Shown here: in pieces, positions 1-64,000 of the stretch
Layout of the letters: every line of letters starts with the position of its first letter
Position numbering within the stretch: the stretch's first letter is position 1
Notes under the pieces: model-generated
Told to the model about the DNA's origin: nothing
Databases searched by the model: none
What the model saw: only the letters and a program-made list of their open reading frames with translations
Assembly (NCBI RefSeq): GCF_017349315.1
Contig: NZ_JAFMPP010000014.1
Location: forward strand, 1 to 64,000
DNA length: 64,000 nt
Source of the DNA: Jiella flava
GTDB lineage: Bacteria > Pseudomonadota > Alphaproteobacteria > Rhizobiales > Rhizobiaceae
Direction of reading: 5' to 3'
Translations under genes and position numbers: made by a program

Positions 1-124
1 CGACAACGTGACCATGGACGTGGCGCTGATCGTGCCGATCGCGATGGAAGAAAAGCTGCGCTTCGCTATCCGCGAAGGCGGCCGCACCGTCGGCGCCGGC
101 ATCGTCGCCTCGATCGTCGAGTAA
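1..124 (+). CDS. tuf: Elongation factor Tu, C-terminal end (partial)
   Basis: The reading frame enters from the left edge and stops at TAA 122-124. The last 40 residues contain [17 protein letters not shown] and end [14 protein letters not shown], the conserved end of EF-Tu domain III. EF-Tu delivers aminoacyl-tRNA to the ribosome in the cytoplasm. Its position just before rpsJ is the normal str-to-S10 junction of alphaproteobacteria. Only the 3' end is visible, so length and start cannot be judged. Confidence 0.97.
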
Positions 125-139
125 GCGACGGTTTCGCTC

Positions 140-188
140 AAGGGCCGGCGCGCCGCGGTCGATCAGGATCGCTCGGCGCCGGCCTTTT
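140..188 (+). terminator. Rho-independent-type terminator after tuf
   Basis: A perfect 9-bp GC stem (143-151 GGCCGGCGC with 176-184 GCGCCGGCC) is extended by G-T and A-T pairs and followed by TTTT at 185-188. It lies 18 bases after the tuf stop. It probably ends the str operon or attenuates read-through into rpsJ. Confidence 0.8.
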
Positions 189-313
189 GCTCCCCTTGGA
201 AGAGGGGCGCATGCGGGACGGGCACCCGCGCTTCGATTTGGCTGAAGAGAAGAATGACAAGCGCTCGGAGAAGGGCTGGCTTGCCGGTCACTTCCGACAG
301 AGGACAAGAAAAC

Positions 314-622
314 ATGAACGGCCAGAATATCCGCATCCGTCTGAAGGCGTTCGACCACCGGGTCCTCGACGCTTCGACGCGCGAGATCGTGTCGACGGCC
401 AAGCGCACCGGCGCGAACGTGCGCGGGCCGATCCCGCTGCCGACGCGCATCGAGAAGTTCACCGTCAACCGCTCGCCGCACGTCGACAAGAAGTCGCGTG
501 AGCAGTTCGAAATGCGCACCCACAAGCGGCTTCTCGACATCGTCGATCCGACGCCGCAGACGGTCGATGCGCTGATGAAGCTCGACCTCGCCGCCGGCGT
601 TGACGTCGAGATCAAGCTCTGA
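314..622 (+). CDS. rpsJ: 30S ribosomal protein S10
   Basis: A 102-residue protein, the usual S10 length, starting [19 protein letters not shown] and containing the conserved [14 protein letters not shown] and THKRLLDI blocks. S10 is in the head of the 30S subunit and, as NusE, also pairs with NusB in transcription antitermination. The start at 314 is preceded by AGAGGA at 299-304. A longer in-frame ATG at 254 lies before this Shine-Dalgarno site and was not used. First gene of the S10 operon; its promoter should lie in 189-298. Confidence 0.98.
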
Positions 623-647
623 TCCGAGCACGGGAAGGATAACGCCC

Positions 648-1373
648 ATGCGTTCAGGTGTGATTGCACAGAAGGTCGGCATGACCCGCGTCTATAACGA
701 CGCCGGCGAGCATGTTCCGGTCACCGTCCTGAAGGTCGAGAACCTACAGGTCGTCGCCCAGCGGACCCAGGAGAAGAACGGCTATACGGCCGTTCAGCTC
801 GGTGCGGGTCTTGCGAAGGTGAAGAATACGTCGAAGGCCATGCGGGGCGTCTTCGCCCAGGCCTCCGTCGAGCCGAAGCGCAAGCTCGTCGAGTTCCGCG
901 TTTCCGCGGACAACATGATCGACGTCGGTGCCGAAATCACCGCCGATCATTTCGTTCCCGGTCAGATGGTGGACGTGACCGGCACGTCGATCGGTAAGGG
1001 CTTTGCCGGCGCGATGAAGCGACACAACTTCGGTGGTCTTCGCGCCACCCACGGTGTGTCGGTCTCGCATCGCTCGCACGGTTCGACCGGTCAGCGCCAG
1101 GATCCGGGCAAGGTCTTCAAGAACAAGAAGATGGCCGGCCACATGGGTCAGGTTCGCGTGACCACGCAGAACCTCGAAATCGTGCGCACCGATCCGGAAA
1201 AGGGCTTGATCCTCGTTCGCGGCGCCGTGCCGGGTTCGAAGGGCGGCTGGATCGAGGTTCGCGACGCGGTGAAGGCTTCGCTGCCGGACAGCGCGCCGAA
1301 GCCGGCGGCGATCCGGACGGCGGCCAACGATGCGGCGAAAGTCGAAGCGACCGAGTCCGAGGGGGCCGAATAA
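648..1373 (+). CDS. rplC: 50S ribosomal protein L3
   Basis: A 241-residue protein starting [17 protein letters not shown]. The central basic loop ([17 protein letters not shown], then [14 protein letters not shown]) reaches the peptidyl-transferase region in known ribosomes. L3 nucleates 50S assembly. The C-terminal 25 or so residues are a low-complexity Ala/Glu tail, which makes it longer than the E. coli protein; such extensions occur in alphaproteobacteria. The start follows GGGAAGGA with normal spacing. Its stop codon overlaps the rplD start (TAATG). Confidence 0.98.
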
Positions 1374-1993
1374 TGGATATCACGATCAAGAGCCTCGACG
1401 GGTCCGACGCCGGCAAAGTGACGCTGGCCGACGAGATCTTCGGTCTCGAGCCGCGCGAGGACATCCTCCAGCGTATGGTGCGCTGGCAGTTGGCCAAGCG
1501 TCAGCAGGGCACGCATCAGACTCTCGGACGGGCCGAAATCGCCCGCACCGGCGCCAAGCTCTACCGGCAGAAGGGAACCGGTCGTGCCCGTCACGGCTCG
1601 GCCCGCGCGCCGCAGTTCCGCGGCGGCGGCAAGGCCCATGGGCCGGTTTCGCGCAGCCATGCCCATGACCTGCCGAAGAAGTTCCGCGCGCTGGCGCTGA
1701 AGCATGCTCTGTCGGCGAAGGCGAAGTCGGGCGGCATCATCGTCGTCGACGAGCTGAAGGCTGACGAGGCCAAGACCAAGGCAACGGTCAAGCGCTTCGC
1801 CGATCTCGGCCTTGCCAACGCGCTGATCATCGGCGGCGCCGAACTCGACGAGAACTTCTCGCGCTCGGCTCGCAACATTCCGCACATCGACGTCCTGCCG
1901 GTGCAGGGCATCAATGTTTATGACATTCTGCGCCGGCAGACGCTGGTTCTGTCCAAGGCCGCAGTCGAGGCTCTCGAGGAGCGGTTCAAATGA
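1373..1993 (+). CDS. rplD: 50S ribosomal protein L4
   Basis: A 206-residue L4. The conserved loop ([18 protein letters not shown], residues about 62-80) extends into the exit tunnel in known structures. In E. coli L4 also represses its own operon; I see no obvious counterpart of that leader here. It starts inside the rplC stop codon and overlaps rplW by 4 bases, indicating translational coupling. Confidence 0.98.
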
Positions 1994-2283
1994 CCGATCT
2001 GCGCCACTATGACGTCATCACCTCGCCGGTGATCACCGAGAAGTCGACGCTCCTGTCGGAGTCCAATCAGGTGGTCTTCAATGTGCCGCTGACGACGACG
2101 AAGCCGCAGATCAAGGCTGCGGTGGAAAGCCTCTTCAACGTCAAGGTCACCGCCGTGAACATCCTCGTCCGCAAGGGCAAGGTCAAGCGCTTCCGCGGCC
2201 GCATCGGACGCCAGAGCGATCAGAAAAAAGCCGTCGTGACGTTGGCCGAGGGCCAGTCGATCGACGTGTCGACCGGACTCTGA
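1990..2283 (+). CDS. rplW: 50S ribosomal protein L23
   Basis: A 97-residue L23 with the typical start ([17 protein letters not shown]) and the central motif [20 protein letters not shown]23 sits at the tunnel exit and docks trigger factor and the signal recognition particle. Its ATG overlaps the rplD stop (ATGA). Confidence 0.98.
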
Positions 2284-2305
2284 GCGGGACCGGAGGAATA
2301 GCGAG

Positions 2306-3142
2306 ATGGCACTGAAGAACTTCAAACCGAACACGCCGAGCCAGCGTCAGCTGGTCATCGTCGACCGTTCGGGCCTGCACAAAGGCAAGCCGGTCAAGCA
2401 TCTGACCGAGGGCCTCACCCAGAAGGGCGGGCGCAACAACACCGGTCGCGTGACCGCGCGCTATCAGGGCGGCGGTCACAAGCGGACCTACCGCATCATC
2501 GACTTCAAGCGTCGCAAGCTCGACGTGCCGGGGACGGTGGAGCGGCTCGAATACGATCCGAACCGCACCGCGTTCATCGCGCTGATCAAGTACGAGGACG
2601 GCGAACTCGCCTATATCCTCGCGCCGCAGCGCCTGTCGGCGGGCGACACGGTCGTCGCCGGTCTCTCGGGAGTCGACGTGAAGCCGGGCAACGCGATGCC
2701 GCTGGCGGCCATGCCGGTGGGCACCATCGTCCACAATGTGGAGATGAAACCGGAAAAGGGCGGTCAGATCGCCCGTTCGGCGGGTGCCTACGCGCAGCTC
2801 GTTGGCCGCGACCAGGGCATGGCGATCCTGCGCCTCAATTCGGGTGAACAGCGCCTCGTGCCGTCGTCGTGTTTTGCGACGGTTGGCGCGGTGTCCAACC
2901 CGGACCACGGCAACATCAATCTCGGCAAGGCGGGCCGCTCGCGCTGGCTCGGCAAGCGGCCGCATGTTCGCGGCGTCGCGATGAACCCGGTCGACCATCC
3001 GCACGGCGGTGGTGAAGGCCGCACCTCGGGCGGCCGTCATCCGGTGACCCCGTGGGGCAAGCCGACAAAGGGCAAGCGCACGCGCCAGAACAAGTCGACC
3101 GACAAGTTCATCATGCGTTCGCGCCACCAGCGCAAGAAATAA
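2306..3142 (+). CDS. rplB: 50S ribosomal protein L2
   Basis: A 278-residue L2 of normal length. The C-terminal [18 protein letters not shown] carries the histidine important for subunit association and peptidyl transfer. The N-terminal part binds 23S rRNA through an OB-like fold. It starts 22 bases after rplW with GGAGGA upstream. Confidence 0.98.
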
Positions 3143-3154
3143 GGGAAACTTTCA

Positions 3155-3433
3155 ATGGCACGTTCTGTCTGGAAGGGCCCATTCGTCGATGGCTTTCTGC
3201 TGAAGAAGGCCGAGAAGGCCCAATCGAGCGGTCGCAACGACGTCATCAAGATCTGGACCCGGCGGTCGACGATTCTGCCGCAGTTCGTCGGTCTGACCTT
3301 CGGCGTCTACAACGGCAACAAGCACATTCCGGTCGCAGTGAGCGAGGACATGGTCGGACACAAGTTCGGCGAATTCGCTCCCACCCGGACCTATTACGGC
3401 CACGGCGCCGACAAGAAGGCGAAGAGGAAGTAA
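3155..3433 (+). CDS. rpsS: 30S ribosomal protein S19
   Basis: A 92-residue S19 with the conserved start ([15 protein letters not shown]) and the motif [17 protein letters not shown]. It forms a complex with S13 in the 30S head near the A-site tRNA. It lies 12 bases after rplB and 2 bases before rplV. Confidence 0.98.
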
Positions 3434-3435
3434 CC

Positions 3436-3824
3436 ATGGGCAAGGCGAAAGCCGAGCGTCGGCTTGCGGACAACGAGGCGAAGGCGATCGCCCGTTCCAT
3501 CCGCGTCAGCCCGCAGAAACTCAACCTGGTCGCGCAGATGATTCGCGGCAAGAAGGTCGATCGGGCCCTGGCGGACCTCACCTTCTCGCGCAAGCGGATC
3601 GCCGAAACGGTCAAGAAGACGCTGGAAAGCGCCATCGCAAACGCCGAGAACAACCATGATCTCGATGTCGACGCTCTGGTGGTCGCTGAAGCCTATGTCG
3701 GCAAGTCGATCACGATGAAGCGCTTCCATGCCCGTGGCCGTGGCCGCGCGAGCCGGGTCGAAAAGCCGTTCGCGCATCTGACCATCGTCGTGCGCGAAGT
3801 CGAGGAAGTCGAGGAGGCCGCGTA

Positions 3825-3825
<1 letters not shown>
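3436..3825 (+). CDS. rplV: 50S ribosomal protein L22
   Basis: A 129-residue L22 starting [17 protein letters not shown]. The first part is the globular domain ([19 protein letters not shown]). The beta-hairpin ending in [16 protein letters not shown] lines the exit tunnel, where macrolide-resistance changes occur in other bacteria. The frame is open far upstream, but the ATG at 3436, directly after the rpsS stop, matches the family start. Its stop overlaps rpsC (TAATG). Confidence 0.97.
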
Positions 3826-4526
<701 letters not shown>

Positions 4527-4564
4527 GGTCGCCTGAGGCCTTTTGAGAATTCGGAGTTGAAAAG

Positions 4565-4978
4565 ATGCTGCAGCCAAAGCGTACGAAGTACCGGAAAGCG
4601 TTCAAGGGACGCATTCACGGTACCGCCAAGGGCGGAACGGCACTCAATTTCGGCGCCTACGGCCTGAAGGCCCTGGAGCCGGAGCGGGTGACCGCTCGCC
4701 AGATCGAGGCAGCCCGCCGTGCGATCACGCGTCAGATGAAACGTCAGGGCCGGGTGTGGATCCGGATCTTCCCGGATCTTCCGGTGACGTCGAAGCCGAC
4801 CGAAGTCCGCATGGGTAAGGGCAAGGGCGGCGTCGACTACTGGGCGGCGCGGGTTCACCCTGGCCGGATCATGTTCGAGATCGACGGCGTTCCCGAGGAT
4901 ATCGCCCGCGAGGCTCTGCGCCTCGGCGCCGCGAAGCTTCCGGTGCGCACGCGCTTCATCCAGCGCATTGCGGAATAA
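4565..4978 (+). CDS. rplP: 50S ribosomal protein L16
   Basis: A 137-residue L16 with the usual start ([19 protein letters not shown]) and the motif [18 protein letters not shown], whose arginine is hydroxylated in E. coli. It organises the A-site region of 23S rRNA. The 38-base gap after rpsC carries only the ribosome binding site. Confidence 0.98.
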
Positions 4979-4992
4979 TAGGAGAGTTTGAC

Positions 4993-5193
4993 GTGAAAGC
5001 TTCCGACGTCAGATCGATGACCCCGGACGAACTCACCGACGAGCTCGCCAAGCTGAAGAAAGAGCAGTTCAACCTGCGTTTCCAGCGGGCCACGGGTCAG
5101 CTCGAAAACACTGCGCGCGTGCGCCAGGTCCGCCGCGACATCGCGCGGATCAAGACGGCTGTCCGCGCCAAGGCGGACACGGCCAAGGCCTGA
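4993..5193 (+). CDS. rpmC: 50S ribosomal protein L29
   Basis: A 66-residue L29, a two-helix protein at the tunnel exit. Conserved core: [22 protein letters not shown]. It uses a GTG start (4993-4995) preceded by AGGAGAG; no ATG in this frame would give a full-length product. Confidence 0.96.
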
Positions 5194-5204
5194 AGGACGA
5201 GACA

Positions 5205-5456
5205 ATGCCGAAACGCATCCTGCAGGGGACGGTTGTCTCCGACAAGAATGACAAGACCGTGGTGGTGCTGGTGGAACGCCGTTTCGCCCATCCACTGCTG
5301 AAGAAGACCGTGCGCCGGTCGAAGAAGTACAAGGCGCATGACGAAAGCAATCAGTGCAAGGTTGGCGATATCGTCTCCATCGAAGAGTCGCGACCGATCT
5401 CGAAGGACAAAAGCTGGATCGTCGTCTCCAGTGCGACGAGCCGAGCAGCAAGTTGA
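5205..5456 (+). CDS. rpsQ: 30S ribosomal protein S17
   Basis: An 83-residue S17 with an OB fold. It starts [18 protein letters not shown] and contains [18 protein letters not shown], the usual rRNA-binding strand. It is an early 30S assembly protein and the last gene before a 66-base spacer that marks the S10/spc junction. Confidence 0.97.
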
Positions 5457-5522
5457 ACTTTTTCGCCAGGTTCGCCGCACCCAGCGGCGCTCCCGGTGGT
5501 AATCTTTTGAAGGCGGCCTGAC

Positions 5523-5891
5523 ATGATTCAGATGCAAACAAACCTCGACGTGGCCGATAATTCCGGCGCCCGTCGTGTCATGTGCATCAAGGTGCTGGGC
5601 GGTTCGAAGCGGAAGTACGCCTCGGTCGGCGACGTCATCGTCGTGTCCGTCAAGGAGGCGATCCCGCGGGGCCGCGTCAAGAAGGGCGACGTGATGAAGG
5701 CCGTGGTGGTGCGTACCGCCAAGGACATCCGCCGCGCCGACGGTTCGGTGATCCGGTTCGACCGGAACGCCGCCGTCCTGATCGACAACAAGAAGGAGCC
5801 GATCGGCACCCGTATCTTCGGCCCGGTTCCCCGCGAGCTTCGCGGTAAGAACCACATGAAGATCGTGTCGCTCGCCCCCGAAGTTCTTTAA
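5523..5891 (+). CDS. rplN: 50S ribosomal protein L14
   Basis: A 122-residue L14 starting [18 protein letters not shown], the exact family length and start. It contacts 16S rRNA in bridge B5/B8. It is the first gene of the spc section and follows a 66-base gap. Confidence 0.98.
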
Positions 5892-5905
5892 GAGGAGAGC
5901 GGACG

Positions 5906-6220
5906 ATGCAGAAGATCCGCAAGGGCGACACCGTCGTCGTGCTCGCCGGCAAGGACAAGGGCCGGTCGGGTGAAGTCATCCAGGTGATGCCGAAGGAGAA
6001 CCGTGCGCTGGTTCGTGGCATCAACATGGTCAAGCGCCACCAGCGTCAGACCGCCTCGCAGGAGGCCGGGATCATCGCCAAGGAAGCGCCGATTCACCTG
6101 TCGAATCTGGCCTATGCCGATCCCAAGGATGGCAAGCCGACCCGGGTGGGCATCAAGATCTTGGAGGACGGCACGAAGCTGCGCGTCGCCAAGCGTTCAG
6201 GGGAAGAGATCAATGGCTGA
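5906..6220 (+). CDS. rplX: 50S ribosomal protein L24
   Basis: A 104-residue L24 with an N-terminal KOW motif ([19 protein letters not shown]), followed by [12 protein letters not shown]. It initiates 50S assembly. It begins 14 bases after rplN with AGAGGAGAG upstream and overlaps rplE by 8 bases. Confidence 0.98.
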
Positions 6221-6776
6221 AGCCGCCACTTACGAGCCTCGCCTGAAGCGTGTCTATCGCGAGGACATCCGCAAGGCCATGCAGGAGCAGTTCTCCTACG
6301 AGAACAACATGCAGGTTCCGCGGCTCGACAAGATCGTGATCAACATGGGCGTCGGTGAAGCCACCGGCGATTCCAAGAAGCCGTCGGTCGCCGCCGAGGA
6401 TCTTGCCAAGATCGCCGGTCAGAAGCCGGTCATCACCCGCGCCACGAAGTCGATCGCCGGCTTCAAGGTGCGTGAGGGCATGCCGATCGGCTGCAAGGTC
6501 ACGCTGCGCCGCGAGCGCATGTATGAGTTTATGGATCGTCTGATCCAGGTCGCTCTGCCCCGGGTCCGCGACTTCCGTGGCCTCAACCCGAAGAGCTTTG
6601 ACGGCCGTGGCAACTTCGCCATGGGCATCAAGGAGCACATCGTGTTCCCCGAGATCAACTACGACAAGGTTGATCAGATGTGGGGCATGGACATCATCGT
6701 TTGTACGACGGCCAAGACGGACGAGGAAGCGCGCGCCCTTCTCAAGGCGTTCAACTTCCCCTTCCGCCAGCATTGA
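6213..6776 (+). CDS. rplE: 50S ribosomal protein L5
   Basis: A 187-residue L5 starting [18 protein letters not shown], with [12 protein letters not shown] and the C-terminal [12 protein letters not shown] block. It binds 5S rRNA and the P-site tRNA elbow. The ATG at 6213 lies inside rplX, with GGGGAAGAG upstream. A longer open frame exists but has no family similarity before this point. Confidence 0.97.
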
Positions 6777-6810
6777 CGCCTGTAACGGCAGACGAGCAAA
6801 GGACGAGACA

Positions 6811-7116
6811 ATGGCCAAGAAGGGCATGATCGAGCAGAACAAGCGCCGCCAGAACATGGTGGCGAAATACGCCGCCAAGCGGGCTGCTCTGAAGGCGATC
6901 ACCAAGAATGCCGACGCTCCGATGGAAGAGCGTTTCAAGGCGCAGCTGCAGCTCGCCGAGCTGCCGCGCAACGGGTCGAAGGTGCGCATTCGCAATCGCT
7001 GCGAAGTCACCGGTCGCCCGCGCGCCTACTATCGCAAGCTCAAGATGAGCCGTATCGCGCTCCGGGAACTGGGCAATAACGGCCAGATTCCTGGCATCGT
7101 GAAGTCGAGCTGGTAA
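6811..7116 (+). CDS. rpsN: 30S ribosomal protein S14 (zinc-free type)
   Basis: A 101-residue S14 of the long form, like E. coli. It starts [14 protein letters not shown] and ends [11 protein letters not shown]. The paired CxxC motifs of the short zinc form are absent: only one cysteine, in [12 protein letters not shown], is seen. The ATG at 6811 follows GGACGAG; the frame is open upstream but without similarity. Confidence 0.97.
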
Positions 7117-7128
7117 GGAGGATACGCT

Positions 7129-7527
7129 ATGTCGATGTCTGATCCGCTCGGCGATATGCTGACCCGCATCCGCAATGCGGTGCTGCGCAACAAGTCCTCG
7201 GTCTCCACGCCGGCTTCCAAGCTGCGTGGCCGCGTGCTCGACGTCTTGAAGGACGAGGGCTACATCCGCGGCTATACGCTCACCGATTTCGATAACGGCA
7301 AGTCCGAGTTCGAGATTGAGCTGAAGTACTACGAGGGCCAGCCGGTGATCCGTGAGATCGCCCGCGTTTCCAAGCCCGGGCGCCGCGTCTATGTGTCGGC
7401 CAAGACGATCCCGCAGGTCGCCAACGGCCTCGGTATCTCGGTGCTGTCGACGCCGAAGGGCGTGATGGCCGACCACAATGCTCGCGAGCAGAACGTGGGC
7501 GGCGAGATTCTCTGCCGGGTCTTCTGA
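7129..7527 (+). CDS. rpsH: 30S ribosomal protein S8
   Basis: A 132-residue S8 ([18 protein letters not shown] near the start, [20 protein letters not shown] near the end). It binds the central domain of 16S rRNA and in E. coli regulates the spc operon translationally. Two ATGs (7129 and 7135) are possible; AAGGAGGA precedes the first with better spacing. Confidence 0.97.
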
Positions 7528-7663
7528 TCCGGTGTCAGATATGCGATAGAGCGGCGATCGTGGCGGCTTGACGCTGCGTTCGCCGTTCCCGCGCATTTAA
7601 GCCACGCATGGACCCGTCGCCTTCACGGGCACAAGGCGGCCATGAACGAAACAGGGTTTCGAA

Positions 7664-8197
7664 ATGTCTCGTATTGGTAAGAAGCCGGTGGCCATTCCCG
7701 ATGGCGTCACCGCCGCGGTCGACGGCCAGACGGTCAAGGCCAAGGGCCCCAAGGGCGAACTGTCCTTCGTCGTCAACGACGAGGTTCTGGTGAAGCTCGA
7801 GGACGGCGCCATCTCGGTCGATCCGCGCGATCAGTCGAAGGATGCCCGCTCCAAGTGGGGCATGTCGCGCACGATGATCGCCAACATCCTGGCGGGTGTG
7901 AAGACGGGCTTCGAGAAGAAGCTCGAGATCAACGGTGTCGGCTACCGCGCCGCCATGCAGGGCAAGAACCTGCAGCTGTCGCTGGGCTTCTCCCACGAGG
8001 TCGTCTACCAGACGCCCGAGGGCATTCAGATCCAGGTGCCGAAGCCGACCGAAATCATCGTGTCGGGCATCGACAAGCAGCGCGTCGGCCAGGTCGCCGC
8101 GGAGATCCGCGAGTATCGCGGTCCCGAGCCTTACAAGGGCAAGGGTGTGAAGTACGCGAACGAGACGATCGTTCGTAAGGAAGGCAAGAAGAAGTAA
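7664..8197 (+). CDS. rplF: 50S ribosomal protein L6
   Basis: A 177-residue L6 starting [17 protein letters not shown], with two copies of the L6 fold and the C-terminal signature [21 protein letters not shown]. It lies near the factor-binding site. A 136-base spacer separates it from rpsH, unusually long inside this operon. Confidence 0.98.
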
Positions 8198-8205
8198 GGT
8201 TCGTC

Positions 8206-8568
8206 ATGGCTACTCCTAAGGAATCGCTGCGGCGCCGTGCTTCGCGGATCCGCCGCTCGCTGAAGAAGGTTGCGAATGGTCGTCCGCGGCTGTCCGTGCA
8301 CCGTTCGTCGAAGAACATCTACGCTCAGGTCATCGATGATGAGGCGGGCCGTACGCTTGCTTCGGCCTCGAGTCTCGAGCCGTCGCTCCGCAAGGAGCTG
8401 AAGACCGGCGCCGACGTCGCCGCGGCCCAGGCCGTTGGCAAGCTCGTCGCCGAGCGTGCCAAGGAAGCCGGCGTCACCGACGTCGTCTTCGATCGCGGCG
8501 CCTTCATCTATCACGGGCGGGTCAAGGCAGTTGCCGACTCCGCGCGCGAGGCCGGTCTGAACTTCTGA
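8206..8568 (+). CDS. rplR: 50S ribosomal protein L18
   Basis: A 120-residue L18 with an N-terminal basic segment ([19 protein letters not shown]) and the motif [18 protein letters not shown]. It anchors 5S rRNA with L5. It starts 8 bases after rplF. Confidence 0.98.
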
Positions 8569-8593
8569 TCGGCCCAAAAGGCTTTATTCGATG

Positions 8594-8640
8594 GCGTGAA
8601 TGCGCTATCGCATCACGCGGCCGCCTGATGAGGGCGGCCG
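8594..8640 (+). repeat. Two hairpins between rplR and rpsE
   Basis: Two inverted repeats abut each other. The first is 8594-8604 with 8609-8618 (11-base arm, one base missing on the right). The second is 8618-8625 CGGCCGCC with 8633-8640 GGCGGCCG, with a 7-base loop. No T-run follows, so this looks more like an mRNA processing or pausing element than a terminator. It sits in a 111-base spacer inside an otherwise compact operon. Confidence 0.6.
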
Positions 8641-8679
8641 TTCCCATGGACGCCTCCGGAAAAGAACAAGGAACAGGAT

Positions 8680-9264
8680 ATGGCGCCTCGCAATGAACGC
8701 AATGATCGCCGTGACGATCATGACGACGGCTTTGTTGACAAGCTCGTCCACATCAATCGTGTCGCGAAAGTCGTGAAGGGCGGCCGTCGCTTCGGCTTTG
8801 CCGCGCTCGTCGTCGTCGGCGACCTGAAGGGCCGCGTCGGCTTCGGTCACGGCAAGGCGCGCGAAGTGCCGGAAGCGATCCGCAAGGCGACGGAAGCCGC
8901 CAAGCGCGATCTGATTTTCGTGCCGCTGCGCGACGCCCGCACGCTGCATCACGACGTCGCGGGCCGCCATGGTGCCGGCAAGGTCATCCTGCGCACCGCC
9001 GAGGCCGGTACCGGTATCATCGCCGGTGGCCCGATGCGTGCCGTGTTCGAAGCCGTCGGCATGCATGACGTCGTCGCCAAGTCGCTCGGCTCGTCGAACC
9101 CGTACAACATGGTTCGCGCCACCTTCGATGCGTTGAAGAACGCGACCCATCCGAAAGACGTCGCTGCGCGCCGCGGCATCAAGTATTCGACGCTGCAGGC
9201 TCGCCGCCGTGATCACACCGGTGCGGCTCCGGCTGCTGCCGAAGAAGCCGCTGCGGCGGAATAA
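8680..9264 (+). CDS. rpsE: 30S ribosomal protein S5
   Basis: A 194-residue S5. The dsRNA-binding-like N-terminal half shows [19 protein letters not shown] and [18 protein letters not shown]. The second half contains [21 protein letters not shown]5 controls decoding accuracy and mRNA helicase activity of the 30S. The C-terminus has a short Ala/Glu-rich tail, and GGAACAGGAT precedes the ATG. Confidence 0.98.
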
Positions 9265-9304
9265 CCTGGCCGGCCTTCGTGCCATCGTTTGAAGGAGCCT
9301 GAGC

Positions 9305-9508
9305 ATGGCCAAGAACACGCCCGCCGGCAAGACGGTCACCGTCCAGCAGATCGGCAGCCCCATCCGTCGTCCGAAGGACCAGCGCCAGACGTTGGTCGGC
9401 CTCGGCCTCGGCAAGATGAACCGTCGGCGCACCCTGGAAGACACGCCCGCTATTCGCGGGATGATCGCCAAGGTCGCTCACATGGTTCGCGTCGTCGACG
9501 AAGCCTGA
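9305..9508 (+). CDS. rpmD: 50S ribosomal protein L30
   Basis: A 67-residue L30 with [20 protein letters not shown] and the [15 protein letters not shown] core. It is a peripheral 50S protein, absent from some bacteria but usual in this group. It starts 40 bases after rpsE with AAGGAG upstream. Confidence 0.97.
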
Positions 9509-9527
9509 CATCCATTCGGCAGTGCGG

Positions 9528-9547
9528 GGCCCGCGCTTTTGCGGGCC
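9528..9547 (+). terminator. GC hairpin between rpmD and rplO
   Basis: A 7-bp stem, GGCCCGC (9528-9534) with GCGGGCC (9541-9547), closes a GCTTTT loop and is followed by only two T. It could be a weak attenuator or an RNA processing site; the operon clearly continues past it. Confidence 0.5.
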
Positions 9548-9619
9548 TTCGAACCCCTTTTACCAGGCGGCCCGTCGAAGCGCTGAATGCAGCTCACGCG
9601 GTGGCCAAGGAGAAGAGAC

Positions 9620-10108
9620 ATGAAACTCAACGAGCTTTCCGACATGGACGGCGCCACCCATTCGCGTAAGCGTCTGGGTCGCGGTATCGGGTCGGGCAAG
9701 GGCAAGACCGGCGGGCGCGGCGTCAAAGGCCAGAAGTCCCGTTCGGGCGTCGCCATCAACGCCTTCGAGGGCGGCCAGATGCCGCTCTACCGGCGTCTGC
9801 CGAAGCGCGGCTTCGTCAACATCTTCGCCAAGAAGTACAACGTCGTTTCGGTCGGCCGCCTGCAGCAGGCCGTCGATGCGGGTAAGCTCGACGCCTCGGC
9901 CCCGGTCGATGCGGCGGCGCTGATCGCGGCGGGCGTCCTGCGCCGCGCCAAGGACGGCGTGCGTCTCCTCGGCGACGGCGATCTGAGCGCCAAGCTGACG
10001 ATCACCGTTGCCGGTGCGTCGAAGTCGGCGGCGGAGAAGGTCGAGAAGGCCGGTGGTTCGCTCACCACGACCGTCGCCCGCAAGAGCGGCGAATCGGCCG
10101 AGGCCTGA
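9620..10108 (+). CDS. rplO: 50S ribosomal protein L15
   Basis: A 162-residue L15 starting [18 protein letters not shown], with the Gly-rich RNA-binding segment ([20 protein letters not shown]) and [17 protein letters not shown]. It is a late 50S assembly protein. The ATG at 9620 follows AAGGAGAAG; an upstream in-frame ATG at 9587 lacks family similarity. Confidence 0.98.
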
Positions 10109-10132
10109 TCTCGGTCCGATCCGTGCATTGTT

Positions 10133-10156
10133 GTCGGCCGGATCCGTCCGGCCGAC
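10133..10156 (+). repeat. Perfect 10-bp hairpin with TCCG loop before secY
   Basis: GTCGGCCGGA (10133-10142) pairs perfectly with TCCGGCCGAC (10147-10156) around a TCCG tetraloop. No T-run follows. It lies at the start of the 239-base rplO-secY spacer and may set the rplO 3' end or modulate secY expression. Confidence 0.6.
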
Positions 10157-10347
10157 GTCACCTCACGGGTGGGGCATCCACGAATTCACGCGCCGGTTCG
10201 AAGTGGAACGAAATTGGGCGCTTGCGTGGCGAAGCTCACCCGCTTATCTGACGGGTCTCGGCAAAAGGTCCGTCTTCTGCCCGAGTTCGGTCGGGCGCCT
10301 GACGCGCTGCTCGGCCTCATGCGGGACAAACCGGGGAGCTCCTCGTC

Positions 10348-11691
10348 ATGGCATCGGCAGCGGAACAACTGGCCGCAAACCTGAATTTTTCGGCCTTCGC
10401 CAAGGCCGAGGATCTCAAGAAGCGCATCTGGTTCACCCTCGGCGCTCTCTTGGTCTACCGCCTCGGAACCTATATTCCGATGCCCGGTATTGACCCTGAC
10501 GCGCTGGCGCGGGCGTTTCAGCAGCAGTCGACCGGCATTCTCGGCCTCTTCAACATGTTTTCCGGTGGCGCCGTTGGGCGCATGGCGATCTTCGCCCTCG
10601 GAGTCATGCCCTATATCTCGGCCTCGATCATCGTCCAGATGATGACGTCGGTGATTCCCTCGCTCGAGAATCTCAAGAAGGAGGGCGAGCAGGGCCGGCA
10701 GGTGATCAATCAGTACACCCGCTACGGCACGGTGCTTCTGGCGACCTTCCAGGCCTACGGCATCGCCGCCGGGCTTGAGACCCAGGCCGGCCTCGTCATC
10801 GATCCGGGCTGGTTTTTCCGTATCTCGGCGGTGATCACCCTCGTCGGCGGCACGATGTTCCTGATGTGGCTCGGTGAGCAGATCACCTCGCGCGGCATCG
10901 GCAACGGCGTCTCGCTGATCATCTTCGCCGGTATCGTCGCGCATCTGCCGGCGGCCGTGGCGAACCTCTTGGAACTCGGCCGCACCGGCGCGCTGTCGAC
11001 CACGGTCATCCTTTTGGTCATCGTCGTCGCCATCGCCTGCATCGCCTTCATCGTCTTCATGGAGCGCGCGCAGCGGCGGTTGTTGATCCAATATCCGAAG
11101 CGCCAGGTCGGCAACCGGATGTTCCAGGGCGACACCTCGCATCTGCCGCTGAAGCTGAACACCGCCGGCGTCATTCCGCCGATCTTCGCGTCATCGCTGC
11201 TGCTGCTGCCGGTGACCGTGGCGAACTTCACCAACACCCAGGACTTGCCCGGCTGGGCGACCGCGATCGTTGCCTCGCTCGGCCATGGCCAGCCGCTTTA
11301 TATGGTGTTTTATGCGGGCCTGATCGCCTTCTTCGCCTTCTTCTACACGGCCTTTGTCTTCAATCCGCAGGACACCGCCGATAATCTGAAGAAGCATGGT
11401 GGCTTCATTCCGGGCATTCGTCCGGGGGAGCGCACGGCACAGTACATTGATTATGTTCTGACCCGAATCACAGTGATCGGCGCGATCTATCTCGTGCTGA
11501 TCTGTCTGCTGCCCGAATTCCTGATCTCGGCCGCAGGCGTTCCGTTCTATCTCGGTGGCACGTCGCTGCTCATCGTCGTCAGCGTGACGATGGATACGGT
11601 AGCGCAGGTCCAGGGCCATCTCCTGGCACACCAGTACGAAGGCCTCGTCAAGAAGGCAAAACTCAGAGGGGGGAAACGAGGAGCCAGATGA
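10348..11691 (+). CDS. secY: Protein translocase subunit SecY
   Basis: A 447-residue integral membrane protein with about ten transmembrane helices, the channel of the Sec translocon. Family features include [10 protein letters not shown] near the first helix, the plug region [19 protein letters not shown], and the cytoplasmic loop [20 protein letters not shown]. Length is normal. It is preceded by a 239-base spacer and GGGGAG, and overlaps adk by 4 bases (ATGA), so secretion and adenylate kinase are coupled as in other alphaproteobacteria. Confidence 0.98.
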
Positions 11692-12335
11692 AGCTGATTT
11701 TGCTGGGCCCGCCGGGAGCGGGGAAGGGAACGCAGGCACAGCGTCTGATCAATCGTCACGACATTCCGCAGCTATCGACAGGAGACATGCTGCGGGCGGC
11801 GGTCGCGGCCGGAACTGAAGTGGGGAAGACGGCAAAAGCGATCATGGATGCCGGCGATCTGGTGCCGGACGACGTGGTCAACGCCATTGTCGCCGATCGT
11901 CTGGACGAAGCCGATTGCGCCAACGGTTTCATCCTCGACGGTTATCCGCGGACGCTCAAGCAGGCCGACGCCCTTGAGTCGCTGCTGAAGACACGCGGAC
12001 AACATCTGGACCACGTGATCGAGATGCGGGTCGAGGACGACGTCCTGGTGAAGCGGGTTTCGGGGCGCTTTTCCTGTGCCAAGTGCGGCACGGTCTATCA
12101 TGACGAGGACCGCCTGCCGAAGGCCGAGGGGGTCTGCGACACTTGCGGATCGGCCGAATTCAAGCGGCGTCCGGACGACAATGCCGAGACGATGCGCTCG
12201 CGGCTGCGGGCCTATTACAAGGAAACCTCGCCGCTGGTGGGATACTACCATTGCAAGGGCACGCTGCGCTCGATCGACGGCATGGCGCCGATCAACGAGG
12301 TGAGCGAGCATATCGAGGCGATCCTGAAAGGCTGA
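11688..12335 (+). CDS. adk: Adenylate kinase
   Basis: A 215-residue enzyme catalysing AMP + ATP to 2 ADP. The P-loop GPPGAGKGT is at residues 7-15. The LID domain carries a four-cysteine zinc site (CAKCG near 130, CDTCG near 150), the zinc-bearing long form. The motif DGYPRT for AMP binding follows the core beta strand. It overlaps secY. In related genomes rpsM would follow; here the ribosomal block ends. Confidence 0.98.
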
Positions 12336-12420
12336 GGTCAACCGGTTGAAGGACAGGGGCGTTTGCATCTGCCCCGGCCGCGACCGCAAATGTCCAGTTC
12401 GTTCAGGTCAAGCCGATCCA

Positions 12421-12526
12421 TTAGAGCATGTTGCCGAAAAGTTGCATGACTTTTCGGGTCACATCATGCGGCAAAACAATGGCTTAGAGCGGAATGGCGA
12501 TTCCAGTTTATCGCATTCCGCTCTAG
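12421..12526. repeat. Dispersed intergenic element with two inverted repeats
   Basis: The element starts TTAGAGCATGTTGCCGAAAA. Inverted repeat one is CCGAAAAGT (12434-12442) with ACTTTTCGG (12449-12457). Inverted repeat two is AGAGCGGAATGGCGA (12486-12500) with TCGCATTCCGCTCT (12511-12524). The sequence resembles the short palindromic elements scattered between genes in many Hyphomicrobiales. It lies at the point where the ribosomal operon is broken off. Confidence 0.7.
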
Positions 12527-12558
12527 TGGGGCTGATCCAATAAGGCAGACTTGAGACC

Positions 12559-13758
12559 GTGACGTCGCCAACGACCGTCGACACCGCCAACGCCGCCGCG
12601 ACCAGCGCGGCGGGAAATCGCGAGGCGCTGGAGCCTTCCAGCCCCGTGGCGGTGTTCGGCCATGACGAGCCGCTGCATCTCGATGCCGGCATCGATCTCG
12701 CGCCGTTCCAGCTTGCCTATAATACCTACGGTGCGCTGAACGCCGACCGGTCGAACGCGATCCTCGTCTGCCATGCGCTCACAGGCGATCACTACGCCGC
12801 CAGCCAGTCGCCGGTGACCGGCAAGCCCGGCTGGTGGTCGTCGATTATCGGTCCCGGCAAGCCGATCGACACCGACCGCTACTTTGTCATTTGCTCCAAC
12901 GTGATCGGCGGCTGTCTCGGCTCGACCGGACCGGCCTCGATCAATGCGGAGACCGGCGAGCCCTATGGCCTCAGCCTGCCGGTGATCACCATTCGTGATA
13001 TGGTGCGGGCGCAAAAGATGCTGGTTGAGCGGCTCGGCATCGACACGCTGTTTGCGGTGATTGGCGGCTCGATGGGCGGCATGCAGGTGCTGCAATGGAC
13101 GGTCAGCTATCCGGACAAGGTGTTCGCCGCCTTACCGATCGCCACCGGCGCGCGCCATTCGGCTCAAAACATCGCCTTTCACGAAGTGGGCCGCCAGGCG
13201 GTGATGGCCGATCCGGACTGGGCCGCCGGGCGCTATCTCTTGCAGGGCAAGCGGCCGGTCAAGGGCCTCGCCGTTGCCCGGATGACGGCGCATGTCACCT
13301 ATCTGTCGGAGCTGGCGCTACAGCGCAAATTCGGCCGCAACCTGCAGGATCGCGAAGCCTTCGGCTTCGGCTTCGACGCCGATTTCCAGATCGAGAGCTA
13401 TCTGCGCCATCAGGGCATGACCTTCGTCGACCGTTTCGACGCCAACTCCTATCTCTACATGACTCGGGCGATGGACTATTTCGACATCGCTGCCGACTAC
13501 GGGGGATCGTTGGCGCGCGCCTTCCAGGGTTCGCAGACGCGCTTCTGTCTGGTCTCCTTCTCATCCGATTGGCTGTTTCCGACGGATGAGAACCGGGCGG
13601 TCGTCCATGCGCTGAACGCGGCGGCGGCGTCGGTCTCGTTCGTCGAGATCGAGACCGACCGAGGCCATGACGCGTTTCTGCTCGACGAGCCGCATTTCTT
13701 CGACGCGATCGACGGCTTCGTCTCGTCGGCGGCGCGGGCGAGGGGGCTTTCCCGATGA
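12559..13758 (+). CDS. metX: Homoserine O-acetyltransferase
   Basis: A 399-residue alpha/beta hydrolase-fold enzyme transferring an acyl group from acyl-CoA to homoserine, the first step of methionine synthesis by direct sulfhydrylation. Family motifs are [22 protein letters not shown] and the nucleophile elbow GGSMGG with Ser171. The acid and base are probably the Asp in SDWLFPTDE and the His in [10 protein letters not shown]. It uses a GTG start at 12559. The first 30 residues are variable, so a later start is possible. It overlaps metW by 4 bases. Whether acetyl or succinyl is used cannot be read from sequence alone. Confidence 0.95.
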
Positions 13759-14423
13759 TGTCCTCTGTCGAAGGCCGGCCGGTCGCCTCAGGTGCGAATG
13801 GCGAGCTGGCCGCACCGGCTGCGATTCGCCTCGATCTGGCGGTGATCGCCGAGCTCGTCACGGCGAAGTCGCGCGTGCTCGATATCGGCTGCGGCGACGG
13901 GGCCTTATTGGCGTTGCTTGAAGCGCGGCGGCAGGTCGACGGGCGCGGCATCGAGCTCAGCCAGACCGGCGTCAACGAGTGTGTCGCGCGCGGCCTGTCG
14001 GTCATCCAGGGGGATGCCGACAGCGATCTCGTCCATTATCAGGACGATGCGTTCGACTATGTGATCCTCTCCCAGACGATCCAGGCGACGCGCAATCCAA
14101 AGGTCGTTTTGTCGGAGCTTTTGCGCATCGGTCAGCGGGCCATCGTCTCCTTCCCGAATTTCGGTCATTGGTCGATCCGCTATGCGCTCGGCTTTCGCGG
14201 CCGCATGCCGGTGACGGCCAATCTCGCCCATGCCTGGTACGAGACGCCGAACATTCATTTCTGCACCATCCGCGACTTCGTCGAACTGGCCGAGAACGAG
14301 CTGGGCGCGACCGTCGAGACCGCGATCGCGATCAACGCGACCGGTCAGAAAATGGGCATGAAGATGCCCTGGTGGTTCTGGAACCTTTTCGGCCAGCAGG
14401 CGGTGTTCGTGCTGAAACGCTGA
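13755..14423 (+). CDS. metW: Methionine biosynthesis protein MetW
   Basis: A 222-residue class I methyltransferase-fold protein with motif [17 protein letters not shown] and the MetW-typical [23 protein letters not shown]. It is always paired with metX in alphaproteobacteria and is needed for full homoserine acyltransferase activity in studied cases. The ATG lies inside the metX stop region, so the two are co-translated. Confidence 0.94.
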
Positions 14424-14539
14424 TCGGCGTATAAGCGATCCGGCTTGGGTGATTCCGTGATGCGCTCGCGCCGGGCGCCGGCGGACCTTCCGAAACACGA
14501 TGATAGAGGCCAGTCGCTTCGGCCAAGGGCTGCAAGCGT

Positions 14540-15325
14540 TTGCCGGGCTTTGGGCTTTCGATGCTGGATTTCCTGATGGCGGACCGCACGGGTCCGCAGA
14601 TGCTGTTGATTGCGGCCGCGGCCTTCATCGCGGGCTTGGCCCGCGGCTTTGCCGGCTTCGGCGCGGCGCTGATTTTCATGCCGCTGGCGAGCGCTGTGGT
14701 CGGCCCGAAGCTCGCCGCCCCTTTGCTGCTGATCGTCGACGGGATCGCCTCGCTCGGGCTTTTGCCCGACGCCTGGCCCAAGGCCGACAAACGCAACATC
14801 GCCGTGATGGTGATCGGCGGGCTGATCGGTGTGCCGCTCGGCGCGCATCTTCTGGCGACGATGGATCCGCTCGCGCTGCGCTGGATGATTGCCGCCGTCG
14901 TTGCGCTGCTCTTGGCGCTACTGGCATCAGGCCGGCGTTATCGCGGTCGCCCGACGCCGCCGCTGACGGTGCTTGTCGGGGCGATCTCAGGCGTGTTTTC
15001 CGGGGCGGCTGGCACCGGCGGGCCCCCCGTCGTCGCCTATTGGCTTGGCAGCCCCGCCAGCCAGGATATCGTGCGTGCCAATATTGTCGGCTATTTCGCC
15101 GTGTCGACGGTGATCACGGTCGCAAGCTACACGATGGGCGGGTTGTTCATCTGGCCGCTGGTGCCGCTCGCCTGCGTCACCGGACCACTCTACGGGCTCG
15201 GTCTTTATGGCGGCACGCAGCTGTTCGGCTTCGCCAGCGAAGCGACGTTTCGGGCGATCGCTCTCAGTCTGATCGCGGCGGCGTGTCTTTTCGGCCTGCC
15301 GGTTCTCGATCCGCTGCTTCACTGA
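14540..15325 (+). CDS. TauE/SafE family membrane exporter
   Basis: A 261-residue protein of about eight hydrophobic helices. It has the two repeated family motifs: GFAGFGAALIFMPL near residue 40 and the second-half counterpart SGVFSGAAGTGGPPVVAYWL. The family exports sulfite, sulfoacetate or other small organic anions. The start may be the second ATG (14561). It lies alone between metW and the convergent fghA, so context does not tell the substrate; the sulfur link to methionine genes is only suggestive. Confidence 0.85.
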   Translation: MPGFGLSMLDFLMADRTGPQMLLIAAAAFIAGLARGFAGFGAALIFMPLASAVVGPKLAAPLLLIVDGIASLGLLPDAWPKADKRNIAVMVIGGLIGVPLGAHLLATMDPLALRWMIAAVVALLLALLASGRRYRGRPTPPLTVLVGAISGVFSGAAGTGGPPVVAYWLGSPASQDIVRANIVGYFAVSTVITVASYTMGGLFIWPLVPLACVTGPLYGLGLYGGTQLFGFASEATFRAIALSLIAAACLFGLPVLDPLLH

Positions 15326-15412
15326 GCCGCGACAACGAAAAGGGCGAGCCCAAAATTATCTCGCGCTCGCCCGTCCTGGTTTCGCTCAATCGATCGAATC
15401 GACCGAAGTGGT

Positions 15413-16258
15413 CTATTTCAGCCGCGCGGCATGCCAGGCGAGATGGTCCGGCATGAAGGTCGAGATGAAATAGTAGCTGTGGTCGTAGCCCTCCTGCAGG
15501 CGCAGGGTCAGATCGATCCCGGCGCTGGCGCAGGCGGTCTTCAAAAGCTCCGGCTTCAACTGGCCTTCGAGGAAGTTGTCGGCGGTGCCCTGATCGACCA
15601 ACAGGGCCTCGACCCGGGCGCCGTCCTCGATCAGCGCGACGGCGTCGTGCTTGCGCCAACGCGCTTTGTCTTCACCCAGATAGCCGGGCAGGGCCTTGTG
15701 GCCCCAGGGCACCTGGCTCGGCGCGACGATCGGCGCGAAGGCCGAGACCGCCTTGAAACGATCCGGGAAGGTGAGGCCGATTGTCAGCGCGCCGTGGCCG
15801 CCCATCGAGTGGCCCATGATCGACTGCCGGCTCATGTCGGCGACGGGAAACTCGTCGGCGATGAGGGCCGGCAGCTCCTCGGTCACATAGGACCACATCC
15901 GGTAGTTCGTGGCGAATGGCGCTTCGGTGGCGTCGACATAGAAGCCGGCGCCAAGGCCGAAGTCGTAGGCGCCCTCGACGTCGTCCGGCACGCTCTCGCC
16001 GCGCGGCGAGGTGTCCGGCGCGACGAAGATCAGGCCGAGTTCGGCGCAGGCTTTGCGGAATTCGCCCTTTTCGGTGACGTTGGCATGGGTGCAGGTGAGG
16101 CCCGAGAGATACCAGACCACCGGGAGAGTTGCGCCTTCTGCATGGGGCGGCACGAAGACCGAGAAGGTCATCTCAGTGCCGGTTTCCTTCGAAGCGTGCT
16201 GATAGACGCCCTGAACGCCGCCATGGGTCAAGTTGGTCGAAACGGTTTTGATCGTCAT
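15413..16258 (-). CDS. fghA: S-formylglutathione hydrolase
   Basis: A 281-residue esterase-D-type hydrolase converting S-formylglutathione to formate and glutathione, the second step of glutathione-linked formaldehyde oxidation. The nucleophile elbow GHSMGGHG places Ser151; Asp227 (DQGTADNF) and His260 (GYDHSYYF) complete the likely triad. The start at 16258 is preceded by GGAGAA; the open frame extends upstream without similarity. It is the last gene of a three-gene minus-strand set, frmA-GNAT-fghA, that fits one operon. Confidence 0.96.
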   Translation of the reverse strand: MTIKTVSTNLTHGGVQGVYQHASKETGTEMTFSVFVPPHAEGATLPVVWYLSGLTCTHANVTEKGEFRKACAELGLIFVAPDTSPRGESVPDDVEGAYDFGLGAGFYVDATEAPFATNYRMWSYVTEELPALIADEFPVADMSRQSIMGHSMGGHGALTIGLTFPDRFKAVSAFAPIVAPSQVPWGHKALPGYLGEDKARWRKHDAVALIEDGARVEALLVDQGTADNFLEGQLKPELLKTACASAGIDLTLRLQEGYDHSYYFISTFMPDHLAWHAARLK

Positions 16259-16332
16259 TGGTCGTTCTCCAATTGCTGTCGCGCCGCAGCCAAGACGTCG
16301 ATCCGCCTCGCGGCACGATGCGCCGGCTCCGC

Positions 16333-16788
16333 TCAGTGCCGTGGCGCGGGACGTTTCATGTCGATATGGGCGATGCCGTCCTCGTCGTAGGGAGCGGAGG
16401 CCGGTTCGAAGCCATGCTGGGCGTAAAAGCCCTGCAGTTGGGCCTGCGCCGAGAGCACGACTTCGCGCTCGGCGAAGCGATCGGCGACATAGCGCAACGC
16501 TTCGACCAGCATCTCGTGGCCGAGGCCCTGGCTGCGAAAATCCTTCGCCGTGACGATCCGGCCGATGCGCACCGGCTCGCCCTCCGGTGACAGCACCCGC
16601 AGGCAACCGATCAGCGTCTCGCCGGAAAATTGCCTAAGATGCAGCGCGTCGATGTCCTTGCCGTCGATCTCCGCGAAGGCGCAGGCCTGCTCGACGACGA
16701 ACACATCCATGCGCAGGCGCAGGAGGTCGTGGACCTCCCGCCCTGACAATTCGTCGAACGCGCTCCAGCGGAGCGCGATCTCGTCCAC
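16333..16788 (-). CDS. GNAT family N-acetyltransferase (ElaA-like)
   Basis: A 151-residue single-domain GNAT protein. Residues about 70-85 (GRIVTAKDFRSQGLGHEML) form the acetyl-CoA pyrophosphate loop R/Q-x-x-G-x-G. The N-terminal LLRLRMDVFVVEQ resembles the ElaA subfamily. GTG start at 16788, only 8 bases after the frmA stop. It lies inside the formaldehyde-oxidation operon; the acceptor substrate is unknown, and a direct role in formaldehyde metabolism is not established. Confidence 0.85.
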   Translation of the reverse strand: MDEIALRWSAFDELSGREVHDLLRLRMDVFVVEQACAFAEIDGKDIDALHLRQFSGETLIGCLRVLSPEGEPVRIGRIVTAKDFRSQGLGHEMLVEALRYVADRFAEREVVLSAQAQLQGFYAQHGFEPASAPYDEDGIAHIDMKRPAPRH

Positions 16789-16796
16789 CGGGCCGC

Positions 16797-17906
16797 TCAG
16801 AACACCACCACCGAGCGGATCGACTTGCCCTCATGCATGAGATCGAAGCCCTTGTTGATCTCCTCGAGGCTGAGGGTGTGGGTGATCATCGGGTCGATCT
16901 GGATCTTGCCGTCCATATACCAGTCGACGATCTTCGGCGTGTCGGTACGCCCGCGCGCGCCGCCGAAGGCCGAGCCCTTCCAGACGCGGCCGGTGACCAG
17001 CTGGAACGGCCGGGTGGAAATCTCCTTGCCGGCCTCGGCCACGCCGATCACCACCGAAACGCCCCAGCCTCTGTGGCAGGCTTCGAGCGCCTGGCGCATC
17101 ACCGTGGTGTTGCCGGTGCAGTCGAAGGTGTAGTCGGCGCCGCCGCCGGTCAGCTCGACGAGATGGGCGACGATATCGCCGTCGATCTCCTTCGGGTTGA
17201 CGAAATGCGTCATTCCGAACTTTTCGCCCCACGCCTTCTTGTCGTTGTTGAGGTCGACACCGACGATCTTGTCGGCGCCGACGAGCTTGGCGCCCTGGAT
17301 GACGTTGAGACCGATGCCGCCAAGGCCGAAGACGACGACATTGGCGCCCGGCTCGACTTTTGCCGTGTTGACCACGGCACCGACGCCGGTGGTCACGCCG
17401 CAGCCGCAATAGCAGGCGGTCTTGAAGGGCGCGTCGTGGCGGATCTTGGCGAGGGCGATTTCCGGCAGAACGGTAAAGTTCGAAAAGGTCGAGCAGCCCA
17501 TATAGTGGTAGATCGGCTGGCCCTTGTAGGAAAAGCGCGTGGTGCCGTCCGGCATCAGGCCTTTGCCTTGCGTGGCGCGGATCGCGGTGCACAGATTGGT
17601 CTTGCCGGACAGGCACGACTTACACTGGCGGCATTCGGGCGTGTACAGCGGAATGACGTGATCGCCGGGCTTCACCGAGGTAACGCCGGCGCCGACCTCG
17701 CGCACGATACCCGCGCCCTCATGGCCGAGAATCGACGGAAAGAGGCCTTCCGAATCAAACCCATCGAGCGTGTAGGCGTCGGTGTGGCAGATCCCGGTCG
17801 CCATGATCTCGACCAGCACTTCGCCCTGTTTCGGGCCTTCCAGGTCGAGTTCGACGATTTCCAGCGGCTTCTTGGCTTCGAAGGCGACGGCAGCGCGTGT
17901 TTTCAT
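16797..17906 (-). CDS. frmA: S-(hydroxymethyl)glutathione dehydrogenase / class III alcohol dehydrogenase
   Basis: A 369-residue zinc alcohol dehydrogenase that oxidises the glutathione adduct of formaldehyde to S-formylglutathione with NAD+. Visible features are the catalytic-zinc motifs GICHTDAYT and GHEGAGIV, the structural-zinc cluster [17 protein letters not shown], and a class III-type arginine in [11 protein letters not shown]. The Rossmann motif is [14 protein letters not shown]. The start at 17906 has GGAGAG upstream. It is first in the operon and divergent from a CobW-type gene, so the 85-base gap should hold its promoter. Confidence 0.97.
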
Positions 17907-17991
17907 GCAAGCTCTCCAGTGATGTGCCCTGACAGGCTTGCTAGCGATTTCGCAGCGGAATGGAAATCCCGAACGGCCGACAAAACGGGCA

Positions 17992-19245
17992 ATGGCGCGG
18001 AATTTGGCGGGCACGGCCGGGAATGCGGTGCGTGGGGCGCTTGCCAGCTTGCCTGTCACCGTTCTGTCCGGTTTCCTCGGGGCCTGCAAGACGACGCTGC
18101 GCAATCACGTCCTCGACAATCGCGAGGGGCGGCGCGTCGCTGTCATCGTCAATGATATGAGCGAGGTGAACATCGACGCCGATCTGGTGCGCGGCGGCGG
18201 CGCCGGTCTCTCGCGCACCGACGAAAAGCTCGTCGAGATGACCAATGGCTGCATCTGCTGCACCTTGCGCGACGATCTCTTGATGGAGGTCCGACGGCTG
18301 TCGCAAGAGGGGCGCTTCGACTATCTTTTGATTGAGGGCACGGGGATTGCCGAGCCGCTGCCGGTGGCGGCGACCTTTTCCTTCCGCGACGAAGCCGGGC
18401 AGAGCCTGTCTGACATCGCCAGGCTCGACACGATGGTCACCGTCGTCGATGCGGTGAACCTCTTGCGCGAATACGGCTCGCATCTGTTCCTGAAGGATCG
18501 GGGCGAGATCGCCGGGGAGGAAGATGAGCGCACCCTCGTCGATCTGCATGTCGAGCAGATCGAATTCGCCGATGTGGTGGTGATCAACAAGATCTCCGAT
18601 GTTGCGCCGGACACCGCCGATCAGGTGCGCAAGGTGGTGCGCGGCCTCAATGCCGACGCGAAGATCATCGAAGCCGATTTCGGCCAAGTGCCGCTGTCCG
18701 AGGTGCTGGAAACCGGCCTCTTCGACGAGGAAAAGGCACAGCAGCGTCCACTCTGGGCCAAGGAACTTTATGGCTATGAGAGCCACGTTCCAGAGACTGA
18801 TGAATACGGCGTGTCGAGCTTCGTCTATCGGGCCCGTCGGCCCTTCGATCCTGTCAAGTTCGATGCCTTCGGCAAGCTCACCTTTCCTGGTCTGATCCGC
18901 GCCAAGGGACATTTCTGGCTGGCGACGCGGCCGGACTGGGTTGGCGAATTTTCTCTTGCCGGGGCGCTGGCCCGGATCACGCCGCTCGGTCGCTGGTGGG
19001 CATCGCTGCCGGAAAGCCGGTGGCCGGAACACCCCGAATGGCGGGCGATGGTGGCGAAGAACTGGAGCGACATGTGGGGCGATCGCCGCCAGGAGATCGT
19101 CTTCATTGGCGCCGGCATGGACGAGGCGGCGATCCGCGCGGCGCTCGACGCCTGCCTCGTTGACGATACGTCCGAGTTCTGCCTCTCGGCCTATACGGAG
19201 ATGCCCGATCCGTTTCCGGTCTGGGCGGCCGCGCCAAGCGCGTGA
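17992..19245 (+). CDS. CobW/COG0523 GTPase with altered P-loop (YciC-type metallochaperone)
   Basis: A 417-residue G3E-family GTPase. The N-terminal domain has the metal-binding CxCC motif (GCICC, Cys87/89/90) and the family strings [16 protein letters not shown] and VVVINKISD. The C-terminal CobW_C domain contains [16 protein letters not shown]. This subfamily handles zinc during limitation in studied bacteria. Odd point: the Walker A motif reads [12 protein letters not shown] (Cys32), where relatives have GAGKTTLLN, so a P-loop glycine is replaced. ATG 17992 was preferred over a TTG at 17938. I see no clear Zur site upstream. GTPase activity may be weakened or lost. Confidence 0.88.
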
Positions 19246-19490
19246 GCGCAACGGCAGAGGTCGAAAATTGGAATCGATTGTCGCAAAGCAGGATGCTGAA
19301 ACGCCATGATTGCGAGCGTCCTCGGCGCGTCCGGTCGAATGCACGGCGCATGCAGGGAGTTGCGGGTGGTTGATGGTGTGCGCGGGGACCACGTTGGTCA
19401 GGTATCGGTCCGGTGTTGACGCAAAGTCGGCGCCTCGAAGGGCGGGCGATTAAGCCTAAGCTTCAAGCGCTCGCCAGTGTAGCGAACGCT

Positions 19491-20309
19491 TCAGGGCTGC
19501 TTTGACAGGAGCGCCGCGGCGCCGTTGAGGCCGGCGCGAAACGCGCCGTCGAATGTCTCGCTGGTGGCTTGCCAGCGCGACATCGTCCCCTCGGACGGCA
19601 TCAGCCATCGGGATTTCCAAACCAGCTTGTCGGCGTCCCAGTCAAGAATGCCGACCAGAACGGCCGCGCCGTGGGCGCGCTTGGCGATCGCAACGAGCGA
19701 GGCGGGGGGCGGGGCGTCCATGTCGAGGGACGCGGCGTTCGCCTGCTGCAGCATCGATCGATCGGGCAGGGCGAGCGGCAGCCCCCGCTTGGCGGCCTCG
19801 GCCAGAAGGGCGTCTCGTTCGCCGGTTCCCATCTCGGCGTCGCTGGCGACGAAAAAGCGATTGCTTTCAAAATCCACCCGCACGAGCGGCGTGATCGTCG
19901 GGCGCGGCAAAGGCCATTTGCGATAGCCGAGCGTCGCGACGATCGCGTCGATTTTCGCCGGATCGAAATGGACCGTGAGGTCATAGGGGCGGTCGCGCGA
20001 GCCCTGTTCGTCGTGGTGGGGAATGCCTTCCATGCGGTCGTGATAGCTGTAGCGAACGACTGCGCTTTCCGAGGTGGCGAGAACAGCGTCGAGGTCGCGG
20101 CTTGCCAGAATGCGCGCTGCGCCCGTCACCTTCTGCAGGACAGTCTTCATGGCCTCTTCGATCCCCGGCTTGCGGGTTTCCAGGCGCTGTCCGGTTACGA
20201 AGGTGGTCGCGGTGTAGAGATCGGGGCCCTTGATCGTCGCTGCGCCGAGCAGAACGGCGGGCAAAAGGGCAAGGGCCGCCCATCGAACCGGCTTGATGAT
20301 CGACCGCAT
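19491..20309 (-). CDS. DUF2066 domain secreted protein
   Basis: A 272-residue protein with an N-terminal signal or anchor (WAALALLPAVLLGAATI). The following domain (ETRKPGIEEAMKTVLQKVTG) matches the DUF2066 pattern of proteobacterial periplasmic proteins without known function. The remainder is mixed alpha/beta with a late segment (GAAVLVGILDWD). It is flanked by 245 bases of non-coding sequence downstream and a methyltransferase upstream on the same strand. Confidence 0.75.
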   Translation of the reverse strand: MRSIIKPVRWAALALLPAVLLGAATIKGPDLYTATTFVTGQRLETRKPGIEEAMKTVLQKVTGAARILASRDLDAVLATSESAVVRYSYHDRMEGIPHHDEQGSRDRPYDLTVHFDPAKIDAIVATLGYRKWPLPRPTITPLVRVDFESNRFFVASDAEMGTGERDALLAEAAKRGLPLALPDRSMLQQANAASLDMDAPPPASLVAIAKRAHGAAVLVGILDWDADKLVWKSRWLMPSEGTMSRWQATSETFDGAFRAGLNGAAALLSKQP

Positions 20310-20410
20310 CGCGTTTCCCCCTCCATCCCGGCCTGCGCTTGACGCCGACAGACACCACAGTGTGTCGGGGGACGCGGCTTTTCCATGGACCTCGTCCGCC
20401 GTTCGTCGCG

Positions 20411-21250
20411 TTATGTCTCACGCTTGCACAGCATCGCGCGGGCACCGGCGCCGGCGCCGGCGGGCACGAGCACCGGCTTGGCGACCTTGCGCTGTTTGGC
20501 GGCAGAGGTCACCGGGATGCCGCGATGCAGCTGCTTCACCGCCTCGATGATCACGACGCCGGCGAAGATCGGCCAGAATTTGCGGCCGACGCGCTCCAAT
20601 GCCGACGCGAAGCCGAGCAGCGAGCGACGGCGGAAGGGCGGAAACAACAAAGCTTCGCCCCAGGCATGGGGCGTAAAGGTTGCGGAGCGCAACAGGCCCG
20701 TCAATTGGCTGCGCGACCACGGGCGGCCGGAGCCGAAGGGCGTGTGTTCGAAACGGGCCCAGACGCCGCGCCGATGCGGCACCACGACGATCAGGCTGCC
20801 GCCCGGCGCCAACACCCGCCAGGCTTCGGCGATCAGAGCCTCGGGGTTTTCGGCAAACTCCAGGGCATGGATCATCAGGATGCGGTCGACGGAGGAATCG
20901 CCGAGCGGCATCTCCTCGATGCCGACCAGCGCGGTGCGCAGCGGCTGTCCGGCCGGCCAGCGCTCGGCCCCTTGGCCGGCCGGCATGAAGGCAAGGCAGC
21001 GTTCGCAGCCGCCCTCGAAACGTGAAAGATACGGCGTCGCATAGCCAAGACCCAAAAGCCGCTCTTCCGAGATTGGCCGCCAGAGCGGCGAGAGCGCCAG
21101 CGAAATTGATCGGGCTGCAGTGATGCCAAGGGGCGATGCGTAGAAATCGCACAGATCGATGATGTCGGCATTGGTCGACAGGGCGCAGTCTCCTCCCGGA
21201 TCGGCCCGCGAACTTCGATCGGCTCTCGAAGGCGCGACGCGCAGATTCAA
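20411..21250 (-). CDS. SAM-dependent methyltransferase, class I
   Basis: Up to 279 residues. Similarity to class I methyltransferases runs from DLCDFYASPLG through MPLGDSSVDRILMIHALEF to the post-I motif LAPGGSLIVVVPHRRG. The C-terminal third carries a hydrophobic segment and ends in an Ala/Gly/Lys-rich tail. Proteins of this kind often sit next to gloB in rhizobia; the substrate is unknown. The boundary shown uses a TTG at 21250. A strong GGGAGGA site at 21191-21197 points instead to a CTG at 21181, which would give 256 residues and fits where the conserved part begins. Confidence 0.8.
   Translation of the reverse strand: MNLRVAPSRADRSSRADPGGDCALSTNADIIDLCDFYASPLGITAARSISLALSPLWRPISEERLLGLGYATPYLSRFEGGCERCLAFMPAGQGAERWPAGQPLRTALVGIEEMPLGDSSVDRILMIHALEFAENPEALIAEAWRVLAPGGSLIVVVPHRRGVWARFEHTPFGSGRPWSRSQLTGLLRSATFTPHAWGEALLFPPFRRRSLLGFASALERVGRKFWPIFAGVVIIEAVKQLHRGIPVTSAAKQRKVAKPVLVPAGAGAGARAMLCKRET
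21191..21197 (-). promoter_or_regulatory. Shine-Dalgarno site before a possible CTG start
   Basis: The minus strand reads GGGAGGA, nine bases before CTG (21181) in the methyltransferase frame. No ATG, GTG or TTG in frame stands at the right distance, so either a CTG start is used or the site is coincidental. Confidence 0.5.
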
Positions 21251-21484
21251 AGTGTTGGCCTGTTCCTCTTATGCAGAGGACGCCCGGCGCACGAAGGTTT
21301 CAGCACGGCGGCTTTATCCCATATAAGGTCAAGCAAGGCTGGTCCGAAACCGTCGTCGGGCCGTTTTCGGCCGTGGCTTCGCGTCAGGCGGGTGGCCAAA
21401 GAAGCAGCAAGACGTGGCGGCAGGCGGCGGCGGTGACTGGCGGCGCAAAATTTTCTCCCGCTGCAGAAGAGGGGATCGGCGAGT

Positions 21485-22255
21485 ATGGCATCCTTTGAAA
21501 TCCGGCAGTTTTCCTGCCGAAGCGACAATTTCGGTGTGCTCGTTCACGAAGCCGAAACCGGCACGACCATCGCGATCGACGCACCGGAGGAAGCGCCGAT
21601 CGTCGACGCGCTGGCGGCGGAGAACTGGCAACTGACGCATATTCTCACCACGCACTATCATGGTGACCATGTTGAAGCGAACGAGGCGCTGAAGGCGCGC
21701 TTTCAGGCCGAAATCATCGGACCCGACAAGGAACGGCTGAAGATCCCCGGTCTCGACCGCACGGTGGCCGGCGGCGAAACCATCGATGTCGGCGGGGTGC
21801 GTGTCGAGGTGATCGCAACACCGGGGCACACGCTCGGCGAGGTGTCCTACTATCTGCCGGAGGCGCGGGCGGTGTTTGCCGCCGACGCGCTGTTTTCGCT
21901 CGGCTGCGGGCGCCTGTTCGAAGGCGACGCGGCGATGATGTGGGAATCGCTCAAGCGGCTGCGCGCTCTGCCCGGCGAGACCATGCTCTATTGCGGCCAC
22001 GAATACACCGCCACCAACGCCCAATGCGCGCTCTCCGTCGATCCGGACAATGTCGCCTTGCAGGAGCGCGCTCGCGAGGTGGATGAATTGCGTCGCAATG
22101 GCCGTCCGACCTTGCCCGTGCTGCTCGAGCGGGAGAAGAAGACGAATCCGTTCTTGCGGGCCGACCATCCGGATCTCATCTCCGCCATGGGGATGACCGG
22201 CGCCGATCCGGCGGAGGTTTTCGCAGCGATCAGAAAGAAAAGGGATCAGTACTGA
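21485..22255 (+). CDS. gloB: Hydroxyacylglutathione hydrolase (glyoxalase II)
   Basis: A 256-residue metallo-beta-lactamase-fold enzyme hydrolysing S-lactoylglutathione to lactate and glutathione in methylglyoxal detoxification. Metal ligands are in THYHGDH (His57, His59, Asp61, His62), followed by TPGHTLGE, FAADALFSLGCGRLFEG and YCGHEYTATNA. The C-terminal substrate-binding domain ends near KTNPFLRAD. Its stop overlaps the next start (ATG within TGATG). Confidence 0.96.
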   Translation: MASFEIRQFSCRSDNFGVLVHEAETGTTIAIDAPEEAPIVDALAAENWQLTHILTTHYHGDHVEANEALKARFQAEIIGPDKERLKIPGLDRTVAGGETIDVGGVRVEVIATPGHTLGEVSYYLPEARAVFAADALFSLGCGRLFEGDAAMMWESLKRLRALPGETMLYCGHEYTATNAQCALSVDPDNVALQERAREVDELRRNGRPTLPVLLEREKKTNPFLRADHPDLISAMGMTGADPAEVFAAIRKKRDQY

Positions 22256-22698
22256 TGAGTTCTGCCGCGCTCAAAATCGTCAGGAGCTTGGATATGAAGC
22301 CGCATCCCGAAGGCGGCTGGTATCGCGAGACATTCCGGGACGAGCGCACGGACAAGGGCGGGCGATCCCGCTCGACCGCGATCTATTATCTTCTCGAGGC
22401 CGGCGAGACGTCGGAGTGGCACCGGGTGCGCGATGCCGCCGAGGTTTGGCACTGGTATGCCGGCGCGCCGTTGGTGATCACCGTATCGGAAAACGGCCAC
22501 GACGCCTCGGCCCACCGCCTTGGGCCGAACATTGAAGTGGGGGAGCGGCCGCAATTCGTCGTGCCGGCCGGATGCTGGCAGACGGCAACCTCGCTCGGCG
22601 AATATACGCTGGTCGGCTGTACGGTTGCCCCAGGCTTCGACTTCAAGGCCTTTGAAATGGCGCCGAAGGATTGGCGCCCGACGCCGCGCAAGAGCTGA
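22255..22698 (+). CDS. Cupin domain protein (DUF985 type)
   Basis: A 147-residue single cupin. DMKPHPEGGWYRETFRD and the central SEWHRVRDAAEVWHWYAGAP are hallmarks of the DUF985 group, a probable sugar-epimerase-like cupin with metal-binding histidines. The late segment VPAGCWQTA is also conserved. Translationally coupled to gloB, so probably made with it; the reaction is unknown. Confidence 0.85.
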   Translation: MSSAALKIVRSLDMKPHPEGGWYRETFRDERTDKGGRSRSTAIYYLLEAGETSEWHRVRDAAEVWHWYAGAPLVITVSENGHDASAHRLGPNIEVGERPQFVVPAGCWQTATSLGEYTLVGCTVAPGFDFKAFEMAPKDWRPTPRKS

Positions 22699-22703
22699 CG
22701 CGA

Positions 22704-23579
22704 TCAGGCCTTGGCCTGCTGCAGCAGGCGTTTGAAGACGGGCAGGGCGGCGAGCGCGGCCCCAGCGGTGATCAACATTGCCGCCGCGGCGATTTCGAAG
22801 CGCATCGCCGCATTGCCCGCGAGGATCAGGATCAGCGTCGACAACAGCGGCGCGGCATAGCTGGCCGCGCCGATGATCTGGATGTCGCCGTGCTTGACTC
22901 CGTAGTCCCAGACATAGAAGGCGCCGCCGACCGGCAGCAGGCCGAGCAAAAGCACCGCGACCCAGGAGACCACGCTCCCCGGCCAGATGGTGGTTTCGAA
23001 CGCGAGATGGGCCACGAGCGCAAGGGCTGCTGTGACCAGACAAAAGCCGGTGACGACGTCGCTCGGCACGGTTGCGAAACGGCGCGAAAGAAGCGAGTAG
23101 CTCGACCATGTCAGCGCGCAGAGAACTGCCAGCCCGTAGCCGAGAAGGTAGCGGGAATCGAGCGCGAAACCGCCGTTGCGGGTGACGATGAGCGCTGCGC
23201 CGCACAAGCCGAAAAGCGCGCCGAGAATGTGGAACCAGCGCAGCCGCTCGCCGGGCATGAAGGCGGAGCCGATGACGATCAGCAACGGCCAGAGATAGGC
23301 GATCAGGCTCGCTTCGGCCGCTGGCGCATGGCGGAGCGCGCCGAAATAAAGCGCGTGATAGCCGAACAGTCCGCCGACGCCGACGAGCCAGACCATCGGA
23401 TGCTGGCGAAACACGCGCCAGTTCGCTCCGCGCAGCTTCAGCATGGTGAGACCGATGGCGCTGGCGACGGCAAAGCTCATCGCCGCGAGCTGGAACGGCG
23501 GAACGTCGCCGCTCAAGGACGTCAGCAGCGCCAGCAAGGCCCACATCAAGATCGCGGAAAATCCGAGCGCCGTGCCCAA
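22704..23579 (-). CDS. DMT-superfamily (EamA) exporter
   Basis: A 291-residue membrane protein with about ten helices in two EamA repeats (ILMWALLALLTSLSGDVPPF at the start, MFEIAAAAMLITAGAALA-like at the end). It resembles YddG-type exporters of aromatic amino acids. The TTG at 23579 is chosen because AAGGAAGGA lies eight bases upstream; longer in-frame starts add a charged, non-conserved 39-residue leader. Convergent with the cupin gene, with 5 bases between stops. Confidence 0.82.
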   Translation of the reverse strand: MGTALGFSAILMWALLALLTSLSGDVPPFQLAAMSFAVASAIGLTMLKLRGANWRVFRQHPMVWLVGVGGLFGYHALYFGALRHAPAAEASLIAYLWPLLIVIGSAFMPGERLRWFHILGALFGLCGAALIVTRNGGFALDSRYLLGYGLAVLCALTWSSYSLLSRRFATVPSDVVTGFCLVTAALALVAHLAFETTIWPGSVVSWVAVLLLGLLPVGGAFYVWDYGVKHGDIQIIGAASYAAPLLSTLILILAGNAAMRFEIAAAAMLITAGAALAALPVFKRLLQQAKA

Positions 23580-23587
23580 ATCGATCG

Positions 23588-23596
23588 TCCTTCCTT
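23588..23596 (-). promoter_or_regulatory. Shine-Dalgarno site fixing a TTG start
   Basis: The minus strand reads AAGGAAGGA, eight bases upstream of TTG 23579, and directly precedes the first predicted helix of the exporter. Confidence 0.6.
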
Positions 23597-23710
23597 TACA
23601 GCGTTCCCGCCGACATTTTGAGCGCCGGCAGAAGGCCAGGACGCCCGATCGTGTTGTCCGCCGATATTCAACCTCAGGCTTCGGCACTAGGGGCACTGTA
23701 AAGGAAGGCT

Positions 23711-24109
23711 TCAGTCGACGGACTCGGCGGGAACCGGCATCGGAAGACCATTGTCGTCGATTGCGACCATGACGAACACGCCCTCGGTGACCTTGGTGCG
23801 GGCGCGCGAGGTGAGCCCCGACGTCCAGGCTTCGAGTGCCAGTGTGATCGACGTGCGGCCGACCTCTTCGATGGCCGTGTAGACGCAGAGCGTGTCGCCG
23901 ATCTTTACCGGCTTTTTGAACACCAGTGTGTTGATGGCAACCGTCGCGACGCGGCCGCGCGCCCGCTCCGAGGCGCGGATGCCGGCGGCGAGATCCATCT
24001 GCGAGACGACCCAGCCGCCGAAAATGTCGCCATTGGAATTGGCGTCGGCCGGCATCGCCGGAATGCGAACGGTGAGTTCGCCTTTCGGCGTTACGTCGCT
24101 TTTGTTCAT
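23711..24109 (-). CDS. Acyl-CoA thioesterase, hotdog fold (YciA-like)
   Basis: A 132-residue hotdog protein. GELTVRIPAMPADANSNGDI, then FGGWVVSQMDLAAGI carries the catalytic Asp of the YciA/BFIT group. KPVKIGDTLCVYTAIEEVGRTS follows. Such enzymes hydrolyse acyl-CoAs in the cytoplasm. ATG 24109 has GAGG seven bases upstream; a TTG two codons earlier is less likely. Confidence 0.9.
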   Translation of the reverse strand: MNKSDVTPKGELTVRIPAMPADANSNGDIFGGWVVSQMDLAAGIRASERARGRVATVAINTLVFKKPVKIGDTLCVYTAIEEVGRTSITLALEAWTSGLTSRARTKVTEGVFVMVAIDDNGLPMPVPAESVD

Positions 24110-24323
24110 TTCCAAACCTCGTCAGCCTTCAGTGCAGAATCGGACAAATCACGCCGAACTTCGCCCTCATAAGCGACGCGAAGATGCCGAAGGCAAGACC
24201 ACGCCGACCAAGCGAGCGGCGGCACCGAGAGTGAAACGGCGCGGTTTGAAAGGCGTGCATTCCACATCCGCGACGATTATATGCGGTCGGCGTCAAAAAT
24301 TTTTGCAAGACGAGGAGACCCCG

Positions 24324-25433
24324 ATGTCCGAGACAGCCAGCACGGCTCAGCCGATTCCCGTGACCGTTCTCACCGGCTATCTCGGCTCCGGCAAGACGAC
24401 GCTGCTCAACCGTATTCTCTCCGAGGATCATGGACGGAAATATGCGGTTATCGTCAACGAATTTGGCGAGATCGGTATCGACAACGATCTGATCGTCGAG
24501 AGCGACGAAGAGATCTACGAGATGAACAATGGCTGCGTCTGCTGCACGGTGCGTGGCGATCTCGTCCGCGTCGTCGAAGGGCTGACCCGCCGCAAGGGCC
24601 GGTTCGACGCGATTATCGTCGAAACCACCGGCCTTGCCGATCCGGTGCCGGTCGCCCAGACCTTCTTCATGGACGACGATGTTCGGACGAAGACGCAACT
24701 TGACGCCGTGGTCGCGCTGGTCGACGCCAAGCACCTGCCGCATCGGCTCAAGGACTCGCGCGAAGCCGAGGATCAGATCGCCTTTGCCGACGTCGTCCTC
24801 CTCAACAAGACGGATCTGGTCACGGCGGACGAACTCGTTGCCGTCGAGGCGACGGTGCGGGCGATCAACCCGCATGCCGTGATCCACCGCACCGAACGGG
24901 CCGGGATCGAGATATCGAAGGTCCTTGATCAGAAGGCCTTCGACCTGAAGCGCGTGCTCGACGGTGACCCGGACTTCATCGATGCGGCGAAGGAGGCCCA
25001 GGCGCACGCTCACACGCACGATCATGACCATGACCACCACGATCACGCTTGCGGCCCGGATTGCGATCATGAGCACCACCACCACAATCATCACGGCGAG
25101 GGCGTCTCGCCGATCCATGATGTGACGGTGACCTCGATTTCCCTGAAGGGCGGGCCGCTGGAGCCGAAGAAGTTCTTCCCCTGGATCCAGGCACTGACCC
25201 AGGAGCAGGGGCCGAACATCCTGCGGCTGAAGGGCATCATCGCGTTCAATGACGACCCCGACCGCTATGTCGTGCAGGGCGTCCACATGATCATCGAGGG
25301 CGATCATCAGCGCCCCTGGCGCGAGGACGAGGCGCGCGTCAGCCGTCTGGTCTTCATCGGCCGGCAACTCGACCATGAGGAGCTCGAAGCCGGTTTTGCC
25401 GCCTGTGCCGCCAAAGCAAAGGCTCCGGCCTGA
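24324..25433 (+). CDS. CobW/COG0523 GTPase with His-rich loop (zinc metallochaperone type)
   Basis: A 369-residue G3E GTPase. Walker A is intact (GYLGSGKTT, residues 18-26), CxCC is GCVCC at 71-74, the Walker B region is IIVETTGLADP and the guanine motif is LLNKTD. Between the GTPase and CobW_C domains (about residues 230-260) lies a very His/Asp-rich loop including CGPDCDHEHHHHNHH, a likely zinc-binding store. GAGGAGA precedes the ATG. It overlaps the WD40 gene downstream (TGATG). Unlike the copy at 17992, its P-loop is canonical. Confidence 0.93.
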   Translation: MSETASTAQPIPVTVLTGYLGSGKTTLLNRILSEDHGRKYAVIVNEFGEIGIDNDLIVESDEEIYEMNNGCVCCTVRGDLVRVVEGLTRRKGRFDAIIVETTGLADPVPVAQTFFMDDDVRTKTQLDAVVALVDAKHLPHRLKDSREAEDQIAFADVVLLNKTDLVTADELVAVEATVRAINPHAVIHRTERAGIEISKVLDQKAFDLKRVLDGDPDFIDAAKEAQAHAHTHDHDHDHHDHACGPDCDHEHHHHNHHGEGVSPIHDVTVTSISLKGGPLEPKKFFPWIQALTQEQGPNILRLKGIIAFNDDPDRYVVQGVHMIIEGDHQRPWREDEARVSRLVFIGRQLDHEELEAGFAACAAKAKAPA

Positions 25434-26410
25434 TGCCGTCGATTGCCGCTTACGACTTTCCCGAATTCATCGAGACGGTATGTTTTCTAAAGGATCGGCC
25501 GGCCTTTGCGCTGGCCGACGGCACGTTGCGTCTGCCGGCCGGCGGCGAGACCAGCCTCGTTCTGCATGAGGGCGGGTTGCTCTCCGCGGTTTATGACAGC
25601 TCCGGCAAACGGCTTCTGACCGGCGGTGAGGACGGCCGGGTCGTCGCCACAATCGATGGCGAACAGATCGAGGAGATCGCCGCGATCGGCCGCAGGTGGA
25701 TCGGCGCCGTTGCCGGCGGGCCGAATGGTGCGGTCGGCTTTGCTTCAGGGCGCAGTGCCTATGTCGTGCCGGCCAAGGGCGCGCTGAAGGAACTGAAGCA
25801 TCCGCGCACGGTCGAGGGCCTGGCCTTTGCCCCGAAGGGCTTGCGCGTTGCCACCGCTCACTACGACGGCGCCTCGCTGTTTTTCCCGGCGACCGATGCC
25901 GGGCCGGCGATGCTCGGCTGGAAGGGCGCGCATCTTGACGCTGCCTTTTCGCCGGACGGCCGTTTCCTCGTTACGATTATGCAGGAGAACGCTCTGCATG
26001 GGTGGCGTCTCGACGACGGCAAGCACATGCGCATGACCGGCTATCCCGCCAAGGTGAAGGATTGGTCGTGGTCCGCCAAGGGCAAGTTCCTGGCGACATC
26101 CGGCGCGCCGGCGGCGATCCTCTGGCCGTTTTCCGGCAAGGATGGGCCGATGGGCAAGGCGCCGATCGAGCTTGGCACCAGAGGCAACGCGATGGTCACC
26201 GCCGTGGCCTGCCATCCGGCCGAGGACATGCTGGCGATCGGCTACAATGACGGGATGATCCTTGCCGTGCGCTTTGCCGACTCCAAGGAGGCGCTGCTGC
26301 GCCGGGGCGGATCATCGCCGGTCAGGACCATGGCTTGGGACCGGGCCGGCCGCCTGCTCGCCTTCGGCGCCGAGAGCGGCGAGGCCGGCGTGGTGGATAT
26401 CGCAGGGTGA
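25433..26410 (+). CDS. WD40-repeat protein paired with the CobW GTPase
   Basis: A 325-residue cytoplasmic protein without signal peptide, made of WD40-like blades. Repeated patterns are AVYDSSGKRLLTGGEDGRV, HLDAAFSPDGRFLVTIMQEN, VKDWSWSAKGKFLATSG and MAWDRAGRLLAFGAESGEAG. Start overlaps the CobW stop, so the two are co-translated. This CobW-WD40 pairing recurs in alphaproteobacteria as far as I know. The role is unknown; it may be a docking partner for zinc delivery. Confidence 0.85.
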   Translation: MPSIAAYDFPEFIETVCFLKDRPAFALADGTLRLPAGGETSLVLHEGGLLSAVYDSSGKRLLTGGEDGRVVATIDGEQIEEIAAIGRRWIGAVAGGPNGAVGFASGRSAYVVPAKGALKELKHPRTVEGLAFAPKGLRVATAHYDGASLFFPATDAGPAMLGWKGAHLDAAFSPDGRFLVTIMQENALHGWRLDDGKHMRMTGYPAKVKDWSWSAKGKFLATSGAPAAILWPFSGKDGPMGKAPIELGTRGNAMVTAVACHPAEDMLAIGYNDGMILAVRFADSKEALLRRGGSSPVRTMAWDRAGRLLAFGAESGEAGVVDIAG

Positions 26411-26470
26411 GAGAGTGAGGGGGTGCGACCCGTCGCGGCTGTTGGCCGGATCGAGCGCTGACTGAGACGT

Positions 26471-26504
26471 TCGTCATCCTCGGGTGGGAGCCCGCGGATG
26501 ACGA
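26471..26504. repeat. Short palindromic (REP-like) element
   Basis: TCGTCATCCTCGGG (26471-26484) and CCCGCGGATGACGA (26491-26504) form a stem with 13 of 14 pairs and a 6-base loop. The core CGTCATCC/GGATGACG resembles a dispersed intergenic palindrome common in alphaproteobacteria. It may serve as terminator for the CobW-WD40 operon. Confidence 0.6.
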
Positions 26505-26649
26505 GCGCCGCTTTGTCGAAGCCGCCGAGCTGCAAAATCCCATCGATCATTTGAACCCGCGAACGCCCTGTGTCATAGGAGCGGCGGGTGGAGCCATTTC
26601 GACGTCGCGCGCCGTAAAGGCCGCGGGCCGCCCTTTCCAAGGACAGTTT

Positions 26650-28515
26650 ATGCCGTTTCGAACGACCATTATTCCGCTCGTGCGTGCGCTTGCCGAGCGT
26701 GGCTATGCAGAGCCGACGCCGGTTCAGGACGCGGTTCTGGAAGAGGGGACGGAAACCCGCGATCTCCTGGTTTCGGCCCAGACGGGCTCCGGCAAGACGA
26801 TCGCTTACGGCTTGGCGATCGCCGGGACGCTGCTCGGCGAGGACGACCGCTTTGCCCCGGCCGGAGAGCCGATGGCACTGGTCGTTGCGCCGACGCGCGA
26901 GCTGGCCATTCAGGTGACCAGCGAGCTGACCTGGCTCTATGCGCACAGCGGCGCCGAGATCGTCACCTGCGTCGGCGGCATGGATCCGCGCGCCGAGCGG
27001 CGCAAGCTCGAACGCGGCGCCCATATCGTCGTCGGCACGCCCGGCCGGCTGCGCGATCATCTGGAGCGCGGAGCGCTGCAGATCGGCGCCTTGCGCGCGC
27101 TGGTGCTCGACGAGGCCGACGAGATGCTCAATCTCGGCTTTCGCGAGGATCTCGAATTCCTGCTTGAAGCGACCCCGGCCGAGCGCCGCACGCTGCTCTT
27201 CTCCGCCACCTTGCCGAAGACCATCATGGCGATGGCCAAACGCTATCAGCGCGGCGCGATGCGCATCGAGGTGACAGGCGGCGCATCCGGCCATGCCGAC
27301 ATCGAATATCGCGCGATCCGCATCGCGCCGAACGAGGTCGAACACGCCATCGTCAATATCCTACGCGAAGCGGAATCGCCGAGCGCCATCGTCTTTTGCA
27401 ACACCCGCGAATCCGTCCGGCATCTCTCCTCGGGGTTGATCGAGCGCGGCTTTTCGGCGGTGACGCTGTCGGGCGAGCTGGGCCAGGCCGAGCGAAACCA
27501 GGCGATGCAGGCCCTGCGCGATGGCCGCGCGAGGGTGTGCGTTGCCACCGATGTCGCGGCGCGCGGCATCGATCTGCCGAGCCTCGGCCTCGTCATCCAC
27601 GCCGAACTTCCGAGCGATGCCGAGACGCTGCAGCACCGCTCGGGCCGCACCGGCCGGGCCGGGCGCAAAGGCGTGTCGGCGCTGCTCGTTCCGATCTCCC
27701 GCCGCCGCAAGGCCGAACGTCTGCTCAGCGAAGCCAATGTCGAGGCGGTGTGGTGCGGCGCGCCGTCTGCCGAGACGATCCGCCGGCTCGACGAGGAGCG
27801 GCTGCTTGCCGATCCGTTGCTGACCGATCCGGCCAGCGAAGACGAGCTGTCGGTGGCCAAGCGGCTGCTCGAAACCCGCAGCGCCGAGGATCTGGCGGCG
27901 GCGCTGGTGCGGCTTTATCGCGCGCGACTGCCGGCGCCGGAAGACGTCTTCGATCCGGGCTTCGGCCCTGACCTGAAAGCCCGCGAATTTGCCGGCAAGG
28001 GCCGCGAGCGCGGCGAACGCGGCGGCAAGGACCATGCCCGCGGCGGGCCGGTCACCTGGTTCCACATGGATGTCGGCCGGCGCAACAATGCCGATCCGAA
28101 GTGGATTTTGCCGCTGATCTGCCGGCGCGGGAAAATCACCCGCCAGGAGATCGGTGCGATCAAGATTTATGATCGCGAGACCAAGTTCGAGGTCGCTGAG
28201 GCGGTGGCGAAGAAATTCGCGGCGGCGGCTGAGGTCAGCGACGGCGACGACATCACCATTTCGCTTGCCGACGGACCGGGCGGGGCGGAAGCACCGCGCG
28301 GCAAGTTCGGCAAGGGCGAGCGGCGCGGACCGGGTGGCCCGGGTGGCAAATTCGCCAAGGGCGGTAAAGGCCGCGGCGGCGACAAGCCCGGTTTCGATCA
28401 GCCGCCCCGCGCCAAGAAGCCGCATCGCAAGGGGCCGCGACCAGAGGGCGTGGACAGCGCGCCGTCCACGCCGCCGCATGAAAGGCCGCGCAAGCCCAAA
28501 CGCTCCAAGGGCTGA
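26650..28515 (+). CDS. DEAD-box RNA helicase (DbpA/CsdA-like)
   Basis: A 621-residue helicase. Motifs in order: Q-motif region GYAEPTPVQDAVL, motif I AQTGSGKT, Ia PTRELAIQ, Ib GTPGRL, II DEAD, III SAT, IV-VI including VATDVAARGID and HRSGRTGRAG. The C-terminal domain (about 480-540: GRRNNADPKWILPLICRRGKITRQEIG) matches the DbpA RNA-binding domain. A basic Gly/Lys-rich tail closes the protein. It probably acts in ribosome assembly or RNA decay. ATG 26650 begins directly at the helicase core; the upstream open frame overlaps a palindrome and lacks similarity. Confidence 0.94.
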   Translation: MPFRTTIIPLVRALAERGYAEPTPVQDAVLEEGTETRDLLVSAQTGSGKTIAYGLAIAGTLLGEDDRFAPAGEPMALVVAPTRELAIQVTSELTWLYAHSGAEIVTCVGGMDPRAERRKLERGAHIVVGTPGRLRDHLERGALQIGALRALVLDEADEMLNLGFREDLEFLLEATPAERRTLLFSATLPKTIMAMAKRYQRGAMRIEVTGGASGHADIEYRAIRIAPNEVEHAIVNILREAESPSAIVFCNTRESVRHLSSGLIERGFSAVTLSGELGQAERNQAMQALRDGRARVCVATDVAARGIDLPSLGLVIHAELPSDAETLQHRSGRTGRAGRKGVSALLVPISRRRKAERLLSEANVEAVWCGAPSAETIRRLDEERLLADPLLTDPASEDELSVAKRLLETRSAEDLAAALVRLYRARLPAPEDVFDPGFGPDLKAREFAGKGRERGERGGKDHARGGPVTWFHMDVGRRNNADPKWILPLICRRGKITRQEIGAIKIYDRETKFEVAEAVAKKFAAAAEVSDGDDITISLADGPGGAEAPRGKFGKGERRGPGGPGGKFAKGGKGRGGDKPGFDQPPRAKKPHRKGPRPEGVDSAPSTPPHERPRKPKRSKG

Positions 28516-28545
28516 GGCCCAGCGCGCTCGACTGGACTGTCAATT

Positions 28546-28579
28546 TCGGCCCGAAAATCGCCTCCGGTTTTCGGGCCGA
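28546..28579. terminator. Bidirectional terminator between helicase and ArsB-like gene
   Basis: A perfect 12-bp stem, TCGGCCCGAAAA (28546-28557) with TTTTCGGGCCGA (28568-28579). The A-run on one side and T-run on the other suit termination from both directions between two convergent genes. Confidence 0.8.
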
Positions 28580-28584
28580 TGCGC

Positions 28585-29859
28585 TTAAGCGGTGATTGTC
28601 AGAACGGCGAGGGCCAGCACCAGCGCCGGCAGCGTCACCACCAGACCGACCTTCAGGAACCGCAAAGCGCCATATTCGATGCCCTCGCGCCGCAGCGCCA
28701 GCAGCCAGAGGATCGTCGCCAGCGACCCGGTGACCGAGATGTTCGGGCCGAGATCGATGCCGATGAGCACCGCGCTTGTGATCGCGGTCGGCACATGGGC
28801 AGCGTCCACCACGCCGCCCGCGACGAGACCAAGCGGCAGGTTGTTGGTGAGGTTGGTGGCGACGGCGACGGTGGCGCCGGCGATCGGAGCGGCAAGGGTA
28901 GCGGCCTCTTGCACGAGCTGATGCAGCGCCGCGACGAGCGCCGCCTCGAGGCCGATCCGGTCCAGTGCCCGCACGATGACGAACAGCCCGGCGACGAGAA
29001 CCAGGGTCGACCAGGAGATGCCGGCCAGTGCTGGAACCGGGCTCCGCCGCTCGCCGATCGCAACGAAGACGAGGGTTGCGAGCCCCGCGGCGGCCGTCGG
29101 CAGGCCGAGCTCCGCGCCGAGCGCCGAGGCCGTCAGCAGCGCCAGAATGGCGAGGACGAGGCCGAAGGCGGCGATCTGACCGCCGCGGGTGAGGGCGGGC
29201 GTTTCGGCATCGGAATCGATCGTCTCGCCGAGCCGGGTCTTCGTCACCAGCAGCAGCGCAAGATAGGTCGCGGCGATCGCCGCCAGCGAGGGCAGGGCGA
29301 AGCGCGCCAGCCAATCGCCGAGCGGCGGCATATTCGCGCCGAACACCACGATATTGGCCGGGTTGGAGATCGGAAGAACAAAAGACGCGGCATTGGCGAC
29401 GAAGGCGCAGATCAAAAGATAGGGGATCGGATCCTTGGCCTTCGCCGCACGGGTGACGGCGATGACGGCCGGCGTCAGCACCACGGCGGTTGCGTCGTTC
29501 GACAAAAACACGGTGACGATGGTGCCGACGGCGAAGACGAGGCTGAACAGACGGACGGGTGAGCCGCTGGAGGCCCGCGCAGCTCGTGCGGCGAGATAAT
29601 CGAACAGGCCCTCGCGCCGGGCGATTTCCGACAACAGCATCATGCCGGCGAGGAACAGATAGACGTCGGTTCCAGATGCGATGCCCTGCCAGCCGTCCGC
29701 GACAGGCAGGAGCTGGGCGGCAACGAGAATCACCGCGCCGACGGTCGCAAAGATCCATTCCGGCCAGCCGAAGGGGCGGATGATCACGCCGCCGATCGCC
29801 ACAGCGGAGATCGCCGCGGTCGCCAGCGTCCGGGTCTCGGGCAGGTACAGCGTCGTCAT
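28585..29859 (-). CDS. ArsB/SLC13-type ion transporter
   Basis: A 424-residue protein with about eleven helices. The ArsB/NhaD-type signature is seen at VFLSNDATAVVLTP and its second-half counterpart NLTNNLPLGLVAGG. PISNPANIVVFGANMPPL and LIGIDLGPNISVTGSLATILW are typical of ArsB-like arsenite/anion permeases. No arsC or arsR lies nearby, so arsenite as substrate is not assured. Its start overlaps the stop of the upstream MFS gene by 4 bases, indicating an operon. Confidence 0.85.
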   Translation of the reverse strand: MTTLYLPETRTLATAAISAVAIGGVIIRPFGWPEWIFATVGAVILVAAQLLPVADGWQGIASGTDVYLFLAGMMLLSEIARREGLFDYLAARAARASSGSPVRLFSLVFAVGTIVTVFLSNDATAVVLTPAVIAVTRAAKAKDPIPYLLICAFVANAASFVLPISNPANIVVFGANMPPLGDWLARFALPSLAAIAATYLALLLVTKTRLGETIDSDAETPALTRGGQIAAFGLVLAILALLTASALGAELGLPTAAAGLATLVFVAIGERRSPVPALAGISWSTLVLVAGLFVIVRALDRIGLEAALVAALHQLVQEAATLAAPIAGATVAVATNLTNNLPLGLVAGGVVDAAHVPTAITSAVLIGIDLGPNISVTGSLATILWLLALRREGIEYGALRFLKVGLVVTLPALVLALAVLTITA

Positions 29860-31184
29860 GCGGACTGTGTGGCCTCGGCTCGTCTCGTCTCGCGTTCACG
29901 CTCGGCGGCGAGCGCCGGGCGCATCATCGGGCCGAAGGCCAGCCACATGACGACGGCGGGAACCGCGATGGCGCCGAGCGACAGGAAGGCGGTCGGAAAG
30001 CCGTAGGCCGTCGCGATGTAGCCGCCGAGCGCCGGGCTCAGCGACGCGCCGATGCCCTGGACGGTGGCAACGGCGCCGAGGCTGACATTGACGCGGCCGG
30101 TGCCGCGCATGATCAGCGCCACCATCCCCGGCACCGCAACGCCTTGCAGACCGGCGCCGACGCCGTCGAGCATCTGCACCGGCACCACCGAATAGAGCGA
30201 GCCCCAAGTCCCGGCGATCAGCCCGCGCAAGGGCAGCGCGATGAGGGCGGCGAGGAAGAGGTAGTAATAGCCCTTGGCACCAGCGATCCGCGAGGCGAGG
30301 AGGGCCAGGGGGATCATCGTCACCTGAGCGATGATGATGGTGATCGCGGTATAGGCGGCGGAATTCACAGCGCCGTTCGTGGCGATGTGCTGGCCGAGCA
30401 GCGGCAGCATGGCGCCATTGCCGAGATGGAAGAGCAGCAGCGTGCCGGCCATCACCAGCAGGCGAGGATTGGTGAACAGCGTGCGAAAGCGCTGCGGAGT
30501 TTCGCTTTGGCCGGCGCCGGATTCGAGGCCACGGGCGACGTCGTGGTCGATGTCGTTGGGGCAGATGCGGAAGAGCGCGATGAGCGAGAGCACGGCCAAG
30601 ACGGTCATCAGCGCGAACACCGCCGGCAGGCCGTAGAAATAGCCGAAGATGCCGGCGAGCGCCGCGGCGATGCCGTTGCCGCCGTGGTTCCAGGCCTCGT
30701 TGCGGCCGAGCTGGTGGGCAAGGCCGCTCTGGCCGACGATGCCGAGGGTGAGCGCGGCGATCGCCGGGGCGATGGCGGCGCCGGCGATGGCGGTCGCGAC
30801 CTGCGAGGCGGCGACGACGGTGAAGGTCGGGACGAACAGGATGATCAGCGAGGCGATGATCGTCAACACCGCGCAGATCGCCACCATCGCTCGTTTGAAC
30901 CGCGTCGCGTCGGCGAGCGCTCCGAGCGGCGTCGTCGCCAGCATGCCGGCGATCCCGCCGATGGTCGTCACCAGGCCGATCGTCGCGGCGTCCCAGCCTT
31001 GGCCGATGAGAAAGACGCCGAGAAACGGTCCGAGCCCGTCGCGGACGTCGGCCAGGCAAAAATTGAGGGCAGAGAGCGCCCTGATCGAGCGGCTTTTTGC
31101 CGACAGATCGCCGTCACGAGACGGAGTGCTGGTTGCAGACACCTTGAAATCCTGGGTGGCGGCGGGGAGATGCGGCGTGAACAC
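29856..31184 (-). CDS. MFS transporter
   Basis: A 442-residue protein with about twelve helices. The MFS loop motif is seen after helix 2 (GALADATRFKRAMVA). N-terminal residues 1-35 are hydrophilic. GTG start at 31184 with AGGGTGA close upstream. A central hydrophilic loop separates the two six-helix halves. Overlaps the ArsB-like gene; an efflux role is plausible because both encode exporters, but the substrate is unknown. Confidence 0.87.
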   Translation of the reverse strand: MFTPHLPAATQDFKVSATSTPSRDGDLSAKSRSIRALSALNFCLADVRDGLGPFLGVFLIGQGWDAATIGLVTTIGGIAGMLATTPLGALADATRFKRAMVAICAVLTIIASLIILFVPTFTVVAASQVATAIAGAAIAPAIAALTLGIVGQSGLAHQLGRNEAWNHGGNGIAAALAGIFGYFYGLPAVFALMTVLAVLSLIALFRICPNDIDHDVARGLESGAGQSETPQRFRTLFTNPRLLVMAGTLLLFHLGNGAMLPLLGQHIATNGAVNSAAYTAITIIIAQVTMIPLALLASRIAGAKGYYYLFLAALIALPLRGLIAGTWGSLYSVVPVQMLDGVGAGLQGVAVPGMVALIMRGTGRVNVSLGAVATVQGIGASLSPALGGYIATAYGFPTAFLSLGAIAVPAVVMWLAFGPMMRPALAAERERETRRAEATQSA

Positions 31185-31316
31185 TCACCCTGGCAGCCGT
31201 CCTTTGGGATCCGTCCGGGTGCCGCCCGCAGGCGGCCCGTTGAACGAACGTTATGTGACAGTGACGATCGACAGGGTCGCCCCCTTGAACTCGCAGGCCG
31301 GCAACCGGTTCCCGTC

Positions 31317-31904
31317 TTAATAAATGCCGGGGATCAGCCGAGCCGTCCGGGCGCGATAAGTGCGATATTCGTCGCCGAACGTCTCCTCCATCATCGCCTC
31401 TTCCGGGCCGACGCGCAGAAAATACAGGGTGCCGAAGCCGATCAGTCCGGCAAGACCCGCCACGAGATTCGGCAAAAGCAGCGCCTGCGCCAGCGCCATC
31501 GTCCAGAACGCCGTGTACATCGGATGGCGGACATGGCGATAGATACCTTTGGTGACGAGCTCGTGCTTTTCGCGAATGTCGAGGGAGACCGACCACATCT
31601 TGCCGAGCGCCTTATGGGTCAGGCGAAACAGGACGAGGGCGAAGACCAGCGCAAGAAGGCCGAGGCCGGTCTGAATTGGTGACGGAACGTAGCTTGCTGC
31701 GCTCGGAAAGCCGGTGGCAACGACGATCCCCGGCACGATGCCGAGGCCGCAGAGCGAGATCAGCATGCGGATCGTCTCGGCGCGGCCGCGGGCGCTCTTT
31801 TCCACCCGGCGCCGCTTGGCCCGGCGCTCGAACGGATAGCGGATCACATACCAGCCGATGACCAAAAGCACCCAGGCGATCTTGCCGGTGAGGACCGTGG
31901 TCAT
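31317..31904 (-). CDS. Isoprenylcysteine carboxyl methyltransferase-family membrane protein
   Basis: A 195-residue protein with four to five helices. The C-terminal motif KGIYRHVRHPMYTAFW followed by a late VGPEEAMMEETFGDEYRTYRA is the ICMT/phospholipid N-methyltransferase-like SAM-binding region. In bacteria this family methylates unknown membrane substrates. Its start overlaps the gene at 31901 by 4 bases. Confidence 0.85.
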   Translation of the reverse strand: MTTVLTGKIAWVLLVIGWYVIRYPFERRAKRRRVEKSARGRAETIRMLISLCGLGIVPGIVVATGFPSAASYVPSPIQTGLGLLALVFALVLFRLTHKALGKMWSVSLDIREKHELVTKGIYRHVRHPMYTAFWTMALAQALLLPNLVAGLAGLIGFGTLYFLRVGPEEAMMEETFGDEYRTYRARTARLIPGIY

Positions 31905-33148
31905 GCGGGTTCTCCGTTCGGCGCATTGGCCGAAATGTCTTTGGGAGGCCCCGGCTGCGCTTTTAACGGCGGCACGTCGACGCTCTCGTCATAGGCAAAG
32001 CGGGCGAGGCGATTCGGGCCGATCAAGAGCAGGTGGAACGAATAGGGCGCGCGCCGCTCGACCGGTAGCACGAATTGGCGATGCAGTCGGAAAAAGTCAC
32101 GCTTGATGCGCTTGTAGGTGTCCGGCTTCACCAGCTTCTTGAAATGCACCCGCACGACCCGTGGTGTGCGGGCATCCTCGATGCCGAGAGAGGCGGTGGG
32201 GTTGGATTTGTAGAAATTGATCGGATCGGACAGCGCCTGGCAGTCGGTCCAGGGCAGTTTGTGTTTCACGGTCAGATCCTTGACCGCGGTCCGTTGTTGG
32301 CGGGCGGCCGGATGCAGCGCCGTCTTCATCAGGCTCGATCCGACGGTGAGGATATGCGGCTGCGGCCCGCCGCCAGCATTGTCCTGCAGCGCTTGGGCCA
32401 TCGCCGAGACCGCCATCACCGCGCCGAGGCTGTGGGCGGCCACGACGACTTCGGTGTCGGGATCGGCTCCGGCCTCGGCAAAGCAGGTGGCGAGCTGACG
32501 GGCTTGTAAGGCGATGCGATTGCGGATGTCGAGGTTGCGGTCACGGCAGATGTCACGGGCCATCGCCCAATCGTCGAGAGCGGTGAGGAGATGTAGGCGC
32601 CGCTGGGCGAGAAACAGCAGGCCACCAAGCACGATGAGACCCGTCGCGATGCCGATGGCCGCGGCGGCAAGAGGGCCGAGGTTGACGGCAAGGCCCTTAG
32701 CAAGACTGCCGAGCAACAGGCCGAGACCGCCCGCGCCGAAGAGGATGAGAATCGGAAACAGATAGAACAGGCCGTAGCGCCAGCTGATGCGAAAATAGCG
32801 AAACGCCGTACCGGAGGCGAAGACGTCGGCAAGGCCGAGATAGCCGGTGGCAAGTCGTTTCCAGACTGGCCGCGCGCCATAGGCAAGAATGAGGTCACCC
32901 CAGTCGAAAATCACGATCTCGGTGTCGGTGCGCCAAGGCGGATTGCCGGTCGCGCCGCCGCCGGTGCGCACCCGCAAGCGCGGGAAGAGGCTATGAGGTC
33001 CGGCGTTGTCGGCTGGCTGCTCGATGCCGATCGCAAGATCCCAGAGCGCCGCGGCACATTCCGCGCCGCGTCGGAAGCGTTTGATATGCGCATCGGCGCG
33101 CATCGGTTCGAAGCCGGGAAACAGGCAGACGAGCCGGCGCGTGATCAT
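31901..33148 (-). CDS. Membrane-anchored alpha/beta-hydrolase-like protein, function unknown
   Basis: A 415-residue protein I do not recognise as a named family. It has two strong transmembrane segments at about 125-150 and 155-180. A lipase-like nucleophile elbow follows (VVVAAHSLGAVMAV, near residue 245). Family-like patterns around it include an upstream VIFDWGDL and a C-terminal basic region. A hydrolase acting at the inner membrane is plausible; catalytic Asp and His cannot be assigned. Coupled to the ICMT-like gene downstream, suggesting they modify or process the same membrane substrate. Confidence 0.7.
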   Translation of the reverse strand: MITRRLVCLFPGFEPMRADAHIKRFRRGAECAAALWDLAIGIEQPADNAGPHSLFPRLRVRTGGGATGNPPWRTDTEIVIFDWGDLILAYGARPVWKRLATGYLGLADVFASGTAFRYFRISWRYGLFYLFPILILFGAGGLGLLLGSLAKGLAVNLGPLAAAAIGIATGLIVLGGLLFLAQRRLHLLTALDDWAMARDICRDRNLDIRNRIALQARQLATCFAEAGADPDTEVVVAAHSLGAVMAVSAMAQALQDNAGGGPQPHILTVGSSLMKTALHPAARQQRTAVKDLTVKHKLPWTDCQALSDPINFYKSNPTASLGIEDARTPRVVRVHFKKLVKPDTYKRIKRDFFRLHRQFVLPVERRAPYSFHLLLIGPNRLARFAYDESVDVPPLKAQPGPPKDISANAPNGEPA

Positions 33149-33283
33149 GCATTCTCCTCAATCGGGGCAACGTGTCCTTGGCGTTGAGGCTGTAACCCAC
33201 TGAGCGCTTGAGAAAAAGCGTTTTCCTGCCCCTACGTTGCACCGGGCGCCTGGCAATGGCGGCGCGGCCTGTCTTGTGTTGCC

Positions 33284-34291
33284 TCAGGCGGCCTGGCGCG
33301 CCGCGTTGATCCGGCGCATCGCTTCGGCGGCGATGGTAAAGGAGCGCAGTCGCGCGGCATGATTGTGGATCTGTCCGGTCAGGATCACCTCGTCGGGGCG
33401 CCAGCGCTCGACGAAGGCCGCGAGCTGGCCGTGAACCGTGGCAAGCGAGCCGACCGCGGAAACCGCAAGCGCCTGATCGAGCATGGCCTGCGCCGCCCCG
33501 TCGAGCCCATTGCGATATCCGTCCTGTGGCCGGGGGAGTTTGCCCGGGTTGCCGGTGCGCAGATTGACGAAAGCCTGCTCCATCGAGCTCTTCAGCAACG
33601 CCCCTTCGTCGTCCGTTTCGGCCGCGAAGACGTTGGCGGCGAGGATGAAATAGGGTCGGGGATGACGCTCGGAGGGGCGATAAGTCTCGCGATAGACCGC
33701 AAGAGCCTGATCGAGGGCCGCCGGCGCAAAATGTGACGCAAAGGCATAGGGTAAACCGAGATGGGCGGCGAGTTGTGCGCCGTAAAGGCTCGAGCCCAGG
33801 ATGAAGACCGGCACCTGCGTGCCCACGCCGGGGATCGCGTGCGGGCCCCGCGCCGCTGGGGCATCCGCGAAATAATCCATCAACTCGACGACGTCCTGCG
33901 GGAAACTGTCGGCGCCGGCGAGGTTGCGTCTGAGGGCGCGGGCGGTGCCCATGTCGGTGCCGGGCGCGCGGCCGAGGCCGAGATCAACGCGGCCCGGGTA
34001 AAGCGTTGCCAGGGTGCCGAACTGCTCGGCGATTACCAGCGGGGCGTGGTTGGGCAGCATGACGCCGCCGGCGCCGACGCGGATCGTCTCCGTCTGGCCG
34101 GCGATATAGGTCAGCGCCACCGCCGTCGCGGCGCTGGCGATGCCGGGCATGTTGTGATGCTCGGCCATCCAGAAGCGCGTATAGCCCAGCGTCTCGGCGT
34201 GGCGGGCAAGCGCGGCCGAGTTGCGCAAGGCGTCGTGAACTGTGCTGCCATCGGGCACCGGCGAAAGGTCGAGAACGGAGAAGAGGGGCAT
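33284..34291 (-). CDS. LLM-class (luciferase-like) flavin-dependent monooxygenase
   Basis: A 335-residue TIM-barrel protein of the bacterial-luciferase family. Motifs: [19 protein letters not shown] at the start, [32 protein letters not shown] and the late [19 protein letters not shown]. It probably uses FMNH2; the F420-using branch cannot be excluded by eye. It is monocistronic between the 33 kb membrane pair and the cyclase gene. Substrate unknown. Confidence 0.9.
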
Positions 34292-34631
34292 GATCGTTGC
34301 TCCGGATCGATTGCGACACGACGTCCTGCGCTTGAGATGGCTCTACTCTTGCCGCGCGAAAAGAGGGGCGGTCGGCCGTGGCCGCAGTGTTCACAGCGCG
34401 GAATGGGTTGCAGCGAGTGGTGGCATTGCGGTGAAACGATTGTCGACACAAGCCCGGCTTTCACGATGAGATGGTTTTCAATTTAAAGAAGGTAATAATA
34501 AATTATAATATCAACGGTAGTGTTCAGCCGGGGCCTGGGCGGCGCTTCGGGCAATTTTCCAGGTCGTTTTAAATATATCGAAACTCGCCGGACATAGGGG
34601 TTCGCCGAATATTCAGTGGAGTTTACCACAG
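34292..34631. other. Intergenic region, divergent, with AT-rich tract
   Basis: 340 bases between two divergent genes. The half near the LLM gene is GC-rich. From about 34474 to 34513 the sequence becomes strikingly AT-rich (GGTAATAATAAATTATAATA), unlike the surrounding composition, and probably holds the cyclase promoter or a nucleoid-protein site. No convincing gene was seen. Confidence 0.6.
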
Positions 34632-35774
34632 ATGAATTTCTACGGCAGGATGCTCGGGAGGCATCTTGAATTCTCCGTCCTTCGTGATGTCGTCAAATTT
34701 TTATTCGGGTCCGGAGGCGCGGTTTTTTCCGCCAGCATGAGTTACGCGACAGCGGCGTCGATCGTTTACGCCCGGACTGGCAATCACGTGATCTTGTGGA
34801 CATCGACCGTCGGCGTGTCGATCATGTTCGCGCGCGCCGTTCTTATCTTGCACCTCAGAAAGCGGATTGGTCGGATCCGGAGTCGGGAGCTGCTCGAAAA
34901 GCTACAATTGCTTTACGCGATGTTCGGCGTTCCATCGGCGGTCTGCGTCGGTTTGACGACGGGAATGACCGCGATGGCAGGCGACGATCTCAGCTTTGCA
35001 ATCATGTCGGCGCTGCTCGCCGCCTTTTCCATGGGAGTGATCAATTACGCCGCCGTTCGTCCGCTGATCGGTCTGCCACAGGCGATGGCGCCGGGGCTGT
35101 GCGCGATCCCGTTCATTCTGATGTCGGGGCGGCCGGAATTGATTGCCGTTGCGGCGCTGATGTTCGTTCTGCCGCTTAGCGTGATCACTATGAGCCATCA
35201 GCAAAGCCGGATCCTCATGGAGGTGTTCAACGGCCGCTATCGCGAACGCGTGGCGGCCCGGACCGACGTGCTCACCGGTCTCTTGAACGCACGCGCCTTC
35301 GAAGAGGCAGTTGGGGAAATTCCGCGCGATGCGCCGGTCGCGGCGATCTTCATCGATCTCGACGGCTTCAAGCCGGTCAACGATAAATATGGCCACGCCG
35401 TCGGCGACGCGGTGTTGCGGGCCGTCGCGGCGCGGCTCGTTTCGGTCTGCGATCCCGCCGACATCGTCGCTCGCGTCGGCGGTGACGAATTTACGGTTCT
35501 GTCGAGCGGCAATTGCGTCGCCGCGGCGAAGGCGGCGGCTGATCGGATGCTTCGGGAGATTTCGGCCCCCTATTGGGTCGACGATTGCCGCGTCGAAATC
35601 GGTGCAAGTATCGGCGTTGCGGTGCGCAACACCCCAGACTGCACCGTCACCAATCTGATCCGCTCCGCCGACATGGCGATGTACGAGGCCAAACGCCGGG
35701 GGCGGGGGCAAGTCTTTGTTTTTGTCGATCCGCTCGCCAAGACATTGCTCAAGCCGGTTCAGTCGGCCGCCTGA
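34632..35774 (+). CDS. Membrane diguanylate cyclase (GGDEF)
   Basis: A 380-residue protein. The N-terminal 190 residues form five to six hydrophobic helices of a sensor I cannot name. The GGDEF domain follows from about residue 210 (RTDVLTGLLNARAFEEAV). The active-site motif GGDEF is intact at 283-287 and substrate residues are in FIDLDGFKPVNDKYGHAVGD. The inhibitory I-site (RxxD five residues before GGDEF) reads DPAD, so product inhibition is probably absent. There is no EAL domain. It should make cyclic di-GMP at the inner membrane. Its lone position with its own AT-rich upstream region suggests independent regulation. Confidence 0.93.
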   Translation: MNFYGRMLGRHLEFSVLRDVVKFLFGSGGAVFSASMSYATAASIVYARTGNHVILWTSTVGVSIMFARAVLILHLRKRIGRIRSRELLEKLQLLYAMFGVPSAVCVGLTTGMTAMAGDDLSFAIMSALLAAFSMGVINYAAVRPLIGLPQAMAPGLCAIPFILMSGRPELIAVAALMFVLPLSVITMSHQQSRILMEVFNGRYRERVAARTDVLTGLLNARAFEEAVGEIPRDAPVAAIFIDLDGFKPVNDKYGHAVGDAVLRAVAARLVSVCDPADIVARVGGDEFTVLSSGNCVAAAKAAADRMLREISAPYWVDDCRVEIGASIGVAVRNTPDCTVTNLIRSADMAMYEAKRRGRGQVFVFVDPLAKTLLKPVQSAA

Positions 35775-35855
35775 GGGCGCCGGCGTCGTCCGGTCTTGGC
35801 AGTGCCGGTCGGCACGGCGAGGATCCGGCGGCGCTCGTCGTTCTCCCGCATCGGC

Positions 35856-36896
35856 TCAGAGCCAGTTTTTGTAGCGGAAATAGATTAGCGGCACGAGCGC
35901 CGAGACTACCATCAGCACCAGCGCATAGGGATAGCCGTAGGTCCATTCCAGCTCCGGCATGATCTTGAAGTTCATGCCGTATGCCGAGGCCACCAGCGTT
36001 GGCGGCAGAAAGGCGACGGCGGCAACCGAGAAGATCTTGATGATCGCGTTCTGCTCGATCGAGATCATGCCGACGGTGGTGTCGAGCAGGAAGGTGGTCT
36101 TGTTGGAGAGAAACGAGACGAAGTCGTTCAGCGAGTGAATATCGCGAACCATCACCTTCACGCGCGCCTTGCCTTCCTTCATGCCGTTGCCCTTGCGGCT
36201 GTCGAGCACGAGCTGCAGGAACGGCAGCAGGCGGTCGAGTGTGGCGAGGCTCTCGCGTACCCGCGACGTCAGATCGCCGGCGGCGCCGATGCGTTGCAGC
36301 AGCTTCTTGAAATCGCCGGTGCCGGTCGGCTTCTTGCGGGCGGAGGAGGAAAAGATATCGTCGCCGATCCGGTCGAGATCGGCGGAGATCATCTCCAGAA
36401 GATCGGCCATGCGGTCGACGACGACTTCCAGGAGACCGACGAGAAGCTGCTCGGCACGGGGCGGCCGGTCGGCGATGCGTTCGATCTCGCCGGCTTCGGC
36501 GTGGTCGTGATGAGGCGGCAGCGTCGCGGGATCGCGGCAGAGCTTGGCGACGAAGATCTTGAAGCTTTTCGGTTCACTGTAGCGCACGGTCACCAGGCGC
36601 CCCTGCGCCAGAATGAAAGTTACCGGCGCAAAGGCCGGCGCGCCCTTCTGGGCACCATGCACGACGCTCGCGGTCATCACATCGGCGCCGTCCTCGGAAT
36701 AGAGCCGGCTCGACACCTCGATCTCACTCATCTCCTCGCGGGTCGGGATGGCGATGGCGCAGAGCGCCTCGACGGCGCGGATTTCATCCACGGTTGGCGC
36801 CTGAAGATCGATCCAGATGGCGGCGGGCGACAATTCGCCGGCGCTCACGGCCTGATGCACGACTTTGGTTCCGTCGAAGTGATAGCTCTCGATCAT
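35856..36896 (-). CDS. corA: CorA-type magnesium/divalent metal transporter
   Basis: A 346-residue CorA family channel with a large cytoplasmic N-terminal domain and a long helix. Two C-terminal membrane helices follow, with the selectivity motif YGMNF between them near residue 300. The C-terminal end is basic (YFRYKNWL). The start at 36896 (MIESYHF) is chosen over an upstream one without similarity. Selectivity among Mg, Co and Ni is not readable. Confidence 0.93.
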   Translation of the reverse strand: MIESYHFDGTKVVHQAVSAGELSPAAIWIDLQAPTVDEIRAVEALCAIAIPTREEMSEIEVSSRLYSEDGADVMTASVVHGAQKGAPAFAPVTFILAQGRLVTVRYSEPKSFKIFVAKLCRDPATLPPHHDHAEAGEIERIADRPPRAEQLLVGLLEVVVDRMADLLEMISADLDRIGDDIFSSSARKKPTGTGDFKKLLQRIGAAGDLTSRVRESLATLDRLLPFLQLVLDSRKGNGMKEGKARVKVMVRDIHSLNDFVSFLSNKTTFLLDTTVGMISIEQNAIIKIFSVAAVAFLPPTLVASAYGMNFKIMPELEWTYGYPYALVLMVVSALVPLIYFRYKNWL

Positions 36897-37083
36897 ATGC
36901 GGTCTTCCAAATGCCCAAGCCCTCGACGCTGGCACGGACGCGTCAGCGCGTCGTCGTCCTTCGGTCTTGATGGCGTGGGATGCGTCATCGAGACGATCGT
37001 TTCAAGGTCGAATAATCGATGGCATTGACTGTCACACGACGACCGGTCAAGTGGTGGCTTGAGTGCCGCCGCTGAACTCAAGG

Positions 37084-38877
37084 TCACGCCTGGGTGTCGC
37101 CACTGGGTGCGTCCGGCCGCGGGGTGATCGAATCGAGCGGGGCGGTCAGCGTCCAGACGACGCCGGATTCGGCGTAGTCCATGGTGACGGAGCCGCCGAG
37201 CCCGCGCGCCGTCATCTTCTGGGTAACCAGGGTGCCGAAGCCGGAGCGCCGCGGCGCGACGACCGGCGGGCCACCGCTTTCGCGCCAGGTCAGCGCGAAG
37301 TCCGTGCCGCCGGACCAGGCGATGCGGACGGTGCCTTCAGGCGTCGAGAGGGCGCCGTATTTCGCGGCATTGGTGGCGAGTTCGTGCAGAGCGAGGCCGA
37401 TGGTCTGTGCCGCCGTCGGATTGAGCGAGAGGTCGGCGCCTTCGTGGACGATCTGTTCGCTGTTCGAGCCAAAGGCCTTGAGCTGACTCTCGACCAGCTG
37501 CACCATCGAAACGCTCTCCCAGCCCCCGGAGGACAGAAGATCGGCTGAACGGGCGAGTGAGTTCAGCGCCTCGGACAAGGTCGCCAGAAACTGCGTGGTG
37601 TCGGCGCTCTCATTGGCGGCGCGGCGGGCAATCGCCGCGATCAGCGCATATTGGTTCTTGGCGCGGTGGCTCATTTCCCGCATCAGGAAGCGGTTCTGCT
37701 CTTCCGCCTCCCGCCGCTCGCGGGAGGCTTGTGCCAGCACCTTCGAGACCTGTCCGATTTCGGCGATGTCGGTGGCGATGATCGTCGCCGGTTCGCCGCG
37801 GCCGATCTGTTCCGCCTGACGGCTCAGCTTGAGGATGGGTGCGGCGAGACGCCGGCCGAACGTGATTCCGAGGGCGACGGAAAAGGCCAGAAGGACGGCA
37901 CCGGCGCCGATCAGCATCAGCCATGAGCGGATCACCGGTCGGCCGATCACGGCGTTCGGCACCGCCACCGTCGTCGTCCAGCCGGATAGGTTCGATACCG
38001 TCGAGGCCTCGATCAGATCCGCGCCCATTCCGGTGTTGCCGATGGCCTCGACGATCGACGGATTGTCGTAGGAGACGCTCTGACGGGCGCGCATCCGGCC
38101 ATCGCTGGTCACCGCCGCAAAAACGCGTTTGCCGGCCGCGTCCTTGATGATCGCCGACCATTCGCGCGGCAGATTGCGATCGGCGATCACCGCCTCGAAC
38201 GAGGTGGTCGCCTTGGACAGGACAAGAACATATTTGATTGTATCGCCATCGTGGACCGGCAATGCTACCTGATAGACGAACTCGCCGCGCTTCTTGCGGA
38301 AGCTGACGCCGGAGATCGTCGCATGCTTGGTGGCGAAGACCTTCTCGGCAACCGCCTTTTCGGGAAACAGCGTAACGGGTGGCGGGAAGGCCTCCTGCGT
38401 GTCGACCACCACCGACATGTCGGGTTGAACCAGTTCGGCGGTGGTCTGGGCAACGGCGAGAGCGGCCTTGGTGCGCTGATCGAACTGCTCCAGTCGACCG
38501 TCGAGCAGCGTCGGCGAGGCGGCCAGCACGCGACCGGAGGTCATCAGGCCATAGATTTCGCGGTCGACGGCGTTGGAGACGATCTCGGCGGTGTCGTTGA
38601 CTTGGGCAGCGGCGATTTCGGTCTGTTGCTGGGAAAATTGGACAATCAGAAATGCGCTGAACAACAGCGGCGGGATCACGACGAACAGGGCGAAGGTCAC
38701 CAGATGAACGAGCAATGTCGGACGGCGCCAAAGCCGCTTGGTCGCCTGCCGGCACAGCTTCGACAGCCAGTCACTCGAGCGCTGCCGCGCTCCGCTCTCG
38801 GTCGCTTGCCTCTCAGACTGTGTGTGGATGCTCAACGCCGCTTTTCCCAAGGCCGGATGACGGCCGGTTCGACCCAT
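37084..38877 (-). CDS. HWE/HisKA_2-family sensor histidine kinase
   Basis: A 597-residue membrane kinase. A basic cytoplasmic start is followed by a helix at about 55-80 and a large periplasmic part to about 315 (Cache-like from its length and pattern). A second helix and a HAMP-like linker come next. The phosphoacceptor region is REMSHRAKNQYALI, typical of HWE kinases; the ATPase has LALHELATNAAKYGAL and the WxE motif in LTWRESGG. HWE kinases often act in the general stress response or light/chemical sensing of Hyphomicrobiales. No response regulator is adjacent, so its partner is elsewhere. Confidence 0.9.
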   Translation of the reverse strand: MGRTGRHPALGKAALSIHTQSERQATESGARQRSSDWLSKLCRQATKRLWRRPTLLVHLVTFALFVVIPPLLFSAFLIVQFSQQQTEIAAAQVNDTAEIVSNAVDREIYGLMTSGRVLAASPTLLDGRLEQFDQRTKAALAVAQTTAELVQPDMSVVVDTQEAFPPPVTLFPEKAVAEKVFATKHATISGVSFRKKRGEFVYQVALPVHDGDTIKYVLVLSKATTSFEAVIADRNLPREWSAIIKDAAGKRVFAAVTSDGRMRARQSVSYDNPSIVEAIGNTGMGADLIEASTVSNLSGWTTTVAVPNAVIGRPVIRSWLMLIGAGAVLLAFSVALGITFGRRLAAPILKLSRQAEQIGRGEPATIIATDIAEIGQVSKVLAQASRERREAEEQNRFLMREMSHRAKNQYALIAAIARRAANESADTTQFLATLSEALNSLARSADLLSSGGWESVSMVQLVESQLKAFGSNSEQIVHEGADLSLNPTAAQTIGLALHELATNAAKYGALSTPEGTVRIAWSGGTDFALTWRESGGPPVVAPRRSGFGTLVTQKMTARGLGGSVTMDYAESGVVWTLTAPLDSITPRPDAPSGDTQA

Positions 38878-39513
38878 CCCACGCCGGCTTGATTCTGAAT
38901 GTCCCGCTTCAGTGGCAGCTTACGCGACGCCGCGTCCTTTGACCACAAGTTCGAGGCGTCTGCACTGCCGAATGAGCCGAATAACGCTTGCTCGGCCGCT
39001 TGAAGGTCGGGCGGCGCTCACCGCAACGAGCCCTTGACCTTGAGGCGGAAGGGTGCGTTCTCGAGCCTCGCTCTGGATCGTCAGGAAGGGGCAAGAGAAT
39101 GTCGTCGCAAAGGAAGGCGGGGTGTCCTCGTTGGCAACGACAAGAATATAATATGACACCTGTGTAATTATGATGATTGTAAGTATTTTTTATGATCATA
39201 AGGGCAAAGCATCTTGTTGATTTCGTCATCTTAAAATAGATATCAATAATAAATCACGCGTCTTGCGGGAAATTTTTCGTTTTGATATTGATCACGGGAA
39301 TGTGAATGCCATTTAAACTGATCGCAACTGTCAACGTTCCGTGTTCGGCGGTATGTCTCGCCGCGCCGGCGGGTCTGGCGCCCGCCATCGCGGCTTCCGC
39401 TTCGATCGGACTCGTGCGCCCGGCATTCGTCTTTTGCCGTGGCTTGCCATGATCCCGATCGCTGAGGTTGCTGGCGCGGCGTTTGTGTAGTCCATCCCCA
39501 ATCTGGAACGACA
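38878..39513. other. 636-base intergenic region with AT-rich stretch
   Basis: No convincing gene was found; open frames here have poor composition and no recognisable content. The first half is GC-rich. From about 39144 to 39310 it is AT-rich, with the perfect palindrome TATGATCATA at 39191-39200 and many T/A runs. This probably carries the promoter of the cupredoxin-FTR1 operon, possibly an iron-responsive operator. I could not match it confidently to a Fur, RirA or Irr consensus. Confidence 0.55.
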
Positions 39514-39864
39514 ATGAAGCTTTCGAAGTCTCGCTCGGCCATGCTTGTTCTGGCCTCCGCCATCGCCCTTGTGGCGGCGCCTGCCATGGCCGCCTCGGCG
39601 AACCATATCGTCGACGTTACGCTGAAGGACCACAAGTTCTCGCCGGACAAGATCGAGGTGCCGGCCGGCAAGCCGTTCAAGATCCGCTTGAAGAACGTCG
39701 ACAAGTCGGCGGACGAGTTCGACTCCGACGATCTGCGCGTCGAAAAGGTCGTCGGCGGCGGCAAGACCAGCATTATCCGCGTTCAGGCGCTGAAGCCGGG
39801 AACCTACAAGTTCATGGGCGAATATCATTCGGCGACCGCTCGCGGCGTCGTGATCGCGAAGTAA
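39514..39864 (+). CDS. Periplasmic cupredoxin-domain protein
   Basis: A 116-residue protein with a signal peptide cleaved near AAPAMA-AS. The mature cupredoxin-like domain shows VTLKDHKFSPDKIEVPAGKPF and the late GTYKFMGEYHS. This resembles the small copper-binding or EfeO-cupredoxin-type protein that accompanies FTR1 permeases. It lies 4 bases before the permease gene. A copper-dependent oxidation of ferrous iron before uptake is a reasonable inference; conserved Cys is absent, so type-1 copper is not certain. Confidence 0.85.
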   Translation: MKLSKSRSAMLVLASAIALVAAPAMAASANHIVDVTLKDHKFSPDKIEVPAGKPFKIRLKNVDKSADEFDSDDLRVEKVVGGGKTSIIRVQALKPGTYKFMGEYHSATARGVVIAK

Positions 39865-39868
39865 CGCC

Positions 39869-40708
39869 ATGCTGGCGGCGTTCGTCATCGTCTTTCGTGA
39901 GGTCATCGAGGCCGGTCTGGTGGTCGGCGTCGTGCTGGCCGCCACCCGCGGCCTTGTCGACCGGGGCCGCTTCATCGCGGGCGGCATCTTGGCGGGATTT
40001 CTCGGGGCGTGTGGCGTCGCTTTCTTCGCCGGTGCGATTGCCGACCTGTTCGAGGGCTCCGGGCAGGAGACCTTGAACGCTGGTGTGCTGCTCGTCGCCG
40101 TGGCCATGCTGATTTGGCATAACGCCTGGATGGCGAGTCACGGCCGCGAACTCGCGCAAAGCCTCAAGGCCGTCGGCGAGGAGGTGAAGGCGGGCCGTAA
40201 GTCGCTGATGGCGCTCGCCATCGTCTGCGCCGTGGCGGTGCTGCGCGAGGGCTCGGAAGTGGTGCTTTTTCTGTACGGTGTCGCGGCGGCGGGCCAGACG
40301 ACGGCCAGTAGCATCATCGTCGGCGGGCTGATCGGCATTGCCGGCGGCGCGGTGATCTCGGCACTGCTCTATCTCGGTCTGATCGCCATTCCGCTGCGCT
40401 ATCTCTTCGGCGTCCTCTCGGCGCTGATCACCCTGCTTGCGGCGGGGCTGGCGGCCCAGGCGATGCGCTTTCTGGCCCAGGGCGGCTGGCTGGCGAACTG
40501 GGTGACGCCGCTGTGGAACACCAGCGGCATCTTGTCCGAACAAAGCATTCCCGGCCGCATCGCCCATGTGCTCTTCGGCTATGCGTCGCAGCCTTCGGCA
40601 AGCGAGCTTCTGGCCTATGGAATGGTGATCGTGATCATGCTGGTGATCCGGCGGATCGTCGCCGAGGGCCGCGGTCACCAGCCGCAGGGCGCGCGCATAT
40701 CGGCCTGA
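39869..40708 (+). CDS. FTR1-family iron permease
   Basis: A 279-residue protein with about seven helices. Two REGLE-like motifs are present: REVIE (residues 10-14) and REGSE (near 128), the iron-binding signatures of the FTR1/EfeU family. The length is typical of EfeU-type permeases. With the cupredoxin gene it forms a two-gene iron uptake operon; the peroxidase partner EfeB is not in the window. Confidence 0.92.
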   Translation: MLAAFVIVFREVIEAGLVVGVVLAATRGLVDRGRFIAGGILAGFLGACGVAFFAGAIADLFEGSGQETLNAGVLLVAVAMLIWHNAWMASHGRELAQSLKAVGEEVKAGRKSLMALAIVCAVAVLREGSEVVLFLYGVAAAGQTTASSIIVGGLIGIAGGAVISALLYLGLIAIPLRYLFGVLSALITLLAAGLAAQAMRFLAQGGWLANWVTPLWNTSGILSEQSIPGRIAHVLFGYASQPSASELLAYGMVIVIMLVIRRIVAEGRGHQPQGARISA

Positions 40709-40850
40709 TCTCGAGGCTGATCTCGCGCCGATCGGCGGGCGGGCGACCGCGCGGCGAAAGCCGCGGTGCCGATCTGCCTTGCGAAGCGTCGATCGGCGTA
40801 AGATTGCTGTTGCATCCGGGCTGCCGAAGCTTTATTCCCAGCCCGGTTGA

Positions 40851-40926
<76 letters not shown>

Positions 40927-41014
40927 GTTTCAGCCTCTGATCCTCGAGATTTCCGCCTCTGCTCAGCCGTCGGCGCTCTGTGCTGGTGCTGCAAGGCGCG
41001 CCGATCGGTGACGG

Positions 41015-41446
41015 TTATGCGGCCGCTGCGACGACGTGGCCGCTGGCGGTCAGGATTTCGGCTGCGCGGCCGGCATTTTCGATTTTCACGAACAGATAAT
41101 CGGTGTCGAAGGTCGCGATCAGCAGGACCGCGATCTTGGCTGTCGCGAGCGGCGTGAGCACGGCAGCGGCTATGCCGGTCTGATCGAAGGCGAAGGGACC
41201 GAGAAACTGGAAGCCCCGCCAGCCGGCATCGGCGCGAATCGTCGCCGGCACCCGGTCGGCGCGGCAGAGGATCGACAGCTCCTCCGCGCTGCGGGCGATC
41301 GAGACGAAGCCGGAGCCGTCCGCCCAGTCGGGCAGGGCGGCATCCGGATCCAGACGCGCGATGGCGTAGGCGCCGTCGAGGACGCGCAACGTCACGCTGA
41401 CCGGTTCACCGCCAGGGGCGGTCGAAGCGTCGCTTGCGGCCGTCAC
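41015..41446 (-). CDS. ACT-domain protein
   Basis: A 143-residue cytoplasmic protein with one or two ACT-like domains (VLDGAYAIARLDPDAALPDWA, then GPFAFDQTGIAAAVLTPLATAKIAV). Small stand-alone ACT proteins of this type bind amino acids, but their roles are unknown. Overlaps the upstream secreted-protein gene by 4 bases, so it closes the minus-strand operon. Confidence 0.85.
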   Translation of the reverse strand: MTAASDASTAPGGEPVSVTLRVLDGAYAIARLDPDAALPDWADGSGFVSIARSAEELSILCRADRVPATIRADAGWRGFQFLGPFAFDQTGIAAAVLTPLATAKIAVLLIATFDTDYLFVKIENAGRAAEILTASGHVVAAAA

Positions 41447-42288
41447 AGGGCTTGTTCGGCGGCGCGGCCGAGGGCGAACGCCCGCTGCTCGATCAGCGTC
41501 GGCACCTCGCAGACATAGCTCAAAGACTGGCGGCGCTCGTGGAAGATCCGGGTGTCCCAGAGCAGCTCCTGGCGGGCGGCGTCGAGGGCGGTGGGGTTGG
41601 CCGTCGGGTTGTCCTGACGGGTGTCGAGCGTCTTGATTTCCCCCCGCAGCTTGGCCGCCAGCGCCTTTTGCTTGGCGCCGTAGCGTTCGATTCCGCGCAT
41701 CACCTGGTCGCGCTCGGTGTTGAGGCGATTGAGCAGCATCACCACGATGGTCCCGGCTTTTGCGCCCCGATCGGCCTTGGGATATTTGGACACGAAATCT
41801 GCGACGGCCGTTTCGGCCTCATCGAGCGGCATGCGGCGGGCTACGACCGTGTCGACGAGGCGGCGCATATCCGCGTCCGGGGTGATCGCGCTGAGCTTGG
41901 GGAGCGGCGGACCGCCCCAGATCTGGCCGGGGAAAATCTCTTCCACCCGCCGCTGCACACAGGGCCAGTTGGTCTTGCCGGGCGGTGGCGCCTTGGCGAA
42001 GGCCATCGGGTTCTGCACCGTTTGTCCGCCACCGATGACGGTGCTCGGCTTGGCGGCGGGATTGGTGGCCGGCGGCCGGGCAGCGTTGGCGTCCGGTGCA
42101 TTGCCGGTGCCGGCCGGAGCGTTGGTCGGCGGCGGCCCGGGCAGGACGAAGCTTTTCGGGATCGGCTTCGGGCTCGCTCCGTCCTGGGCGGATGCGGCGA
42201 GGGGAGCGAGGAGAACCATCGCGCCCGCCAACCCGCCGCAAAGCGTCGCGGCCAAGATCCTCCGGCTCATCCTGATGCTGCGCGCCAT
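41443..42288 (-). CDS. Secreted proline-rich protein of the PQQ/lut-type cluster (LutG-like position)
   Basis: A 281-residue protein with a signal peptide (LAGAMVLLAPLAASAQ). A Pro/Ala/Asn-rich segment follows (about 30-85), then a conserved-looking helical domain with KTNWPCVQRRVEEIFPGQIWGG and a coiled-coil-like stretch. I do not recognise a named domain. The ATG at 42288 has GGAGGAA six bases upstream. It follows the ABC permease directly, the same place as an exported protein in the Methylobacterium lut cluster as I recall it. Confidence 0.8.
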   Translation of the reverse strand: MARSIRMSRRILAATLCGGLAGAMVLLAPLAASAQDGASPKPIPKSFVLPGPPPTNAPAGTGNAPDANAARPPATNPAAKPSTVIGGGQTVQNPMAFAKAPPPGKTNWPCVQRRVEEIFPGQIWGGPPLPKLSAITPDADMRRLVDTVVARRMPLDEAETAVADFVSKYPKADRGAKAGTIVVMLLNRLNTERDQVMRGIERYGAKQKALAAKLRGEIKTLDTRQDNPTANPTALDAARQELLWDTRIFHERRQSLSYVCEVPTLIEQRAFALGRAAEQAL

Positions 42289-42335
42289 GATTGTTCCTCC
42301 CATGATCAATTGTCGGCGCCCACCGATCGATGCGC

Positions 42336-43187
42336 TCACTGGCGCTTTCGGCTGATCAGGCCACGGGCCGGATCATAGGCGATGATCGCGCCGCCAAGAA
42401 AGACCGCGGTGCAGCCGACAACGATCACGAAGGCGTCGAGGTTGAACTGCTGGTAGAGCGCGAAGCGAATCAGCTCGACCGCGTGAGTGAACGGATTGAA
42501 GACGCAGATCTGATAGAGAAGCGGACTCGACTCGCGCACCCGCCAGAGCGGATAAAGTGCGGAGGAGGCAAAATACATCGGAAAGATCACGAAGTTCATG
42601 ACCCCGGCAAAATTCTCCAGCTGCTGGATCAGCGAGGAAAGCAGCATGCCGAGGGCGCCGAGCATCAGCCCGGCGAGCATGATCGCCGGCAGAGCGTAGA
42701 GATAGCCGATCCAATCCGGCTGCACCTCCCAGAACCAGGCAATGGCGAAAAAGACGTAGACCTGCAGAATGCCGACCGCGACCCCGGCAAAAAGCTTCGA
42801 GACCAGCAGGAACCACCGCGGCAGCGGCGAGACCAACAGCGTCTTCATCGTCCCGGTCTCGCGGTCGTAGACCATCGACAGCGACGACTGCATGCCGTTG
42901 AACAACAGGATCATCCCGACCAGGCCCGGCGCGATATAGACCTCGTAGAGCACGTAGGTCTCATAAGGGGGGATGATCGAGACGCCGAGCACCTGGCGGA
43001 AGCCGGCGGCGAAGATGAAGAGCCACAGCAGGGGCCGCACCATCGCCGAGACGAAGCGCTGGCGCTGGTGCAGAAAGCGCAGCGCCTCGCGCCAGATGAT
43101 GCCGCCGGCGCAGATCAGATAGGCCGAGAGCGGAAAGCCTTTTCGCGTGCTGAGCGGCGGTGCGTGGGGAATGGTCGCATCGCTCAT
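42336..43187 (-). CDS. ABC-2 type permease, PQQ-alcohol-dehydrogenase-associated (PedC/LutF-like)
   Basis: A 283-residue membrane protein with six helices of the ABC-2 exporter fold (SAMVRPLLWLFIFAAGFRQV, then NSMQSSLSMVYDRETGTMK-like loop, then FNPFTHAVELIRFALYQQF). This is the permease of the transporter found next to PQQ-dependent alcohol dehydrogenases. It overlaps the ATPase gene by 4 bases. Substrate and direction are not established; it was linked to lanthanide handling in Methylobacterium. Confidence 0.88.
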   Translation of the reverse strand: MSDATIPHAPPLSTRKGFPLSAYLICAGGIIWREALRFLHQRQRFVSAMVRPLLWLFIFAAGFRQVLGVSIIPPYETYVLYEVYIAPGLVGMILLFNGMQSSLSMVYDRETGTMKTLLVSPLPRWFLLVSKLFAGVAVGILQVYVFFAIAWFWEVQPDWIGYLYALPAIMLAGLMLGALGMLLSSLIQQLENFAGVMNFVIFPMYFASSALYPLWRVRESSPLLYQICVFNPFTHAVELIRFALYQQFNLDAFVIVVGCTAVFLGGAIIAYDPARGLISRKRQ

Positions 43188-44044
43188 GCGGCAGCCTCCT
43201 GCGGGCCCGGCGGCCGTGTCCGAATTCCGGTCAGCCGCGTGAAGGCGTCGCCGATGGTCTTGGCGCCTTCCGTTGCGACAATTTCGGGAACGAAACCTTC
43301 GGCGAGCACCTGGCCGTGATGCAGGACAACAACGCGGTCGCTGTCGCCGATCTCGTCGATCAGATGGGTCGCCCAGAGCACGCTGACGCCCTCTTCGCGC
43401 ACCAGCCGGCGCACTTCGGACAAGATCGCGGCGCGCGAGCGGATGTCGAGCCCGACCGTCGGCTCGTCGAGCAGGATCAGGCGTGGGCGGTGCATGAAGG
43501 CGCGCACGATCTCGATGCTGCGCAGCTGGCCGCCGGAGAGGTTGCGGGCCTTTTCGCGCAGCCGGTTGCTCAGCTCCGAGCTGGCGAGAATCTCGGCGAT
43601 CCGGGCTTTCGCCGGCTTGCGCGAGATGCCGTGCAGGGCGGCGTGGTAGACGAGGTTCTGGCTGATCGACAGGTCGAGATCGAGGGTGCGGGCCTGAAAT
43701 ACCACACCGAGGCGGCGGAGTGCCTCGCCCGGCTCGCGTGTGAGATCGTGGCCGAGAATGCGGATGGTGCCGTGGCGAACGTTGAACAGCCGGGTGATCA
43801 GCGAAAACAGTGTCGACTTGCCGGCGCCGTTCGGCCCGAGCAGGGCGGTGAAGGAGCCCTGCGGAACGTGGAACGACACGTCGTTGAGCGCCTTGCGTTG
43901 GCCATAGGCATGGCTGACGCCTTCGACGGACAGGGCCTTGATGCTGGCGTCGCGCGGGTTGGTCGTGGCGGTGATGCTGCCGTCCGGCATGGCGTCGGTC
44001 TCGTGTCTTTGTGCGGTCCCACCCGGCACTTTAGCAAAAATCAT
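43184..44044 (-). CDS. ABC transporter ATP-binding protein, PQQ-associated (LutE-like)
   Basis: Up to 286 residues. Walker A GPNGAGKST, Q-loop region VVFQARTLDLDLS, signature LSGGQLRSIEI, Walker B LILLDEPTVGLD and the switch His in WATHLIDE are all present. The start is uncertain: the ATG at 44044 or the one at 43990 (MPDGSITA) could be used; neither has a strong ribosome site. Forms one transporter with the permease downstream. Confidence 0.9.
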   Translation of the reverse strand: MIFAKVPGGTAQRHETDAMPDGSITATTNPRDASIKALSVEGVSHAYGQRKALNDVSFHVPQGSFTALLGPNGAGKSTLFSLITRLFNVRHGTIRILGHDLTREPGEALRRLGVVFQARTLDLDLSISQNLVYHAALHGISRKPAKARIAEILASSELSNRLREKARNLSGGQLRSIEIVRAFMHRPRLILLDEPTVGLDIRSRAAILSEVRRLVREEGVSVLWATHLIDEIGDSDRVVVLHHGQVLAEGFVPEIVATEGAKTIGDAFTRLTGIRTRPPGPQEAAA

Positions 44045-44124
44045 CGGGCACGGGACGTCCGTGACGGGAGGCCGCGGCGATTCAACGCCACGGCCTGTTC
44101 GTCAAATCTGCGGGCGGCAAGGCC

Positions 44125-44760
44125 TTAAGGGACCACGGTGATCGTGCCTTCGACGACGTGGTTCTTGTCGAGATTGCCGAGATGCCAGTGGTAGCGGCCC
44201 GGCCGGACGGTCTGGAACTGCACCGTGATCGTGCCGTGGGAATCATATTCGAGCCAGGCCGGCGCGCCCGCCATGTGGACTTCGAGATCGTTGATGACGA
44301 TCTGGTTCATCCAGACATTGCGGAAGAAGTCCGGCGCGATGAACTTGTATTCGATGTCGCCGGCCGACTTGATGTCCCAGCGATAGGGCTGGCCGGCACG
44401 CAGGTAGAAGTCCTTGTGGTTGGTCTGGAACGAGTTGCCGTCGACGCCCATCACCAGCGGGGTGATGATCTGCGTCGTCAGCGTCTTCTTCGGCAGGCCG
44501 ATCTGGTCGCCATTGAGGGCCGCCGCCGGCATCAGGTCCGATCCGGGCGGAATCGTCAGCCCGTCGGCCGCGGGCACCATCTTGGCGCCGTGGCTGACAT
44601 TGTCGTCATCGTCGGAATCGCCGGCTTTGGCTGTCGCGGCGGATGCCGGCTTGTCGCCGTCGTCGTCACTGCCGGATTGAGCCAGCGCGCGGCTCACCGG
44701 TGCGCTGGCAACGCCAAAGGCGAGCGCCGTGGCGAGGATGGGCAGCCAGGGTGATTTCAT
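44125..44760 (-). CDS. Secreted cupredoxin-like protein with acidic linker (LutD-like position)
   Basis: A 211-residue protein with a signal peptide (ATALAFGVASAPVSRALA). A very acidic stretch lies just after it (about 27-52, including SGSDDDGDKP and GDSDDDDN). A beta-rich cupredoxin-like domain follows, ending GRYHWHLGNLDKNHVVEG. No Cys is present in the mature part, so a type-1 copper site is unlikely; Asp clusters or His could bind Ca, lanthanide or another metal. The start at 44760 has GGGAGG upstream. It is transcribed with the ABC genes. Confidence 0.8.
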   Translation of the reverse strand: MKSPWLPILATALAFGVASAPVSRALAQSGSDDDGDKPASAATAKAGDSDDDDNVSHGAKMVPAADGLTIPPGSDLMPAAALNGDQIGLPKKTLTTQIITPLVMGVDGNSFQTNHKDFYLRAGQPYRWDIKSAGDIEYKFIAPDFFRNVWMNQIVINDLEVHMAGAPAWLEYDSHGTITVQFQTVRPGRYHWHLGNLDKNHVVEGTITVVP

Positions 44761-44826
44761 TGTGTCCCTCCCGAAAGTTGTCCCGTCTGTTCGTCGTGAC
44801 GATGCAAAGCGCCGCTCTGGTGGATT

Positions 44827-44881
44827 GAATTCGACATTTGAATCCCAGCTGGGGCCGTCCATTGAATCCAATGTCAAATTC
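44827..44881. promoter_or_regulatory. Large imperfect dyad upstream of the cupredoxin-like gene
   Basis: GAATTCGACATT (44827-44838) and AATGTCAAATTC (44870-44881) form inverted arms with 11 of 12 matches, 31 bases apart. The spacer contains CAGCTG. It lies 67-121 bases before the start of the cupredoxin-like gene on the minus strand and is AT-richer than its surroundings. It could be an operator or a cruciform/hairpin in the leader. Confidence 0.5.
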
Positions 44882-44983
44882 GAAAAAATCCACGAGGATC
44901 ATAACCTTGGCGCGTGGTCACTTCGATTCCGACATGAGCTGAACAGTCTCCACGACACGGTATCAAATGCCGGAATCGAACCA

Positions 44984-45955
44984 CTAGTTCGGCGTCACTG
45001 CGACGCCCCAGGGCTGTTGGCCCACCTGAACGGATTTGATCACCTTGTCCGCGGCGACGTCGACGATCGAAATGTCGTTGGACAGGCCGTTGGTGGTGAA
45101 GAGGTATTTCTGATCCGGCGAGAACGCCATGTGCCAGACACGCTGGCCGACCAGCAGATAGTTGAGCACCTCGTAAGTCTTGCCGTCGACGACGGCGACG
45201 CGGTTGGCAGGTCCGAGCGCGATATAGGCCCTGGAGCCGTCCTTGGTGATCTTGATGCCGACCGGTTGGATCGCCTCGGAGCGGATGCCGGGGATCTGGA
45301 AGGTGATCTTGTGCTTGATCTGTTTGGTCTTGGCGTCGATCACCGCCACCGTGCCGCCGATCTCGGACGACACCCAGACCTCCGAGCCGTCAGTCTTGAA
45401 CTGGGCGAAGCGCGGCCGTGAATCGACCAGCACATTGGCGACGATCTGCTGGCTCTTGCGGTCGATGAAATGGGCCATATTCGTCGTTTCCGACGTATTG
45501 ACGATCGTCTCGCCGTCCGGCGAAACGCCCATGCCCTCGGGCTCGACACCCACAGGCACCTCGGCGATGCGCTCGCCGCTCTTGGTGTCGATGATGGTGA
45601 CGAGATTGTCGTTCTCATTCGCCGCATAGAGCTGATCGCCGTTCGGCGAGAGGGCGAGCAGCTCCGGGTCCGGCCCCGACGGCAGTGTGTTCAGGAAGGC
45701 GTGGGTCTTGGTGTCGTAGACTTGGATCGTGTCGCTGTCGCTGGTGCAGATATAGACTTTCGAGCCGTCCGGGCTGATCGCGATGCCGCGCGGACGCTGG
45801 CCGACCTTGAAGGTATCGACCACCTTGAAGCCGTCCGAGTCGAGCACCGTGACGTCGTTGCCCTTCTCGTTGCTGACGAAGATCTTGTAGGCGAAAGCGG
45901 GACTGGCCGACAGCACGAGCGCGGTGGCGAGCACCGTCAAAGACAATGATCTCAA
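44984..45955 (-). CDS. YVTN beta-propeller protein, PQQ-dependent-catabolism associated
   Basis: A 323-residue periplasmic protein with a signal peptide cleaved after ASPAFA. Seven-bladed repeats of the YVTN type follow, for example FVSNEKGNDVTVLDSDGFKV, then GIAISPDGSKVYICTSDSDTIQVYD. This family marks the gene clusters of PQQ-dependent alcohol catabolism. A TTG start at 45955 is indicated by GGAGG five bases upstream. Transcribed on the minus strand with the ABC genes 224 bases further on. A role in holding cofactor, metal or protein in the periplasm is inferred. Confidence 0.9.
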   Translation of the reverse strand: MRSLSLTVLATALVLSASPAFAYKIFVSNEKGNDVTVLDSDGFKVVDTFKVGQRPRGIAISPDGSKVYICTSDSDTIQVYDTKTHAFLNTLPSGPDPELLALSPNGDQLYAANENDNLVTIIDTKSGERIAEVPVGVEPEGMGVSPDGETIVNTSETTNMAHFIDRKSQQIVANVLVDSRPRFAQFKTDGSEVWVSSEIGGTVAVIDAKTKQIKHKITFQIPGIRSEAIQPVGIKITKDGSRAYIALGPANRVAVVDGKTYEVLNYLLVGQRVWHMAFSPDQKYLFTTNGLSNDISIVDVAADKVIKSVQVGQQPWGVAVTPN

Positions 45956-46352
45956 TCATTCCTCCCTGGAGCCGAACCCGAAGCAGCATGCGACGATCGC
46001 CATCGCACCTCCGGCCGCCGGGACTGGCCTTTGTCTGTCTCGATCCGTCGATCTTGCGAAGACCGGCCGATCAATCCCGATGATGGCTCGACGCCCGTCC
46101 GAACTGGGCCTTGGCCATTCAAGCGCGGGGCGCTGGCCCTGTCGTCGCGGATTGACTCCCGTTCCGCGGCGGTCTCGACGATCGCGTCCGAAGATTGTGT
46201 TTGGTGGCCCTTGCGGTGCCATCCGGTCCGATCCGGCTTGTCCTTGGGAGAGACGAGCCGGATCGGACCGGCGACAATGCAAGTGCTAACGTAAGGTTTC
46301 ATCCGAGCGCAACAGGAACTGTTCCCGGAATGGCCGAGCCGGTCAAACGAGC
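45956..46352. other. 397-base intergenic region with a strong palindrome
   Basis: No supported gene: several overlapping open frames in both directions reflect GC-rich sequence only. It contains the palindrome at 46223-46271 and, near its left end, the ribosome site of the propeller gene. It separates two same-strand genes and should hold the propeller promoter plus the 3' end of the kinase-regulator transcript. Confidence 0.6.
46223..46271. repeat. Perfect 16-bp inverted repeat
   Basis: CCGGTCCGATCCGGCT (46223-46238) pairs with AGCCGGATCGGACCGG (46256-46271) without mismatch, loop 17 bases. Each arm itself contains the repeated unit CCGATCCGG/CCGGATCGG. It lies 82 bases after the response regulator stop, with no T-run. 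Possible factor-independent 3' end, or a protein-binding site. Confidence 0.75.
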
Positions 46353-46988
46353 TCAGTGGCCGGCCTCCAGCATCCGGCCGCCCTTGGTCTCCAATGCGAA
46401 GCGGACAAGGTCCGAGGTCCGCTCGATGCCAAGCTTTTCCTTCATGCGGGTGGAGGTGTTGGCGACCGTCTTGTAGGCGACGCCGAGGCCATCGGCGATT
46501 TCCGACAGGCTCTTGCCTTCACCGAGCATGTGCAGGATCTGCAGCTCGCGTCGGGTCAGGTCGCTGACGCCGGTCTCCCGGGTCGTGTGCTCGCTCATCA
46601 GGGCGGCGGTTTCGCTGTCGACATAGGATTCGCCCGCCATCGCCTTTTCCAGCGCGATCAGCAACTCGTCGGAGGGGGCGCTTTTCGAGACATAGCCGAG
46701 TGCACCCTCACGCCTCGCCGAAACGGCGTAGACAAGGTCGGAATACATCGAAAAGATGACGATCTTCGCCTTCGGATCGTCGGCCCGCAGGCGCCGCAAA
46801 ACGTCGAGGCCGCTGCCGTTCTTCAGATTGATGTCGAGGATGGTGATGTCCGGCCGCCTCTTGCGGAACTCAGCAAGCGCTTCGGAGGGGCTTTCGGCCT
46901 CGAAGATCCCGGTGATCGCCAGATCCTCGACGAGTCTGCGGATACCGTCCCGAACCACCTTGTGATCGTCGACGATCAGGATGTTCAT
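46353..46988 (-). CDS. NarL/LuxR-type response regulator
   Basis: A 211-residue regulator. The receiver domain (1-120) has the acidic pocket VDDH, phosphoacceptor Asp52 in ILDINL, and the Lys in YVSKSAP. The C-terminal LuxR-type helix-turn-helix begins at LTRRELQILHMLGEGKSLSEIADGL. It overlaps the histidine kinase gene by 4 bases, giving a two-component pair. Similar pairs (ExaDE/ErbR type) regulate PQQ alcohol dehydrogenase genes in other bacteria, consistent with the context. Confidence 0.93.
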   Translation of the reverse strand: MNILIVDDHKVVRDGIRRLVEDLAITGIFEAESPSEALAEFRKRRPDITILDINLKNGSGLDVLRRLRADDPKAKIVIFSMYSDLVYAVSARREGALGYVSKSAPSDELLIALEKAMAGESYVDSETAALMSEHTTRETGVSDLTRRELQILHMLGEGKSLSEIADGLGVAYKTVANTSTRMKEKLGIERTSDLVRFALETKGGRMLEAGH

Positions 46989-48448
46989 TGCCCGTCCTTC
47001 ACTGCTGTCGTCGCGCTGGCCGCGGTGGACTCACTAAGCTCCATTCTATCAGCCGGTATGTCGGTCTCCGCAAGGGCGCTGGCTGAAAGCGGCACGCCGC
47101 CCGAGACCCGCACGCCACGCGGCCGGCGGATCTCGGCAACCGTCATATCGCCGCCCGCTGCCTCGATCCGCTCGCGCATGCCGACCAAGCCGAAGCCGCT
47201 TTCCGGCGCCGCATCGGCAAAACCGCCGCCATCGTCTTCAACCGCGAAATACAACTGTGCGCCGCGCGCCTCGATCCGTAGTGTAATCGTGCCGGGATCG
47301 CCGTGGCGAAGCGCATTGGTGAGTGCTTCGCGCACGGCGCGATAGACCAGGGTCTCGATCGTCGCGCCGAAATCGCCGTCGGGAAGCGCAGCATCGAAGG
47401 CGACGTTCGGATGGCGCATCGCAAGGTCGGCGATCATTTCCTCGATACTGCCCTTCAGGCCAAGGCCGGGCATGGTGCCGGGCCTCAGATTGCCGAGAAT
47501 GCGCCTCAATTCGCGCCGGGCTTGGTGAGCGGCCGAGACGATCGCTGCGGCCCGCTCGGCAATCGCCTCCGCGTCGGTGGCCGAAGTGTTCGCCGCCCGG
47601 CGGATGCGCGACGCGTCGACGTCGATGGCAAAGAGCAGCGGGCCGACGTCGTCATGGAGATCGCGCGCCAGTTGCGCCCGCTCCTCGTCCTCCAAATGCA
47701 GCAGCCGGTCGGAAAGGCGTCGGTTGCGCGTCGAGATCGCGTCGAGCCGGTCCATCAGCGTGTTGACGCCGTGGGCGAGCTCGCGCATTTCCGGCGGCCC
47801 TTCGGGCATGACCTTCGCGGCGTAGACGCCGTCGCCGATGCGCATGAAGGCGGTGTGGATCGCTCGCAGCGGCCGCAACGCGCGGTCGGCGACCACCCAG
47901 ACCGCGCCGAAGGCGAGCGATAGGAACAAGACCAGCAGGCCGAAGGACGTCAACAGATCGAACCAGGCATCGGTCAGTTCATTGCGCGGATCGACGACGA
48001 TCGCCGCCGCGGTGATCGGTTCGGAGGCCGCCGTCAGCGGCATGATGGTGGTCAAGGGATCGGCATCGAGCAGTTTGACGAACCACTCGGGCAGGGCGGT
48101 CGTGTCCTCGCCGAGCACCGACTGATCGCGAATGACGCCGAGCGAGTCGATCAAAAGAATCTTCACCCGGCGGTCGCCGTTGAAGGTGCGCACAAAGCCT
48201 GCAAGCTTCGCCGGAACGTCCCGCGAGGCCGGCAGTTCGGCGACGAGCTGGGCGACCCGGTTGGTTGCCACGCTGCGTGCCGCCTCGAGTTCGGTTCGAA
48301 TGGTGTCGCGGGCCTGAAAGAAGGTCAGCACCGAGCCGATGACGACGATCACCACGAATGCGACGGCCAGCGTGACGGCGAGCCGGGCCTTCAGCGACAT
48401 CGAGCCACCGCGCGAAGGGGACGGAATGGCCGATGTCTGCTGCCTCAT
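46985..48448 (-). CDS. HisKA_3-type sensor histidine kinase
   Basis: A 487-residue kinase. Helix 1 (VTLAVAFVVIVVIGSVLTFF) is followed by a periplasmic sensing part of about 130 residues and helix 2 (LLTSFGLLVLFLSLAFGAVW). A HAMP domain and the dimerisation region come next, with the phosphoacceptor His in QLARDLHDDVGPLLF. The ATPase shows ALTNALRHGD and GFGLVGMRERIEAAGG. ATG 48448 has GGGAG upstream; earlier starts are less likely. Paired with the regulator downstream; the signal may be periplasmic alcohol, metal or cofactor state. Confidence 0.92.
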   Translation of the reverse strand: MRQQTSAIPSPSRGGSMSLKARLAVTLAVAFVVIVVIGSVLTFFQARDTIRTELEAARSVATNRVAQLVAELPASRDVPAKLAGFVRTFNGDRRVKILLIDSLGVIRDQSVLGEDTTALPEWFVKLLDADPLTTIMPLTAASEPITAAAIVVDPRNELTDAWFDLLTSFGLLVLFLSLAFGAVWVVADRALRPLRAIHTAFMRIGDGVYAAKVMPEGPPEMRELAHGVNTLMDRLDAISTRNRRLSDRLLHLEDEERAQLARDLHDDVGPLLFAIDVDASRIRRAANTSATDAEAIAERAAAIVSAAHQARRELRRILGNLRPGTMPGLGLKGSIEEMIADLAMRHPNVAFDAALPDGDFGATIETLVYRAVREALTNALRHGDPGTITLRIEARGAQLYFAVEDDGGGFADAAPESGFGLVGMRERIEAAGGDMTVAEIRRPRGVRVSGGVPLSASALAETDIPADRMELSESTAASATTAVKDGQ

Positions 48449-48539
48449 GGACGCTCCCATTTCGCACTCAACCGGGACATTCCGGCGGGTCGCCGTGACG
48501 GAGGTTCCACCGGATCTCAAGCGACCGATATGGTAGCGG

Positions 48540-49802
48540 CTATCGATCGAACTTGCAGGTGGTTTCCGGCTTGTCGAAGCCGAGCGTGTCGAGTTCGGAG
48601 GTCTGGTGCAGGAACCCCTCCTGCGGCGAGGTCGAGACGACCGACTTGTAGGTCGCGAGCAGGATCGGCTGGCGCAGCTGCCAGTCCCAATCGCGGAAGG
48701 TCAGGCGCTGGCCTTTGAAGGCGGCGACGGTGAACTTGTCGCTGCGGATGAAGGCGTCGAGCTTGGCCGGATCGGCGGACTGGGTGCGCGAGGCCGCTTC
48801 GCCGATCACCCGCACCGCCGTCCAGGCCTGCATGTCCTTGGCCAGCATCCGTCGGCCCGCCTCGCGCAGGAAACGGCTTTGCATTTGCTCGCCGCCCCAT
48901 TGCTGGCTGGCCGGATGCCAGGAGGCGGGGACGAGGCCGGCAGTGCCGGCGACGGGCCGCGGAATCCAGGTGCGCCAGGGGATATAGGTGCCGAACACCT
49001 CGCTTTCGTCAGCGACGAGCAGGACGTCGTGATCCGGTAGGCTCTGGAGAAACAGCGGGATCTGCTTTTGCACCAGCGCTTGGCCCGAATCGGTTTCGCG
49101 GGCGCTGCCGCGATCCTCGAAGACCTTTTCGCCGACGATCTTGCCGCCAAATTTCTTGGCCGAACGCTTCAGCGCCTCGGCGAACAGCTTGTCGTTCGGG
49201 TGCGAGCCCTCGACCAGCGCCCAGTTGCGCCATTGCTTCCACATCAGATATTGCGCCAGCCCGTCGGTCAGCATTGAGCGCGACGGCGCGATGTGAAACA
49301 TGTTGTCGCGGCAGTCCTTGTTGCGCAGGCGGTCATCCTCCGCACCGGCATTGAGGACGATCGCGCCCTTGGCCTTGGCGAGATCGGCCGCCTTCAGCGT
49401 GTCGTCGGCGGACAGATCGGTGACGATGTAGTGATCGCCGCTATCGAGCATCTTCTGTACCGGCGCGGCGACGTCGTCGCCCGGCTTGATCGTCACCGGA
49501 TCGAGCACGAATTTTTGGCCCATGAAGGATCCGGTGGTGTCGTTATCCTTGATTGCCACCTTGGCGCCGGCGAGCCCAATATTTTCCGGTGGCACGTCGA
49601 GTACCGACAGGGCGAGGGTCGGCTCGTAGCTGCGCAGATAGCCGATCCGGACGGTTTCCATCGTCTTCTGGCCAGCGACTGGCGCGGCGGTGGTGCCCGC
49701 GGCCTGTTGGGCGAACGCCGATGGTGAAGGCTGAACAGCGATCAAAAGTGACGCAAGGGCGAACGGCAGCAGCCCGCCGGCAAAGCGACGACGATCGAAC
49801 AT
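48540..49802 (-). CDS. Periplasmic ABC substrate-binding protein, PQQ-ADH associated (LutA-like)
   Basis: A 420-residue branched-chain-amino-acid-type binding protein with a signal peptide (LLPFALASLLIAVQPSPSAFA). The body shows ETVRIGYLRSYEPTLALSVL and later MLTDGLAQYLMWKQWRNWALV, matching the binding protein of PQQ-dependent alcohol dehydrogenase systems. Such proteins lack the usual importer permease; here the only ABC permease nearby is of exporter type. 91 bases separate it from the kinase gene. Divergent from the DUF gene at 49923, so the 120-base gap holds the promoters. Confidence 0.9.
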   Translation of the reverse strand: MFDRRRFAGGLLPFALASLLIAVQPSPSAFAQQAAGTTAAPVAGQKTMETVRIGYLRSYEPTLALSVLDVPPENIGLAGAKVAIKDNDTTGSFMGQKFVLDPVTIKPGDDVAAPVQKMLDSGDHYIVTDLSADDTLKAADLAKAKGAIVLNAGAEDDRLRNKDCRDNMFHIAPSRSMLTDGLAQYLMWKQWRNWALVEGSHPNDKLFAEALKRSAKKFGGKIVGEKVFEDRGSARETDSGQALVQKQIPLFLQSLPDHDVLLVADESEVFGTYIPWRTWIPRPVAGTAGLVPASWHPASQQWGGEQMQSRFLREAGRRMLAKDMQAWTAVRVIGEAASRTQSADPAKLDAFIRSDKFTVAAFKGQRLTFRDWDWQLRQPILLATYKSVVSTSPQEGFLHQTSELDTLGFDKPETTCKFDR

Positions 49803-49922
49803 GGTGATTTTCCTCCCGCTTGGCGCGCCGGGCGGCGATCGGGCCCGGTGCGGCCTTCATTGCTCCTTCCGATTCCGCGCTCTATCACAAGGGCTTGGGC
49901 ACAGCGCTCAGGGAGGAGCCGA

Positions 49923-50477
49923 ATGTTTGCGCTTATGATGTGTTGCGGAGTGAACCTTTTGAGGCAAGCGCGACTTTTTCCCGTTGTTCTCGCCTTAGGG
50001 GCCGTGACAGTAGCGGGGCAGGCGATGGCGGCCGCGCAGAAGGTCGCCGTCTTCGACTTCGAATTGATCGATTCGAGCCTGGAGGGATCGATGATGGGCG
50101 ACGACGCGGCGCAGGATGCCCGGCTGAAGCGCATGGCGCCGATGCTGCGCGAGGATATCGGCGCGCTGCCGGGATATGAGATCGTCGATATCCAGCCGGT
50201 GGAAAAGCAAGCCGGGGACGCCAATCTGCAGAGCTGCGGCAACTGCGCGCTGCGCTTTGCCGGCCAGATCGGTGCCGATGTCGCCGTGGTCGGGACCGTG
50301 CAGAAGGTCTCCAACCTCATTCTCAACATCAACGCCTATGCCTTTGATATCAAAAGCGGCAAGACGATCGCGCGGGGCAGTGCCGACATTCGCTCCAACA
50401 CCGATGAAAGCTGGGATCGTGGCTTGCAATATCTGTTTAAGACCCGGTTGAAGGCGCAGCTGGAGAAGGCCCGGTGA
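49923..50477 (+). CDS. Secreted DUF2380/DUF3280-type protein (LutB-like position)
   Basis: A 184-residue protein with a signal peptide (LFPVVLALGAVTVAGQAMAA). The mature domain has KVAVFDFELIDSSLEG at its start, a CGNCA pair (SCGNCALRFAGQIGADVAVVG) and the late ARGSADIRSNTDESW. The family is of unknown function, common beside PQQ-associated binding proteins. The ATG has GGGAGGAG upstream. Overlaps the furan-aldehyde synthase gene by 4 bases, tying the periplasmic set to the cofactor genes. Confidence 0.8.
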   Translation: MFALMMCCGVNLLRQARLFPVVLALGAVTVAGQAMAAAQKVAVFDFELIDSSLEGSMMGDDAAQDARLKRMAPMLREDIGALPGYEIVDIQPVEKQAGDANLQSCGNCALRFAGQIGADVAVVGTVQKVSNLILNINAYAFDIKSGKTIARGSADIRSNTDESWDRGLQYLFKTRLKAQLEKAR

Positions 50478-51550
50478 CGAAACTTCTGGCAAGCGTCACC
50501 GGTCCTGAGGAAGCCACGATCGCGCTGGCCGGCGGCGCCGACATCATCGATCTGAAGGATCCGGCTCAGGGCGCGCTGGGGGCGGTGGCTCCCGCCATCC
50601 TTTCCGCGACGCTACGCGAGATCGCCGGGCGCCGGCCGGTTTCGGCCGTGGCCGGCGATCTGCCGATGCAGCCGGCTGCCGTCATCGACGCGGTTGCGGC
50701 GCGGGGCCAAGCCGACTTCGTCAAGATCGGCCTGTTTCCGGCGCCGCGGGCCGAGCGTTTGGCGGTGATCGACGCGCTGGCAAGTCTCGCCGAGACGGTT
50801 CGGCTGGTGGCGGTGTTCTTTGCCGACGGCGATCCCGATTTCGGTCTTCTGGAGGCCCTCGCGGCCGCTGGTTTTTACGGGGCGATGATCGATACGATGG
50901 GCAAGGGCGGCGACGGATTGCTGTCGACGCTGTCGCTGCCGGCCCTGTCGCGTTTCGTCTCCAGAGCCCGCGCCTTCAACCTCGTGACCGGATTGGCCGG
51001 CTCGCTCGAACCGCCGGACGTCCCGCGTCTGTTGCCGCTGCGGCCTGATTATCTCGGCTTTCGCGGGGCGTTGACCCGTGGCGCGCGGGGCGAGCGGATC
51101 GACGCGGCACAGGTGGCGCGGCTTGCGCGGCTGATCGCCGGAACGGGCGACGGCCAGGCGGCGGGCGAACCGCCCAGGCCGGGACCGCAATCCCTCGACC
51201 GCATTTTCGTGCGCGACTTTGTTCTCGATCTCGACATCGGCGCTTACGGCCATGAGCATGGCCGCCGACAGAAGGTTCGCTTCGACATCGAGGCGAAGAT
51301 CGCCCGGATCGATACCCGCCACGACGACATCGCCGAGGTCTATTCCTACGACGTGCTGATCGACGCCATCCGCGCGCGGGCGGACGCCGGCCATACCGAT
51401 CTCGTCGAGACGCTGGCGCTCGATCTGTGCCGGGAAATTTTGAGCGATGGTCGTGTCTTCGAGGTCAGCGTTGCGATCGCCAAGCTCGAACTTGGGCCGG
51501 GCGCCGTCGGCATCGAAGTGACCCGCCGACAGGGCGAGATGGCCTCCTGA
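50474..51550 (+). CDS. MfnB-like (5-formylfuran-3-yl)methyl phosphate synthase fused to dihydroneopterin-aldolase-like domain
   Basis: A 358-residue, two-domain protein. Residues 1-230 match the MfnB/DUF556 TIM-barrel: DIIDLKDPAQGALGA (Lys28), FVKIGLF (second active-site Lys) and IDTMGKGG. In archaea MfnB makes the furan phosphate precursor of methanofuran from two triose phosphates. Residues 240-350 resemble a FolB-type dihydroneopterin aldolase (FVRDFVLDLDIGAYGHE, then the late Glu in DLVETLALDLC). The fusion joins the furan and pterin branches of the cofactor set for formaldehyde oxidation. Coupled upstream with the DUF gene. Confidence 0.88.
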   Translation: MTKLLASVTGPEEATIALAGGADIIDLKDPAQGALGAVAPAILSATLREIAGRRPVSAVAGDLPMQPAAVIDAVAARGQADFVKIGLFPAPRAERLAVIDALASLAETVRLVAVFFADGDPDFGLLEALAAAGFYGAMIDTMGKGGDGLLSTLSLPALSRFVSRARAFNLVTGLAGSLEPPDVPRLLPLRPDYLGFRGALTRGARGERIDAAQVARLARLIAGTGDGQAAGEPPRPGPQSLDRIFVRDFVLDLDIGAYGHEHGRRQKVRFDIEAKIARIDTRHDDIAEVYSYDVLIDAIRARADAGHTDLVETLALDLCREILSDGRVFEVSVAIAKLELGPGAVGIEVTRRQGEMAS

Positions 51551-51887
51551 GAGTGGCTTTTCGGTCGGGCCAAGAGCGCGTGCCCCGCGCCCTCTTGCCG
51601 CTTAGGAAGGTACTGGCCGAACTGTGTCATCTGCGAAACCGGTTGGTATTTTAGGGGCGACCGGAGAGCGGTCGGTGCGAATTGGCTCTTGCGTGCGGCG
51701 CGTTCTTGGCGTTCACTTCCATTTCAGGAATGTTGCAGGCAGTGATCGGGGCGCGGATCGCCACGCCTTGGCTTGCGTTTCATTTGAAGCGATTTCAAAA
51801 GAGCGGCTCGTCAGAGGCCGGCCGAGGGCGTTGGCATTTCACCTTGCCGCCTCACGCCGTCGGAAGGAAGCGTCGGGGTAGGTTGCA
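51551..51887. other. 337-base intergenic region
   Basis: No supported gene. A possible weak hairpin lies at 51572-51596 (arms AAGAGCGCG and CGCGCCCTCTT with a 2-base bulge), which could end the previous transcript. The rest is GC-rich without evident repeats. Confidence 0.5.
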
Positions 51888-52538
51888 ATGGGTACGCGTG
51901 ATGATCTCCTCGTCGTCAAACTGGGTGGCAGCTCGGCATCCTCGCCGGATCTGGCGCGATGGGTGGCCGCGATCGGTCAGGCTAAACAGCCGACGGTGGT
52001 GGTGCCTGGCGGCGGTCCCTTCGCCAATACGGTGCGCCGCTATCAGCCAAAACTCGGTTTTGACGATCGCGCCGCCCATGAGATGGCGATCCTCGGCATG
52101 GAGCAGTTCGGCCTTGCGCTGATCAGCATGGAGCCGCGCATGGTCCGCGCGAAAGACCGCGCCGACATCGAGACGGCGCTCGAGGCCGGGCGCATTCCGG
52201 TCTGGCTCGCCCGCGACGTCGTTCTTGGGACCTCGGAGATCGCTGAGAATTGGAACGTCACGTCCGACTCGCTCGCCGCCTGGCTCGCCCATCGGCTTGC
52301 GGCCGGCGATCTCTGCCTGATCAAGCAGATCGACGTGCCGGACGGGGCGAGCGTCGATGCGCTGGTTGGCGCCCAGATCGTCGACGAGATGTTCGCCGAG
52401 CATCTGAAGGGCGCCTCGCGGTTGCATGTGGCCGGCCCTGGCGACCTGTCCAAGGCGGCTTCGCGCTTTGCCGAGGGCAAGATTCCCGGCCACACCATCG
52501 CGGCCTTCGAAATGGGCCTCGTCGCCGCGGCCGGATGA
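51888..52538 (+). CDS. Amino-acid-kinase-family protein, MfnE-like furan phosphate kinase
   Basis: A 216-residue kinase with VVKLGGSSASSPDLARW and VVPGGGPFANTVRR, the two glycine-rich nucleotide loops of the amino acid kinase fold, and later CLIKQIDVPDG. In the methanofuran pathway MfnE phosphorylates the aminomethylfuran phosphate. The neighbouring MfnB-type gene supports this assignment. No strong ribosome site is seen before the ATG. Confidence 0.85.
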   Translation: MGTRDDLLVVKLGGSSASSPDLARWVAAIGQAKQPTVVVPGGGPFANTVRRYQPKLGFDDRAAHEMAILGMEQFGLALISMEPRMVRAKDRADIETALEAGRIPVWLARDVVLGTSEIAENWNVTSDSLAAWLAHRLAAGDLCLIKQIDVPDGASVDALVGAQIVDEMFAEHLKGASRLHVAGPGDLSKAASRFAEGKIPGHTIAAFEMGLVAAAG

Positions 52539-52581
52539 TCGCGGCCCTCATCGCCGATCGAACCTTTTCAACCGCCGGCGA

Positions 52582-54042
52582 ATGATTGACAAAGCCGGCA
52601 TGGCGAAACCGCGGTTCCTCTTTCTCACCGGCCATCTGGCCCGCCCTCGGCTCGAACGGATCCTCTCCGGTCTGGATGCGCCGGAGTTCGATTGGGCGAT
52701 CGCCGATATCGGCGTGAAGGTCGCTGCGCTCGCGACCGGCGACATCATCGAACGGCGGCTGGCGCGGCCTGTCGAGGCGGATCGGGTGATCTTGCCTGGC
52801 CGCTGCCGCGCCGATCTCGATCGGCTGGCGGAGACGTTCAAGGTGCCCTTCGTGCGCGGGCCGGACGAACTCGCCGATCTGCCGGCCTTTCTCGGCCGCA
52901 AGGGCGAGCCGCCGGATCTTTCGCGCCACGCCATGCGGATCTTCGCCGAGATCGTCGATGCGACCGCCCATCCGATCGATGTGATTCTTGCCCGGGCGAA
53001 TGCGATGCGAACCGAGGGCGCCGACGTCATCGATCTTGGCTGCCTGCCGGACACGCCGTTCCACCATCTGGAGGACACGATCGCGGCGTTGAAGGCCGCC
53101 GGCCATGCGGTCAGCGTCGATTCCGCCAATCCGCGCGAATTGTCGCGGGCCAACCGCGCCGGGGCGGATTACCTCCTCAGCCTCAACGAGGCGACGCTGG
53201 CGATCGCCATGGAGGGCGATGCGGTGCCGATCCTGGTGCCGGTCGTGCCGCACGATCTTGAGTCCCTCGACAGGGCGATCGCCAAAGCCGAAGCGATGGG
53301 GATCGATTTTATCGCCGACCCGATCCTCGATCCGATCCATTTCGGCTTTTCCGCCTCGCTCTCGCGCTATCACGAGCTGCGCCGGCGCCATCCCGACATT
53401 TCCATGCTGATGGGCACGGGCAACCTCACCGAGTTGACCGACGCCGACACCTCAGGCGTCACGGCGATGCTGCTCGGGATCTGCTCGGAGCTGTCGATTG
53501 GCCATCTCCTCGTCGTCCATGTCAGCCCGCACACCCGCGCGACCATCGCCGAGCATGACGCGGCGCGGCGCATGCTGTTTGCCGCCCGCGAGGACAACGC
53601 CTTGCCGCGCGGCTATTCCAGCGCGCTGGTGCAGGTCCATGACGTCAAGCCCTTCACCGTCACGCCGGACGAGCTCGACGCGCTGGCGGCGTCGATCAAG
53701 GACCGGAACTACCGGATCGAGACCGCTGCGGACGGCATCCATCTCTACAATCGCGACATTCATGTGGTGGCGCGCGATGCTTTCGATCTGTTCCCGCATA
53801 TCACGGTCGATGGCGATGTCGGCCACGCCTTCTATCTCGGGGCCGAACTGCAGAAGGCGGAGATCGCCTGGCGGCTCGGCAAGCGCTACGCCCAGGATAC
53901 GCCGCTCGACTTCGGCGTCGGCCTGCCGAGGGAAGCGGTGGACCGCACCCGGCTGGAGGACGCCGGCCATACCTTGAAGGCAAAAAAAGCGTCAGGCCGG
54001 TCGGCGAGCCGAGATTCGAAGAAGACCGGCGAGGGGAGTTGA
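52582..54042 (+). CDS. Dihydropteroate-synthase-like protein (DUF6513 type)
   Basis: A 486-residue cytoplasmic protein. Residues about 120-370 look like a pterin-binding TIM barrel related to dihydropteroate synthase (ADVIDLGCLPDTPFHH, VSVDSANPRELSRANRAGAD, MLMGTGNLTELTDADTSG). The N-terminal part starts LFLTGHLARPRLERIL; the C-terminal domain includes KDRNYRIETAADGIHLYN. Proteins of this type occur with tetrahydromethanopterin biosynthesis genes in methylotrophs and methanogens. Two starts are possible (52582 or 52600). The last 25 residues are basic and non-conserved. Confidence 0.85.
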   Translation: MIDKAGMAKPRFLFLTGHLARPRLERILSGLDAPEFDWAIADIGVKVAALATGDIIERRLARPVEADRVILPGRCRADLDRLAETFKVPFVRGPDELADLPAFLGRKGEPPDLSRHAMRIFAEIVDATAHPIDVILARANAMRTEGADVIDLGCLPDTPFHHLEDTIAALKAAGHAVSVDSANPRELSRANRAGADYLLSLNEATLAIAMEGDAVPILVPVVPHDLESLDRAIAKAEAMGIDFIADPILDPIHFGFSASLSRYHELRRRHPDISMLMGTGNLTELTDADTSGVTAMLLGICSELSIGHLLVVHVSPHTRATIAEHDAARRMLFAAREDNALPRGYSSALVQVHDVKPFTVTPDELDALAASIKDRNYRIETAADGIHLYNRDIHVVARDAFDLFPHITVDGDVGHAFYLGAELQKAEIAWRLGKRYAQDTPLDFGVGLPREAVDRTRLEDAGHTLKAKKASGRSASRDSKKTGEGS

Positions 54043-54046
54043 GACG

Positions 54047-54622
54047 ATGCCCTATATCCGCGAGAGCATTCTAACGACGGTCTCGGCAGACGGCACAGTC
54101 CATCTCGCGCCGCTGGGGATCATCGAGGAGAAGGATGGTTGGGTCATCGCGCCGTTCCGGCCGTCGACAACGCTGACCAACATCGCGGCGAACGGCCTGG
54201 CTGTCGTCAACTACACCGACGAGGCGAAGATCTTTGCCGGCTGCCTCACCGGCCGCAAGGACTGGCCGCTGACCGCGATCGACAATTGTCCGGTCCCGCG
54301 TCTCGAGGCGGCGCTGGCGCATGACGTGCTTCAGGTTGAGAGCGTCACCGCACACGACACCCGGCCGCGCTATTTCTGTAAGGTGATCGCCTCGGGTCAG
54401 CACCGGCCTTTCACCGGCATGAACCGGGCGAAAGCCGCGGTGCTTGAAGCCGCGATCCTCGTCAGCCGGCTGAATATGTTGCCGGCGGAGAAGATCGAGA
54501 ACGAGATCGCGTATCTCAAGATCGCTATCGACAAGACCGCCGGCCCCGAGGAGGAACAGGCGTTCTATTGGCTGTTGGAAAAGGTGATCGAGCACCTTGC
54601 CGCCTGCGAGGCCTCGGACTGA
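54047..54622 (+). CDS. DUF447-family flavin-reductase-like protein
   Basis: A 191-residue protein with a split-barrel flavin-binding look: ESILTTVSADGTVHLAPLGI, then TTLTNIAANGLAVVNYTDEA. DUF447 proteins bind FMN and co-occur with H4MPT genes in methylotrophs and archaea. It begins 4 bases after the dihydropteroate-synthase-like gene, so it belongs to the same operon. Reaction unknown. Confidence 0.85.
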   Translation: MPYIRESILTTVSADGTVHLAPLGIIEEKDGWVIAPFRPSTTLTNIAANGLAVVNYTDEAKIFAGCLTGRKDWPLTAIDNCPVPRLEAALAHDVLQVESVTAHDTRPRYFCKVIASGQHRPFTGMNRAKAAVLEAAILVSRLNMLPAEKIENEIAYLKIAIDKTAGPEEEQAFYWLLEKVIEHLAACEASD

Positions 54623-54845
54623 AGGTCGCACTGCCCACTTGCCCTATCGCGCTCTAGCTGCGGTGTTGCGGCTCGATCTATGACTCGGCGGTCTGCAACT
54701 TTGGCATCGGATCGGCGAACAGTTCGTGACTGAGCGAAACCATCCTGCTCTCAAGGCATTAACCCTGAAATTTCGAACCGTTCCAAAATCGGTCGCGGTC
54801 GCGGAGCCGCGCCTTAGGGGCGAAAACGAAGGGCGAACTTTACCG

Positions 54846-55355
54846 ATGAAATTGACCATCAACGAGGTCGAGCACGACCTCGATATCGACACGCGCACGT
54901 CTTTGCTCGACGTTTGCCGCGATCATTTGGGCCTCACGGGCTCGAAGAAGGGATGCGACCACGGCCAGTGCGGCGCCTGCACCATGCTGGTCAATGGCCG
55001 CCGCATCAATTCCTGCCTGACACTCGCCGTGATGCACGAGGGCGATGTGATCACCACCATCGAGGGTCTCGGCAATCCGGACGATTTGCATCCGATGCAG
55101 GAGGCGTTCCTCCATCACGACGGCTTTCAATGCGGCTATTGCACGCCGGGGCAGATCGTTTCGGCCGTCGGCATGCTCAGCGAGGTCGCCGACGGCTGGC
55201 CGAGCCACGTCAGCGCCGACGTCAAGAATGGCACCTCGCTGTCTGGCGACGAGATCCGCGAGCGCATGAGCGGCAATATCTGTCGCTGCTCGGCTTATCC
55301 GAACATTGTCGACGCGATCGAGACCGCCAGCGCGAAGATGAAGGAGACGGCATGA
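54846..55355 (+). CDS. Aldehyde oxidoreductase, 2Fe-2S subunit (PaoA/XdhA-like)
   Basis: A 169-residue protein with the plant-type ferredoxin cluster (Cys37, 42, 45, 57) and the second 2Fe-2S domain (Cys96, 99, 146, 148; [10 protein letters not shown], then [11 protein letters not shown]). This is the standard small subunit of xanthine-oxidase-family enzymes. No Tat signal is visible, so the complex probably works in the cytoplasm unless another subunit carries one. Overlaps the FAD subunit gene (ATGA). Confidence 0.95.
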
Positions 55356-56323
55356 GACCCTTCGAATACACCCGCGCCAGCGATGTCGCCGAAGCCGGCC
55401 GGCTGACCGGCCGCTTCATCGCCGGCGGCACCAACCTCCTCGATCTGATGAAGCTGGAGGTGGAGACGCCGGCCAAACTCGTCGACATCACCCGTCTGCC
55501 GTTGCGCGATATCGAGGCGACCGACGACGGTGGCCTGCGGATCGGGGCTCTTGTCAGCAATTCCGATCTTGCTGCCGACAGCCGGATCCGCAACGACTAC
55601 GAGGTTCTGTCGCGGGCGGTGCTCGCCGGCGCCTCCGGCCAGCTGCGCAACAAGGCGACCACCGGCGGCAATCTTCTCCAGCGCACCCGTTGCGGCTATT
55701 TCTACGAGACCTCGCAGCCCTGCAACAAGCGTGACCCGGGCTCCGGATGCGGCGCGATCGGCGGCTTCAACCGCATTCACGCCATTCTCGGCGTTTCCGA
55801 GCATTGCATTGCGACCCATCCGTCGGACATGGCGGTTGCCATGCGGGCGCTCGACGCCAAGGTCGAGACACAAAAGGCCGATGGCTCGACGCGCATCCTC
55901 GCGCTTGATGATTTCTACCGGCTGCCGGGCGACACGCCCGATGTCGAGAACGCGCTCGAAGCCGGCGAGCTGATCACCGGCGTGCGCTTGCCGAAGCCCG
56001 TTTCCGGGTCGCATCGCTATCGCAAGGTTCGCGACCGCGCATCTTATGCCTTCGCGCTGATATCGGTCGCTGCGGTCGTGCGGATGGACGGTGGTACGAT
56101 CGCCGACGCCCGCCTGGCCCTCGGCGGCATGGCGCCTATGCCCTGGCGCGACACCGCGGTGGAGAAAGCGCTGATCGGCCAGGAGCCGTCGATGGCGACC
56201 TTCGAAAAAGCCGCCGACATCCTCCTCGCCGATGCCAAGGGACAGGGCGAGAACGACTTCAAGATCCCGCTCGCACGGCGCACGTTGAAAGCGGTGCTGG
56301 CCGATGCCACGAAGGGAGCGTAA
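55352..56323 (+). CDS. Aldehyde oxidoreductase, FAD subunit with 4Fe-4S insertion (PaoB-like)
   Basis: A 323-residue FAD-binding protein with [17 protein letters not shown] and the TTGGNLLQ motif. An insertion holds four cysteines (114, 124, 133, 152; motif [20 protein letters not shown]), like the extra 4Fe-4S cluster of E. coli PaoB. This places the complex in the PaoABC group rather than classical xanthine dehydrogenase. Translationally coupled to its neighbours (3 bases to the next gene). Confidence 0.93.
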
Positions 56324-56326
56324 TCG

Positions 56327-58558
56327 ATGATGACCAAGCACGTGATGAACGAGCCGATCGGCGAGACCCGCCTTGATCGCAACACTCAAGGTGTGATCGG
56401 CAAGGGCGTCGACCGCTATGAGGGCAAGCTCAAGGTCTCGGGCAAGGCACCCTATGCCTACGAGCATCTGATCGGCGAAGACGTCGCCTATGGCTTCGTG
56501 GTCGTCGGACCGGTCGGCCGGGCGCGGGTGACGACGATCGACGTCGAGCGGGCGCTCGCCGAACCGCGCGTCCTAGCCGTCGTCACCGGCGACGCAATCA
56601 TGCGATCCTCGGCGCAGCCGATGTCACCGGCCGGCCAGACGATGGACGGCGAGATCTTCCATTACAATCAGCCGGTCGCCCTTGTCGTTGCCGAGACCTT
56701 CGAAGCGGCCCGCTCGGCGGCGCGACTGGTCAAGGTCGAATATGAGGCCCAGGACGGGCGCTACGAAATCGAGAGTCGGCGAGGCAGCGGGCGGGCGTCA
56801 GACACAGGTCCGATGGCCGCCGATACGGAGCGTGGCGACTTCGAGAAGGCTTTTGCCGAGGCCGAGGTCCAGTTCGACCAGACCTATCGCACGCCGTCTT
56901 ACCACGCCGCAGCGATGGAGCCACACGCATCCGTCGCCAAATGGGATGGCGACAGGCTGACCGTTTGGTCGTCCTGCCAACTGCTTGAAACCAACATCCA
57001 GCAGATCGCCAATGGCGTCGGCGTGGAGGTTTCGAAGGTCCGCCTGCTCAGCCCCTATATCGGCGGCGGATTCGGCTCCAAGCTCGGCATCGGCCCCGAC
57101 GCCGTTCTCGCCGCCCTCGGCGCCCGCGAGACCGGCCGGCCGGTCAAGCTGGCTTTGACCCGGCAGAACGTTTTCCAGGCGACGTCGCGGCGCGGCGAGA
57201 CGATCCAGCGGGTGCGGATCGGTCTGACCAAGGCGGGCCAGATCACCTGCATCGGCCATGAGACCGAAACACCGAACTCCGAGGGCGAAGGCTTCTTCGA
57301 GCCGTCGGGCATTTCGACCAATTTCCTTTATCCGGGGAAGGATCGGTTGGTGACCCATCGGGTGATCGCCTCCGACGTTCTGATGTGCTCGGCCGTGCGC
57401 GCGCCGGGCGAGGCCACCGGCATGCTCGCCACCGAATGCGCGCTCGACGAACTGGCCGAACAGTTCGGGATCGATCCGGTCGCCTTCCGCCGAATGAACG
57501 AGCCGGAGAAGGACCCGCAGGAGGATGTGCCGTTCTCCTCGCGCAAGCTGCTCGACTGCATTGAGGAAGGCGCCAAGCGGTTCGGCTGGGCGGATCGTCC
57601 GGCCACACCCGGAAGCCGCCGCGAGGGTGAGTGGCTGATCGGCTACGGCATGGCCTCGGCGAGCCGGGCGAATTCGCTGATGGAATCTTCGGCCGAGATC
57701 GCGATGAGCCCCGAGGGCCGGGCGACGGTGAAAACCGCGATGACCGATATCGGGACCGGCACCTATACGATCCTGCAGCAGATCGCCGCGGAGATGTTGG
57801 GCCTGCCTCTCGACCACGTCGATGTTTTGCTCGGCGATACGTCACTGCCGGAATCCTCCGGTTCCGGCGGATCCTGGGGGGCGAATTCGGCCGGCTCCTC
57901 GGTCTATGTCGCCGCCGAGGCGATGATTAAGGAATTCGCCAAGCGCCTCGGCGTCGAGGCCGACGGCTTGACCCTCAAGGATGGCCACGCCATCGCCCAC
58001 AACCGGCAGATCCCGTTCTCCGAGATCCTCAAGGGTGAAACGCTGACGGTAACCGGCAAGATCGAGCCGGGCGACACCGCGGACAAGACCAATCAGGCGA
58101 GCTATGGCGCGCATTTCGCCGAAGTCGCGGTCAACGCGACCACCGGCGAGACCCGCGTGCGACGGCTGCTGATGGTCGGGGCCGCGGGGCGCATTCTCAA
58201 CGAAAAGACCGCCACCTCGCAGTGCTATGGCGGCCAGATCTGGGGCATCGGCTACGCCCTGGAGGAAGCGCTTGTCGTCGATCCGCGTAACGGCCTGATC
58301 GTCAATCACGACCTTGCCGAATATCATGTGCCTGTCCAAGCCGACGTGCCGAAGCTCGATGTCGTGCTGCTCGAAGAGCGCGACCGGTATGCCAGTCCGC
58401 TCGCCGGCAAGGGCATCGGCGAGCTGGCGATCGCCGGCGTCGGCGCGGCGATCAACAACGCCATCTTTAACGCCACCGGTGCGCGCATCCGTTGCTATCC
58501 GGTGACCATGGACAAGCTGCTGCCGCATTTGCCGGACGAGGTCAGCGCCGCCGCCTGA
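56327..58558 (+). CDS. Aldehyde oxidoreductase, molybdenum cofactor subunit (PaoC-like)
   Basis: A 743-residue large subunit. Motifs: N-terminal GVIGKGVDRYEGKLKVSGKA, the molybdopterin loop PYIGGGFGSKLG, SAVRAPGEATGMLATE and the active-site Glu in KGIGELAIAGVGA. The length matches PaoC. PaoC-type enzymes oxidise aldehydes, including aromatic and furan aldehydes, at a molybdenum site. The gene cluster lacks the XdhC/PaoD-type maturation factor. It lies among H4MPT and methylofuran genes; the physiological substrate is an open question. Confidence 0.95.
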   Translation: MMTKHVMNEPIGETRLDRNTQGVIGKGVDRYEGKLKVSGKAPYAYEHLIGEDVAYGFVVVGPVGRARVTTIDVERALAEPRVLAVVTGDAIMRSSAQPMSPAGQTMDGEIFHYNQPVALVVAETFEAARSAARLVKVEYEAQDGRYEIESRRGSGRASDTGPMAADTERGDFEKAFAEAEVQFDQTYRTPSYHAAAMEPHASVAKWDGDRLTVWSSCQLLETNIQQIANGVGVEVSKVRLLSPYIGGGFGSKLGIGPDAVLAALGARETGRPVKLALTRQNVFQATSRRGETIQRVRIGLTKAGQITCIGHETETPNSEGEGFFEPSGISTNFLYPGKDRLVTHRVIASDVLMCSAVRAPGEATGMLATECALDELAEQFGIDPVAFRRMNEPEKDPQEDVPFSSRKLLDCIEEGAKRFGWADRPATPGSRREGEWLIGYGMASASRANSLMESSAEIAMSPEGRATVKTAMTDIGTGTYTILQQIAAEMLGLPLDHVDVLLGDTSLPESSGSGGSWGANSAGSSVYVAAEAMIKEFAKRLGVEADGLTLKDGHAIAHNRQIPFSEILKGETLTVTGKIEPGDTADKTNQASYGAHFAEVAVNATTGETRVRRLLMVGAAGRILNEKTATSQCYGGQIWGIGYALEEALVVDPRNGLIVNHDLAEYHVPVQADVPKLDVVLLEERDRYASPLAGKGIGELAIAGVGAAINNAIFNATGARIRCYPVTMDKLLPHLPDEVSAAA

Positions 58559-58588
58559 TCCGGCATTTGGCCGGGCTGACAAAGACCC

Positions 58589-58617
58589 AAGGGGGCGGCG
58601 CTTGTTGCCGACCCCTT
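58589..58617. terminator. Hairpin between convergent genes
   Basis: AAGGGGGCGGC (58589-58599) and GCCGACCCCTT (58607-58617) form a stem with 10 of 11 pairs and a 7-base loop. It sits exactly between the molybdenum-subunit stop and the next gene's stop on the other strand, fitting a shared terminator. Confidence 0.65.
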
Positions 58618-59667
58618 CTACGCGGCGTTCGCCCCCGTCAGCCGGCTGCCGAGTACGGCCACCGCCGCAGCAGGGGCCGCGCGGCAGGCCGCGTCTCGCA
58701 ACGCCGCGGGGCAGTCGAACAGATCCGGAAAGTCGACGACCCCGCGATCGAGCCGCGCCGCCAGACTTTTCAACATCGGGCGACCGGTGCCGGCGATCAC
58801 CACCGGCGCCGCCGGCGAGACGCTGTGGCGGGACAGAACCTGCATCACCGCGTCATGGATCCTGCGCAGCTGCGCCTCGGCAAAGCCGTCGGCCAGAGCT
58901 GCCCATGCGGCGTCGCTGCCATCTTCGGCGTCGAGGCCGATCATCCGCGCCAGCCGCCGGCGCGAGGCTTCCGGGCTCTTTTCCTGCCCGTCGGCGGTGG
59001 GATAAAGATCGTCGACCTCGTCGAAACCGCCGCGAAGGCGCTGAACGTCGGCCATGGTGGCGAACAGTTCGTTCATCACCGGCACGGGCCGGCCTTTGAA
59101 CGGTAGGTGAGTTGCCACCGCCATCAGCGGCGTGCGGGTATAGCCTTGATAGACCAGCTCACCGGCGATCAGACGGGTGTGGTCGCTGGCCGCGGTGGTG
59201 ACGATCTGCCCGCCGGCGATCGGCAGGATGTCGGTGGTCGTCGAGCCCATGTCGATCACCAGCGCGTCCTCGATCGCCGTCGCTGCCAGCGCTGCTGTGG
59301 CGTGCCAATTGGCCGACGCGATGGCGTCGACATGGGACCGGGCATCGCCGGGGGCCAGAAATCCGGCGGCCCCACCATAAATAAGGATATCGCCCGAGAG
59401 CTTGTCCGCGAACAGCCGCGTGAGCTTCTCGACGCCTTCGCGCCGGGAGGCGAAGACGTCCGACAATTCGCCGGTCATGGTGACGACGTGGCGGCTGACC
59501 GCGCCGGCATCAATCGCCCCGAGGATCGTTTCGAGTCCGTCTTCAAGGTGGCCGAGCCCCTGCCAGATCGGCGTTCGTTCCTGCCAGATCCGCCGGATCG
59601 CGCCGTTCTCGCACAGCGCCGCCTTCAAATGCGCGCCGCCGATGTCCCACCCCAGAATTTTCGTCAT
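58618..59667 (-). CDS. H4MPT-linked C1-transfer pathway protein (hydantoinase/oxoprolinase-like ATPase fold)
   Basis: A 349-residue protein of the actin/hexokinase-like superfamily: N-terminal GWDIGGAHLKAAL phosphate-1-like loop, then ALVIDMGSTTTDILPI as phosphate-2, and VVIAGTGRPMLKS as an adenosine-type loop. It matches the hydantoinase A/oxoprolinase-type protein that occurs with tetrahydromethanopterin genes in methylotrophs. Role likely in cofactor assembly; reaction unknown. Divergent from the HisA-like gene. Confidence 0.88.
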   Translation of the reverse strand: MTKILGWDIGGAHLKAALCENGAIRRIWQERTPIWQGLGHLEDGLETILGAIDAGAVSRHVVTMTGELSDVFASRREGVEKLTRLFADKLSGDILIYGGAAGFLAPGDARSHVDAIASANWHATAALAATAIEDALVIDMGSTTTDILPIAGGQIVTTAASDHTRLIAGELVYQGYTRTPLMAVATHLPFKGRPVPVMNELFATMADVQRLRGGFDEVDDLYPTADGQEKSPEASRRRLARMIGLDAEDGSDAAWAALADGFAEAQLRRIHDAVMQVLSRHSVSPAAPVVIAGTGRPMLKSLAARLDRGVVDFPDLFDCPAALRDAACRAAPAAAVAVLGSRLTGANAA

Positions 59668-59790
59668 AGCCGCTTCGTCTCAGATTGCATGGCGATCGTG
59701 CCGAGGCCTGCACGCGGCCCGCGGGCCTTGGTCGTGTTGCCCCGGTGGGCGTATATGACCATCCAATGTGCTTCGATCTCAAGGTGCAAG

Positions 59791-60537
59791 ATGCAAATCG
59801 TCCCGGTCCTCGACGTCAAAAGCGGTCTTGTGGTGCGGGGTGTGATGGGCGATCGGGCCAATTACCGGCCGATTGAAACGCCGCTCGCACCAAGCGCCGA
59901 GCCGCAGGCGGTGCTTGCGGGGCTGATGGCTCTTGCTCCCTTTCAAACGGTCTATATTGCCGATCTCGACGTGATCGAAGCCGGGGAGGCGTCCGCACAC
60001 GGGCAATCGTCGTCCGGCGTCAGGCGGCGAGGCGAAGCCGATCGCGCCTTGCTCGGCGCGCTTGCCAAGGCCCATCCCTCGGTCGAATTCTGGCTCGATG
60101 CGGGCGTGACCGGCGAAGAGGATGCTTTGACGATCGCTGCTTTGCCGCAGGTTCGTTCGATCGTCGGCAGCGAGTCGATCGACAGCGCCGAGACCGTCCG
60201 TCGGTTGGGCCGGCGAGGCGACGTTGCGCTCTCCCTCGACTTTCGCGGCGCCGATTTCATCGGGCCGCCCGCGATTTTCGAAGATGCGAGCCTGTGGCCC
60301 GACCGGCTGATCGTCATGACGCTGCAAAAGGTCGGCAGCGGCGCCGGCCCGGATTTCGACCTCCTGCGCGCGATCAAGGCACGGGCCGGCGACCGGTGGG
60401 TCTATGCCGCGGGCGGGGTGCGCGGGCCGCAGGATCTGCGCGCGCTCGACGCGATGGGCATGGCCGGTGTGCTGGTCGCCTCGGCGCTGCATGACGGCCG
60501 CATCACCCGCGCCGATCTCGACGCGCTCGCCGGATGA
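59791..60537 (+). CDS. HisA/HisF-like protein of the H4MPT cluster
   Basis: A 248-residue TIM-barrel protein with VPVLDVKSGLVVRGVMGDRA at the start, YIADLDVIEAG, FWLDAGVTGEED and YAAGGVRGPQDLRAL. It is a relative of phosphoribosylformimino isomerase (HisA) that accompanies tetrahydromethanopterin genes in methylotrophs and is probably not the histidine enzyme. ATG 59791 begins the conserved fold directly. A shared 123-base promoter gap separates it from the divergent ATPase-fold gene. Confidence 0.85.
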   Translation: MQIVPVLDVKSGLVVRGVMGDRANYRPIETPLAPSAEPQAVLAGLMALAPFQTVYIADLDVIEAGEASAHGQSSSGVRRRGEADRALLGALAKAHPSVEFWLDAGVTGEEDALTIAALPQVRSIVGSESIDSAETVRRLGRRGDVALSLDFRGADFIGPPAIFEDASLWPDRLIVMTLQKVGSGAGPDFDLLRAIKARAGDRWVYAAGGVRGPQDLRALDAMGMAGVLVASALHDGRITRADLDALAG

Positions 60538-60652
60538 TGCGAGGAGCTGGCGCGCTGCCCGCGCGCTGCCTCCGGCTTGGGGCCCTGGGGCATGGCAGAG
60601 GGACATTTTTTGGGTGTCTCGCTCTGGCGCAATGTGGTATCGCAAGCGCCGC

Positions 60653-60727
<75 letters not shown>

Positions 60728-60919
60728 CCTTCGCATTTGGGTTTGGGCCGAGTCCTCTGCAGCTTCGCATGCGCAGTGTCCGGGTCGATCGTGGGCCCGG
60801 ACCTTGTTCGGTTCGAGCGCCGCCATTCGAGACCTGCCCGCCATTACTTGTGCGCCGTTCTTTTCTTGCAATTGAAAATTGTGGTCTGGCCTGATCTGCA
60901 GAAGACCGTTGCGCGACGA

Positions 60920-61672
60920 TTATGCCGACGCCGGCCGATCCGTCATCATGCCCGCCGGATAGGCAAAGCCCTGACTCTTGGTAAGGGGCGGGGCATAGAC
61001 GCCGCTTTTGGCGGTCTTGAGGCCCAGCGCGACGGCGGCTTCCATCAGCTTCACCGCGGCCGAGACGCCCTCGACCACCGGCACGCCGTGGGCTTGTGAC
61101 AGATCCTCGGCAAAATTTGCCATGCCGGCACAGCCAAGCACGATCGCTTCGGCGCCGTCTTCCTCGATCGCCCGGCCGATCTCCTGCGAAATGCGGGCAT
61201 TCGCCGCGGCGGGATCGGCTTCGAGGGCGAGCACCGGCAGGGCGCTGGCGCGCACGCTGGCGCAAAGTGTCGACAGGCCGGAGCGGGCGAGATTGTCCTC
61301 GATGATCGGGACCGAGACGGGCAGGGTGGTGACGACGGAAAATCGCCGGGCGACCAGCGAGGCCATGCGCGCCGCCGCTTCGCCGATGCCGATCACCGGG
61401 CCTTTCAGGACGGAGCGGGCTGCCTCCAGCCCGGTGTCGTCGAAACACGCGATGACGTGGGCATCGGCCCCGTCCCGCTCGGCTATGGCGAGTGCATGCA
61501 GCAGCCCCGGCACCGCCAGGGCGCCGTCGACATGGCCCTCGATCGAGACCGGGCCGGCGTCGTTCTGGTAGGCGAGGATTTCCGTGCCTCGCGCCGCGAC
61601 CTGTCGCGCCGCAAGCGCGATCGTCTCGGTCATCGACCGGGTCGAGTTCGGATTGACGATCGAGATGCGCAT
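60920..61672 (-). CDS. Aspartate/glutamate/hydantoin racemase-family protein
   Basis: A 250-residue protein starting MRISIVNPNSTRSMTETI, as in HyuE hydantoin racemases. Two catalytic cysteines are likely: IACFDDTGL (first) and VLGCAGMANF (second). GAGGAGG lies just before the ATG. It follows ABC importer permeases on the same strand, so it may process the imported compound; hydantoin, allantoin or an amino acid are candidates but unproven. Confidence 0.85.
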   Translation of the reverse strand: MRISIVNPNSTRSMTETIALAARQVAARGTEILAYQNDAGPVSIEGHVDGALAVPGLLHALAIAERDGADAHVIACFDDTGLEAARSVLKGPVIGIGEAAARMASLVARRFSVVTTLPVSVPIIEDNLARSGLSTLCASVRASALPVLALEADPAAANARISQEIGRAIEEDGAEAIVLGCAGMANFAEDLSQAHGVPVVEGVSAAVKLMEAAVALGLKTAKSGVYAPPLTKSQGFAYPAGMMTDRPASA

Positions 61673-61680
61673 CGACCTCC

Positions 61681-62580
61681 TCAGTCTGGTAGCGAACGGC
61701 GTTGTCGTCGTTTCTGGAGGATGATGAAGGCAGCAAGTGTTGTGAAGATGACCGTGAAGGACACCGCAGTCACCGAGGTGCCGAGCGCATAAATGTCGGG
61801 AGTCGTGACCGTCGTCGTCAGGGCGGCAAGTTCCAGCGGCAGGGTGTTGGTCGAGCCCATGGTCTGGCTGGAGCGGGCGATTTCGTCCCAGGAGAGGGTA
61901 AAGCCGAACAGCGCGATGCCGATCAGGTACGGCGCGATCATCGGTAGCACGACGAAGCGAAAGCTTTGCCAGTTCGAGGCGCCGAGATCGCGGGCGGCTT
62001 CCTCGAAGCTCTTGTCGAGCCGGTTGAACACGGCGAACATGATCAAAAGGCCGAAGGGCAGTGTCCAGGACAGATGCGCGCCAAGTCCGGAGGTGAAGAG
62101 CCCCAGCGAGTTGCCGCGCCGCGAGACCAGCCCGATCGACGAGAGCAGCGGGCGGAACAGATCGTCGATGATACGAAATTCCAGAGCGATGCCGAGCGAG
62201 ACGACGATCGACGGCACGATCAGGCTGGCGATGGCGACGTAGAACAGCGCGGTCGAGCCGGCAAAGCGCTTGCGAAAGGCGAGCCCCGCCAGGACGGAGA
62301 TCACCACGGTCAGCGCCATGACAACCAGGCCGAGGATGAGCGAGCGGGAAAAGGCCGTGCCGATATCGACCGTGCCGCGGCCGCTCCACAGCCGCTCGAA
62401 CCAGTAGAGCGAAACGCCGTTCATCGGGAAGGTGAGGCCGCCATTCGGCCCTTGGAAGGACAAGGTCAGGATCGTCACCACCGGTCCGTAGAGAAACACC
62501 ACGAACAGCGCGAAAAAGGCCGACAGGGCGTAGAAGGAGCGCGGGCGCTTTTCTTCGCGCGGAACCGGTTTTGCCGCCAT
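61681..62580 (-). CDS. ABC transporter permease (PotC-type)
   Basis: A 299-residue inner-membrane protein with six helices and the EAA loop (FEEAARDLGASNWQSFRFVVLP). It is the second permease of a spermidine/putrescine-type importer. It begins 4 bases after the stop of the first permease and ends 8 bases before the racemase start. Substrate not readable from sequence. Confidence 0.93.
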   Translation of the reverse strand: MAAKPVPREEKRPRSFYALSAFFALFVVFLYGPVVTILTLSFQGPNGGLTFPMNGVSLYWFERLWSGRGTVDIGTAFSRSLILGLVVMALTVVISVLAGLAFRKRFAGSTALFYVAIASLIVPSIVVSLGIALEFRIIDDLFRPLLSSIGLVSRRGNSLGLFTSGLGAHLSWTLPFGLLIMFAVFNRLDKSFEEAARDLGASNWQSFRFVVLPMIAPYLIGIALFGFTLSWDEIARSSQTMGSTNTLPLELAALTTTVTTPDIYALGTSVTAVSFTVIFTTLAAFIILQKRRQRRSLPD

Positions 62581-62584
62581 CGCC

Positions 62585-63562
62585 TCAAAGCTCCTTGCGG
62601 ATGTCGACCAGCCGCAGCATGCCCCAGATCGTCACCAGCACCACGGCCAGAAGCACAATGGCGTTGGCGGCGGCGATCGGGAACTGCAGGAAATTGATCT
62701 GGGTCTGGATGGTCTTGCCGACCGAGGCGATCTGCTGGCCGCCCATGATGCCGATGGTCAGATAGTCGCCGGTGACGATGGTGACGACGAAGATCGAGCC
62801 GATCAGGATGCCGGGCTTGACCAGCGGGATGATGACGTTGGTGAGCGTCTGCCAGCCGGAGGCGCCGGCATCGTAAGCCGCCTCGATCAGCGAGCGATCG
62901 ATGCGCATCATCGAGTTGAAGATCGGCACGACCATGAACAGCGTGTAGAGATGAACGAGGGCGAGCGCCACGGCGAAGTCGGAATAAAGCAGCCATTCGA
63001 CCGGCGTGTCGACGATCCCGAGAGAGAGCAGCAGATCGTTGACAAGGCCGTTGCGTCCGAGCAGCGGGATCCAGGAGATCATCCGGATGACATTCGACGT
63101 CCAGAAGGGGATCGTGCAGACCATGAACAGCGCGATCTGCATCGGCAATGTGCGGATGTGGAAGGCGAGGAAATAGGCGACCGTGAAGCCGATCAGCAGC
63201 GTCGTCGCCCAGACGATGGCGACGAATTTCAGCGTCGAGAGATAGGTCGCAAAGGTGGTGCACAGGCCCGGAAACTTGGCGACGCAGCCATAGAAGACGT
63301 CGTGATAATTGCTGAGGACGAAAGCCGGCTCGATCGAATATTCGGTGTAATTCCAGAACGAGACAACCAGCGTCGCGATCAGGGGCAGGACGAAGAAAAG
63401 AAAAAAAACCAGCGCCATCGGCGCCGCCTGGAGATAGGCGACCCATGCCGGTGTCCAGCTGGTGCGCCGCTTGCGGGCGTCACCCGCCGCCGTATCCACC
63501 CCGCTCGTGCGTCGGATGTTGGGGGCCCCGACACGGGTCGGAGCCTCCACGGTGTCACTCAT
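62585..63562 (-). CDS. ABC transporter permease (PotB-type)
   Basis: A 325-residue protein with a hydrophilic start of about 45 residues and six helices. The EAA motif is EAAYDAGASGWQTLTNVIIP. The ATG at 63562 lies just after the binding-protein stop (63567-63569) and is preferred over a TTG at 63577 that overlaps it. Forms the membrane pore with the downstream permease. Confidence 0.92.
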   Translation of the reverse strand: MSDTVEAPTRVGAPNIRRTSGVDTAAGDARKRRTSWTPAWVAYLQAAPMALVFFLFFVLPLIATLVVSFWNYTEYSIEPAFVLSNYHDVFYGCVAKFPGLCTTFATYLSTLKFVAIVWATTLLIGFTVAYFLAFHIRTLPMQIALFMVCTIPFWTSNVIRMISWIPLLGRNGLVNDLLLSLGIVDTPVEWLLYSDFAVALALVHLYTLFMVVPIFNSMMRIDRSLIEAAYDAGASGWQTLTNVIIPLVKPGILIGSIFVVTIVTGDYLTIGIMGGQQIASVGKTIQTQINFLQFPIAAANAIVLLAVVLVTIWGMLRLVDIRKEL

Positions 63563-63566
63563 CAGC

Positions 63567-64000
63567 TCAGGCGGCAATGAACTCGTTCCACTTGCGGATC
63601 ATGTAGATGTTTTCGTCCATCACGGCGTTCCAACAAGCGACGTGGCTCATGCGCTCGTCATAGGAGCCGCCGTCGCGGCTGGCGCCGGCCTTTTCCATGA
63701 CCTTGCCGTCAGGGGCGTGGATGTCCTTTTCCGCCGGCTTGCCCTCGAACCAATAGGCCCATTCATAGGGCTCCATAGCCTCCTTGGTGGTTTCCAGCAC
63801 GGCGGTGTAGTAGCCCTGCCGAGCGAGGTAGGCGCCGGCCCAGCCGGAGAGGAACCAGTTGACGAACTCGTAGGCTGCATCCTTTTCGCGACCGTCGATC
63901 GACACCGGCAGACCGAAGCCGGAGGCCCAGCCGCGATAGCCTTCTTTCAGCGGCTGATAGGTGCAGGGAATTCCCTGGGTGCGCACGGCGGTGACAGCCG
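63567..64000 (-). CDS. ABC transporter substrate-binding protein (PotD-type), C-terminal part
   Basis: About 144 residues visible; the gene continues beyond the right edge. Pattern: PCTYQPLKEGYRGWASGFGL, DAAYEFVNWFLSGWAGAYLARQ and a final helix VMDENIYMIRKWNEFIAA, as in extracellular binding proteins of polyamine-type importers. The import ATPase is not in the window and should lie further right. Confidence 0.88.
   Translation of the reverse strand, partial: AVTAVRTQGIPCTYQPLKEGYRGWASGFGLPVSIDGREKDAAYEFVNWFLSGWAGAYLARQGYYTAVLETTKEAMEPYEWAYWFEGKPAEKDIHAPDGKVMEKAGASRDGGSYDERMSHVACWNAVMDENIYMIRKWNEFIAA

Follow-up and report, generated by a model that had tools for sequence, protein, structure and literature searches.

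What does a transport cluster of the lanthanide type do in a stretch of DNA that encodes no dehydrogenase for it to serve? The question is raised by the genes at 41015..50477 of the 64,000-nucleotide stretch that we analysed (hereafter the window, C5:1-64000), part of the Jiella flava genome (4.16 Mb, 49 contigs, 99.99% complete). The original prediction saw here a lut-type lanthanide transport system. We conclude, at a probability of roughly 0.7, that the cluster is a lut/PedA1A2BC-type lanthanide import operon with an embedded sensor pair, serving XoxF-type enzymes; it has a known core in a variant layout.

All ten open reading frames of the cluster are present in the ORF list of the window, and the gene families first noted there are borne out—four of four core proteins (binding protein, propeller, ATPase and permease), members of ABC families linked to PQQ dehydrogenases, score above curated NCBIfam cut-offs. 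The minus strand carries a LutA/PedA1-type substrate-binding protein (48540..49802; TIGR03863, 482.9 bits against a cut-off of 413.6), the sole match to this family in the genome, followed by a MoxY/MxaY-like sensor kinase (46985..48400, a start set by alignment for an ORF listed from 48520) with a periplasmic LapD_MoxY_N-like domain, HAMP, HisKA_3 and HATPase, and a LuxR/NarL-type response regulator (46353..46988). Next on this strand are a PedA2-type YVTN β-propeller at the LutB position (44984..45955; TIGR03866, 515.8 bits, cut-off 287.3), an Asp-rich secreted protein with a cysteine-free cupredoxin fold at the LutC/LutD position (44125..44760; ORF listed from 44877), a LutE/PedB-type ATPase (43184..44044; TIGR03864, 344.6 bits, cut-off 302.25) and a LutF/PedC-type ABC-2 permease (42336..43187; TIGR03861, 399.6 bits, cut-off 241.35). 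An exported protein at the LutG position (41443..42339) and an ACT_7/A9CJY8-like protein (41015..41446) complete this strand. The coordinates give four-base overlaps between the kinase stop and the regulator, between ATPase and permease, between permease and LutG-position gene and between the latter and the ACT gene. An alignment of seven sequences covering the regions ahead of the propeller and binding-protein genes was inspected visually for a common operator; some stretches are conserved, yet none makes a convincing shared site.

We retrieved 30 loci with relatives of the binding protein; most belong to Jiella, Aurantimonas, Fulvimarina or Aureimonas (L006 and L032 are apparently one sequence twice). 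The order of the genes is repeated in two annotated plasmids, one of Rhizobium, close to a PQQ methanol/ethanol dehydrogenase, and one of Phyllobacterium, close to XoxF5 and C1 genes; it agrees with that of xoxF-linked lut loci except for the inserted kinase–regulator pair and the appended ACT gene. All seven Jiella loci have the ACT gene; the 23 others lack it, some of them stopping short of its position. The lut-type reading thus stands on its lut/pedA1A2BC-type families and on their order; what falls away is the view of the two-component pair as an addition (see below) and the membership of the DUF3280 gene (49848..50477, plus strand), which we reject as part of lut because it overlaps a neighbouring C1 gene and belongs with the C1 genes. 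The right flank continues with genes for a 4HFCP synthase/FolB, an AA kinase, DUF6513 and DUF447. Since counterparts in the annotated Phyllobacterium record (4HFCP synthase, DUF6513 and DUF447) sit near mch and fae, we read this flank as putative formaldehyde-oxidation (H4MPT/methanofuran) genes.

A dehydrogenase is indeed absent locally, as first noted, but the genome nonetheless encodes two XoxF-type enzymes on other contigs: C34:190540-192174 and C23:19042-20652 are its only TIGR03075 matches at E<=1e-120. Both carry HDEWDYDGVNEM, the second Asp of which we take to be a lanthanide ligand, and they are 64% identical to one another. The closest solved structure to the C34 enzyme is the lanthanide-dependent XoxF 6oc5. 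This enzyme is adjoined by a xoxG-like cytochrome (TIGR03874, 154 bits, below the cut-off of 161.75) and a xoxJ-like protein (TIGR03871, above cut-off), with a SoxYZ-like carrier and a quinoprotein relay hydrolase nearby, both above cut-off. The missing local dehydrogenase looks like a relocation or rearrangement, because xox genes lie within the retrieved stretch in 11 of the 30 related loci; ACT and FTR1 genes occupy the side where xox genes otherwise sit in the seven Jiella loci and in the window.

Across 397 genomes of the order, which are mutually related and not independent (the Fisher value ignores relatedness), the TIGR03863 binding protein scores above cut-off in 124, and a TIGR03075 enzyme (E<=1e-120) is found in 123 of these 124 as against 18 of the 273 others. 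Six of the 18 exceptions have a strong binding-protein match just below cut-off, and the sole binding-protein genome with no TIGR03075 match (G232) is only 82% complete. We regard this co-occurrence as consistency and not proof; it is partly circular, because the names of the TIGR models derive from their association with PQQ dehydrogenases.

The window had also been noted to lack a TonB receptor and lanmodulin. For the receptor, the absence appears to extend to the whole genome: a profile from four receptors near lut operons, a proxy for LutH since its members were identified by position only, gives zero matches genome-wide. Of the TonB type, the genome yielded two receptors, identified as RhtA (1320 bits, cut-off 1100) and as a siderophore receptor of general type. 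As a control, the LutH-like model scores E=0 in two genomes that contributed to it (G035 and G117) and in one that did not (G253); of seven other relatives, four show weak partial matches and three none. For lanmodulin, EF-hand models PF13499 and PF13202 give only sub-cut-off matches (E 0.05 to 0.85) in a genome-wide search that had no lanmodulin control. In seven of the 30 loci (L007, L008, L011, L012, L018, L021 and L031; motif screen), a small acidic protein, secreted and weakly PepSY_2-like (five of eight at E<=0.1), is encoded between the regulator and the propeller; in Paracoccus, a PepSY_2-like acidic protein comes after the cupredoxin-like gene. A profile for this protein finds no match in the J. 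flava genome, with G349 and G397 positive, and PDB sequence searches with the PepSY-like proteins return weak matches to unrelated proteins only.

The fold of the Asp-rich protein was compared by VIA-align 2; a PDB sequence search with the cupredoxin-like protein gives only weak matches to unrelated proteins. Blue-copper function is rejected, since the protein contains no Cys. An acidic run of at least four residues occurs in 21 of 22 aligned cupredoxin-like rows (Paracoccus is the exception). Counted over the 24 readable loci of the 30, such a run is present in only three, two of them the J. flava genome itself and a genus mate, so we have dropped poly-Asp as a general trait of the family. 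The LutG-position protein combines a Pro-rich, low-confidence N-terminal part with a helical C-terminal domain and two invariant Cys; its predicted model (mean pLDDT 76.5) consists mostly of long helices.

The two-component pair, which the original prediction took for a local addition, is widespread among these operons: in 23 of the 30 related loci the kinase comes after the binding protein. Of the seven others, four break off within 2 kb of the binding-protein gene, two (both Fulvimarina) show neither the pair nor the remaining operon over 10 kb, and one, Prosthecomicrobium, has the operon but no two-component pair. A HAMP, HisKA_3 and HATPase_c core is common to 17 of 17 aligned kinases, of which 16 match LapD_MoxY_N at E<=0.1 (best 8.2e-7). 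We also surveyed 15 lut loci, including Jiella's own genus and four loci of another family, f35 (L110-L112 and L121), whose genomes we guess to be Bradyrhizobium-like. All four retrieved f35 loci have a similar pair beside the lut operon (30-31% identity for the kinase, 40-41% for the regulator). Three of them also carry a LutH-like receptor, which in the fourth (G253) lies at the edge of the stretch (5299197-5301623). The three f35 kinases scanned all match LapD_MoxY_N at E<=0.01, one above and two below cut-off.

This recurrence, after the binding protein among the related loci and beside lut genes in f35, speaks against the pair being a neighbour with an unrelated job. That alternative draws on the Pfam sensor domain being shared, by name, with LapD, on the window kinase scoring 17.7 bits against LapD_MoxY_N (below the Pfam cut-off of 25) and on the absence of the pair from ten of the 15 surveyed loci, those outside f35 and Jiella's own genus (L123 has a regulator match only). 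It falls short of even odds in our judgement while keeping real weight. The Paracoccus kinase that follows the lut operon is of HisKA type and has no LapD_MoxY_N.

If the embedded pair does serve the operon, lanthanide is our best guess for its signal, with methanol or an enzyme-derived signal next. MxaY, described with a LapD/MoxY domain, is needed for the lanthanide switch of Methylomicrobium buryatense, according to the available parts of PMC6115532 and PMC5018670. Such a Ca/Ln switch has nothing to switch here, because the genome holds no TIGR03075 enzyme besides the two of XoxF type. We tentatively propose, as a possibility that we hold to be doubtful, that the kinase is a direct periplasmic lanthanide sensor tuning import and XoxF supply, that the basic role of the MoxY domain is metal homeostasis and not the Ca/Ln switch, and that the Asp-rich cupredoxin-fold protein is a further Ln3+ carrier replacing both lanmodulin and the PepSY-like protein. 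Excerpts of reports from 2016 (PMC5018670) and 2022 (PMC9260416) describe lanthanide sensing by methylotrophs as still open. Among the matches listed from open-licence literature, we found no lut operon of a XoxF-only genome described as containing a MoxY-type pair, and no paper on aurantimonad or Jiella methylotrophy with this arrangement. Such a genome offers a clean setting for asking if the domain binds Ln3+.

Permeases of the ABC-2 type are mainly associated with exporters, which keeps alive a second alternative: that the ABC-2 pair exports PQQ, a chelator or a PQQ-enzyme maturation factor, while binding protein and propeller have a periplasmic role apart from it. The ABC2_membrane domain of the permease, the daunorubicin-exporter-type drrB and drrA as second-best matches of the ABC pair, and the general association with PQQ enzymes would all fit export; a dedicated binding protein within the same operon would not. 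Published phenotypes, as given in the accessible parts of each paper, also argue against it: Pseudomonas putida without the system needs ~100-fold more La while its Ca-enzyme growth is unchanged (PMC6839425), and lutA, lutE and lutF mutants of Methylorubrum extorquens show periplasmic La deposits (PMC7391723). We consider export unlikely. It is by analogy with these deletion phenotypes, of pedA1A2BC in the one species and of lut genes in the other, that we infer lanthanide as the probable substrate and import as the probable direction. An alcohol-oxidation (ped/exa) accessory system for a non-lanthanide substrate, to which the description of TIGR03861 as an alcohol ABC transporter permease might point, is highly improbable and, as an alcohol-only cluster, was dropped—both TIGR03075 enzymes of the genome carry the XoxF motif, C1 genes adjoin the cluster, and P. 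putida deletion mutants keep growing on oxidised products (PMC6839425, in the part available).

For the lanthanide import operon, we envisage that Ln3+, free or chelated, would be bound in the periplasm by the LutA-like protein and moved into the cytoplasm by the ABC-2 permease/ATPase pair; the propeller, the LutG-position protein and the Asp-rich cupredoxin-fold protein may assist. This uptake would support the XoxF-type methanol dehydrogenases encoded on other contigs, whose formaldehyde could feed the neighbouring C1 pathway. The kinase–regulator pair may read periplasmic Ln3+ or methanol status through its MoxY-type domain and set expression of the lut, perhaps also the xox, genes; for both its sensing and its targets, this assignment is wholly inferred.

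Among known systems, the lut genes of M. extorquens AM1 (lutA-lutI and lanM; compared by the published gene list only, PMC7391723) share the order in which the binding protein comes first, exported proteins follow, and ATPase, permease and exported LutG come last. Jiella differs in having neither a LutH-like match nor an EF-hand protein above cut-off, and in its inserted kinase–regulator pair and appended ACT gene. The lut homologues of Bradyrhizobium and Sinorhizobium are similar in having lutA, B, E, F and G, with LutH weak or not found in the portions available (PMC12628762); the term 'two-component' appears nowhere in the main text of that paper, whereas the pair is embedded in Jiella. P. 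putida KT2440 pedA1A2BC likewise comprises binding protein, propeller, ATPase and permease, and the available sections of PMC6839425 report no LutH homologue. Jiella adds a lineage with no LutH match, like P. putida and S. meliloti, where outer-membrane entry is, in the excerpts available, unexplained. A sensor pair beside a lanthanide transporter is not new in itself, because in P. putida PedS2/PedR2, a pair that responds to lanthanide, is numbered near pedA1A2BC by locus tag (PMC6839425 and PMC6115532, in part). The P. putida system, however, serves PedE/PedH and that of Jiella XoxF-type enzymes; the Jiella pair, unlike pedS2/pedR2, is placed between binding protein and propeller; and PedS2 reportedly has a periplasmic region unlike the LapD/MoxY domain found in MxaY (PMC6115532, in the part available), which would set it apart from the Jiella kinase. 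A further comparison is with M. buryatense MxaY and Paracoccus MxaY/MoxY, histidine kinases with a LapD/MoxY-type periplasmic domain, a domain that the Jiella kinase matches below cut-off (MxaY is likened by its description, in partly available sources). Unlike MxaY, the Jiella kinase is paired with a LuxR-type regulator, lies in a transporter operon and belongs to a genome whose TIGR03075 enzymes are exclusively of XoxF type.

The flank of the lut operon that carries the methanol dehydrogenase (xox) genes in other relatives is occupied in the window by a Cupredoxin_1 protein gene followed by an FTR1-family permease gene (39514–40708, + strand). Among the 30 loci with relatives of the binding protein, FTR1 adjoins the lut operon in seven, all from Jiella, five of which also possess the cupredoxin gene. 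The two products are possibly an iron uptake pair. A tRNA-Trp gene (40851–40926, + strand) separates the lut operon from the FTR1 gene and lies near the flank whose gene order, compared across the 30 loci, departs from that of Aurantimonas.

In two Aurantimonas loci (L015 and L023), the two-component pair is left sitting between the binding-protein gene and the xox cluster; the genes running from the propeller to the LutG position were not seen in the fetched stretch of either locus. In two Fulvimarina loci (L019 and L024), the binding-protein gene still adjoins the C1 genes, and the remaining lut genes are absent within 10 kb of it. The C1 genes of the window are also adjoined by genes for a three-part molybdenum hydroxylase, formed by 2Fe-2S, FAD and molybdopterin-binding proteins (54726–58558, + strand).

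The window's own genome encodes a second XoxF-type enzyme on contig C23 (L039, 9958–11784), sharing 64% identity with the XoxF-type enzyme of contig C34. Inspection by eye of the stretch listed revealed no xoxG- or xoxJ-like ORF near the C23 gene.

Other lut operons contain a small secreted acidic protein, weakly PepSY_2-like (L007, 13563–13883; L031, 13737–14078; L047, 14516–14767), for which a profile search of the window genome returned no match. This protein has two conserved cysteines and a GQYD[IF]KLN stretch, and is a candidate metal carrier.
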